Shown: one piece after another, positions 1 to 41,578 of the stretch
Position numbering within the stretch: the first letter of the stretch is position 1
Layout of the letters: each line of letters starts with the position of its first letter
DNA from: Bacteroidota bacterium
GTDB lineage: Bacteria > Bacteroidota > Ignavibacteria > UBA10030 > SZUA-254
Assembly: GCA_020056225.1 (NCBI GenBank)
Contig: JAGVIE010000029.1
Location: 1 to 41,578 of the forward strand
DNA: 41,578 nt
Reading direction: 5' to 3'
Notes under the pieces: model-generated
Told to the model about the DNA's origin: nothing
What the model saw: only the letters and a program-made list of their open reading frames with translations
Database searches by the model: none
Position numbers and translations under genes: made by a program

Positions 1-1448
<1,448 letters not shown>

Positions 1449-1547
1449 AATTTATATAAAATTTCAACTTCGAGTCTGACTGTTTCCTGCTAAAATTTAG
1501 CAAGATGGTTGAAGTTCTCTTAAGCTGACTTAGAGCTATGCACTATA

Positions 1548-1560
1548 TTTTCAAAGAACA
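1548..1560 (-). promoter_or_regulatory. boxA-like antitermination element in the rRNA leader
   Basis: The minus strand reads TGTTCTTTGAAAA about 100 nt upstream of the 16S 5' end. This closely resembles the boxA element of Bacillus rRNA leaders, which binds NusB/S10 to make the transcription complex resistant to termination. Its position downstream of the promoter and of a terminator-like hairpin fits that role. Assignment is by resemblance only. Confidence 0.55.
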
Positions 1561-1565
1561 CTTGG

Positions 1566-1603
1566 GAAAAAAATCCCGATCCCGCAGTTTTTTGGGGGAT
1601 CGG
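1566..1603 (-). terminator. Terminator-like hairpin inside the rRNA leader
   Basis: On the minus strand an 8-bp perfect stem, CCGATCCC (1603-1596) with GGGATCGG (1583-1576), has a 12-nt loop and is followed by GATTTTTTT. It therefore looks like an intrinsic terminator. It lies after the predicted rRNA promoter and before boxA, so it would be transcribed as part of the rRNA leader. It could also stop read-through from larC. Confidence 0.6.
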
Positions 1604-1627
1604 TATACCACATTTAGTGGGGATTTA

Positions 1628-1656
1628 AATATACTAAAATTTTATTAAGATGTCAA
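1628..1656 (-). promoter_or_regulatory. Strong sigma-70 type promoter for the rRNA operon
   Basis: The minus strand has TTGACA (1656-1651), a 17-nt spacer and TATATT (1633-1628). The AT-rich, A-tract-bearing DNA immediately upstream (about 1657-1700) could act as an UP element. Expected transcription start is near 1621, giving a leader of about 170 nt before 16S. The match to the general bacterial consensus is nearly perfect. Confidence 0.8.
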
Positions 1657-1764
1657 CTTTTTTGAAGATATTTTTTTATAATTATTTTTGGTAAAAGAAT
1701 GCCATTGAATTATATCTCTGTGTAAAATAACTATTACACGCGTAACCGAATGCGCGCTAACGGC

Positions 1765-2928
1765 TTAGCCGAATTCTGATTCTAATATGGAATAGACGTC
1801 TCTTAATGGAATATTCATTTCAGAAGAAAGTCTTTTGCACTCCTCAAACTCAGGGACCAATCTTTCTTTTCCATTATAGAAAACTAGTTTCATGTTTACA
1901 TTCCCTAATCTTGATTTTACCTCCCGGCAAGAGCGTTCAATCTTTCGTCTGTCTATTGGCGAAATACGAACTCCTAGTGATGTAGTTTCTTGAAAAAATA
2001 TTGTAAGTATTTCATCAAGTTTATTTCGATTGACTATAGCAGAAAGTAATATACCTGGCCTGCCCTTTTTCATTATGATCGGAATCAGAAATGCATCGAG
2101 GGCGCCACGATTGATTAACCGCTCGATCACGAATGGATATATTTCCGGATTCATATCATCTATATTAGTTTCGATTATTACTGATTCATCTTCCTCGAAT
2201 GTGCTTACCAATTCACCTATCATGATACGCAAGAGATTTGGTGTCTGTGGTATATTAATCGAACCGGCGCCATAACCGACGTACTCAATTTTAATTTTCT
2301 CGATAGATAATACACCGGAAGATAATGCCTTGATGATGGCGGCGCCTGTTGGCGTTGTTAATTCGTATCCAATATCGGTTAGTATTATAGGATAACCGCG
2401 CAGGATTTCAACTGTTGCCGGAACCGGAATCGGAAGTTTTCCATGATCCGCATTAGTATATCCGCCGCTGCCTAATTTGACCGGTGAAGAGTATACTGAT
2501 TCAATTCCAAATTTATCTAAACATATTGCCGTACCAACGACATCTATTATAGAATCTAAAGCTCCAACTTCGTGGAAATGAACTTTATCAACAGCTATGT
2601 TGTGTACATTTGCTTCTGCGCGCGCAACCTCGCTGAAAATCTTCTTTGAGTTTTCCTTCACGCGATTGTTTAACTTACTTTCATCTATTATTCTAAATAT
2701 ATCGCTCAGGTGGCGATGCTGCTTTTGTTTTTCAGTTATAGTTACGTCGATCTTTATTGCGGAGATCCCGCTCCTTTCGACTCGTGAAGCTTCAAGTTCA
2801 ATACCTGTCAGATTTAACTTTGCAATTTCACGCTTAAGATCCTCTAACTGCATTCCTGCGCTGACAAAGGCTCCCAGTGTCATATCACCGCTAATTCCCG
2901 CGATCGTATCTAAGTATGCAATTTTCAT
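1765..2928 (-). CDS. larC: Nickel-pincer cofactor biosynthesis protein LarC (nickel insertion)
   Basis: The 387-residue protein belongs to the LarC (former DUF111) family. LarC inserts nickel into the pyridinium bis-thiocarboxylate mononucleotide made by LarB and LarE, giving the nickel-pincer cofactor of lactate racemase-type (LarA) enzymes. Diagnostic features are the N-terminus MKIAYLDTIAGISGDM, the HFHEVGALDSIIDVVG segment near residue 120, and the C-terminal ETNIDDMNPE segment. It is one continuous frame; in some Lactobacillus the gene is split and joined by a programmed frameshift. It follows waaA by 33 nt on the same strand and could be co-transcribed, although the role is unrelated. 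There is no obvious Shine-Dalgarno. LarA, LarB and LarE are not in the window. Confidence 0.92.
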   Translation of the reverse strand: MKIAYLDTIAGISGDMTLGAFVSAGMQLEDLKREIAKLNLTGIELEASRVERSGISAIKIDVTITEKQKQHRHLSDIFRIIDESKLNNRVKENSKKIFSEVARAEANVHNIAVDKVHFHEVGALDSIIDVVGTAICLDKFGIESVYSSPVKLGSGGYTNADHGKLPIPVPATVEILRGYPIILTDIGYELTTPTGAAIIKALSSGVLSIEKIKIEYVGYGAGSINIPQTPNLLRIMIGELVSTFEEDESVIIETNIDDMNPEIYPFVIERLINRGALDAFLIPIIMKKGRPGILLSAIVNRNKLDEILTIFFQETTSLGVRISPIDRRKIERSCREVKSRLGNVNMKLVFYNGKERLVPEFEECKRLSSEMNIPLRDVYSILESEFG

Positions 2929-2961
2929 GATAAATATTTTTTTTTATTATGGTTGCCAAAT

Positions 2962-4236
2962 TTATGAAATCTTTTCAAGATAAGAAAGAACCCGTTCGGT
3001 TGCACCGGTATTTTTTCTCACGAATTCTATCGCCCGATCTCCGCACTCTTTCCTCAGTATATCATTGATCAGGAATTGTTTGATATGCTGATACAATTCA
3101 TCGCTATTGCTTCCCGAGAAACCAATTTTGACTTGCACTATTGAAATTGCTTCCTGTGAATTAAAATACTTCGGTCCAAAAATGATCGGTATTCCATACG
3201 ATGCTGGTTCCAGCACATTATGAATACCGTTATTGAAACTTCCCCCAACATATGCGATGTGGCCATACTGATAAAGCGCCATCAGGATTCCAACACTATC
3301 CACGAGAATGACCTTCTCACTATTATATTCGTGCATCAGTGAGAATCGGATGTTGGAAACTTTTCCGTTAAATTCTTTTTCAAGATATTCAAGGTTTTCT
3401 TCGGTCGGTTCGTGCGGCACAACAATTACAAGCAATGCGGAAATTTCCGCAAACAGCCTGAATAACGCCGGAATTAACTCTGCCTCATCTTCCTTCCAAC
3501 TACTTCCTACAACAACTACCTTTTTTCCAACGAGTATTTTAGGATCGACCAATTTTCTGATTCTGGATTCGGCGCTCCGTTTCCAGACCTGATCGTAACG
3601 TGTATCGCCGATAACTTCAAGCGTTGGGCGTGTTAGATGAAATCTATCGAATACCATTCTATCGTTCTCGGATACTGTTAGAATACAATTCAACGAATTA
3701 TATAACGACCGGATAAATTGACGTATCCCCGGGATATTCCGATATAATTTTTCTCGAAGAGTTGCATTCGCGATAATTGTCGGGATCCCCAAACTGTTTA
3801 AAACCCAGAGATGATTGGGCCAAATATCGTACCGCATCAGCACTACGATTGAAGGCTTCATAAGTTCAATAAATTTCCGGGCGTTTGAACGCGAATCGAA
3901 TGGTATGTATGTGATAACGTCAGCTAACTTATATGATAGAGAATGCTCATATCCGGAAGGTGAAAAAAATGATACAATGATTTGAACTTCCGGTTGACGT
4001 TTTTTTAATTCTGATATAATCGGTTTTGCCTGTTCGAATTCACCCATGGAGGATGAATGAAACCAAATTCGTTTTGAACCCGCTTTCAATCCATTCATCT
4101 TTACCTGAAATTGCTCAAGCAAATCCCGCCGCGCCCGCAGTGCCCGTGCGGCTTTCCGGTTTATCAATCCATAAATATGAAACCCAACCCATAAGCAGGG
4201 AATCACGATAATATTATAAAATATTTTCCAAATCAT
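2962..4236 (-). CDS. waaA: 3-deoxy-D-manno-octulosonic acid (Kdo) transferase
   Basis: The 424-residue protein is the membrane-anchored GT30 enzyme that transfers Kdo from CMP-Kdo to lipid A precursors, the first step of LPS core assembly at the inner face of the cytoplasmic membrane. A single N-terminal hydrophobic segment (about residues 4-22) is the anchor. The acceptor-domain motif SSSMGEFEQAKP near 61-72 contains the expected catalytic glutamate (E66). The C-terminal domain has GSSWKEDE and the VGGSFNNGIHNVLEPASYG nucleotide-binding signature. Length is typical. It lies 11 nt after the heptosyltransferase gene, so the two are probably one LPS-core transcription unit. Confidence 0.95.
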   Translation of the reverse strand: MIWKIFYNIIVIPCLWVGFHIYGLINRKAARALRARRDLLEQFQVKMNGLKAGSKRIWFHSSSMGEFEQAKPIISELKKRQPEVQIIVSFFSPSGYEHSLSYKLADVITYIPFDSRSNARKFIELMKPSIVVLMRYDIWPNHLWVLNSLGIPTIIANATLREKLYRNIPGIRQFIRSLYNSLNCILTVSENDRMVFDRFHLTRPTLEVIGDTRYDQVWKRSAESRIRKLVDPKILVGKKVVVVGSSWKEDEAELIPALFRLFAEISALLVIVVPHEPTEENLEYLEKEFNGKVSNIRFSLMHEYNSEKVILVDSVGILMALYQYGHIAYVGGSFNNGIHNVLEPASYGIPIIFGPKYFNSQEAISIVQVKIGFSGSNSDELYQHIKQFLINDILRKECGDRAIEFVRKNTGATERVLSYLEKIS

Positions 4237-4247
4237 ATTCTACCCTT

Positions 4248-5288
4248 TTATCGCTCCTCTGCCATCTTTTGAATAGTCGATAGGACAGTCTCGACATGAA
4301 TATCCTTCATACATTTAAAATGGTTTTTCGGACATCTATCCGAACCAATATGCGAGCAGGGCCTGCACGATAAATTTTCATTTTCGACAACAGCGCTTTG
4401 TGTTCCGAATGGAAAAAATCCGAATTCTTTTACAGTTGAACCAAAAATGGCGACATTTTTTTTCTTCCTTGCCGCGGCAAGATGCATTATTCCGCTGTCA
4501 TTCGTAACTACAATTGAACAACTATCAAGTACCGCGGCAGTTTCAAGAAGATTTAATTTGCCTGCAAAACTTTCAGCAGTCGTTGATCCAAGATTGGCAT
4601 TTATCATCTGTGCGATGTCGCCGCAATAATCTTGTTCAAATTTACTCCCAAAAATTAACAATTTAGCGTTAAATTTCCGCGCGACCTGTGTGCCAAGCTC
4701 AACATATCGTTCGGGAAACCACCTTTTCGTGTAATGCCGCGCCGAGGGAGCAATACCCACAACGAGATCATATCTCTCAAGTTGATACTTTTCCATCATT
4801 GCTTTAACGGTGAGAATAGTATCGTTTGGAATAGTGACTTCCAATCCTTGACCGTCGTTTTGAATAGCAAATCTTTTTCCTGTTTCAAGATAGCGGTCAA
4901 CTACAGAAATAACAGTTCGATAAAAATTCCATTTGAAACTTATCAGCAAGAATCTCTTGATTATTCTTTTGTTGACAACTTTTATATGCTTGGCGCCCGA
5001 GAACCATCTAAGATATCGGCTTCGAAGACTATTATGAAGATCGAGAATGATATCGTATCGGGTTCTGCGGAGCGTTCTTTTAAGTGTTTTCAGTTCTTCT
5101 TTATCGTTCGATTTCAATTCTATAATAGAGGAGAGATTCGGGTTGAATCTAACGAGGTCGGTGTACTCCGATTTAATAAGAAAATCGATTTGCGCCAGCG
5201 GATAAGCTTTGCGCACTGCCCGAATCAACGGTGACGCCAGTACTATATCACCAATTGAACTTAATCGAATAATCAGAATTTTTTTCAT
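4248..5288 (-). CDS. Glycosyltransferase family 9, heptosyltransferase-like
   Basis: The protein (346 aa from ATG at 5288) is a GT9 glycosyltransferase of the LPS heptosyltransferase type, expected to add ADP-heptose to the inner core in the cytoplasm. Typical marks are the N-terminal KKILIIRLSSIGDIVLASPL loop, which forms the acceptor side, and the C-terminal donor motif VVTNDSGIMHLAAA. Near the end four cysteines (LSCRPC, DRCPK, FKC) recall the CxxC segment common in WaaF-like members. An in-frame GTG four codons upstream (5300) could also start it, but the conserved KKILIIR motif directly follows the ATG, so the ATG is preferred. It is first in a unit with waaA. Which heptose it adds cannot be told from sequence. 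Confidence 0.88.
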   Translation of the reverse strand: MKKILIIRLSSIGDIVLASPLIRAVRKAYPLAQIDFLIKSEYTDLVRFNPNLSSIIELKSNDKEELKTLKRTLRRTRYDIILDLHNSLRSRYLRWFSGAKHIKVVNKRIIKRFLLISFKWNFYRTVISVVDRYLETGKRFAIQNDGQGLEVTIPNDTILTVKAMMEKYQLERYDLVVGIAPSARHYTKRWFPERYVELGTQVARKFNAKLLIFGSKFEQDYCGDIAQMINANLGSTTAESFAGKLNLLETAAVLDSCSIVVTNDSGIMHLAAARKKKNVAIFGSTVKEFGFFPFGTQSAVVENENLSCRPCSHIGSDRCPKNHFKCMKDIHVETVLSTIQKMAEER

Positions 5289-5352
5289 TGCAGGATTCAC
5301 GAAGAAACTTACAACTTTTTTTATGGAATTGCAACATATACCGTTTCAAAAA

Positions 5353-5389
5353 TAAAAAAGGTCGAATCCTTAATAAAAGACCGACCCTT
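5353..5389 (-). terminator. Intrinsic terminator after the Asp-box gene
   Basis: The minus strand reads AAGGGTCGG (5389-5381), a loop, and a complementary arm ending in CGACCTTT (down to 5357), then a T-rich tract. The stem is 9 bp with two G:U pairs. It is the likely 3' end of the 7078-5498 transcript and lies between that gene and the heptosyltransferase. Confidence 0.6.
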
Positions 5390-5410
5390 GACAGTAGAAC
5401 TCTAAGTAAA

Positions 5411-5470
5411 TTAACGTAATATAATCATCTTCTTTATATTGCTAAATTTTTCGGCAGTCATTCGGAAATA
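5411..5470 (-). pseudogene. Relic of a type IX secretion C-terminal tail
   Basis: Between the stop of the Asp-box gene and its terminator, one minus-strand frame encodes YFRMTAEKFSNIKKMIILR followed by TAA. This is the typical last segment of a T9SS sorting domain (compare GVYFYRLQAGKF...KMMLLIR at the end of the 33918 gene). The frame is closed upstream by a TAA at 5471-5473 and has no start signal or upstream domain, so only the 3' end of a former gene remains. It is out of frame with the Asp-box gene's C-terminus. Confidence 0.6.
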
Positions 5471-5497
5471 TTAAACACCGCTCGTAAATTAGTCGAC

Positions 5498-7078
5498 CTA
5501 TTTACAAATTCTTAGTTTGTATATGCCGTCAATTTCTGGTGGATAGCCATATTCATGGACTTTTGTTGAATAGATAAATCCGCTTGTTTCGTCTAAATCC
5601 AGAATCCATGTATCTCCAGAATCACTAATAACATGATACCAATTGAACCCACCATTTGTAGTTTTATAAACACTTCTAATCATACCTGGTTCAAATGTTT
5701 GAACGTACATTACATTGGGATCTATTGAAGGCAGGATGAAAACACCCAGTAACGAATCCGGTAAACCCAAACTAAGAGTCTGCCATGTCTGACCTTGATC
5801 TGTTGATCGAATGAATATTTCCGCACCGATATAAATAATATTAGAATTTTCTGAGTTTACATATATTGAATTAATAACCCCAATTTCTTGCTTTGAAAAA
5901 CAGTGCACTATTTCCCACGATGCACCTCTGTCTGTAGACCGATAGAGTACTGTATCATTGTACAATAAGGGACAAGCGTAAAGTATATTTGAATTTTGGT
6001 GATCGATTGCCATCGCAAATGGGCTTGATTCGTAATAGTTGGTGTCAATTATACAGTTGTCGCTACTGGGTACATAAATTGGAAACCATGATTTTCCCCC
6101 ATTGGTTGATCTGCGCAATCCACCTCCAAAGTATCCGTACGTTTCAGTATAAAGAAATTCTGAATTGTTTGGATCAATCACTATTGCTCCGGCGCTCATT
6201 TCATCCCAATTAAAAGTAATCCCAAAATCAGCATGAAACCATGTCGCACCTCCATTAGTTGTTTTTAATACTCCCAATACGCCACCTCCTGAACCTAAAG
6301 ATGCATAACAGATATCGGGATTGTTAGGATCAAGCACAATTATCCCGCCATTAACATTTCTAACAAGCGTATCCCATGTAGCTCCCCAATCAATGGATTT
6401 CAGTATTGCTCCATATCCATATCCATATGTACCTGCATAAAGAATATTGGGTTCGGTAGGATGAACAGTCACTCCTGCATTACAAAGATCTGAAATCTTT
6501 ATCCATTTCCTTTCAAACAAGCTCCCCGGTTGTGCTACCTTCAGCCAATACCCTTTGCCCGGTTCAAGTGTATCAATTTGCACGTACCCTAAGCCGGAAT
6601 CATAGGCATAATAATTTGAAGAAAAAATATTACATGAATTGGGTTCAAGTCGGTTTATCGCGATCTTTTCATTCAGTGAACCGATCATATTCCATCCCTG
6701 CTTTAGATCGATACTAAACTCGGAGATTGTGCCAATTATTGTGAAGCTGTCGTTCGCGGCAAACTTCAGCCAGTAACCTTTACCAAACTCAAGCGTGTCG
6801 CTTATTTCATAACTCACATCATAAATGAATGCACTTGAAATTGCGTTTGGAAATAAAATCTTAACACTACCATCCGGAACTTGCAGGGGGAGTGAAATCA
6901 AATTCCAGCCTTCACTTACTTTTATTTGAACTGTATCGTAAATTTCGATTTGATTTGCGGTTGATAATCTTTCCGAAAGTGTAGTTCCCCCTAAGAGTTG
7001 TACGGGATTAACCAGACATCCTAATACAATCCAAATGTAGATTACAATCATCACAATGTTATCTTTTGTATGCTCCAT
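5498..7078 (-). CDS. Exported Asp-box (BNR repeat) beta-propeller protein
   Basis: The 526-residue protein starts best at ATG 7078, giving a charged n-region and a hydrophobic core (MEHTKDNIVMIVIYIWIVLG); longer in-frame starts up to 7135 add an unlikely extension. After the signal come two copies of a beta domain with WNLISLPL ... GKGYWLKFA and WNMIGSLNEK ... GKGYWLKVA. Six Asp-box hairpins follow (for example KSIDWGATW, KTTNGGATW, RSTDRGASW, RSTDQGQTW), the blade motif of sialidase/sortilin-like propellers. No sialidase active-site arginine set is evident, so a binding role is more likely than catalysis. It is a full-length paralogue of the 39603-41189 gene. It lacks a T9SS tail, but a relic of one lies 28 nt downstream of the stop. 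Confidence 0.85.
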   Translation of the reverse strand: MEHTKDNIVMIVIYIWIVLGCLVNPVQLLGGTTLSERLSTANQIEIYDTVQIKVSEGWNLISLPLQVPDGSVKILFPNAISSAFIYDVSYEISDTLEFGKGYWLKFAANDSFTIIGTISEFSIDLKQGWNMIGSLNEKIAINRLEPNSCNIFSSNYYAYDSGLGYVQIDTLEPGKGYWLKVAQPGSLFERKWIKISDLCNAGVTVHPTEPNILYAGTYGYGYGAILKSIDWGATWDTLVRNVNGGIIVLDPNNPDICYASLGSGGGVLGVLKTTNGGATWFHADFGITFNWDEMSAGAIVIDPNNSEFLYTETYGYFGGGLRRSTNGGKSWFPIYVPSSDNCIIDTNYYESSPFAMAIDHQNSNILYACPLLYNDTVLYRSTDRGASWEIVHCFSKQEIGVINSIYVNSENSNIIYIGAEIFIRSTDQGQTWQTLSLGLPDSLLGVFILPSIDPNVMYVQTFEPGMIRSVYKTTNGGFNWYHVISDSGDTWILDLDETSGFIYSTKVHEYGYPPEIDGIYKLRICK

Positions 7079-7169
7079 CCGGGTTTCCCTATGGCTGTTA
7101 TTATCCTTGCGGGCAGACTGTGCGGCAATATACAAACCCCAAAGTATAAAGTCAAATCCCCGGAATTTA

Positions 7170-7709
7170 TCAATGCCGTTTAGCTGAGAACTGCAATTTC
7201 AATTCCTGCTCAAATGCATCGAATGTATCTTTGTCGAATAACACAAAACGAACAAGCTGAAGATGTTTTGAAATCATCAGGAATTCAATAGCTTCTGTTA
7301 TCATTATCTTGGCACAGTGATATACCGAAAAGGCGCCTACGCCCGTGCCCAGAGCGGGAAAACTGACTGATAGAATTTGTTTTTTCTCGGCAAGCTGCAA
7401 AGCGCTGATGGTCGATCGTTTTATTTTGTCCGGATCGGTATGAAGGTCCTGCCCCATTACTGCCGCATGTATAACATATTTGGCTTTCAAATTCCCGCCT
7501 GATGTTAATATCGCTTGTCCAATTTCTGCGGGACCCTGCGCCATTGCTTCACGTTCGATTCCTTCACCACCGTTTCTCTTTATTGCTCCTGCTACACCGC
7601 CGCCCATCCAGAAATGATTATTGGCTGCGTTCACTATCGCCTCGGTGTCTTCAGTAGAGATATCTCCTTGAACAACTTCTATCCATCCATAATTAATCGG
7701 ATAACGCAT
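7170..7709 (-). CDS. Macro-domain protein (ADP-ribose binding / deacetylase-like)
   Basis: The protein (179 aa from ATG at 7709) is a single macro domain, a fold that binds ADP-ribose and often removes it from proteins, nucleic acids or O-acetyl-ADP-ribose. Visible motifs are VVQGDIST at the start, the ligand loop VNAANNHFWMGGGVAGAI near residues 25-45, and the second loop FPALGTGVGAF. The stop-to-start spacing to the kinase gene upstream is about 60 nt, so the two could share a transcript. A longer start (7733) exists but adds only a few residues before the domain. Cytoplasmic; the true substrate is unknown. Confidence 0.9.
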   Translation of the reverse strand: MRYPINYGWIEVVQGDISTEDTEAIVNAANNHFWMGGGVAGAIKRNGGEGIEREAMAQGPAEIGQAILTSGGNLKAKYVIHAAVMGQDLHTDPDKIKRSTISALQLAEKKQILSVSFPALGTGVGAFSVYHCAKIMITEAIEFLMISKHLQLVRFVLFDKDTFDAFEQELKLQFSAKRH

Positions 7710-7767
7710 GATCAAATTCGTCAATATTATCAACTAAGCTGAAAAGGATTTTTATCAATCCTCGGAA

Positions 7768-9396
7768 TTATAGGGGAAACAATAAACGAATAGTAGTGCC
7801 TTTTCCTACCATACTATTAATTTCAATGGATCCTTTATGATCGTCCATTATTTTTTTTACGATTGCCATGCCCAATCCAGTACCGTGTTTTTTTCCACTC
7901 GTAAAGAATGGTTCGAAAATTTTGGTTTTAACCTGTTCGGACATGCCTTTGCCATTATCGATAAACTCGATTACCAGATGAGCGTCCGACTTAAACGCTT
8001 TCACAATAATTTTACCACCCTTTTCCATGGCATCTGCCGCATTGCCGGTGATATTATACAACACGCGGAGAAATTTTTCAGGGTCGATTTTGATATTGTC
8101 ACGGTACTCTAATTTTGTTTCAATATTAATATCGTGTCTCATCATCTCTTTTTCAATTATCAGCATCAAGGTATCCATCAACTCTCCAAAGTTAACATTC
8201 TCGAAATTGATGGAAGAGATCCCGCGTGCAAAATCTAATATCTCTTGAGTCATGGCAATGAAACGATCGGTCTGCCGGATTATATCGTCGGCAAATTTTT
8301 CTATCTCCTGGTCATCCGCCCTCGATTTAATCACTTGCGCAGAAAGCCGTAGAACCCCCATTGGATTTTTGATATCATGAATAATTGTGCTCGCCATTCT
8401 CCCCACTGCCGAAAGCCTCTCGTTCTGAACCATCCGCTGGGCAAGCTGCGCATTTTCAATAGCCAGTGCGGCATGAACAGAGAACGCCTCTATAAATTCT
8501 TCATCTTCACGGGTGAACATTCCCTCCGTTTTATTTAGGAGTTGGAATACTCCGATGGTTTTATCGTTTCTATTTTTCATCGGCATACAGAGTGTCGCTC
8601 TTGTACGATAACCGGTAACTTGATCTATCTCTTGATTGAATCTCGGGTCATTGTATGCATCCTCGATGTTGATGGTTGTTCCGGTAGCCGCAACGGTGCC
8701 GGCGATTCCAACTCCCATCGGCAGTCGAATCTCTATTCGCGAAGATCCTTTTTGTACTTTTGACCACAATTCTTTCTTCGCCTCGTCAATAAGATACAAT
8801 GTACCTCTATCCGCGCCAACGGTCCGCGCAGCCGTCTGAAAAATTAGATCAAGCAATTGGTCGACATCGAGCGATGAATTAACAATCTTCGAAGCGTCCA
8901 CAAGCTGGCGTGTTTTGGCAAGTTGCTGTCGCAGTGTGATAAGATTAGATTCTTGATGTTGAACGTATGTAAGGTTATTTGTTCTTAGCCTCAGCGTCAC
9001 CATGTGCAGGAGATTCAAAGCAAAGGTTTGGCTTGTTTCCAGAAGTATATCAAAATCTTTCTTGTTAAGTTTTCCAAGGACACAATCGCCTATCGCGGTA
9101 GCTTGAGCAGAGCGATGCTGTTGGTCTATCAAATCCAATTCACCGAAGAAATCTCCAGAATGAAGAATCCCAAGTACTATTTCTTCTCCCGTTCGCAGTT
9201 GTTTCGATATCTTAACACTTCCGGAAAAAACAAGAAACAGACACTCACCTATGCTGTCATCCTGAAAAATAACTTTTTCATCCGCGAACTTAATTTCTTT
9301 TAATGTCAATAGGATTGTTTGTATGATAGGTTCTTCCACAGACTGGAAAAGAACATTTGACCGCACCCTCTCATAAAGCGTATATTTGTTCGTCAT
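7768..9396 (-). CDS. Sensor histidine kinase with cNMP-binding and GAF domains
   Basis: The protein (542 aa from ATG at 9396) has no clear membrane segment and is likely a cytoplasmic sensor. Domains in order: a cyclic-nucleotide-binding/Crp-like barrel (about 15-120, with FSGSVKI and GDFFGELDLID), a linker helix, a GAF domain (about 172-320, with GADRGTLYLID and IGVFQLLNK), HisKA dimerisation with H-box IHDIKNP (phosphorylated His about 340), and HATPase_c with N-box NITGNAADAM, G1 DNGKGMS and G2 GTGLGMA. There is no receiver domain and no response regulator next door, so the partner is unknown. The upstream in-frame extension to 9447 encodes a hydrophobic stretch but lies outside the conserved domain. 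It is divergent from the repeat protein at 9527. Confidence 0.9.
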   Translation of the reverse strand: MTNKYTLYERVRSNVLFQSVEEPIIQTILLTLKEIKFADEKVIFQDDSIGECLFLVFSGSVKISKQLRTGEEIVLGILHSGDFFGELDLIDQQHRSAQATAIGDCVLGKLNKKDFDILLETSQTFALNLLHMVTLRLRTNNLTYVQHQESNLITLRQQLAKTRQLVDASKIVNSSLDVDQLLDLIFQTAARTVGADRGTLYLIDEAKKELWSKVQKGSSRIEIRLPMGVGIAGTVAATGTTINIEDAYNDPRFNQEIDQVTGYRTRATLCMPMKNRNDKTIGVFQLLNKTEGMFTREDEEFIEAFSVHAALAIENAQLAQRMVQNERLSAVGRMASTIIHDIKNPMGVLRLSAQVIKSRADDQEIEKFADDIIRQTDRFIAMTQEILDFARGISSINFENVNFGELMDTLMLIIEKEMMRHDINIETKLEYRDNIKIDPEKFLRVLYNITGNAADAMEKGGKIIVKAFKSDAHLVIEFIDNGKGMSEQVKTKIFEPFFTSGKKHGTGLGMAIVKKIMDDHKGSIEINSMVGKGTTIRLLFPL

Positions 9397-9526
9397 AATG
9401 GTATAAATAATAAAAAAACTGAGGCTCAGAGTCAAGCAAACACGCATTTGCCGGGTGAAACATTCATCATCCTACATCGTACTTTTCTAATAGGTATATA
9501 TACTAATGATATGAATCAGGAATAGC

Positions 9527-11353
9527 ATGCGTTTTCAACCATATTTCCCTCAAAAAATATCCTTCTTTATCATAGGGATTTCATCGATTCTGCTGTTATT
9601 TTCGAGTGTTCGAGCCGATGAACGTCTTATAATACAACTGAAGGATTTCTCTCAGATTGAAATCAAAGCCGGTGGGTTTATACTGCCGTCTGACGCGCGC
9701 ATTCACATTTATGCTCTCGGAGGCGGGACAGGAAAAAAATATGTCTTCCAATCCTCATCGATGTACGCATACGGCTGGATCATCAATGCCGATACGCGCG
9801 AACTAATCTGGAAAATGGATCGTTACAACACCACAAAGGAAAATAATTATCAAAAATTCGACGACCAGGTTTTCCTGCCAAAGGGCAGCTACGAAGTGTA
9901 TTATGCCGCCTATGGTTATGCTTCGAATTCTGCTCTAACAAATTTTAATTTCAACATCGACCGTCGCCGTGATTATAATAATGAAGACCAAAACCGAAAT
10001 GGATTCTTATCCTGGCTGGAAGAATTATTCGGCGGCGAGATGAGAACCGACTGGAAGCGCATGGCAAAAAACTGGGAGATATCGTTATCAGTCGACAAGG
10101 ATACAAAAGAAATCCCGACATTTAAACCTACCAAGCAATTCTTGAACATCGTATATAAAGCTGTCCCGCTGGGTGAGACTGTACACATCAAACAGCGATT
10201 CAAAGTTCTTGCCGCAACTCCGATACGTATTTACGCGCTCGGAGAAAAAGATAATCAGGATGCTCTTGCCGATTACGGCTGGATCATAAATATGAAAACT
10301 CATAAGCGTGTCTGGGAAATGCGCGCGGGTAATGTAAACAGCGCCGGTGGAGCGGATAAAAATATTAAATTTGACGAGGTCGTTAACTTCCCTGCCGGAG
10401 ATTATCTTCTCTATTATAATACCGACGATTCACATTCATACGTCGATTGGAATTCCGCGCCCCCCATCGATCCTTTCAACTACGGCATCACGATGACGGT
10501 ATCCGACAGCCAAAAGATTAACGATTTCAAACTAATGACTACCAGCACTGAAGAACAGAACGTCGTTGCCCAACTGACCAAACTGAGCGACGATGAAACA
10601 CGCAGTACAAGCTTCACACTCATAGAAGAAACCGCTCTTCGTATTTATGCCATAGGTGAACGAAGCAATTCATACCGTCAATTAGCTGATTACGGCTGGA
10701 TAATAAACACAAGAACACGAGAAAAAGTCTGGACAATGGATGCCGACAGAACAGAACGGGCAGGCGGCGCAGATAAGAACCGCATGATAGACGAAGTTAT
10801 CACGCTACCGAAAGGAACATACACAGTCTTCTTTCAAACCGACGACTCACACTCATATTATGATTGGGATTCTTCCCCACCGGCAGACGCCGAACATTGG
10901 GGAATTACCATTTATGGCGAGGGCGATGAATTCAACATGAAGAACGTCGAGAAAAATGTTGCCGACAAACAGCCCGGAGTTATCGCACAGATAGTGCGGG
11001 TTGGCAATAATGCATCAAGAACTCAGCAATTCAAGTTAGATAAAACTGCGCGTGTGCGAATTTACGCGCTTGGTGAAGGACAGAACCGCGAGATGTTCGA
11101 TTACGGATGGATAGAGAATGGATCGACACATAACGTAGTATGGGAAATGACATACTCGATGACTTTTAACGCTGGCGGCGGAAAGAAAAATCGCTCTGCA
11201 TCGACTACATTATTGCTCGATAAAGGCAGTTATATCTTACATTTTGTATCGGATGATTCACATTCATTTAATCATTGGAACACCGATCCGCCCGATGATC
11301 CTTCTATGTGGGGAATTACAATTTACGAAGATCAACAACAACATGGAGATTGA
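9527..11353 (+). CDS. Exported protein with four copies of an unrecognised ~115-aa repeat
   Basis: The 608-residue protein has a signal peptide (residues 1-30, cleavage after SVRA) and a Shine-Dalgarno (AGGA) before ATG 9527. Four tandem domains of about 115 residues (about 31-145, 206-325, 345-463 and 484-600) share RIYALGE, then YGWI (DYGWI in the last three), then V/I-W-x-M, then AGGAxKN, LPKGxY, and TDDSHSYxDWxSxPP...WGIT. The first copy is the most divergent and lacks the DDSHS block. Between copies 1 and 2, DQNRNGFLSWLE (154-165) matches a 12-residue EF-hand calcium loop with Glu at position 12. I do not recognise the repeat. The next gene starts 4 nt after the stop and encodes an outer-membrane barrel, so a periplasmic or surface location is likely. 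Function unknown. Confidence 0.88.
   Translation: MRFQPYFPQKISFFIIGISSILLLFSSVRADERLIIQLKDFSQIEIKAGGFILPSDARIHIYALGGGTGKKYVFQSSSMYAYGWIINADTRELIWKMDRYNTTKENNYQKFDDQVFLPKGSYEVYYAAYGYASNSALTNFNFNIDRRRDYNNEDQNRNGFLSWLEELFGGEMRTDWKRMAKNWEISLSVDKDTKEIPTFKPTKQFLNIVYKAVPLGETVHIKQRFKVLAATPIRIYALGEKDNQDALADYGWIINMKTHKRVWEMRAGNVNSAGGADKNIKFDEVVNFPAGDYLLYYNTDDSHSYVDWNSAPPIDPFNYGITMTVSDSQKINDFKLMTTSTEEQNVVAQLTKLSDDETRSTSFTLIEETALRIYAIGERSNSYRQLADYGWIINTRTREKVWTMDADRTERAGGADKNRMIDEVITLPKGTYTVFFQTDDSHSYYDWDSSPPADAEHWGITIYGEGDEFNMKNVEKNVADKQPGVIAQIVRVGNNASRTQQFKLDKTARVRIYALGEGQNREMFDYGWIENGSTHNVVWEMTYSMTFNAGGGKKNRSASTTLLLDKGSYILHFVSDDSHSFNHWNTDPPDDPSMWGITIYEDQQQHGD
11345..11348 (+). promoter_or_regulatory. 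Ribosome binding site fixing the start of the barrel gene
   Basis: GGAG lies 9 nt before ATG 11358 and overlaps the last codons of the upstream repeat-protein gene. It selects this ATG, which begins a good signal peptide, over the ATG at 11343 and the far-upstream in-frame starts. It also implies translational coupling of the two genes. Confidence 0.7.
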
Positions 11354-11357
11354 TATT

Positions 11358-12797
11358 ATGTTTCGCAACGGATATTATTTATTACTCTCTGCTTTATTTG
11401 CAATAATTTCTCCGATGACCATTTCTGCTCAAGAAGAGGAACACAACAGCAAATTTCACGATCAAATAGACTCGATTGTAGAAAAGACCCTCCATCGTTT
11501 CGATGAAGAACTCGGAACTTATATATTCAGAGATGAGCCATCGGTTAATGAAGATGTCGAAGAATCACGATATGCAGATGACGATAATTCCACATCTATT
11601 TATGATGATCATACCACGAAGCACATGCCACTTTACACAACAACCTTATCCAGCTTCGATAATAATAGAGGTGTAGCACGAAATGTTTTCCCAATATTTC
11701 CATGGGAATCTCTCGATGATAATTTTCTGTTCAGATATAATCGTGTTGAGGGGTTGTTCCTCGGATTGAACTATCCTCAAAAATATTATTGGGAAGATAG
11801 AAGGATAACAATGTTTGGTTCCGGTGGTTATGGATTTGCCGATCACCGATGGCGCGGTGGGCTTGGAATAGCACAACAATTCGGAGCCGATAACAGTATT
11901 TTTGAAATAGGAATAGAGGGACACAGCCTTACCGATACTCGCGATCAGTGGCTTGTTGGTATCGGTGAGAATAATGTTGCCGCCCTCCTCTTACGCGACG
12001 ACTATCGTGATTATTTTGGCAGAGCCGGATTTTCCGTATGGTCGGGCTGGTATAAACGGTGGCTCCGTTCAGATTTTCAATTTCAACTTGCATATCTAAA
12101 CGATCAGTACGAATCGCTTGACCGGCATACCAACTGGTCGGTGTTCGGCGGAAATAAAATATTCCGGGATAATCCTTCCATCCCCGAAGGGAAGATGAAA
12201 AGTATTCTGACATCGATAAAATTTCATTCTACCCAATCCAGAAAAATATTCACAACTGGATGGAGTTTAGCGGCAAGCGCCGAAGTTGCGGGTAAATCTT
12301 TCGGCGGTGATTACGATTTCAATTCGTATTGCATTGATATCCGGCGCTACCAGCCAATCAGCGATTACGATGTCATTAATATCAGATTGCGTGCTGGTTC
12401 AGCAACAGGTGACGTTCCCATGCAAAAGGCATTCGATCTTGGCGGTTTCAGTACGATACCTGCATTCAGGTTTAAAGAATTCACCGGCAACAGAATGCTT
12501 TTAGCCAACGTAGAATATGTTATCAACGGCAAAATGCTCGACGATGTTGAGTTCTTCCCATCGTGGCTTCTGCGCAATTTGAATATTATACTTTTTGCTG
12601 ATGCTGGATATGTCGGCTCAGCGAAATCGACAGATACTTTCACTGAAGGATTCAGTGATATCAATTCCAAAACGATTCACTCTGATTGGGGTTTTGGAAT
12701 AGGAACCCGCGATGCAAAGCTCCGCCTGGGATTCGCCTGGCGAACCGATCAATCCGGACCTCCGATGGTGTTCGTTCGTTTAAACAGACCGTTCTAA
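11358..12797 (+). CDS. Outer-membrane beta-barrel, Omp85/D15-like, no POTRA domain seen
   Basis: The 479-residue protein has a signal peptide (MFRNGYYLLLSALFAIISPM...ISAQ) and an acidic, low-complexity region to about residue 100. A barrel of alternating polar and aromatic strands follows, opening with FRYNRVEGLFLGLN. The later parts resemble the surface-antigen (BamA/TamA-type) barrel: FDLGGFSTIPAFRFKEF, a strand with LLANVEYVING, LFADAGYVG, and a C-terminal Phe as used for barrel insertion. No periplasmic POTRA repeats fit into the roughly 100-residue N-terminal part. It is translationally coupled to the four-repeat exported protein, suggesting they act together at the outer membrane, perhaps for anchoring or secretion. 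That link is inference from gene order. Confidence 0.8.
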   Translation: MFRNGYYLLLSALFAIISPMTISAQEEEHNSKFHDQIDSIVEKTLHRFDEELGTYIFRDEPSVNEDVEESRYADDDNSTSIYDDHTTKHMPLYTTTLSSFDNNRGVARNVFPIFPWESLDDNFLFRYNRVEGLFLGLNYPQKYYWEDRRITMFGSGGYGFADHRWRGGLGIAQQFGADNSIFEIGIEGHSLTDTRDQWLVGIGENNVAALLLRDDYRDYFGRAGFSVWSGWYKRWLRSDFQFQLAYLNDQYESLDRHTNWSVFGGNKIFRDNPSIPEGKMKSILTSIKFHSTQSRKIFTTGWSLAASAEVAGKSFGGDYDFNSYCIDIRRYQPISDYDVINIRLRAGSATGDVPMQKAFDLGGFSTIPAFRFKEFTGNRMLLANVEYVINGKMLDDVEFFPSWLLRNLNIILFADAGYVGSAKSTDTFTEGFSDINSKTIHSDWGFGIGTRDAKLRLGFAWRTDQSGPPMVFVRLNRPF

Positions 12798-12823
12798 AAC
12801 GAGAGGATATTTCCTCCTTGTGG

Positions 12824-12860
12824 AAAGTCAACCTGTGCGAGAGACGGGTTGACTTTTTTT
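12824..12860 (+). terminator. Strong intrinsic terminator after the barrel gene
   Basis: A perfect 10-bp stem, AAAGTCAACC (12824-12833) with GGTTGACTTT (12847-12856), has a 13-nt loop and runs into a T tract (to 12860). It ends the 9527-12797 transcription unit and separates it from the GH5 gene. Confidence 0.92.
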
Positions 12861-12935
12861 ATTGCTTTTTCCAATGCTTCTTTTTAAATTCCTGCTGGCA
12901 ACAAACCAATCTATCAGAATGCGAACATTAAAAAC

Positions 12936-14492
12936 TTGAGTGTGCAAATTTTATTACTCCAATACAGGCATAGAGTCCGACTTAGAGTCGGACTCTACAT
13001 CTTGCTGTTTACTATTTTCAACGGCGTATTATTATTCGCTCAAGACAGCTTATTCATAACTCGCTCCGGCTCATCTCTTTCTCTTGGCAGTAAACCTTTT
13101 TATACGGTGGGCGTCAATTGTTACTATCTTCAGAATTTAGCCGCATACGGTGATACCGTCCACCTCATTGAGATATTTCAAGAAGCGAAGCTGCTCGGTG
13201 TAACAACAATCCGCACATGGGGATTCTTCGATTCACCAGACAGCGCAAATCCGGCTGTTATACAATTCGCACCTGCCCGATATAATGAACGAGGTTTGAA
13301 AGCTCTTGATTATGTCATCTCGAAAGCGAAAGAATATTCAATCCGGCTTCTCATACCGCTTGTGAATAACTGGGAAGATTATGGCGGCATGAATCGGTAC
13401 GTTAGTTGGTATGCGAATCAATTCCCCGCATCAATAAAGACTTCGAAGCAAATTCAACAGAAAATTATTCAAGGTGTGGAAGGAAGACTCTATCGATTTC
13501 ACGTTTCCGGTTCTCTTACCCACGATGATTTTTATACAAACACCACCATACGGCAATGGTACAAAGATTATATCTCAATGCTTATAAATAGAATTAATAC
13601 GGTTACAAACATTCAATACAAAAACGAGCCGACAATTCTCGCATGGGAACTCGCCAACGAGCCGCGGTCATCAGATCCTACCGGTGCAATTGTTGAACAC
13701 TGGTTAGATGAAATGTCGGCTTATTTAAAATCAATCGACAACAACCATCTAATCTCGACCGGTGAAGAGGGGTTGGATATTTCGGATAACGGTTACAGCA
13801 ACGCGCGTTCATACAACGATCAGTCGTGGCTGTTCGATGGGTCTGGCGGGATTTCTTTTCGCCGTAATATTTCACTCCCGAACATCGACATTGCCAGCAT
13901 CCACTCTTATCCCGATGCGTGGGGATTGACGGGCCACCACGGAATACTGTGGCTCACCGATCATAATCGAATTGCCAATGAAGTCCGGAAACCGTTGATC
14001 CTCGGAGAAGCGGGCAAGTGGTCCCAGAGAAACTTTTATTTCGACGCGCTTCTGAATGAAATATATTTCAGTACAACTGCCGGCGTTTTACTCTGGCAAT
14101 TCGTGTACGACGGACGTATAAATAATGACGGTTACGCATTCGCCTATCCTGCCGATAGAGCCTTATGCGACATCCTTCAAAAATACGCGCTCCGGTTTTC
14201 AACGAAGGGAGATAATAATACTCTCCCATCCAGAACCGAACTTTTTCCAAACTACCCTAATCCCTTCAACAATGTCACGCTTATCTCTTACAACTTATCA
14301 ATATCAACGCATGTCCGGCTTATTGTTTACGACGCATCGGGGAGATCGCTTGCCACACTTGTCAATCAGCCGCAGCCGCCGGGCCATCACCTTGCATTGT
14401 TTGATGCAGGTGGGTTGAGTAGTGGTGTCTATTTCATCCGGCTCATTGCCGGATCAAATAACGACAGTCGAAAAATGCTTTTATTAAAATAA
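12936..14492 (+). CDS. Exported GH5 glycoside hydrolase (beta-mannanase-like) with T9SS tail
   Basis: The 518-residue protein has an Arg-rich n-region and signal peptide ending near FAQ (residue 36), a TIM-barrel GH5 domain (about 50-420) and a T9SS C-terminal domain (about 435-518: FPNYPNPFNNVTLISY ... GVYFIRL ... KMLLLK). Catalytic residues of retaining GH5 enzymes are visible: acid/base Glu242 in ELANEPR, His323 in HSYP, and nucleophile Glu358 in LILGEAG. The overall pattern is closest to endo-beta-1,4-mannanases (GH5_7), but the substrate is inference. No ATG fits; TTG 12936 or GTG 12942 must start it. A perfect 11-bp inverted repeat (12971-12997) lies in the signal-peptide codons. The protein is expected to be displayed on or released from the cell surface. 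Confidence 0.9.
   Translation: MSVQILLLQYRHRVRLRVGLYILLFTIFNGVLLFAQDSLFITRSGSSLSLGSKPFYTVGVNCYYLQNLAAYGDTVHLIEIFQEAKLLGVTTIRTWGFFDSPDSANPAVIQFAPARYNERGLKALDYVISKAKEYSIRLLIPLVNNWEDYGGMNRYVSWYANQFPASIKTSKQIQQKIIQGVEGRLYRFHVSGSLTHDDFYTNTTIRQWYKDYISMLINRINTVTNIQYKNEPTILAWELANEPRSSDPTGAIVEHWLDEMSAYLKSIDNNHLISTGEEGLDISDNGYSNARSYNDQSWLFDGSGGISFRRNISLPNIDIASIHSYPDAWGLTGHHGILWLTDHNRIANEVRKPLILGEAGKWSQRNFYFDALLNEIYFSTTAGVLLWQFVYDGRINNDGYAFAYPADRALCDILQKYALRFSTKGDNNTLPSRTELFPNYPNPFNNVTLISYNLSISTHVRLIVYDASGRSLATLVNQPQPPGHHLALFDAGGLSSGVYFIRLIAGSNNDSRKMLLLK
12971..12997. repeat. Perfect inverted repeat in the signal-peptide codons of the GH5 gene
   Basis: TAGAGTCCGAC (12971-12981), the 5-nt loop TTAGA, and GTCGGACTCTA (12987-12997) form a perfect 11-bp stem beginning 35 nt into the coding region. 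The repeat encodes the Arg-Val-Arg-Leu-Arg-Val-Gly stretch of the signal-peptide n-region. It could fold in the mRNA and affect initiation, or be a small inserted palindrome. Confidence 0.85.
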
Positions 14493-14684
14493 ATTGTTCG
14501 AATTTAGCTCAGTTTAATAAGCTGTCTTGCGCCTAACGCGGTATTTTTGTATTATCAAAATATCATTGACAATATTTAACTTTTTTCTTTCACGTTGTTT
14601 GTTCTTCACAATAATTACCGAGACATTCGGACTTTCCCGAATGCATGATAGTGCAGGACGTGCAGCGGTGATAAGAAGTATAGT

Positions 14685-15254
14685 ATGAAAAAAAATCTGT
14701 TCACAGGAATACATACTGAATTTGAAACCGAAGCGATTCCGCACATGAATATCATCTATCATTATGCGGTTCGCATGACGGGAAGCTCCGACGATGCTCA
14801 CGACCTCGTACAGGAAACCTACATGAAGGCATTCCGGTTCTGGGATAAATATGAAAAGGGAACGAACATTCGTGCGTGGCTGTTCCGCATAATGAAAAAT
14901 ACGTACATCAACAGATACCGGAAAGAAGCCAAAGAACCTAATAGCGTCGACTATAACGACATTCAAAATTTTTTCACACTAATCAAAGGCAATGGAGCCG
15001 ATTCGAACGATTTACAGGAAAAAATATATGACGGGATGTTCGATGATGATGTTGCCCGCGCAATCGAATCGCTCCCGGAAGATTTCCGGACTGTTGTCAT
15101 TTTATCCGATATCGAAGGGCTGAGTTATGATGAGATTGCCGAGTTCCTCGATTGCCCGATCGGCACGGTAAGATCGCGACTGCATCGGGGAAGAAAAATG
15201 CTCCAGCTCTCGCTCCGTGTTTACGCAAAAGATCACGGGTACATTAATAGGTAA
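14685..15254 (+). CDS. ECF-type RNA polymerase sigma factor
   Basis: The 189-residue protein is a group 4 (extracytoplasmic function) sigma factor. Region 2 covers about residues 10-85 (MNIIYHYAVRMTGSSDDAHDLVQETYMKAFRFW-type helices and the RAWLFRIMKN segment). Region 4 lies near 125-180, with LPEDFRTVVILSDIEGLSYDEIA and the GTVRSRLHRGR helix-turn-helix that reads the -35 element. Region 3 is absent, as usual. An AAGAAG box precedes ATG 14685. No anti-sigma factor or zinc-finger gene lies next to it; the following gene encodes a TlpA-like lipoprotein in the same direction 142 nt away. Targets unknown. Confidence 0.93.
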   Translation: MKKNLFTGIHTEFETEAIPHMNIIYHYAVRMTGSSDDAHDLVQETYMKAFRFWDKYEKGTNIRAWLFRIMKNTYINRYRKEAKEPNSVDYNDIQNFFTLIKGNGADSNDLQEKIYDGMFDDDVARAIESLPEDFRTVVILSDIEGLSYDEIAEFLDCPIGTVRSRLHRGRKMLQLSLRVYAKDHGYINR

Positions 15255-15396
15255 ATCTACAAGGTTTATTTTTAATTTTGAAAATTGTTTATCCATTTGT
15301 AAATTAATTGTACATATAATTCGTCCGAACGATTCGACGGATGCGTTTATTTTAAGAACAATGACTTTACACATTCAATAGAAAGCAGGCATTATA

Positions 15397-15957
15397 ATGT
15401 TTCCACGCTACTTTATTTTACTTCCCCTTGTTTTGTTGTTTCTTTTATCGGGCTGTTCAAAAAAACAGCAATCCGGCAGCGATATCAAGGGACAAAAACC
15501 AGCCAATGTTGCAGATGTCGTAACCGTAACAAAGCGTACCGATGTTGTTTCAAATTTTTCATGGAAAGACAGCACCGGCAAAACAATCGATCTCGACACC
15601 TACCGTGGAAAAGTCACACTAATTAACTTTTGGGCAACGTGGTGCGGACCTTGTAAGATGGAATTACCAGACCTGATCGCAATCAGCAAAGAAATGGCAA
15701 ACCGCAATGTAAAAATTATCGGCGTATCGACAGACCGCGGCGCAAACGTGCTTGAGGATGTAAGCTCATTCGTAGCTGAAAAGGGCATCCCATACCAGAT
15801 CGTTATTTCGAATGAAGAGCTGGATGAAGCGTTTGGAAACATACGGTTGATTCCCACAACTTTCGTTGTCGATGCAGACGGGAAGATAGCTCAAACAATT
15901 GTTGGTGCGCGCTCGAAAGCCGCATTCCTCGAAGCGATTAATGCAGTATTGAAGTAA
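15397..15957 (+). CDS. TlpA/ResA-like thioredoxin-fold lipoprotein
   Basis: The 186-residue protein is a periplasm-facing thiol-disulfide oxidoreductase. It starts with a lipoprotein signal whose lipobox LSGC places the lipid-modified Cys at residue 20. The AhpC/TSA-thioredoxin domain (about 52-186) has the active site WATWCGPC (Cys83 and Cys86), then GVSTDRG, and the cis-proline loop IPTTFVVD. Such proteins reduce disulfides in apocytochromes c or in other exported proteins; which applies here is not visible. Ser at lipoprotein position +2 suggests outer-membrane sorting if E. coli-like rules hold. Confidence 0.92.
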   Translation: MFPRYFILLPLVLLFLLSGCSKKQQSGSDIKGQKPANVADVVTVTKRTDVVSNFSWKDSTGKTIDLDTYRGKVTLINFWATWCGPCKMELPDLIAISKEMANRNVKIIGVSTDRGANVLEDVSSFVAEKGIPYQIVISNEELDEAFGNIRLIPTTFVVDADGKIAQTIVGARSKAAFLEAINAVLK

Positions 15958-15967
15958 GTATGGTTGA

Positions 15968-16003
15968 GTCATCTATACTGAGGGATGACGACACGTCTTT
16001 TTT
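15968..16003 (+). terminator. Possible weak terminator between the TlpA-like gene and thiL
   Basis: GTCATC (15968-15973) pairs with GATGAC (15984-15989). A T-rich stretch follows only after 7 nt, so the fit to an intrinsic terminator is poor. It is the only structure in this gap. Confidence 0.3.
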
Positions 16004-16065
16004 CTTCTTTGACTTTTACGCTGTATTTGAGTAAGTTCTTTTCAATCGAGAATAACTGAAACTTT

Positions 16066-17124
16066 ATGCAGCATACCGACATCTCTACAATCGGCGAATT
16101 CGGTCTCATCGACCGCATACGCAAAATTATCGACGTTCGAGTCGATGATTCATCACTGCACGATAATCTTCTCATGGGCATCGCCGATGATGCCGCTGTT
16201 TACCGTCCATCACAGGGAAAAGTTCAACTTTTCACAACCGATGCCCTGATCGAAGGAATTCATTTCGATCTAACATTTACTTCATTCATGCATCTCGGCT
16301 GGAAATCGATTGTGGCAAACATCAGCGATATTATTGCAATGGGCGGCACTCCCCGTTATGCTACCATCGTTATTTCTCTCCCTAAAAAAATTTCCGTTGA
16401 GATGATAGAAGACTTTTACCGGGGAGCAGTATCGGCATGTAAGAAATATTCCTGCCTGATTGTCGGCGGCGATACAACAACTTCAATGGCAAATACTATG
16501 ATATCGGTGGCGATGGTCGGTGAAGCTGATGAGCGAAGAATTAAATACCGAGGGGGCGCGACTGCGGGCGAATATCTCTGTGTAACCGGACATCTCGGTT
16601 CATCGCTTGCCGGTTTAAATGTGTTAAAAAGAGAAAAAGAGAGATTCGCACAAACGCCTGATCAGCATGCGTTCGAACCGAATCTGGAACCATACACCCA
16701 AGCAATTGAAAAACATCTGATGCCGAAGCCGCGTTTAGATCTTTCTAAAATATTGACGGAGCAAGTAACTATCGGCGCGATGATAGATATCAGCGATGGG
16801 CTTGCATCCGAAGTCCACCACATCTGCAAAAACAGCGGCGTTGGGGCTGTCGTGCACGAGCATAATATTCCTGTCGATAGCGTTACACAAAAAATCGCCG
16901 GAGAGTTTTCCGATCTTCCCACGGAGTACGCACTCTACGGCGGTGAAGAATATGAGCTTCTTTTTACGATAAGTGACGAACAATATAACATACTCGACAA
17001 ACTCACGAACGACGTTACCATCATAGGCCGCATTACAGATAAGAATAAGGGAATAGAACTCATCCGTGAAGGAGGCGAACGCGAGCCGTTGCGGTTCGGC
17101 GGATGGGAACACTTTAAATTATAG
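16066..17124 (+). CDS. thiL: Thiamine-monophosphate kinase
   Basis: The 352-residue protein is ThiL, which phosphorylates thiamine monophosphate to the active cofactor thiamine diphosphate using ATP. The ThiL/PurM fold is seen in IGEFGLIDRI near the start, GIADDAAV (about 38-45, metal-binding aspartates), LFTTDALIEGIHFD, the ANISDIIAMGGTPRYA motif, VGGDTT, and DISDGLASE near residue 245. Length is typical. No other thiamine genes and no THI-box riboswitch are seen nearby. Confidence 0.96.
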   Translation: MQHTDISTIGEFGLIDRIRKIIDVRVDDSSLHDNLLMGIADDAAVYRPSQGKVQLFTTDALIEGIHFDLTFTSFMHLGWKSIVANISDIIAMGGTPRYATIVISLPKKISVEMIEDFYRGAVSACKKYSCLIVGGDTTTSMANTMISVAMVGEADERRIKYRGGATAGEYLCVTGHLGSSLAGLNVLKREKERFAQTPDQHAFEPNLEPYTQAIEKHLMPKPRLDLSKILTEQVTIGAMIDISDGLASEVHHICKNSGVGAVVHEHNIPVDSVTQKIAGEFSDLPTEYALYGGEEYELLFTISDEQYNILDKLTNDVTIIGRITDKNKGIELIREGGEREPLRFGGWEHFKL

Positions 17125-17178
17125 ATTATGGATTGTGGATTTCGGATTAATTATCTCTGTCATTAATAAGTCTTGAGA

Positions 17179-17886
17179 ATGAACAAATATCTGTCAGTTT
17201 TTTGTATCCTGTTTGGCTATGGCATCTTCGGCGGACACTCGTTCGCTAAAGCCCAGACTGCATCATCTCATATTGATTTTACATTTGCCCCGGGTCTCTC
17301 CTTTGGACACGTAAACTGGAACTTCATGGATGACAGAACCGATAATAAATATCATGTAAATTCATTGCTCGCATTTAGCGCCGGTATGCAATACGGACCC
17401 GTGTTAAAAATTGACGGCGCTGTTTTGTATTCATCATTAGAAATGGGCTTCGGCACTCTGAAAACTAAATCCTGTGAAATCGTCCCTATTTCATATCCAA
17501 GAAGAGATGAAAAAGAGTATTATGCAAACTTGGAAATTCAAAGAATACCCGTCATGTTCTGGATGACAATCACTACAGAAATGAAACTTTCTCCGTTTGT
17601 CAGATTCGGCGCGGGTATTTCGAACACAGGGTTTAAAGAAGTATATTCCTATCAAGATGGACCAACTGTTCAGTTTCACAAATGGGCATTCACATGGGGA
17701 ATCGGCGGCGGTGTTCGGCTGACCACTTCGGACGAATCTGAGCTTGCTTTATTCCTCGATGATTGGATAACAAACGCTGAGTTGGTTGGAAAATCTTCAA
17801 CGAACTTGAGACAGAACGGACCCGGGACACCTTTTAAAATGACTGTAGTCGGCATAAGAGTTGTAATGCATCTAAAATCATATTAA
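17179..17886 (+). CDS. Small outer-membrane beta-barrel protein, function unknown
   Basis: The protein (235 aa from ATG 17179; a TTG two codons earlier is possible) has a signal peptide ending near SFAKAQ. Alternating-strand segments typical of an 8-stranded OmpA/PorT-like barrel follow (FTFAPGLSFGHVNW, LLAFSAGMQYG, FVRFGAGIS, FTWGIGGGVRL, MTVVGIRVVMHL). Exported barrels of this kind are common in the FCB group and mostly uncharacterised. There is no conserved enzyme motif. It starts 54 nt after thiL and precedes the aminotransferase on the same strand. Confidence 0.75.
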   Translation: MNKYLSVFCILFGYGIFGGHSFAKAQTASSHIDFTFAPGLSFGHVNWNFMDDRTDNKYHVNSLLAFSAGMQYGPVLKIDGAVLYSSLEMGFGTLKTKSCEIVPISYPRRDEKEYYANLEIQRIPVMFWMTITTEMKLSPFVRFGAGISNTGFKEVYSYQDGPTVQFHKWAFTWGIGGGVRLTTSDESELALFLDDWITNAELVGKSSTNLRQNGPGTPFKMTVVGIRVVMHLKSY

Positions 17887-17932
17887 TCGATAACCATAAC
17901 TGTGTATTCCACTATCAGAAGGAGATCTGATT

Positions 17933-19210
17933 ATGATAAGCAATAGAAGAAATTTCATCAGGCAAGTATCCGGCGGAATTATTGGAACATGGGCGCTTAT
18001 ATCGGTGCCAGAATTTTCTTACGCCCGTTACATTTTGTCGAACGACGAAAAAATATTACCAGACGATGAACTATTTTGGAAAGTAGTGCGCAACCAATTC
18101 CCGCTTACACACGACCGTGTCTATCTCAACAACGGCACGATGGGACCATCTCCCTACGTCGTTCGTGAAGCCGTGAAAAGTTATATCGACAATATCGACA
18201 TATCGGGTGAATACGGCGGCTGGGAAATTGCCAGGCCGAAACTTGCTAAGTTCGTTAATGCCGAAGAATCGGAAATATCTCTCACTCATAATGTCACCGA
18301 AGGAATCAACGTTGTTGCATGGGGACTTCCCCTGAAAAAGGGTGATGAAGTTATTCTTACAACACACGAGCATGCAGGGAACGCATTGCCATGGTTGAAC
18401 CGTGCTAAGTATGATGGTATCGTTATCAAAACTCTGAAGCCGGCACAGACTGCCGCTGAAAATCTGAACCGCATCAACGATCTCATCACAAATAAAACGC
18501 GCGCGATTGCCATCCCGCATATCACCTGCACCATCGGACAAGTTTTTCCGGTAAAAGAAATTTCAAAACTCGGTCATGATAAAGGATTGTGGGTTTACTT
18601 CGACGGTGCTCATGGACCCGGTATGACAATGCTTGATCTCAAAGATATCGACTGCGATTTTTACGCCACCTGCTGTCATAAATGGATGTGCGGACCAAAA
18701 GGCACGGGCTTTTTATATGTTCGCAAAGAGATGCTGGATGTTCTGCAGGCAAAATGGATTGGCGGCGGCTCGGATACAGGCTGGGATATGACAGTCGATC
18801 CGCCTGAGTTTAAAGGTTACGTAAACACCGCGCACCGCTATGATTTCGGAACTCAGAACGCCGCAATCTATCAGGGACTCGGGGCTTCAATCGATTTTCT
18901 TTACCATATAGGGATGGAGAATATCGTTCGCCGCGGTAAAGCACTTTCGTCTCATCTTCAGCAAGAGCTGATGAAGATAGAAAATGTGGAGATGCTCACG
19001 CCGACCGAAGACCAATCGCGCGGATTCGTTATCGGTTTTCGTTTGAAGAACATGTCATACGACAAGTTCGGCGAACATGCGACCAAGAAGGGTTTCCGCA
19101 TCCGGCTCGTCGCAGAAAACAAACTCAACTCGATCCGCATCTCTACACATATCTATAACAATTTCGATGAGGTGAATAAGTTCATAGATGCTGTGAAGGA
19201 AGTGGCGTGA
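17933..19210 (+). CDS. Tat-signal class V aminotransferase-fold PLP enzyme
   Basis: The 425-residue protein is a fold-type I, class V PLP enzyme (cysteine desulfurase / isopenicillin-N epimerase branch). A strong Shine-Dalgarno (AGAAGGAGA) sets ATG 17933. The N-terminus NRRNFIRQ plus a hydrophobic stretch and SYA is a twin-arginine-type signal, so the folded, PLP-loaded protein is probably exported. Core motifs are LNNGTMGPSP, THNVTEGIN, THEHAGN, FDGAHGPGM (PLP-ring Asp) and the Schiff-base lysine in CCHKW. Related proteins act as epimerases, lyases or desulfurases; the substrate is not visible. The next genes encode two exported M14 peptidase-like proteins, so a role outside the cytoplasm on amino acids or peptides is possible. 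Confidence 0.88.
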   Translation: MISNRRNFIRQVSGGIIGTWALISVPEFSYARYILSNDEKILPDDELFWKVVRNQFPLTHDRVYLNNGTMGPSPYVVREAVKSYIDNIDISGEYGGWEIARPKLAKFVNAEESEISLTHNVTEGINVVAWGLPLKKGDEVILTTHEHAGNALPWLNRAKYDGIVIKTLKPAQTAAENLNRINDLITNKTRAIAIPHITCTIGQVFPVKEISKLGHDKGLWVYFDGAHGPGMTMLDLKDIDCDFYATCCHKWMCGPKGTGFLYVRKEMLDVLQAKWIGGGSDTGWDMTVDPPEFKGYVNTAHRYDFGTQNAAIYQGLGASIDFLYHIGMENIVRRGKALSSHLQQELMKIENVEMLTPTEDQSRGFVIGFRLKNMSYDKFGEHATKKGFRIRLVAENKLNSIRISTHIYNNFDEVNKFIDAVKEVA

Positions 19211-19400
19211 TAGTTTGATTTGATTCAACTACTTGAATGCGACCGATTGTAGAAATATCCAATAATTAGGCTTCAGCCATACAATATAATGTGCGGTTCA
19301 GCCAATCACGCAACGAATTATCTATTTTATCGTATCAACAATAAGTTTCAATCAGTAATCTTCAGTCATCTATCATAATTCAACAGCAAAGGAACATTTT

Positions 19401-21215
19401 ATGAATCGTTCTTTCAAAATCTTCCGATCTTCTTATTTTCTTATCTTCCTTATCTTCATAACATCGGCTCTATCCCAAAACAAATACCATTCGTATGATG
19501 AGATGACTAAAGCAATCGAGAGGACAGTTTCATCTCAAAAAGATATTGCAAAAGTTGAATCGATCGGACAAACGATTGAGAAACGTGATATTTGGGTTGT
19601 AACCGTAGGAGGAAAAGATGCGGATAACCGTCACGCTGTACTTATCGTCGGCGGTGCAGAAGCCGATCGACTCATTGGCAGTGAACTAACGCTTCGATTT
19701 ATCGAGTTCCTCACCGCCGGTTACGGAAAAGTAGACAGCATTACGCAACTCGTTAACACTACCACCTTCTATATCATTCCTCGCGTCAGCCCTGATGCCA
19801 GCGAAACATTTTTCCGCAAACCACTTTATGCAAGAACCGCGAACACACGACCGACCGACGACGATAAGGATACTTCAATTGATGAAGACGGTTTCGAAGA
19901 TCTCAACGGAGATGGTCTTATCACTATGATACGTGTAAAAGATAACAGGGGCGAATGGATACCTCATCCGGAGGATGCGCGAATAATGAAGAAGGCGGAA
20001 ACATCAAAAGGAGAACAGGGAATATATAAATTGTTCACCGAGGGAATCGACAACGATAAGGATGAGCAGTGGAACGAAGACGTTGCCGGTGGCGTGGATT
20101 TCAACAGAAACTTTCCGCATAACTACCAATTTTTTAGCCGGGGCGCCGGTCAACACCAGATCTCCGAACCAGAAACAAAGGCAGTCGCCGATTTTTGTTT
20201 CTCTCATACGAATATTGCCGTTGTGTTTACTTATTCCTCGAACGATAATTTAATGAACCCTTGGAAAAAAGAACCGCGGCAGGGTACACCGCAGGAAGAA
20301 CAGCTTTCCCCGCGCCGAAGAATGTTCGACGATGAAGAATTTGCGCCGCGCCTTATTACATCGGTGATGGATCGAGATGAAGAATACACTTCCTATGTCA
20401 GCGGTAAATATCAAGAGATTACAAAATTGAAAGGCGCACCGCAAAGCACAAAGGGCGAGGGCGCTTTCAGCGAGTGGGCTTACTATCACTTCGGCAGATG
20501 GTCTTTTACCGCTAACCCATGGTGGATTCCCGAAATCGAACAAAAGAAAGATACCGTTGTATCTGACTCGACAAAGATGAAAAAGCCAGATGATAAAAAA
20601 GGACCCGGAAGCGATGGTAAGCTCGATGTGAAAAAAGGAAAAGGTCCCGAAGAAAAGCCTGATGAATATGCCGATCAGTTGAAAACACTTAAATGGATTG
20701 ACTCAAATAAGATGGATGAAGCTTTTATCCGTTGGACAAAAATCAGCGACAAAGATTTCCCCGACAAAGAAGTGGAGGTTGGCGGGTTCAAACCCTATGT
20801 TACGACGAATCCTCCCGCCGACAGTATTGAAGTTATCGTATCAAAACAAAATTCATTCTTAGCATGGCTTGGAACGAAATTACCAAAAATTGAAATTCGC
20901 AATGTAAAAGTCGAACTTATTGGCGGGAAGGTATTCCGGCTGACCACCGATATTGCAAACACAGGTTATTTACCAACGAATAGTGCGATAGGTGATAAAG
21001 CGAGGTGGTCCCGGAATGTGAAAGTAACACTGAAATTATCAAAACACCAGTCGCTTGGAAGCGGCAAAACGAATATAATACTCGAACCGATTAAGGGAAA
21101 CGGAGGCAGGCAGGAGATTGTCTGGTTGATTGTATCCAGCCCGGAAGAATCGGTGACAATCACCGCTGAAAGTCCTGTTGCAGGCAGTGCAACTCAAACA
21201 GTTACTTTGAAATAA
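19401..21215 (+). CDS. Exported M14 carboxypeptidase-like protein with its active site lost
   Basis: The 604-residue protein has a signal peptide (cleavage near LSQ, about 26) and a Shine-Dalgarno AAAGGAA before ATG 19401. It aligns along its length with the next gene product, sharing an Asp-rich insertion (153-230: SIDEDGFEDLNGDG, DNDKDEQWNED), the DFNRNFP motif and a C-terminal beta domain. The M14 catalytic residues are replaced: the zinc motif NIHGNE is GGAEAD (His to Ala86, Glu to Asp89), the third ligand TYHNSG is TYSSND (Ser279), and no Glu is seen where FSNEL has the general base. It should be inactive as a peptidase and may bind or help its partner. A Lys-rich segment (about 388-425) is unique to it. 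Confidence 0.85.
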   Translation: MNRSFKIFRSSYFLIFLIFITSALSQNKYHSYDEMTKAIERTVSSQKDIAKVESIGQTIEKRDIWVVTVGGKDADNRHAVLIVGGAEADRLIGSELTLRFIEFLTAGYGKVDSITQLVNTTTFYIIPRVSPDASETFFRKPLYARTANTRPTDDDKDTSIDEDGFEDLNGDGLITMIRVKDNRGEWIPHPEDARIMKKAETSKGEQGIYKLFTEGIDNDKDEQWNEDVAGGVDFNRNFPHNYQFFSRGAGQHQISEPETKAVADFCFSHTNIAVVFTYSSNDNLMNPWKKEPRQGTPQEEQLSPRRRMFDDEEFAPRLITSVMDRDEEYTSYVSGKYQEITKLKGAPQSTKGEGAFSEWAYYHFGRWSFTANPWWIPEIEQKKDTVVSDSTKMKKPDDKKGPGSDGKLDVKKGKGPEEKPDEYADQLKTLKWIDSNKMDEAFIRWTKISDKDFPDKEVEVGGFKPYVTTNPPADSIEVIVSKQNSFLAWLGTKLPKIEIRNVKVELIGGKVFRLTTDIANTGYLPTNSAIGDKARWSRNVKVTLKLSKHQSLGSGKTNIILEPIKGNGGRQEIVWLIVSSPEESVTITAESPVAGSATQTVTLK

Positions 21216-21225
21216 GGAGATTGCC

Positions 21226-23016
21226 ATGAGAAAAGAAATCGGTAGCTCAAATAAAATTGCATTGACAATAATGTTCAGTTTGATTTTCACGGTACTATTT
21301 CATATAAGTTCGTTCGCCCAAACCGAAAAAGAGATTACAAGAAGTTCATTAAAGGCGCTTGGCGCGCCGAACAATCCAAAAGTTGAAGTAATCTGGAACA
21401 GATACTACGATCATAAAGAGATCGGTGAAATCTGTGAACGGATCGCCAAGGCTTACCCACGGCTGGTAAAATTCAGCAGTATCGGAAAGTCGTATGAGGG
21501 AAGAGACTTATGGCTGCTGACAGTTTCAAATTCAGACAAAAACAATCCTGACACAAAACCGGCAATTTACATCGACGGCAATATTCATGGCAATGAAATT
21601 CAGGGCGGCGAGGTTGCACTTTACACCGCATGGTATCTCACCGAGATGTACGGTCATGTGGATTGGATTACCGAACTTCTTGATCAGAAAACATTTTATC
21701 TCGTACCTACAATTAACCCCGACGGGCGTGATGCTTTCATACACAAACCCAATACCGCACATTCACCAAGAAGCGGATTCGATCCCCGCGACGACGATGG
21801 TGACGGACTGATCGATGAGGATGGTTTTGACGATCTCGACAGTGACGGTGAGATAACTCAGATGCGAATACAAGATCCAAACGGCAGATGGGTCACCGAT
21901 CCCGACGATGCGAGAATGCTAAGGCTCGCTAAACCGGACCAACGGGGAGAATATGAGCTGTTAGGCGAAGAAGGAACCGATAACGATGGCGATGGACTTG
22001 TTAATGAAGATGGTCCCGGCTCCTACGATCCAAACCGCAACTGGCCATGGAGATGGGCACCGCAATACGTTCAATGGGGAGCCGACCGATATCCCGGTTC
22101 TTTGCCGGAAACAAGAGCTGTCGTCAACTTTGTGAATAAACACGACAACATCTCTGCATTCCAGACATATCATAATTCCGGCGGAATGATCCTGCGTGGA
22201 CCAGGAAACAAAGAAGATCAACAGACTTATAAACGGGATGACTTGCGCGTTTTCGACTTTCTAGGAAAGTTAGGCGAAGAAATATTGCCCGGATATAAAT
22301 ATCTAGTAGTTCATAAAGATTTGTATCCGGTATTCGGCGGCGAACTCGATTGGTTCTATGCCGGAAGAGGAGCGATCACGTTCTCAAACGAGTTGTGGTC
22401 TTCATTTGATTACTTCAGAAAAAAAACAGAAGATAATCAGGATTGGTTCGGAAACCTAAAAGACACCTATCGTTTCGATAAACTGCTTTTATTCGGCGAA
22501 GGTGTTGTGAATTGGAAATCTTATATCCATCCTCAATACGGCAAGATTGAAATTGGAGGAATAAAGAAAGCATGGACAAGAACCGCGCCTTCTTTTCTTC
22601 TCGAAGAGTTATGTCATCGCAATATGGCATTTACACTCTTTCATGCTTATCATACTCCTCAAGTCGTGATCGATTCGATTTATACAAAAGATTTAGCGGG
22701 CGGCTTAACTGAAATCAATGCTGTTGTTAAGAATACACGCGTCATACCGACACATACTGCGCATGACATTCAGAACAAAATTACAAGGCCCGATTGGATT
22801 AGTATCTCGGGCGGGAAAGTTCTCATGGGTGGAATATTGGAAGACAGGTTTGCCGGACCCGTACAAGAACAAAAACGGACTCCTGAACGATTGGAAATAA
22901 ATACTATTCGCGGCATGGAGGCAGTATATGTTCGCTGGATTCTTGATGGCAAAGGTCCATTTACCATTGAAGTCGATGCGGCAAAAGGTGGAAAAGACGG
23001 AAGGATAACAAAATAA
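21226..23016 (+). CDS. Exported M14 family zinc carboxypeptidase
   Basis: The 596-residue protein starts at ATG 21226 after AAGGAGA, 10 nt past the preceding gene, and has a signal peptide ending near FAQ (32). It keeps the M14 catalytic set: zinc ligands His121 and Glu124 in GNIHGNE, the third ligand His316 in TYHNSG, the NPDGRD and DPNRNWP substrate-binding loops, and general base Glu389 in FSNEL. Between these loops sits an insertion (about 185-265) with three Asp-rich calcium-type loops (DDDGDGLIDEDG, DLDSDGE, DNDGDGLVNEDG). A C-terminal beta domain follows. It is expected to remove C-terminal residues from peptides in the periplasm or outside. It is a tandem paralogue of the inactive protein upstream. 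Confidence 0.93.
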   Translation: MRKEIGSSNKIALTIMFSLIFTVLFHISSFAQTEKEITRSSLKALGAPNNPKVEVIWNRYYDHKEIGEICERIAKAYPRLVKFSSIGKSYEGRDLWLLTVSNSDKNNPDTKPAIYIDGNIHGNEIQGGEVALYTAWYLTEMYGHVDWITELLDQKTFYLVPTINPDGRDAFIHKPNTAHSPRSGFDPRDDDGDGLIDEDGFDDLDSDGEITQMRIQDPNGRWVTDPDDARMLRLAKPDQRGEYELLGEEGTDNDGDGLVNEDGPGSYDPNRNWPWRWAPQYVQWGADRYPGSLPETRAVVNFVNKHDNISAFQTYHNSGGMILRGPGNKEDQQTYKRDDLRVFDFLGKLGEEILPGYKYLVVHKDLYPVFGGELDWFYAGRGAITFSNELWSSFDYFRKKTEDNQDWFGNLKDTYRFDKLLLFGEGVVNWKSYIHPQYGKIEIGGIKKAWTRTAPSFLLEELCHRNMAFTLFHAYHTPQVVIDSIYTKDLAGGLTEINAVVKNTRVIPTHTAHDIQNKITRPDWISISGGKVLMGGILEDRFAGPVQEQKRTPERLEINTIRGMEAVYVRWILDGKGPFTIEVDAAKGGKDGRITK

Positions 23017-23029
23017 ATTATTAGTAGAT

Positions 23030-23071
23030 GATCATTGACGACACAGTGATTAACATGTGTCGTCAGTGATT
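23030..23071. terminator. Long hairpin between convergent genes (likely bidirectional terminator)
   Basis: TGACGACACA (23036-23045) pairs perfectly with TGTGTCGTCA (23056-23065), and the stem extends to about 16 bp with wobbles. It sits where the M14 gene (plus) and the pseudouridine synthase gene (minus) converge, and its right arm overlaps the latter's stop codon. There is no clean T tract on either side. Confidence 0.6.
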
Positions 23072-23647
23072 CAGGAATAAAATATTTTTTAGATTGGCGA
23101 TTTCTTCCGGCTTTAATTCTCTGCTTTCTCCCGGTTTTAATCCATAAATTGTTAGCGGTCCGATTTTAGTCCGTATCAGCCGAAGCGCCGGATGACCTAT
23201 AGCGGCGGTCATCTTTCTTACCTGCCTATTGCGGCCCTCTCGCAAAGTTATTTCCAGCCATGACGTTGGGATATTCTTTCTATACCGTATTAGAACGCGC
23301 CGCGGCTCTATGAGAGGTTCTTCTTTTACTAAGTTTACTCCGGCTGGTAACGTCATCCTTCCTTCGATCAGAACACCCTTCTGCAATTTTGTTAAATCTA
23401 CTTGACGGGGAATGTTCTCAACCTGAACGAGATATGTTCTGGGATGTCGATATTTAGGGTCAAGCAGTAAATGTTTTAACCTGCCATCATCAGATAGTAA
23501 TACCAAGCCTTCGCTGTCTACATCCAGACGCCCGACAGGATATACGTTCTTTGGGAAGTCCCCGTAATTGGCAAGCGTTTCCCTGCCTCCTGAGTCTGTA
23601 AACTGACAGAGAACACCATAGGGTTTGTTCAGGATAAAGTAAGTCAA
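23063..23647 (-). CDS. RsuA/RluB/RluE-family pseudouridine synthase, RluE-like
   Basis: The 194-residue protein isomerises a uridine in ribosomal RNA to pseudouridine. It lacks the S4 RNA-binding domain, as in E. coli RluE, and starts directly with YFILNKPYGVLCQF. The catalytic motif GRLDVDSEGL has the essential Asp42. TYLVQVE, LREGRNRQVRKM and LIRTKIGPL follow in the usual order. The RluE assignment (23S rRNA helix-98-type target) rests on the short length and missing S4 domain; RsuA or RluB-type specificity is not excluded. Confidence 0.92.
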   Translation of the reverse strand: MTYFILNKPYGVLCQFTDSGGRETLANYGDFPKNVYPVGRLDVDSEGLVLLSDDGRLKHLLLDPKYRHPRTYLVQVENIPRQVDLTKLQKGVLIEGRMTLPAGVNLVKEEPLIEPRRVLIRYRKNIPTSWLEITLREGRNRQVRKMTAAIGHPALRLIRTKIGPLTIYGLKPGESRELKPEEIANLKNILFLNH

Positions 23648-23790
23648 TGAATACGAGCTTTCAAGTATAAATTAGCCGGTTTAGTCGCCATTAAACCCAG
23701 TGATGGCTACCAACAACAGTGACCTTAGCCACATTTATCCTCGCAAATATTCTACTTATTGTAGATGAAATTTTACGGAGATATAATGTT

Positions 23791-23940
23791 ATGAAATTTA
23801 AATATCAGTGGCAAACCATCACATTCGAACAACGGATAATACATGAATATCTTCTGCTCAATGAGATCGAAAAGCAAAAATGGTTTACGGTAGCATATTT
23901 AAAACTCTGGAAATCCGTTGGACTTATTTGCACACAATAA
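23791..23940 (+). CDS. Small hypothetical protein (49 aa)
   Basis: ATG 23791 follows GGAG at a 10-nt spacing. The frame is open further upstream (GTG 23719), but the Shine-Dalgarno selects this ATG. The product, beginning MKFKYQWQTITFEQR, is rich in aromatic, Glu and Lys residues and looks helical and amphipathic, with no signal peptide. A second small ORF begins 10 nt after its stop with its own ribosome site. I do not recognise it; it may be a real small gene because of the two well-placed ribosome sites in series. Confidence 0.45.
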   Translation: MKFKYQWQTITFEQRIIHEYLLLNEIEKQKWFTVAYLKLWKSVGLICTQ

Positions 23941-23950
23941 TGGAGCGACT

Positions 23951-24097
23951 ATGAACTTCTGGAAAATAGCAGGATTCATCACGGGACTTTTTGGAGTGAC
24001 ATTAATCGCCAAAACCTGTAAACGCACCCAGATTCCCCTGAACGATCCTGATGTTCGTTATAATGTTGATGATTTCCTTTCAGATCAAGATCTCTAA
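23951..24097 (+). CDS. Small hypothetical membrane protein (48 aa)
   Basis: ATG 23951 follows TGGAG at a normal distance, only 10 nt after the previous small ORF. The product has an N-terminal hydrophobic helix (MNFWKIAGFITGLFGVTLIA), a basic patch (KTCKRT) and an acidic tail (NDPDVRYNVDDFLSDQDL). It thus looks like a one-pass membrane microprotein with a cytoplasmic tail. It ends 12 nt before the end of the convergent prohibitin-like gene. No homologue is recognised. Confidence 0.5.
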   Translation: MNFWKIAGFITGLFGVTLIAKTCKRTQIPLNDPDVRYNVDDFLSDQDL

Positions 24098-24109
24098 GGT
24101 TTAATCTGA

Positions 24110-25003
24110 TTACTTCGTATCGAGAATAATCGGTAATCCATCTTTGCCGCTTCCTATGATGACAACCTTGGCATTCTGCGACTCGGCAATTTTCATCGTT
24201 GCCTCAATCCCCTTCCACCGCAACAACTGATCGCTGATACCTGTTGCAACTATTTTCTGGAAATCGGCAATACCCTGTGCTTCTATTCTTTTCCGGTCCG
24301 CTTCCTGTTTTTCTTTTGTCAGGATAAATTCCATTCGCTGACTTTCCTGATCGGCGCGTTGTTTTTGTTCGATCGCTTCAGTGAGCTGCGCTGGAAGTCC
24401 GACGTTGCGTAGCGGTGTGGCTTCGATAATAACCCCGCGTGGAGCGACGACCTTTGCCAGCTCTGCCATAATTGCTACCCCGAGGGCTTCACGTTCGGTT
24501 GAGTACAGCGCGCTTGCCTGAAAGCTCGCCGTTACCGCACGACTCATCGATCTGAATTGCGGGATAAGAACTATCGTCTCATAATCGCCGCCTGCAATCG
24601 TTTTGTAGACCCGCGCGGCTGAGTCGGGATTTAACCGGTAAAGCGCGCTGATCTCCAGTCCTATCGTCAATCCTTCCCGCGAGAGTACCTGCATTGTTTC
24701 TTTATGCTCTTTCGTCTGGATCGAGTATTTCTGAATCTTCGCCATCGGATTTACCGTGTTAATTCCTGCCGACAGCGTACGGTCAGAGACAATGCCGAAG
24801 AAATCAACCACGCCGACATATCCTGCCGGAATGATGCTGAAAAATTGTGAGAGCGCGAGAAGTACAGCAAGAACTGCTGCTGTCCCGCTGATCATCATTG
24901 CGCTGCGGAACATGATATTATGCTGTTGAACGACTTTTTTACGCGCCGTAATCCAGCTTATTAGTGCAATTATTGCTACGAAAAGAAAAAATATGAATAT
25001 CAT
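24110..25003 (-). CDS. Prohibitin / SPFH (band 7) family membrane protein
   Basis: The 297-residue protein starts at ATG 25003 with a clear AAGGAG box. Two hydrophobic segments (about 2-18 and 34-58) anchor it. The SPFH domain runs from about 60 to 225 (IPAGYVGVVDFFGIVSDRTLSAGINTVNP, and ALYRLNPDSAARVYKTIAG), followed by a charged coiled-coil stretch (about 205-260, EQKQRADQESQRMEF type) as in prohibitins and HflK/HflC. These form ring-like membrane scaffolds that often control AAA proteases such as FtsH. No partner protease lies next door. It is divergent from ldcA. Confidence 0.92.
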   Translation of the reverse strand: MIFIFFLFVAIIALISWITARKKVVQQHNIMFRSAMMISGTAAVLAVLLALSQFFSIIPAGYVGVVDFFGIVSDRTLSAGINTVNPMAKIQKYSIQTKEHKETMQVLSREGLTIGLEISALYRLNPDSAARVYKTIAGGDYETIVLIPQFRSMSRAVTASFQASALYSTEREALGVAIMAELAKVVAPRGVIIEATPLRNVGLPAQLTEAIEQKQRADQESQRMEFILTKEKQEADRKRIEAQGIADFQKIVATGISDQLLRWKGIEATMKIAESQNAKVVIIGSGKDGLPIILDTK

Positions 25004-25127
25004 AATGTGCTCCTTTTTATAAGTAATTGAATGTTACACCCGTAAGAAGGTAAGAAAGTTCGACTCAATTCGCAATACACTCCCTTGTTGATATTCTTCC
25101 AGAATCTCCTTATCTTTTCGCACAGAT

Positions 25128-26069
25128 ATGAGAATAATAAAACCAAAGCAACTGAAACGGGGGGATGTGATCGGCATTTGCGCGCCATCGAGTCCGTCTG
25201 CTTCTGAGAATAAACTCAACAAAGGAATCCGTTATCTTGAACAGCTTGGATTCAGAGTGGACCTCGGGAAAAATGTTTACCACCAGAGAGGTTATCTCGC
25301 CGGTACCGATCTGCAGCGCGCATCAGACATCAATCAGTTTTTTGCTGACCCAAAAATAAAAGCTATCTTCACCGTTCGCGGCGGATACGGTTCGCACCGG
25401 ATCCTCCCGCTTCTCGATTATAACATCATCAAACACAATCCAAAAATTCTTGTCGGGTATAGCGATATTACAGCATTGCACTTCGCGCTTTTTTCGAAAA
25501 TTGGTTTGGTTACATTTTCTGGACCTATGGTCGCGGTTGAAATGGCTAATGGTATGACTAAAAATACGGAGGAACAATTTTGGGATTGCTTGATGTCGGT
25601 AAAGCCGCCACATTCTATTAAGGGATGTTCAACGCAATCATCTATCCTCCAGCGTTCGGGAAGCGCTACAGGGCGGCTGTTAGGCGGTAATCTTTCGTTG
25701 ATTACCGGGCTTGTTGGTACACAGTTTTTTCCATCTATCCGGGATCCAATATTTATTTTTGAAGAGATTGATGAGAGTCCCTACCGCATCGACCGAATGC
25801 TCCAGCAGATAAAACTATCCGGTATTTTGGAAAAAACAAAAGGGATTGCTCTTGCCGATTTCAGCGGCTGCAATCCGGAAAAGGGGAAACCTTCTTTAAC
25901 ACTTCGGCAAATTTTCAGAGATACTTTTCAGGGTTATTCATTTCCCATCGTTTCGAGTCTTCCAATTGGCCACATTAAAGGGTCTCTGAGCTTTCCGATC
26001 GGCGTCAATGTGAAAATGGATGGCAGGAAAAATTGTATCGAAATCCTTGAGGCAGGAGTAACAAAATAA
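25128..26069 (+). CDS. ldcA: LD-carboxypeptidase (S66 family)
   Basis: The 313-residue protein is a muramoyltetrapeptide carboxypeptidase that removes the terminal D-Ala from tetrapeptides in peptidoglycan recycling, normally in the cytoplasm. Motifs: GDVIGICAPSSP at the start, TVRGGYGSHRILPLLD, the nucleophile Ser112 in GYSDIT, the glutamate in FEEIDESPYRIDRML, and the histidine in LPIGHIKGS. There is no signal peptide. No Shine-Dalgarno is visible before ATG 25128, and a possible promoter (TTGATA, 17 nt, TATCTT at 25088-25116) would start the transcript only a few bases upstream. Confidence 0.93.
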   Translation: MRIIKPKQLKRGDVIGICAPSSPSASENKLNKGIRYLEQLGFRVDLGKNVYHQRGYLAGTDLQRASDINQFFADPKIKAIFTVRGGYGSHRILPLLDYNIIKHNPKILVGYSDITALHFALFSKIGLVTFSGPMVAVEMANGMTKNTEEQFWDCLMSVKPPHSIKGCSTQSSILQRSGSATGRLLGGNLSLITGLVGTQFFPSIRDPIFIFEEIDESPYRIDRMLQQIKLSGILEKTKGIALADFSGCNPEKGKPSLTLRQIFRDTFQGYSFPIVSSLPIGHIKGSLSFPIGVNVKMDGRKNCIEILEAGVTK

Positions 26070-26148
26070 CTGGGAACACTTTACTCACTTTATTGATTAT
26101 TCTTCAAATTATATGTAAATTTGAAAGAAAATTTCCATCAAAGAACTG

Positions 26149-26820
26149 TTGCCTGATCAATTAAACATTGCAGTTTTTGCCTCCGGTAAAGGATCGAACT
26201 TCAAAGCTATTCTTGAGGCGATTAAGACCGGGAAAATCCAAAATGCTCAGATTGTTCTTGTCGTTAGCAATAATTCGGATGCCGGCGCAATCGACCTTGC
26301 TCGTGAGAACAACATCCCGGCGCTTCACATTAATCGAAAACAATTTGAAACGGATGAAGATTTTAATTCGACACTCACGTCATCTCTGGAAAAGCATTGC
26401 GTGAATTTTATCGCACTTGCGGGATACATGAAGAAAATCGACCCGACGATTGTGAGGGCATTCAAGAACCGCATCGTGAATATTCACCCGGCGCTGCTTC
26501 CAAAATTCGGCGGAAGCGGAATGTACGGCATGCGTGTGCACGAAGCTGTAATTGAATCGAAAGAAAAAATTTCCGGCGCCTCCGTTCATATAGTCGATGA
26601 AGAATATGACAACGGTCCCGTTGTTCTTCAGGCAACCATTCCGGTAGAAGTGAATGACACTCCATCGACTTTAGCGGCACGAGTATTAAAAGTTGAGCAC
26701 GAGATCTATCCCGAAGCGATTCGATTATTCTCTGAAGGAAGAATAATAGTGGATGGAAGAAAAATTATAATCACGAAAATCGAAGTAAAAGAGTTGAAGG
26801 ATGAATTTGATTCCAATTAA
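26149..26820 (+). CDS. purN: Phosphoribosylglycinamide formyltransferase
   Basis: The 223-residue protein is GAR transformylase, which passes a formyl group from 10-formyl-THF to GAR in purine synthesis. It has the N-terminal phosphate loop ASGKGSNF, the catalytic Asn111 and His113 in VNIHPALLPKF, and the catalytic Asp154 in DEEYDNGPV. It is slightly longer than E. coli PurN at the C-terminus. No ATG fits; TTG 26149 (or CTG 26146) must start it just before the conserved first strand. It overlaps purH by 20 nt, so the two are translationally coupled. Confidence 0.95.
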   Translation: MPDQLNIAVFASGKGSNFKAILEAIKTGKIQNAQIVLVVSNNSDAGAIDLARENNIPALHINRKQFETDEDFNSTLTSSLEKHCVNFIALAGYMKKIDPTIVRAFKNRIVNIHPALLPKFGGSGMYGMRVHEAVIESKEKISGASVHIVDEEYDNGPVVLQATIPVEVNDTPSTLAARVLKVEHEIYPEAIRLFSEGRIIVDGRKIIITKIEVKELKDEFDSN

Positions 26821-28354
26821 ACGTGCGCTTATTAGTGTTTCCGACAAAACCGGAATTGTTGAATTTGTCAAACGACTTCAGCGATGGAAAATCGAGATTA
26901 TTTCTACGGGCGGAACATTGAAAACATTGCATGATGCCGGAGTAAACGCAACATCGGTTTCAGAGGTTACCGGTTTTCCTGAAATTCTTGACGGAAGAGT
27001 TAAAACGCTTCATCCTAAAATCCATGTCGGATTGCTTGCAATACCTGATAATCCCGGACACCTACGACACATGAAAGAACTTGGCATCGAGCCGATTGAT
27101 ATAGTGGTGGTAAACTTGTATCCGTTCGAGCAAACCATTGAAAAAGAAAACATCACGCCCGACGAGGCAATTGAACAAATCGATATCGGTGGTCCTTCTA
27201 TGCTACGCGCGGCGGCAAAAAATTGTAAATATAAAATCGCGGTATCAAATCCATCTCAATACCAGGCGATACTCGCAGAATTGGAATCAAACAACGGATC
27301 AATCTCCGAAAATACTCGCTTTCAAATGGCGAAGGAAGTATTCCGTCAGACATCAAGATACGATGCGGCAATATCTAATTATCTAGACGAATTAATTACT
27401 ATACCGGAAGTGAAAGCATTGCCAGAAGTATTTTGGGTGAACTTTCCGAAAACCGACGAGCTCCGCTACGGCGAGAATCCACATCAGCGAGCGGCGTTGT
27501 ATGGTGACTTTCAAAAATATTTCGAAAAACTTCACGGCAAAGAACTTTCGTATAATAACATCGTCGATATTCAGGCGGCTTCGGAATTAGTGCAAGAATT
27601 TTCAGAGCCTGCTGTTGTCATCATCAAACATACGAATCCATGCGGCGCAGGAACGGGCAAGTCGTTAGCGGAAGCATACGAAAAAGCATTTGCCGCTGAC
27701 ACTAAATCCGCATTCGGTGGAATCGTTGCAGTGAATCATACTCTGGATATAGCGGCAGCACAATTAATTGACAAAGTATTCACAGAAGTTGTCATCGCGC
27801 CTAACTTTAACGACGGTGTTTTGGAATTCCTTAAGAAGAAGAAAGACCGCCGATTGATCAGGCAAAATATTTTACGGCAACCACGCACTGAATTTATTCT
27901 CAAGCATGTAACCGGCGGTGTTTTAGTTCAAACACCCGATGATGTAACAATATATAAAGACAGTTTGAAAGTTGTAACCATGCGGTCGCCTACAAACGAA
28001 GAACATGCCGCAATGATGTTCGGATGGAAAGTAGTAAAGCATGTCAAGTCAAACGCGATCGTATATTCTCGTTCCGACCGAACGGTCGGTATCGGCGCCG
28101 GGCAAATGTCGCGATTCGATTCATCGAGAATTGCGGTTATGAAAGCACACGAGTCGGGGCTTGATTTAAAAGGAACTGCGGTCGCTTCAGATGCATTCTT
28201 CCCGTTCGCCGATGGTTTGCTGGAAGCTGTAAATGTGGGCGCAACATCGGTTATTCAGCCGGGCGGATCTGTAAGGGATGCCGAAGTCATTAAGGCGGCT
28301 GACGACAATAATATTGCGATGATATTTACCGGCATCAGACATTTTAAACATTGA
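26801..28354 (+). CDS. purH: Bifunctional AICAR transformylase / IMP cyclohydrolase
   Basis: The 517-residue protein makes the last two steps of IMP synthesis. The N-terminal MGS-like cyclohydrolase domain (1-190) shows ALISVSDKTGIVEF, STGGT, DGRVKTLHPK and GGPSMLRAAAKN. The C-terminal transformylase domain carries the catalytic Lys276-His277 in IKHTNPCGAG and ends with IQPGGSVRDAEVI and FTGIRHF. Length is standard. It overlaps purN and is followed after 51 nt by mreB. Confidence 0.97.
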   Translation: MNLIPIKRALISVSDKTGIVEFVKRLQRWKIEIISTGGTLKTLHDAGVNATSVSEVTGFPEILDGRVKTLHPKIHVGLLAIPDNPGHLRHMKELGIEPIDIVVVNLYPFEQTIEKENITPDEAIEQIDIGGPSMLRAAAKNCKYKIAVSNPSQYQAILAELESNNGSISENTRFQMAKEVFRQTSRYDAAISNYLDELITIPEVKALPEVFWVNFPKTDELRYGENPHQRAALYGDFQKYFEKLHGKELSYNNIVDIQAASELVQEFSEPAVVIIKHTNPCGAGTGKSLAEAYEKAFAADTKSAFGGIVAVNHTLDIAAAQLIDKVFTEVVIAPNFNDGVLEFLKKKKDRRLIRQNILRQPRTEFILKHVTGGVLVQTPDDVTIYKDSLKVVTMRSPTNEEHAAMMFGWKVVKHVKSNAIVYSRSDRTVGIGAGQMSRFDSSRIAVMKAHESGLDLKGTAVASDAFFPFADGLLEAVNVGATSVIQPGGSVRDAEVIKAADDNNIAMIFTGIRHFKH

Positions 28355-28405
28355 TGGATAATTCTTATATTATTCCAAGTATTTTAATCATTTTATAGAT
28401 ATCTC

Positions 28406-29431
28406 ATGGGCTTCTTATCTTTCTTTTCGGCAGACTTAGCAATCGACCTCGGCACCGCCAACACCCTGATTTTCATGAAGGGCAAAGGTGTAGTGCTTAA
28501 TGAACCATCTATCGTTGCATTCGATCGCAACACCAAGCGTATAGTTGCAATCGGCAATGAAGCGAGAGAGATGCTTGGCAGGACACATCGCGACATTCGC
28601 ACTATCAGACCGATGAGGGATGGTGTAATCGCCGACTTTGAAATCGCGGAAGGAATGTTGCGCGAATTTATCAAGAAAGTTCACTCGAACTGGCTGCCGA
28701 GCAGGCGGATAGTTGTATGCATTCCGAGCGGCGTGACGGAAGTTGAAAAGCGTGCGGTCCGCGATGCAGCCGAGCATGCCGGAGCAAAAGAAGTTCACCT
28801 GATAGCTGAACCGATGGCTTCCGCTATCGGCATCGGCTTGGATGTTGATGCGCCTGCCGGAAATATGGTTGTCGATATCGGCGGCGGCACAACTGAAATT
28901 GCGGTGATCGCTCTTTCCGGAATTGTGAATGAAGAATCTATCCGTATAGCCGGCGATGAGATGAACAACGCCATCGTACAATTCTTCAAAAAAAATCATA
29001 ACATTTTAATCGGAGAGAGAACCGCTGAAGTGATTAAGTGTGAAGTCGGATCCGCTATGCCGCTAAAAGAAGAAATTACAATTCAGGTAAAGGGGCGCGA
29101 TCTGGTAAACGGCATTCCAAAAACAACGGAAGCAAGCTCGGTTGAAATCCGTGAATGTTTGAACGAATCCATACAGCAAATCGTCGACGCAATTAAGCTG
29201 ACGCTCGAGCGGACACCTCCGGAGCTTTCCGCCGATATTCTCGACCGCGGTATCATGCTGACCGGCGGCGGCGCGCTCCTCAAACAACTCGATGAACGTA
29301 TCCGGCTGGAAACAAGTCTCCCGGTGCACGTTGCGGAAGATCCACTGACTGCGGTAGTACGCGGTACGGGAAAAGTGCTCGAGCATTTGAGTCATTACAG
29401 CAAAGTTTTAGTAAAGAGTAGGAGATACTGA
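28406..29431 (+). CDS. mreB: Rod shape-determining protein MreB
   Basis: The 341-residue bacterial actin has phosphate-1 DLGTANTLI near 11-19, VVCIPSGVTEVEKRA, phosphate-2 VVDIGGGTTEIAV, the EPMASAIG segment, and the C-terminal adenosine motif LTGGGALLKQLDE. It polymerises on the inner membrane and places the elongasome. Its N-terminal amphipathic start (MGFLSFFSADL) fits membrane binding. It opens the mreBCD-mrdA-rodA set. A structured 58-nt gap with a long stem-loop (29431-29480) separates it from mreC. Confidence 0.98.
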   Translation: MGFLSFFSADLAIDLGTANTLIFMKGKGVVLNEPSIVAFDRNTKRIVAIGNEAREMLGRTHRDIRTIRPMRDGVIADFEIAEGMLREFIKKVHSNWLPSRRIVVCIPSGVTEVEKRAVRDAAEHAGAKEVHLIAEPMASAIGIGLDVDAPAGNMVVDIGGGTTEIAVIALSGIVNEESIRIAGDEMNNAIVQFFKKNHNILIGERTAEVIKCEVGSAMPLKEEITIQVKGRDLVNGIPKTTEASSVEIRECLNESIQQIVDAIKLTLERTPPELSADILDRGIMLTGGGALLKQLDERIRLETSLPVHVAEDPLTAVVRGTGKVLEHLSHYSKVLVKSRRY

Positions 29432-29480
29432 GAGCGCGAGCATCGATTATGCATACCCAAGGATCGACTGCTACCGCTCT
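29431..29480 (+). other. Intercistronic stem-loop between mreB and mreC
   Basis: Three stacked helices share one axis: AGAGCG (29431-29436) with CGCTCT (29475-29480), AGCA (29439-29442) with TGCT (29469-29472), and CGAT (29444-29447) with ATCG (29463-29466). Together they give 14 bp with small internal loops. There is no T tract, so it is unlikely to be a terminator. It could protect the mreB message 3' end or lower downstream expression. Confidence 0.5.
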
Positions 29481-29489
29481 AAGCTATAC

Positions 29490-30326
29490 ATGCAAAGGCT
29501 AATCAATATCATATTGTTGTTCAAGGAATACTTCGTTCTTACACTCCTTATTATCTTTTCCTTAATCCTTCTCGGCTCAAATGACAATGTTCAGATTAGG
29601 GCGTTTCGTTCATACACAGTTAGTTTTCTCGGAATATTCCAGGACGCACTTTCAATAATTCCGAATGTATTCGAACTGAAGCGAGAGAATGAAATACTGC
29701 GGCAATTAAACGTAAATTTATCCGATGAAGTTAACCGGCTTCGCGAAGCGCGACTGGAAAACATACGTCTTCGCTCAATGCTAGGATTGAAAGAGCATGG
29801 GGACATTAAACTGGTCACTGCCGATATTGTCGGCAAAAGCCTTCACCTCCTCCGGAATACGGTTACTTTGAACTCAGGTGAAAACAGCGGCGTACGATCG
29901 GACATGCCGATTATTTCTGAAAAAGGACTTGTGGGAAAACTGATAGCGACAAGCGCTCGGTATTCTATTGGTCAGCTTATGCTGAATAAAGATTTTCGGG
30001 CGAGCGCCAGGATACAACGAAGCCGTATCGATGGAATTATTGCATGGGACGGCGGAGAGGTTCTGAAACTCAAGAATGTTTCTAAAACGCAGGATGTGCG
30101 TGAAGGCGACATCGTTACTACATCGGAGTACAGCAATCTATTCCCTGCCGATATTAAAATCGGATTTGTCTCCAGAGTAAGTGAAAAGACCGGGAGCTTG
30201 TTCAAAGATATTGATGTCACACCCAGCGTCGATTTTTCTTCGCTGGAACAGGTGTTCATAGTAATTACAGAAATCGATTCGGAGCGCGTAGCTCTTGAAA
30301 AGAAAACCATTCGCACCAGAAAATGA
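29490..30326 (+). CDS. mreC: Rod shape-determining protein MreC
   Basis: The 278-residue protein is the periplasmic scaffold linking MreB to the PBP2-RodA synthase. One N-terminal membrane segment (about 13-30) is followed by a coiled coil (about 60-100, FELKRENEILRQLNVNL type) and the MreC beta-barrel domains with ADIVGKSLHLLRNTVTLNSGENSGV-type sequence and a conserved GLVGKLI. It overlaps mreD by 4 nt. Confidence 0.95.
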   Translation: MQRLINIILLFKEYFVLTLLIIFSLILLGSNDNVQIRAFRSYTVSFLGIFQDALSIIPNVFELKRENEILRQLNVNLSDEVNRLREARLENIRLRSMLGLKEHGDIKLVTADIVGKSLHLLRNTVTLNSGENSGVRSDMPIISEKGLVGKLIATSARYSIGQLMLNKDFRASARIQRSRIDGIIAWDGGEVLKLKNVSKTQDVREGDIVTTSEYSNLFPADIKIGFVSRVSEKTGSLFKDIDVTPSVDFSSLEQVFIVITEIDSERVALEKKTIRTRK

Positions 30327-30808
30327 CGCGGCAAATTAAATATCTTTTCCTGACTTTTTTTCTGATTATCATCCAGACCCAAGCCTTCAAACTGCTTTCT
30401 CTCGAAGGCATAACGCCCGACATTCTTACAATCTGGATCGTTTATATAGCGCTAAAAAGAGGACAGCTTCAGGCGACCTTATGGGGATTCGTAATCGGAT
30501 TATTATTCGATTTGACAACCGGAAATTTTATCGGTCTCGCCGCACTTACAAAAACAATTGCCGGATTCACTGCCGGTTATTTTTTCGGAGAGAATAAAGC
30601 GCCGGCAACTCTCGCCAGTTACCGATTTGTTCTGATCGTTTTGCTTGCTTCGCTTATTCATAACACGATATATTTCATTGCCTTCACACGCGGAAGCGAG
30701 ATAGGTTTATTTAAGGCAATTTTCCAGTTCGGTCTTGCAACCACATTCTACACTGCCGCTCTGGCATTTCTTCCGATGTTCGGTTTTTCAAGGAAATATA
30801 TTTCCTGA
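30323..30808 (+). CDS. mreD: Rod shape-determining protein MreD
   Basis: The 161-residue, very hydrophobic protein has about five membrane helices and the MreD pattern (LEGITPDIL, GFVIGLLFDLTTGNFIGL, AGFTAGYFFG). ATG 30323 overlaps the mreC stop. It bridges MreC and the PBP2-RodA complex in the inner membrane. The next start follows one base after its stop. Confidence 0.92.
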   Translation: MTRQIKYLFLTFFLIIIQTQAFKLLSLEGITPDILTIWIVYIALKRGQLQATLWGFVIGLLFDLTTGNFIGLAALTKTIAGFTAGYFFGENKAPATLASYRFVLIVLLASLIHNTIYFIAFTRGSEIGLFKAIFQFGLATTFYTAALAFLPMFGFSRKYIS

Positions 30809-30809
30809 T

Positions 30810-32630
30810 ATGTCGGAATTCATCGAATCATCTTCCCGAAAAATTGTTGTCTTCATCGCTATCGGTATTGTATTTGCTGTCTTCTTCCTGCGGCTTGTTC
30901 AGCTTCAACTTTTATATTCGGATGTGTACGGAAAAAAATCCGAAGAGAATAGTATCCGGCAAATCGCACGCGATCCTATCCGGGGATTACTGATAGATCG
31001 AAAAGGAAAGCTCATCGTAGATAACCGGCCCTCGTACAGCGTTACTATAACACCCGCAGAATTGCAAATCGATAATTTTGGCTTCCTCTCTAAAATACTG
31101 CAACTCGATACAGCGTTCATCAAAGAAAAGATCGTTAGAGGAATCAGGTATAATCGTTTCGCGCCTGTAAAAATAAAACGAGATATTGATTTCAAAACGC
31201 TTTCTATTATAGAAGAAAATAAAGAGAAACTTGCCGGCATAGATTACCAGATCGAATCGAAGAGGTTTTATCCGACGAGCGCTAAAGCGACTCATCTATT
31301 TGGATACACTAAAGAAATTTCAGATCAGCAGCTATTAGAGATGGGCAATGAATACCGCCCAGGCGACAATATAGGCGCAAGCGGGTTAGAAGCGGCTTAC
31401 GAGCGCTATCTCCGCGGACAAAAAGGATATGAACTTCTAACAGTGAACGCGCTGGGTCAAATGCTCGGCAATTTCAACGACGGAAAAAACGATATTGCCG
31501 TGCGCGAAGGCAGCGATCTTTATCTGGCGCTCGACTCAGACCTGCAAGCCCTCGCAGAATCTCTTCTTAGCGATAGACGCGGTGCAATTGTGGCAATAGA
31601 TCCGAATGACGGCGGCGTGCTTGCGCTTGTAAGCAAACCAGATTACGACCTTACATCGTTCGGCAGTGTCACACCCTGGGATGTATGGAAGGCTCTAAAC
31701 ACCGATGAAAGTAAACCACTTTTCAATCGTGCGACTCTTACAAGATATCCACCCGGATCAACATTCAAGATGGTTCTTGCCGCCGCGGCGCTGGAAGAAG
31801 GAGTCATTAATACAAACTGGCGTGTGAACTGTACCGGCGCATTTCGCTTCGGCAATAAAGTCTTTCATGACCTGCACACTCACGGCTCGACAAACGTCGT
31901 CGAAGCCATCCAGCGATCATGCAACGTGTTTTTTTATCAATTAATGCTTAAGACCGGCTTAGAGCGTTGGACACGTTATGGACGTGACTTCGGCTTCGGC
32001 TCACCGACCGGAATAGACATCCTTGAAGAAAATCCCGGATTGCTTCCATCAGACGAGTACTTCGACCGCGTCTATGGAAAAGGCAAATGGACGCAAGGAT
32101 ATCTCGTCAGTCTGAGTATCGGGCAGGGTGAAGTTGGTGTTTCACCGATCCAGATGGCAAATTATGCCGCTACACTTGGCAACAAAGGATATTATCATAC
32201 ACCGCATGCGGTCCTGCGAATCAAGGATAAAGACACGGGTGAGATTCAAGTTGTACCAACTGAGACGCGGAAAATGGAAATCTCAGATTGGGTTTGGGAC
32301 ATACTCCAGGATGGAATGTACCGCTGTGTGAACGAACCGGGTGGAACGGGACAGGCGGCAAAAGTCAAAGGAATCGCAGTTTGCGGAAAAACCGGCACAG
32401 CACAAACCCCGCACGGTAAAAAAGACCACGCATGGTTCATTGGTTTTGCGCCGCGCGAAAATCCGAAGATCGCTATCTGCGTATTAGTCGAGAATGCCGG
32501 CTACGGCGGCGCATTCGCCGCACCGATAGCCGGGTTATGTATCGAACAATATTTATATGGATCTCTTATCCGCAATAATCCGCAGGGCGTAGTCGCTGCC
32601 GATGAAAAGAATGAAGATACAGGAGACTGA
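30810..32630 (+). CDS. mrdA: Penicillin-binding protein 2 (elongasome transpeptidase)
   Basis: The 606-residue class B PBP cross-links peptidoglycan during cell elongation. I place the start at ATG 30810 (MSEFIESS), one base after the mreD stop; the longer frame back to 30735 would read through mreD. One N-terminal membrane anchor (about 11-31), then the pedestal domain with RDPIRGLLIDRKG, then the transpeptidase domain with nucleophile Ser317 in PGSTFK, the SCN motif at 370-372, and KTG at 527-529. It overlaps rodA by one base. Confidence 0.96.
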   Translation: MSEFIESSSRKIVVFIAIGIVFAVFFLRLVQLQLLYSDVYGKKSEENSIRQIARDPIRGLLIDRKGKLIVDNRPSYSVTITPAELQIDNFGFLSKILQLDTAFIKEKIVRGIRYNRFAPVKIKRDIDFKTLSIIEENKEKLAGIDYQIESKRFYPTSAKATHLFGYTKEISDQQLLEMGNEYRPGDNIGASGLEAAYERYLRGQKGYELLTVNALGQMLGNFNDGKNDIAVREGSDLYLALDSDLQALAESLLSDRRGAIVAIDPNDGGVLALVSKPDYDLTSFGSVTPWDVWKALNTDESKPLFNRATLTRYPPGSTFKMVLAAAALEEGVINTNWRVNCTGAFRFGNKVFHDLHTHGSTNVVEAIQRSCNVFFYQLMLKTGLERWTRYGRDFGFGSPTGIDILEENPGLLPSDEYFDRVYGKGKWTQGYLVSLSIGQGEVGVSPIQMANYAATLGNKGYYHTPHAVLRIKDKDTGEIQVVPTETRKMEISDWVWDILQDGMYRCVNEPGGTGQAAKVKGIAVCGKTGTAQTPHGKKDHAWFIGFAPRENPKIAICVLVENAGYGGAFAAPIAGLCIEQYLYGSLIRNNPQGVVAADEKNEDTGD

Positions 32631-33847
32631 TGGATACCTGGTTTAAAGATAATGTTGATCTTAAAACGATTGCCCCTACCCTGCTTCTGCTGGCAATCGG
32701 TGTTGCTTCCGTGTACAGCGCAACTTACGACGCAGGCGCATCAATGTATTTTAATCGGCAGTTGATCTGGACAGGCATCGGAATTCTCTTGATGCTCATT
32801 ATCATGGTTATACCTTTCCGTACGCTCCAGTTGTTATCTTATCCGTTATACGGTTTTTCAATTTTACTCCTGATAGTCGTACTAATTGCCGGAAAAATGG
32901 TCGCAGGTTCCAAGAGCTGGTTCGGCGTTGCAGGTTTCGGCTTACAGCCATCCGAGATTGTTAAAGTAACTACTATTCTCGCGCTCGCATCTTATCTGTC
33001 TGAACGTTATGTCAATCTCAATCGTTTCAAACATCTCTCAATTACGTTGGGATTTGTTCTGCTGCCTGTTCTTCTCATAGTACTTCAGCCCGATGTTGGA
33101 ACTGCAATTATTTATCTCGGAATGCTTGTGATTATTTTATATTGGGCAGGCGCTTCCAATTTTTTGATGATGACTATGATCGCTCCATTTGCGGCGGTTA
33201 TTGCAACGCTATTCGGCACTACTCCGTTCTTGATCGTTATTGCTGTTACATTCGTGACACTATTTTTACTGCGACAGAATCGTCTTGCGGCGGCGATGGT
33301 ATTTTCGCTGACGGTTCTCATGGGCGTTTCTGTTCAATATATTTTCGGTAAGCTTGCGCCGCACCAGCAAAAGCGCATCGTAACATTCCTCAATCCCGAT
33401 GCGGATCCACTTGGCGCCGGGTACAATGTCATCCAGTCGAAGATTGCCATTGGTTCCGGTGGATTGTTCGGTAAAGGATTTCTGCAAGGATCGCAAACGC
33501 AGTTAAACTTTATCCCTGCGCAGTGGACTGATTTTATTTACTGCGTTCCGAGTGAAGAATTCGGATTTATGGGTGCGTTCGCTATTCTGCTTTTCCTTAC
33601 GTTGTTTCTCATTCGCGGAGTACAAATCGCCTCTATGGTAAAGAGCCGGTACGCAAGTTTAGTTGCAATTGGTGTTGTTGCCGCATTCGCCACGCACACG
33701 ATAATCAACATAGGTATGTCGATGGGTATAATGCCCGTTGTCGGTGTGCCTCTTCCTTTCTTAAGCTATGGCGGCTCGAACCTCCTGACGAATATGATTA
33801 TGGCGGGACTGTTGTTGAACATGTACGCGAACAGGAAGGAATATTAA
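32630..33847 (+). CDS. rodA: Peptidoglycan glycosyltransferase RodA (SEDS family)
   Basis: The 405-residue membrane protein of about ten helices is the SEDS glycan polymerase that works with PBP2. Signature parts are GSKSWFGVAGFGLQPSEIVK, LQPDVGTAIIYLGM (with the catalytic Asp region), GYNVIQSKIAIGSGGLFGKGF, and VPLPFLSYGGSNLL near the C-terminus. ATG 32630 overlaps the mrdA stop (TGATGG). It closes the mreBCD-mrdA-rodA cluster and is followed at once by a strong terminator. Confidence 0.97.
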   Translation: MDTWFKDNVDLKTIAPTLLLLAIGVASVYSATYDAGASMYFNRQLIWTGIGILLMLIIMVIPFRTLQLLSYPLYGFSILLLIVVLIAGKMVAGSKSWFGVAGFGLQPSEIVKVTTILALASYLSERYVNLNRFKHLSITLGFVLLPVLLIVLQPDVGTAIIYLGMLVIILYWAGASNFLMMTMIAPFAAVIATLFGTTPFLIVIAVTFVTLFLLRQNRLAAAMVFSLTVLMGVSVQYIFGKLAPHQQKRIVTFLNPDADPLGAGYNVIQSKIAIGSGGLFGKGFLQGSQTQLNFIPAQWTDFIYCVPSEEFGFMGAFAILLFLTLFLIRGVQIASMVKSRYASLVAIGVVAAFATHTIINIGMSMGIMPVVGVPLPFLSYGGSNLLTNMIMAGLLLNMYANRKEY

Positions 33848-33880
33848 AAAGCCGAGCCAATGAGGCACGGCTTTTCTTTC
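33847..33880 (+). terminator. Intrinsic terminator after rodA
   Basis: AAAAGCCG (33847-33854) pairs with CGGCTTTT (33868-33875), with a further GCC/GGC inside after one A:A mismatch and a 5-nt loop, then a T-rich tract. It closes the elongasome operon. The A tract on the left arm would let it also work for the convergent gene at 33918. Confidence 0.9.
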
Positions 33881-33917
33881 TTGCCAATTTACTACTCCTG
33901 AGAGGTGTGAATTCTCC

Positions 33918-34820
33918 TTACCTAATTAGAAGCATCATCTTCATATCCGTAAATTTACCAGCTTGCAAGCGGTAGAAATATACACCACTTGGTAGTTCTT
34001 TTGGTGTCCATCCGATTGAGTAGGTTCCAGGATTTATCTTTTCGTCAGCTAACATCGCAATTTCTCTTCCCAAGACATCAAATACCTTCAAAGTTATCTT
34101 CACTCCGATGGGTATTGAGAATGTAAATATCGTTGAGGAATTAAACGGATTAGGAAAATTCGGGTAAAGTGTGATGCTAGTCGAAAATTCAGGCGTATGA
34201 TGTTCATGAACAGAAACAATTGTCGTATCTCCATACAGCCGCCCATCAATGAAAGCACCTCTCAAATAGAGGTTATATCCAAGGTCACCGCCTCCGCGGA
34301 AGATAACTCCCAATCCTTCTGCAATTACCTCTTCGTAATGCACCAACCTCACGATGGAGTCTCCAATACCGTATCGAATGAATTTCGCAGTGGTAGGTTG
34401 ACCAAATAGCGTATCTTGGTAAACAGACAACACCTCGGCTAGTTCATTTTCTGCTGGATCTGAAATCCAAACTGTACCAACTGTAGCATTCAATTTGTAT
34501 TGGAGCCGGTTGAACCATCCACCGCCGCTCGCAAACACCTGTCCAGTGGTATCTATTCGATACTCATCGAACCACGGGGTGTTGACGGCTGGTCCCGTGG
34601 GATTTAGACTCAGTCGTTCAACACGGAGATGTACGGTTCCCTCCGTGTCGGTGGAATCGAAGATGATACGGTCTTGAATTGTGTCGTTTCCCACACCGTC
34701 CAGCACAAAGTATTCCCACATGTCGCCAAGGTGATGTGGGAAAAAATCCAGCGGACGGGTTTGTGTAACAACAGAACTTGGAAGTGCAAGAATGAGCAAG
34801 AAAAAGAATGTCGTCTTCAT
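33918..34820 (-). CDS. Secreted protein of unknown function with T9SS tail
   Basis: The 300-residue protein has a signal peptide (MKTTFFFLLILALPSSVVTQ). Its N-terminal beta-rich domain (about 22-205) opens PLDFFPHHLGDMWEYFVLDG. A standard T9SS C-terminal domain follows (about 215-300: LYPNFPNPFNSSTIF, VFDVLGREIA, SGVYFYRLQAG, KMMLLIR). The N-terminal domain resembles that of its upstream neighbour (FYPLKIGNVWQYQHVD), so the two arose by tandem duplication. I do not recognise a catalytic motif. It should be moved across the outer membrane by a T9SS encoded elsewhere. Confidence 0.85.
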   Translation of the reverse strand: MKTTFFFLLILALPSSVVTQTRPLDFFPHHLGDMWEYFVLDGVGNDTIQDRIIFDSTDTEGTVHLRVERLSLNPTGPAVNTPWFDEYRIDTTGQVFASGGGWFNRLQYKLNATVGTVWISDPAENELAEVLSVYQDTLFGQPTTAKFIRYGIGDSIVRLVHYEEVIAEGLGVIFRGGGDLGYNLYLRGAFIDGRLYGDTTIVSVHEHHTPEFSTSITLYPNFPNPFNSSTIFTFSIPIGVKITLKVFDVLGREIAMLADEKINPGTYSIGWTPKELPSGVYFYRLQAGKFTDMKMMLLIR

Positions 34821-34850
34821 ATCTGTTATTTGCCGAAAGTATTTTGTGAG

Positions 34851-35795
34851 TTATTTAATAAGAATCATCACATTCGTTTTGTTAAATTCACCGGCACGTA
34901 ATCGATAGATATATACTCCGCTCGAAAGCATCGAAGCATCAAACACTTCTTGATAATGACCCGGTTGTTTTGTTCTATTAACCAATTGTGCGACTTTTCT
35001 GCCGAGCATGTCATAAACTTCCAGTGTAACAAACGTCTCACGCGGTATCTCATATGTTATCATCGTTGAAGTGTTAAATGGGTTTGGATAATTTTGCATA
35101 AGATGAAATGAAGTTGGAATCATCAAAGAATTTTCATCAACTCCCACTAAGGTTCCATATTTTACACCATTGATGATCGCACCGATCAATTGCCGTGCAG
35201 CAGTTTCTATTGTCTCTTCACGATAAATGCCAATCCCTCTTACTAACAACCAGTCAACGTAATACCATGTTGTGTCGCCTGTCTCAGGGCAAATAGCGCC
35301 TGGCGTAAAGCGCATCACCTCGCGAGTTTGCCCAAAAATATTCGAAGTATAAATACCATCGTAGCGCATAAACCAAGGGTAACACAATGTAGCAACGAGG
35401 TTTTGGCATGTTCCCCAAATCGTACCAACCTGTTCATTCAGACGATAAACGTTGAATGAATAAGCCATTTGGCACTCTTGTGTAGTATCAGTTGCTACTC
35501 CTCCATAATTTTGCCAGACATGAAGTAAACTATCGATGCGGACTAAGCCGCATCCCTGATAATAGCGCTCTCCGTCAGGTAAAATTGTATCGCCAGCTAT
35601 TCGACAAGTACTAATATATTGTACTCCAAAGGGATCGACATGTTGATATTGCCAAACGTTACCAATTTTAAGAGGGTAGAATTCTTTGAGTGTTGTATCT
35701 ATTTGTGATATCACTATCTCCTTTAGAAGCAATATCGATAATATCAAAATAAATAATCTAGATGTTTTTATGCTTGTCTTTTTCAATAAACACAT
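34851..35795 (-). CDS. Secreted protein of unknown function with T9SS tail (paralogue)
   Basis: The 314-residue protein has a basic n-region and hydrophobic core (about 13-30), then an N-terminal domain (about 35-220) starting EFYPLKIGNVWQYQH. A T9SS C-terminal domain follows (LMQNYPNPFNTSTMITY, VYDMLGRKVA, SGVYIYRLRAG, NVMILIK). The N-terminal domain has six cysteines (C62, C81, C107, C129, C137 and C172), unlike its neighbour, which has none there; disulfides are possible outside the cell. It is upstream of its 33918 paralogue by 30 nt and likely shares a transcript. Confidence 0.85.
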   Translation of the reverse strand: MCLLKKTSIKTSRLFILILSILLLKEIVISQIDTTLKEFYPLKIGNVWQYQHVDPFGVQYISTCRIAGDTILPDGERYYQGCGLVRIDSLLHVWQNYGGVATDTTQECQMAYSFNVYRLNEQVGTIWGTCQNLVATLCYPWFMRYDGIYTSNIFGQTREVMRFTPGAICPETGDTTWYYVDWLLVRGIGIYREETIETAARQLIGAIINGVKYGTLVGVDENSLMIPTSFHLMQNYPNPFNTSTMITYEIPRETFVTLEVYDMLGRKVAQLVNRTKQPGHYQEVFDASMLSSGVYIYRLRAGEFNKTNVMILIK

Positions 35796-35960
35796 CCCTT
35801 CCCTATCAGTCCAACTATATATATCATCAAACCAAATCCGGTAGCTGCTAACACGTTAATTTATATTTCACCAACCCCTACTCAAGATTTTAAGGAATAT
35901 TCAACGCATTGTCAAGGATAAAATTCGCCTTTCTCCCTACATAGAATAACATCAGCCAAT

Positions 35961-35989
35961 TTGCCATTTATCCAGAACGTTCTTATTTT
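35961..35989 (+). promoter_or_regulatory. Possible promoter with palindromic operator before the LonC-like gene
   Basis: TTGCCA (35961-35966), a 17-nt spacer and TATTTT (35984-35989) form a moderate sigma-70-like promoter 43 nt before ATG 36032. The last ten spacer bases are the perfect palindrome AGAACGTTCT (35974-35983), abutting the -10 box. A repressor bound there would block the promoter. The rest of the 35796-36031 gap shows nothing else. Confidence 0.4.
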
Positions 35990-36031
35990 GAATAACAATG
36001 TTTCAAACTTCTTCACATAAAATATACGGTT

Positions 36032-38461
36032 ATGGCAAAATCTAAATCAAACAGAGAGGTGCCTGTCGATCAGCTTCGCTGGCGCTGTGACCCGAAAAGT
36101 CTGAAAGTCAAATCAACAGACGAAGTTAAACCCACAAAAGAAATCATCGGTCAGGATCGCGCCCTGCGTGCATTACAGCTCGGCTTGCAGATGAAGCACC
36201 CCGGCTACAATGTATTCGTCACCGGTTTTTCCGGCACAGGACGCATGACAACGATAAAGCGGCTTCTATCGGAGTTTCACCGTAAAAAAATTCCGTTAAA
36301 AGATCACTGTTACGTACACAACTTCCAGAACAGCGATCAACCTATACTCATCTCACTTCCGGCCGGTCAAGGTGTAAAGTTTCAGGAAGATATGGAAGAT
36401 TTCGTGCAGGAACTTCTCAAAGACATTCCATCGGTATTCGAGAGCAGGCGTTTCAAGGAAGAGCGAAAACGATCGATGGAATTTTTTCAGGAACGACAGC
36501 GGAGTGTCTTGAAAGATTTCGAACAAAAAGTCAGGGAACGCGGTTTCGAGGTGATTCAGGTTCAGGTCGGTCCGACCATGAGACCGGACATCGCACCCGT
36601 CATCGATAAACAGCCGATAGCGTTCGAACAGCTCGATACATATGTGAAGGAAGGAAAAGTAACGAAAGAACAGATCGAGCAGATGATGAAAGACCGTACA
36701 CTGCTCGAAGGACAGATGGAGCTGATGCTTCGTGAGCTTAGAAACATCGAACGGAAAGCTAAAGAATCTGTCAACGAACTCTCGGAGCGGTTCATACTGC
36801 CTATCCTGAAAGACCATATCAAAGATATTCATGTAAAATACAAGAACGAAAAGCTTCTGCGCTACCTCGAAGATGTTCTGGAAAGCGTAAGAAGCGATTT
36901 CAACCGGTTCCGCCCTGAAGAACCGGTACAGCAAATACCCGGCTTAACGCAGGCACAGCAGGTTGAAGAAGATGCATTCGTAGAGTATCAGGTAAATGTC
37001 GTCGTTGACAACTCAAGGACAGAGGGTGTTCCAATTGTAATAGAAACTAATCCTCGGTTCAAAAATATATTCGGGACGATCGAGCGGGAGATAGATAGAA
37101 ACGGAATATGGCGAACAGATTTTACGCTAATTAAATCGGGGTCTCTGCTGAAAGCAGACGGCGGATTCCTCGTCATCAACGCGCTCGACGCGCTTGTTGA
37201 ACAGGGTGTATGGCAAACATTGAAGCGCACTTTACGCAACGGCTTGCTCGAAATCCAGCCGATAGAAAGCGGACTCTTCGGAACAAGCTCGGCATTCAAA
37301 CCGGAACCGATAGACATCGATGTAAAGGTTGTAATGCTGGGTGATGCTTATATATATTTTCTTCTGTACGATCAGGACGATGATTTCAAAAAGATTTTTA
37401 AAGTCCGCGCGGATTTTGATACCGAGATGCCAAAACAGCCGCAAACAATCGACAAGTATGTTCACTTTATTAAGATGATCTGCGACGATGAGAAACTGAA
37501 ACCGTTCGATAACTCCGGCATTGCCGCCGTGATCGAGTACGGTGTTCGTCTTGCAGGAAGACAGAATAAGCTCTCCACACGATTCAACATCGTAGCCGAT
37601 CTTGCCCGTGAAGCGAATTACTGGGCGCTCAACGGCAAAAGCTCGATCATAACTGAGGAACACATCACTAAAGCAATCTATGAACGGATCGAGCGGGTCA
37701 AGTTGGTAGAAGATAAAATGAAAGAGATGATAGACGAGGGAACGTTGATGATCGATACGGACGGCGATGTTATCGGTCAGGTCAATGGTTTGTCCGTTCT
37801 CGATATGCGGGAATATATGTTCGGCATTCCAACGCGCATTACGGCGAGAACATCGATAGGAAGATCGGGTATTATCAATATCGAGCGCGAAGCCGAGATG
37901 AGCGGACCTACGCATAACAAAGGCGTGCTGATTATAAGCGGATACCTTCACGGTATGTACGCGCTTAACAAACCGCTCACGATGAACGCAAGCATAACCT
38001 TCGAGCAAAATTACGGCGGCGTCGACGGCGACAGCGCGTCATCTACGGAAATTTATGCGATACTTTCCAGTCTTGCAGATGTTCCACTTCATCAGTATAT
38101 TAGTGTTACCGGATCCGTGAACCAGAAAGGCGAAATCCAGCCGATCGGCGGCGTCAATCAAAAAATTGAAGGCTTCTTCGATATCTGTAAAAAACGCGGA
38201 CTGACCGGTAAAGAAGGCGTTCTTATTCCTCAACAGAATAAAAAAGATCTCATGCTACGTCAGGATATAATCGAAGCCGCGGCAAAAGGCAAGTTCCACA
38301 TTTATGCAATCAAAACAATTAACGAGGGGATTGAAATTCTCACCGGTCTCCCCGCTGGCAAACGACTAAAAGACGGTTCTTTCGAAAAAGGATCCATCCA
38401 CTATCTTGTTGACCAGACCTTAACTCAATACGCAACTCACTGGAAAGCGCTCTCAACCTAA
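36032..38461 (+). CDS. LonC-like protease with AAA_32 domain and altered Walker A
   Basis: The 809-residue protein belongs to the Lon-type proteases with an AAA_32-like N-terminal part, as in LonC of Meiothermus/Thermus. The P-loop position reads GFSGTGRMTT (65-74), with Arg in place of the nucleotide-binding Lys and Met in place of the next Thr/Ser. A long coiled-coil segment (about 130-300) interrupts the ATPase region. The C-terminal S16 domain has catalytic Ser668 in DGDSAS and Lys711 in GGVNQKIEG, 43 residues apart as in E. coli Lon. Known LonC proteins degrade unfolded proteins without ATP, so this one may too. Cytoplasmic. It is followed after 13 nt by the nuclease gene. Confidence 0.9.
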   Translation: MAKSKSNREVPVDQLRWRCDPKSLKVKSTDEVKPTKEIIGQDRALRALQLGLQMKHPGYNVFVTGFSGTGRMTTIKRLLSEFHRKKIPLKDHCYVHNFQNSDQPILISLPAGQGVKFQEDMEDFVQELLKDIPSVFESRRFKEERKRSMEFFQERQRSVLKDFEQKVRERGFEVIQVQVGPTMRPDIAPVIDKQPIAFEQLDTYVKEGKVTKEQIEQMMKDRTLLEGQMELMLRELRNIERKAKESVNELSERFILPILKDHIKDIHVKYKNEKLLRYLEDVLESVRSDFNRFRPEEPVQQIPGLTQAQQVEEDAFVEYQVNVVVDNSRTEGVPIVIETNPRFKNIFGTIEREIDRNGIWRTDFTLIKSGSLLKADGGFLVINALDALVEQGVWQTLKRTLRNGLLEIQPIESGLFGTSSAFKPEPIDIDVKVVMLGDAYIYFLLYDQDDDFKKIFKVRADFDTEMPKQPQTIDKYVHFIKMICDDEKLKPFDNSGIAAVIEYGVRLAGRQNKLSTRFNIVADLAREANYWALNGKSSIITEEHITKAIYERIERVKLVEDKMKEMIDEGTLMIDTDGDVIGQVNGLSVLDMREYMFGIPTRITARTSIGRSGIINIEREAEMSGPTHNKGVLIISGYLHGMYALNKPLTMNASITFEQNYGGVDGDSASSTEIYAILSSLADVPLHQYISVTGSVNQKGEIQPIGGVNQKIEGFFDICKKRGLTGKEGVLIPQQNKKDLMLRQDIIEAAAKGKFHIYAIKTINEGIEILTGLPAGKRLKDGSFEKGSIHYLVDQTLTQYATHWKALST

Positions 38462-38474
38462 AAGAAAGATCCCG

Positions 38475-39593
38475 ATGAAACGCTATATAAGCATCCTTAT
38501 CGGATGCCTGCCACTTTTATTCCTTTCACTGAACTTCGCATATGCGTGGGGTTCGACTGCGCACAAATTAATCAACCTAAAAGCCGTCATGCATCTGCCC
38601 GGATCCATGTCTGCACTTAAAGCCGATAGTCTTTTTTATCAGGCACACGCATCCGATGCCGATTACCGGAAAGATTACAGCGACACATCTTTCTTCGCGG
38701 AGGATACGAGGCATTACATTGATATCGATATCTATCCCGATTATCTCAACCTCCCGCGCAGTCTCGATTCAGTGATAAATCTATACGGAAGAACTTATGT
38801 AAAAAGCGAAGGCACTCTACCCTGGGCAATAACGATGGTGTTAGATTCGTTGACCGCACAGCTATCGAGGGGCGATATGGTCAAGGCTGAATCAACCATG
38901 AGCGATCTCGGTCATTATGTTGCCGATGGACATCAGCCGCTCCATTGTACTGCCAATTATAATCCCGGTGGACTGCATTCCCGTTATGAATCGCAGATGA
39001 TCAACACTTATCAGTCGTATATTACCGTTCATCCCGATTCAATTCAATATATTACCGCACCGCTCGATTACGTTTTTAATTTTATCTATCATTCAAATTC
39101 ACTTGTCGATACCTTGATTGCGGCTGATTCTCAGTCGAAGATTATTTCAGGATGGAATAGTTCCGGAACAGCCCCGGCGGCATACTATGAAACCCTCTGG
39201 CAAAAAACCGGAGGTTTTACTAAAGATCAAATCCAGCAGGCAACGGTTGCTTTGGCATCGCTCTGGTATACTGCATGGTATAATGCTCAGGTTGTAAATT
39301 CAGTCCGAGAGGCAATAAGTTTACAACCGCGATCATTCACGCTGGAACAAAATTACCCCAATCCGTTCAACCCGACAACAGATTTCAGATTTGAGATTAG
39401 GGATTTAAATCACGTAACTTTAAAAGTGTACGATGCAATCGGAAGAGAAATAACCACGTTGATAGATGAGACAAAACAGCAAGGAAGTTATGATGTTCAC
39501 TGGAATGCTTCCGGTAGTGCAAGCGGAATTTATTATTATCGATTGCAGGTTGGAAATCACTCAGAAACGCGAAAGATGATTTTGGCAAAATAA
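38475..39593 (+). CDS. Secreted S1/P1-type nuclease with T9SS tail
   Basis: The 372-residue protein has a signal peptide whose predicted cut (AYA then W) exposes Trp25 as the mature N-terminus, the residue whose backbone binds zinc in P1 nuclease. The other zinc-site residues follow in order: His30 (STAHK), Asp61/62 region (ASDADY), His80 (TRHYID), then GHYVADGHQPLHC (His147, Asp151, His157) and GGLHSRYE (His168). Family members cut single-stranded nucleic acid or act as phospholipase C; nuclease is favoured. A T9SS domain (about 288-372: LEQNYPNPFNPTT ... SGIYYYRLQVG ... KMILAK) should carry it to the surface. It starts 13 nt after the LonC-like gene. Confidence 0.9.
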   Translation: MKRYISILIGCLPLLFLSLNFAYAWGSTAHKLINLKAVMHLPGSMSALKADSLFYQAHASDADYRKDYSDTSFFAEDTRHYIDIDIYPDYLNLPRSLDSVINLYGRTYVKSEGTLPWAITMVLDSLTAQLSRGDMVKAESTMSDLGHYVADGHQPLHCTANYNPGGLHSRYESQMINTYQSYITVHPDSIQYITAPLDYVFNFIYHSNSLVDTLIAADSQSKIISGWNSSGTAPAAYYETLWQKTGGFTKDQIQQATVALASLWYTAWYNAQVVNSVREAISLQPRSFTLEQNYPNPFNPTTDFRFEIRDLNHVTLKVYDAIGREITTLIDETKQQGSYDVHWNASGSASGIYYYRLQVGNHSETRKMILAK

Positions 39594-39602
39594 AAGCCGA
39601 CC

Positions 39603-41189
39603 CTATTTACATATCTTTAATCTATAAAGACCATCAATTTCAGTTGGATGATAGTAACCAGTATCGATTTTTGTTGAATAAATGGATGATCCTGTTTCAT
39701 CAAGGTCTTGAAAATACACACCGTAGCTAGAATCAATAATTTGGGTTTGCCAATTTAATCCTTTATCTGTTGATTGAAAGATACTACCTGATCCTGTCGA
39801 AATGAATAACACATCTGAATTCTTTGATTGATGAACATTTGGATAAATGGGATCTGGTAACCCATTGGATGAATTTTGCCATGATTGACCTCGATCCGTT
39901 GATCTAAAAAATCCATTTGCTCCAATATATAATATATTAGAATCTCGTATATCAACTTCAATATTAGCAGGATACCCCAATGTTGATTTAGGAAATCGAT
40001 AGAGTATATCCCACGTTTCTCCGGCTGTTGTTGATCGAAAAAGAATATTCACGCCGACAGAATATGAAATACCAAGCTCTAAAGCATAGAGAATATTTGA
40101 GTTTTGCGGATCTATTGCTAATAAAACACCTTCCGAGAACCGCCTAAACGTATCTGTGGAACAAGTGCAGTGGAGAGAATCATAATTTATGAGTGGAAAC
40201 CAGTAGTTGCCTCCATTTATTGTTTTATATGTTATATGCAGAGGGCGTGTATCAAAGATAATAATTTGAACATATAAAATATTACTGTTGCTAGGGTCTA
40301 TCATAAATTGTCCAAAACTTTCTTGGCAACCCCAAGAAAGATTGACACCATTATCGGCATGAAGCCACGTTAAACCACCATCGGTAGTTTTTAAAATACC
40401 CGGAATACAATCAATTCCACTTTGCACTGTAACGTACCCAACATTTGGATTCGTTTGATCAAGAAGTACACGACTGGAACTAACATCTCTTAAGAGAGTG
40501 TCCCATGTCGCTCCCCAATCTGTTGATTTCATTATTGCTCCATTTGTTCCAGCATCGAAATTGCTCTGCGTTCCCGCATAGAGTATGTTAGGTTCGGTCG
40601 GGTGTACTGTTACGCCCGCATAATAAATGTCGGAAACTTTTATCCACTTTTTTTCAAGTAAGTTTCCTGCCTGGCTTACTTTTACCCAGTACCCCTTGCC
40701 AGGCTCCAGCGTATCCATTTGCCCATAACCATAACCCGGAGTATATGCAAAATAATCTGAGGATATTATTTCGCACGGCTGTGTTACAAGTTGATTTCCC
40801 GCAATCTTTTCATTTGGGGAACCGACCATGTTCCACCCTAGTTTCATATTCGAATTTAATACGGGTATCGTTGTACCAATTATGGAGATGTTCACCGGCT
40901 CCGCAAATTTTAACCAATAACCTGTCCCCGGTTGAAGCGTATATTCCACTATGTAAGAACCGTCATATTTAAATGCATTGGAGATTGCAGAAGGAAATAA
41001 AATGTTTACTCTTCCATCGGGAACACTAAGGGGAAATGATATTAAATTCCAGCCTGCAGAAACACTCACTTGAATGCTATCTGAAGTTATCGTGTCAAAC
41101 TGTTTTCCGGCAAGATTATTTCTAATACCTTGACTAAAAGCGCTCAGACAAGATACTATACCGAACGCAAGAAAAATGGTAAGACGCAT
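39603..41189 (-). CDS. Exported Asp-box (BNR repeat) beta-propeller protein, paralogue
   Basis: The 528-residue protein aligns end to end with the 5498-7078 product. It has a clean signal peptide (MRLTIFLAFGIVSCLSAFSQ), two GxGYWLK beta domains (AGWNLISFPL, GWNMVGSPNEK), six Asp-box motifs (KSTDWGATW, KTTDGGLTW, RSTDRGQSW and others) and the ending DGLYRLKICK. There is no T9SS tail. Its stop lies only nine bases from the end of the convergent nuclease gene, leaving no room for a terminator of its own. A binding role at the cell surface or periplasm is likely; no enzyme motif is seen. Confidence 0.85.
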   Translation of the reverse strand: MRLTIFLAFGIVSCLSAFSQGIRNNLAGKQFDTITSDSIQVSVSAGWNLISFPLSVPDGRVNILFPSAISNAFKYDGSYIVEYTLQPGTGYWLKFAEPVNISIIGTTIPVLNSNMKLGWNMVGSPNEKIAGNQLVTQPCEIISSDYFAYTPGYGYGQMDTLEPGKGYWVKVSQAGNLLEKKWIKVSDIYYAGVTVHPTEPNILYAGTQSNFDAGTNGAIMKSTDWGATWDTLLRDVSSSRVLLDQTNPNVGYVTVQSGIDCIPGILKTTDGGLTWLHADNGVNLSWGCQESFGQFMIDPSNSNILYVQIIIFDTRPLHITYKTINGGNYWFPLINYDSLHCTCSTDTFRRFSEGVLLAIDPQNSNILYALELGISYSVGVNILFRSTTAGETWDILYRFPKSTLGYPANIEVDIRDSNILYIGANGFFRSTDRGQSWQNSSNGLPDPIYPNVHQSKNSDVLFISTGSGSIFQSTDKGLNWQTQIIDSSYGVYFQDLDETGSSIYSTKIDTGYYHPTEIDGLYRLKICK

Positions 41190-41486
41190 AAAAGTTCCCC
41201 TATAGATTATCCTTCTTCAATATACATAAGACTAATATATGAGATAATGAACAATAGTCAAGCATTTTTATTCAAATGTAAAATTTTTATTCTATTCATC
41301 GTTGCATCCTCCATAGATAATTTGAATTTGATAATTCTGTTGATTATAATAAAAATGACCACCCTCAAGGATATGATTGTCCTTTTATAGCTCAACCAGG
41401 AGTCGATAATTGAGAGACCACCCTTCGGGGGCGTTCTATTATTATTTTACGATTGAGGAGGACTACGAAGTAAATTCATAGATTGT
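41190..41486. other. AT-rich intergenic region upstream of the Asp-box gene
   Basis: No gene is supported here. The DNA is AT-rich, with a short GC-rich island near 41420-41440 (CCACCCTTCGGGGGCG) that can form only a short hairpin. The promoter of the minus-strand Asp-box gene must lie near 41200-41260, but no convincing -35/-10 pair is seen. Confidence 0.5.
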
Positions 41487-41578
41487 TGATCTTGTCCCGA
41501 TTTTCTGGACAACAAGTTAAGACAAAAAATTATTTAATTCAAATTGCACCGGTGATTGATAACCGATAGCAGAATGTC
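41487..41578 (-). mobile_element. IS3-family insertion sequence, one end only (cut by the window)
   Basis: From 41487 the plus strand reads TGATCTTGTCCCGATTTTCT then GGACAACAAGTTAAG. This is laid out like the terminal inverted repeat of IS3-type elements (TGATCTTxxCCC...TGGACA...TAAG). The end of a transposase gene lies just inside it. The other end and the target duplication are outside the window. Confidence 0.75.
41517..41578 (-). CDS. IS3-family transposase OrfB, C-terminal fragment (cut by the window)
   Basis: The minus-strand frame reads HSAIGYQSPVQFELNNFLS then TAA. The HSA-GY-SP-xFE motif is the usual C-terminus of the DDE integrase (OrfB) of IS3-family elements. Only the last 19 or so codons are present, so whether the transposase is intact cannot be judged. 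Confidence 0.85.
   Translation of the reverse strand, partial: HSAIGYQSPVQFELNNFLS

Follow-up and report, generated by a model that had tools for sequence, protein, structure and literature searches.

The locus examined here raises the question of what an exported-looking repeat protein is doing directly upstream of an outer-membrane barrel, and whether the two genes form one functional unit. They lie within a 41,578-nucleotide stretch of a Bacteroidota bacterium contig (the window), and the original prediction had taken them for a possible surface-anchoring or secretion module. The first gene, termed REP, spans positions 9527–11353 of the plus strand according to the open reading frames of the window and encodes a product of 608 residues. 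The signal peptide claimed for REP is probable from a hydrophobic N-terminus, read by eye; the protein looks exported and would be placed in the cell envelope. Anchoring as a lipoprotein was rejected, a lipobox-like motif being absent from the window protein and found in just 3 of 81 REP proteins. These 81 are the window REP and the best 80 of 424 relatives found by a genome-contig scan; all of them show four units, although other layouts may exist beyond this sample. They carry many phylum labels, and the taxon labels of three of the metagenome-assembled genomes (MAGs; L122, L123 and L124) look wrong. Pfam and NCBIfam scans revealed no known secretion domain in REP. The AlphaFold2 model of REP is of high confidence (mean pLDDT 90.7, pTM 0.85).

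The fourfold repetition is not due to chance, but the repeat, put at about 115 residues in the original prediction, is larger than that. Units 2, 3 and 4 are mutually 39–44% identical over 122–125 aligned residues, and unit 1 shows 27–29% identity with them. When the profile of unit 1 (61 proteins) was compared with the unit profile, a probability of 99.8% was obtained (E 8e-30). REP is composed of one degenerate and three canonical copies of a beta-sandwich domain of about 123 residues. The copies are spaced by 139 and 137 residues in the window protein and by 138 and 137 residues in 40 of the 81 proteins. The shared motifs GE, D-Y-G-W, AGGxxKN and DDSH are present in units 2–4 but not in unit 1, in which the positions retained are chiefly W, I, G-Y and L, with YG and the last G in about half of the 61 proteins. 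The positions of all features are collected in the table below.

Table. Features of the REP and BAR genes (window coordinates)
Feature	Position	Strand	Basis
REP, probable Sec signal peptide with cleavage following ...SVRA	9527..9616	+	by eye
REP unit 1, degenerate; extra helix, invariant polar cluster missing	9617..10102	+	model, alignment, profile
REP unit 2, canonical	10136..10510	+	model, alignment
REP unit 3, canonical	10550..10927	+	model, alignment
REP unit 4, canonical	10964..11332	+	alignment
BAR gene, Omp85-family barrel without POTRA	11358..12797	+	Pfam PF01103, structure matches
Mature BAR N-terminal tail: short helix, then acidic low-confidence stretch	11433..11717	+	model
16-stranded barrel of BAR	11724..12794	+	model residues 98–454

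Conservation of the canonical units is strikingly rigid. The residues E, D, GG, K, N, D, H and G are identical in 183 of 183 units of the 61 proteins (out of 81) that entered the alignment; in unit 4 they correspond to E517, D525, GG550-551, K554, N555, D576, H579 and G596 (precursor numbers). Nearly all of these positions are lost in unit 1. Among 27 distant canonical units from nine proteins, the first E, the first D and the second D are each kept in 26, and N and H in 25 each. Only 10 of these units retain the motif K, and in the WN motif the last N is variable among them as well; a universal site can therefore depend on neither. In one distant protein (L158) the cluster is largely gone from two of the three units.

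An EF-hand-like loop had been proposed for the repeat protein (DQNRNGFLSWLE, 9986–10021, plus strand). Its acidic positions vary across an alignment of 33 rows, and the model places there a low-confidence loop (mature residues 121–128) followed by one helix (130–150). With neither a conserved calcium loop nor a helix-loop-helix arrangement in the model, the EF-hand was discarded.

The expectation that the repeat is undescribed held in the libraries searched: neither Pfam and NCBIfam nor the PDB sequences gave a match to it, and no solved structure is significantly similar to REP by sequence. The profile search with the repeat units returned no CUB or PPC match among 26 units, and the literature on sensors and on Omp85 proteins in these phyla yielded no published description that could be linked to the repeat. 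CUB membership was rejected at the sequence level (hhalign 1.3% against 11 bacterial CUBs, seven shorter partial matches, L189–L193, L197 and L198, being omitted; no PF00431 match), as was PPC membership (hhalign 0.8% against all 10 PPC sequences; no PF04151 match). At the level of fold, the best matches of a single domain are PPC, CUB and GOLD sandwiches, with VIA Z-scores up to 7.9. The PPC-type structure 5sv5 reaches Z 7.9 over 91 residues, a value that according to the tool perhaps reflects just a common arrangement, and several CUB chains at Z 6–8 are among the Foldseek matches. With the whole REP model, Foldseek returned seven chains at E 0.001 or better, all with TM-scores of at most 0.26, headed by a tandem collagen-binding domain (5iku, E 5e-5). 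PPC and collagenase collagen-binding domains are among the best structural matches of a single unit but show no homology to it by profile (0.8%), and the fold likeness to CUB and PPC may amount to a common arrangement only. The calcium site of C1s CUB1, likewise a beta-sandwich, comprises E45, D53, D98 and S100 (PMC4222235), and E, D and D-x-S follow in the same order in the REP unit. We regard this order as an analogy only. The unit has no detectable sequence homology with CUB and adds invariant GG, N, H, W and P; its E-to-D spacing, counted by eye, is 9 residues in unit 2, 10 in unit 3 and 8 in unit 4.

The same unit occurs outside REP. Single copies are found inside periplasmic propeller sensors (Reg_prop/Y_Y_Y) with SpoIIE or kinase outputs; in these sensors of Bacteroidota it forms an extra domain that is unnamed in Pfam. 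All 13 sensor copies retain the invariant residues except the first G of GG, which only 7 of them have. Being widespread and reused in sensors, the domain is likely to have a recognition target in the cell envelope.

The second gene, termed BAR, was said to start 4 nt after REP with its ribosome site inside the first gene, and both statements agree with the DNA. The likely ATG at 11358 stands four bases past the REP TGA (11351–11353), and GGAG at 11345–11348 (plus strand) lies within the last codons of REP, nine bases upstream of that ATG. An alternative in-frame ATG at 11343, from which BAR may be initiated as well, would give an 11-base overlap with REP. The assignment of BAR to the Omp85 type without POTRA is supported: PF01103 scores 34.9 bits (cut-off 24), and the model shows 16 strands (our own count, two three-residue strands excluded) and no folded N-terminal domain. 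The barrel of BamA likewise has 16 strands. POTRA domains were detected neither as a Pfam family match nor as a domain in the model. No solved structure is significantly similar to BAR by sequence; the best structural matches are Sam50, TamA and BamA (VIA Z 21.4, about 20 and 18–19), the first being yeast Sam50 over 303 residues at 4.5 Å. Confidence in the BAR model is moderate (pLDDT 68.9) and falls below 50 in residues 16–95, the acidic stretch of the tail being probably disordered as judged from the model. This tail occupies the position that POTRA domains hold in other Omp85 proteins and a bactofilin-like domain holds in long BAR relatives.

The Omp85/TpsB superfamily includes "noNterm" and other non-POTRA subfamilies (Heinz and Lithgow, 2014; PMC4104836), which BAR resembles in combining an Omp85-type barrel, expected in the outer membrane, with the lack of POTRA. 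BAR differs from them in its link to REP, and the bactofilin-like N-terminal domain of its relatives is not named in section 10 of that paper. In noNterm proteins no N-terminal extension precedes the barrel; BAR has no folded domain there, but its barrel follows a tail of some 95 residues in which a helix is predicted.

How firmly are the two genes linked? Adjacency does recur, but an obligate pair is rejected by the presence table of 60 relatives, in 13 of which the genes are neighbours; the original prediction had itself named rarely neighbouring homologues as a refutation, and on that condition the obligate pair fails. Both genes are present in 28 (13 adjacent, 15 apart), REP without a close BAR in 19, BAR without REP in 11 and neither in two, so that the presence of one shows no association with that of the other. 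The 47 REP-positive relatives include fragmentary matches, 46 residues long in G021, 130 residues long in G040 and broken into two pieces in G043, and "apart" denotes a different contig or, in G043, a distance of 178 kb, the surroundings of the distant BAR having been read in 10 of the 15. Since 19 of the 47 REP-bearing relatives lack a close BAR, BAR is not generally required for REP. Around 81 REP loci, BAR is the most frequent neighbour family (14), followed by asparaginase-like (13) and pseudouridine-synthase-like (11) genes, as judged from neighbour reading frames called with our own script, some short ones of which may be spurious; this count and the 13 of 60 are not independent, since many loci are the same MAG contigs as those genomes. 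The other two families were seen only in Ignavibacteria-type loci. The REP-then-BAR order occurs within an Ignavibacteria-type group of 19 proteins. What distinguishes BAR is that its link to REP recurs in reversed order in Calditrichota-type loci, where BAR precedes REP beside a Toastrack gene; judged from the tree, this reversed order may have had a single origin. The Calditrichota-type BARs beside REP are long and bear the bactofilin-like domain in place of POTRA. No BAR was found beside REP in nine loci from other Bacteroidota classes (L142, L153–L160). The link between REP and BAR is real but facultative.

The Toastrack gene adjoins REP in five loci and BAR in two others; six of the seven Toastrack reading frames served as profile seeds, and only L124 is new. 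Toastrack/DUF4097 domains are tied to envelope stress responses (PMC11237479). That study puts Toastrack inside the cell, whereas the copies beside REP have N-termini that by eye resemble export signals.

We favour, at about even confidence, a reading in which REP is a multivalent ligand-binding protein of the envelope and BAR its optional partner in the outer membrane. By predicted strand order, the polar residues E, D, N, D and H together with GG and W would cluster at one end of the sandwich and form a binding site in which a divalent cation probably has a stabilising role. With the polar cluster kept in three units, REP would offer three sites for a single kind of envelope ligand, be it an oligomer, a polymer or repeated sites on proteins. 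The single copy in periplasmic propeller sensors would be their ligand-reading part. BAR would most likely serve as an optional platform that holds REP or helps it to reach or cross the outer membrane; the side of the membrane on which REP resides and a physical contact of the two proteins are inferred, as are the ligand, the cation and the clustering of the residues. Against this reading we count the missing association of REP and a close BAR by presence, the narrow lead of BAR as a neighbour, the separation of the genes in 15 of 28 genomes, the lost cluster in L158 and the moderate BAR model. REP may instead be a divergent CUB- or PPC-type member of a known family missed by the libraries, which would leave the proposed function intact. 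The sandwich matches, 5iku among them, and the C1s-like residue order speak for this, yet profiles that match CUB and PPC so poorly when unit 1 is recovered at once, and a best Z within the range of a common arrangement, make it improbable.

The rivals that concern BAR turn on the linkage. That REP and BAR are co-regulated without physical contact, each acting independently in the envelope as part of the same stress or maintenance regulon and sharing an operon for convenience, is possible though doubtful: their separate occurrence in most genomes, neighbour families nearly as common within Ignavibacteria and the stress-linked Toastrack neighbours (PMC11237479) would all fit, but tight linkage in two phylum groups with opposite gene order would not. 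BAR might also be a dedicated translocon exporting REP to the surface in an analogue of two-partner secretion, as TpsB does for TpsA. The genes are coupled and neighbouring in both orders, BAR belongs to the Omp85 superfamily, and two Calditrichota-type relatives have ShlB-family scores, that of L122 exceeding the cut-off. TpsB proteins bear POTRA, however, and BAR does not; REP has no known secretion domain, and 19 of 47 REP-bearing relatives do without a close BAR, so we hold this unlikely. Least probable of all is that BAR is a minor barrel for outer-membrane protein assembly or lipid handling for which REP replaces the POTRA or bactofilin-like domain in trans. REP-adjacent BARs of families f1 and f2 do lack the bactofilin-like domain kept by relatives in other families, but the long Calditrichota-type BARs that have it adjoin REP too, a short BAR without it (L173 in G036) lies apart from REP, and the distribution of REP is wider than that of the short BAR.

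As an extension of the ligand-binding reading, and with rather low expectation, the unit can be seen as a new, widespread and cation-dependent domain for envelope recognition, analogous to calcium-binding CUB domains without descent from them, serving both as a three-site REP scaffold displayed on BAR (in some phyla with Toastrack) and as a sensor head for the same ligand, in an undescribed module for outer-membrane surveillance. The sensor heads would then control SpoIIE partner-switching or histidine-kinase output. An unnamed domain with so rigid a signature, spread over many phylum labels in a constant REP layout and in sensors, offers a direct route to an envelope ligand so far unrecognised. 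BAR for its part enlarges the set of Omp85 proteins without POTRA, with relatives that carry a bactofilin-like domain in the POTRA position; none of the papers searched mentions both "Omp85" and "bactofilin". Should the link be physical, the pair would make a compact model for studying the role of Omp85 proteins that lack POTRA. A further likeness is to DUF5686 barrels (PF18939), whose scores on BAR relatives range from weak to good: the window BAR reaches 20.9 bits against a cut-off of 39.2, over part of the 669-position model, and three of six relatives scanned are above it.

The repeat protein encoded by the window, here called REP, gave no above-threshold match in Pfam or NCBIfam, and its hydrophobic N-terminus reads by eye as a Sec signal peptide. 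The features around its gene, on contig 3 of a 3.5-Mb genome, are collected in the table. Units 2, 3 and 4 are mutually 39–44% identical; unit 1, which shares 27–29% with them, is related to the others by profile comparison (99.8%, E 8e-30). Scanning 26 single units against Pfam returned chance-level matches only, each common to at most two of the 26, and no significant sequence match to REP or to the unit was found among solved structures. The repeat was thus correctly described as unknown in the original prediction: the unit is a domain without a name in the libraries searched. No further copy was detected at E 0.01 in the rest of the genome.

Features around the repeat gene (REP) and the adjacent barrel gene (BAR)
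Feature	Position	Strand	Remark
Divergent gene	7768–9447	-	cNMP-binding/GAF/histidine kinase
REP	9527–11353	+	608 codons
Alternative BAR start	11343		in-frame ATG, also possible
GGAG	11345–11348		upstream of the likely BAR ATG
Likely BAR start	11358		ATG, 4 bases beyond the REP stop
Next gene downstream	12936–14492		GH5-like glycosidase with type IX secretion C-terminal domain

When genome contigs were scanned with a 33-row alignment, 448 stretches emerged, of which 424 encode relatives. The best 80 of these 424, labelled Ignavibacteria, Bacteroidetes, Calditrichota, Zixibacteria, KSB1, Gemmatimonadota, Krumholzibacteria, Latescibacterota, Acidobacteriota and a few others, were combined with the window protein into a set of 81. 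By our own ORF calls these are 571–745 aa long, and every one (81/81) contains four units, a weaker first followed by three strong. The GGxxKN motifs are spaced by 138 and 137 residues in 40/81, the other listed proteins showing shifts of a few residues or a single longer insert. In 61 proteins, none of the 183 canonical units departs from E, D, GG, K, N, D, H and the final G. Unit 1 is without E, GG, K, N, H and both D, and retains the last G in 29/61 proteins. A distant set of nine proteins (27 canonical units) keeps E (26/27), both D (26/27 each), N (25/27) and H (25/27), with K in only 10/27; in the distant protein L158 the cluster is largely gone from two units. In one Ignavibacteria-type group (L074–L083, L085, L086, L099, L108, L109), many REP proteins have a proline-rich C-terminal tail, which the window protein lacks. 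The MAG labels of L122, L123 and L124 (Caldisericaceae, Deltaproteobacteria, Actinomycetota) conflict with the REP tree, in which they group with Calditrichota proteins; these bins are probably mislabelled or contaminated, or reflect transfer.

The AlphaFold2 model of REP, calculated from 61 sequences, is of high confidence (mean pLDDT 90.7, pTM 0.85) and mostly beta. E falls at the end of one strand and the first D at the start of the next, KN at the start of a later strand, DxxH at the end of the one following, and the last G at the start of the last; this strand order predicts that all of them would lie at one end of the sandwich. The EF-hand-like loop proposed earlier was not upheld, as the string in question sits in a low-confidence loop ahead of a single unit-1 helix and the alignment does not preserve its acidic residues.

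Units were present in 34/198 Bacteroidota genomes, in 26 of them within ORFs of REP size (451–694 aa). Ten of the 34 carry single units in 14 ORFs of 1194–1327 aa (our own tally), two of these ten also having REP. Thirteen of the long ORFs were retrieved (1194–1322 aa; L141, L143–L152), and all six that were scanned contained Reg_prop and Y_Y_Y above the Pfam cut-off, with SpoIIE as C-terminal output in three and histidine-kinase domains in three. By eye, propeller repeats lie on both sides of the unit in these sensors. All 13 retrieved sensor units retain E, both D, the second G, K, N and H; the first G is present in 7/13 and the first W in 10/13. Because an anti-sigma-type ATPase gene and a STAS-type gene (assigned by eye) precede the L143 sensor gene, SpoIIE partner switching is likely there. 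At L182, in a KSB1 genome, where the contig contains an assembly gap, one unit adjoins a Peptidase_C14 (caspase) ORF; the two are possibly one protein split by the gap.

The BAR product scores above the Pfam Omp85 cut-off. In its model, built from 14 sequences (mean pLDDT 68.9), a low-confidence tail precedes 16 strands that begin at residue 98, and barrels of the Omp85 type are the best structural matches (Foldseek E ~1e-10 to BamA and TamA; VIA Z 21.4 to Sam50). The designation 'POTRA-less Omp85-like' is therefore right, and BAR belongs to a known superfamily, in an unusual context. Most relatives from other families of the order and from Calditrichota-type loci are longer and bear a bactofilin-like domain at the N-terminus. 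This domain was recognised by eye in 17/19 BAR loci (exceptions L173, L180) and stands in the POTRA position in L116, L122, L126, L135, L163–L172, L174–L179 and L181; PF04519 was above cut-off in one and weak in three of the four Calditrichota-type barrels (L116, L122, L126, L135). Omp85 subfamilies without POTRA are already known (PMC4104836), and section 10 of that paper names none with a bactofilin-like domain. Within the literature collection searched, no paper mentions Omp85 together with bactofilin. A PdxJ-like gene (by eye), divergent from the bactofilin-type barrel gene in L163–L165, L167–L172, L175 and L181, is the barrel's own fixed neighbour in those loci.

The family and order were covered by 60 genomes, of which 47 contain REP and 39 a close BAR, defined by our own cut of E below 1e-60; by our tally 28 have both and two neither. 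The predicted coupling stood in part: the genes are adjacent in 13 of these 28 genomes, all from two families (f1, f2), and BAR is the commonest neighbour family of REP (14/81 loci, window counted; 10 downstream, 4 upstream), but the pair is not obligate, with REP alone in 19 genomes and BAR alone in 11. Asparaginase-like (13/81) and pseudouridine-synthase-like (11/81) neighbours, named by eye, occur in Ignavibacteria-type loci only. All eight BAR-downstream cases taken into the REP tree lie inside one 19-protein group, whose other 11 members are without BAR; the four BAR-upstream cases require two changes, and a single origin of that order could still be accommodated. More distant loci gave 16 genomes, all REP-bearing by choice, with BAR in eight (E below 1e-100) and adjacent to REP in four. 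We read the association as real but often absent.

The best-supported reading is that REP would be exported and would recognise an envelope ligand or partner at three sites, with BAR as an optional outer-membrane partner. Dedicated secretion of REP by BAR would be in keeping with the Omp85 fold and the tandem genes; set beside the many genomes with REP alone, we consider it unlikely. Mere co-regulation of the two would suit their frequent separate occurrence; the tight linkage in opposite gene orders speaks against it, and it is a doubtful, if conceivable, account. REP as a replacement for the lost N-terminal domain of BAR is a further and improbable rival, against which stand the long barrels that keep the bactofilin-like domain beside REP in Calditrichota-type loci. 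These explanations overlap, and our estimates for them need not add up to certainty.

The residues E, D, D and N, together with H, would be suitable for a metal-stabilised site. The calcium site of C1s CUB1, as presented in passages of PMC4222235, contacts a ligand lysine through E45, D98 and S100 and depends on D53; the unit resembles it, by analogy only, in its order E, D, D-x-S. The structural neighbours are PPC, CUB and GOLD beta-sandwiches, with Z up to 7.9, a range which the comparison tool itself flags as maybe only a common arrangement. Profile comparison gave 1.3% with 11 bacterial CUB sequences and 0.8% with 10 PPC sequences, and so revealed no homology to either; that REP is a divergent CUB or PPC protein seems quite improbable.

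In L122, L126 and L135 BAR is followed by REP and then by Toastrack, the intervals between the genes ranging from -1 to 18 bases. Toastrack lies ahead of REP in two further loci and adjoins BAR in two genomes where REP lies elsewhere. Passages of PMC11237479 propose that Toastrack assembles envelope-stress complexes and place it inside the cell; the copies beside REP differ from that location in having, by eye, export-signal-like N-termini. In L117 and L132, labelled Krumholzibacteria and Latescibacterota, a gene for a glycine-rich 'VGGIGVG' repeat protein of 315–335 aa, without a Pfam family, follows directly 3' of REP with a 4-base overlap. Kinase ORFs matching the divergent gene of the window were found near REP in 9/81 loci (window counted).
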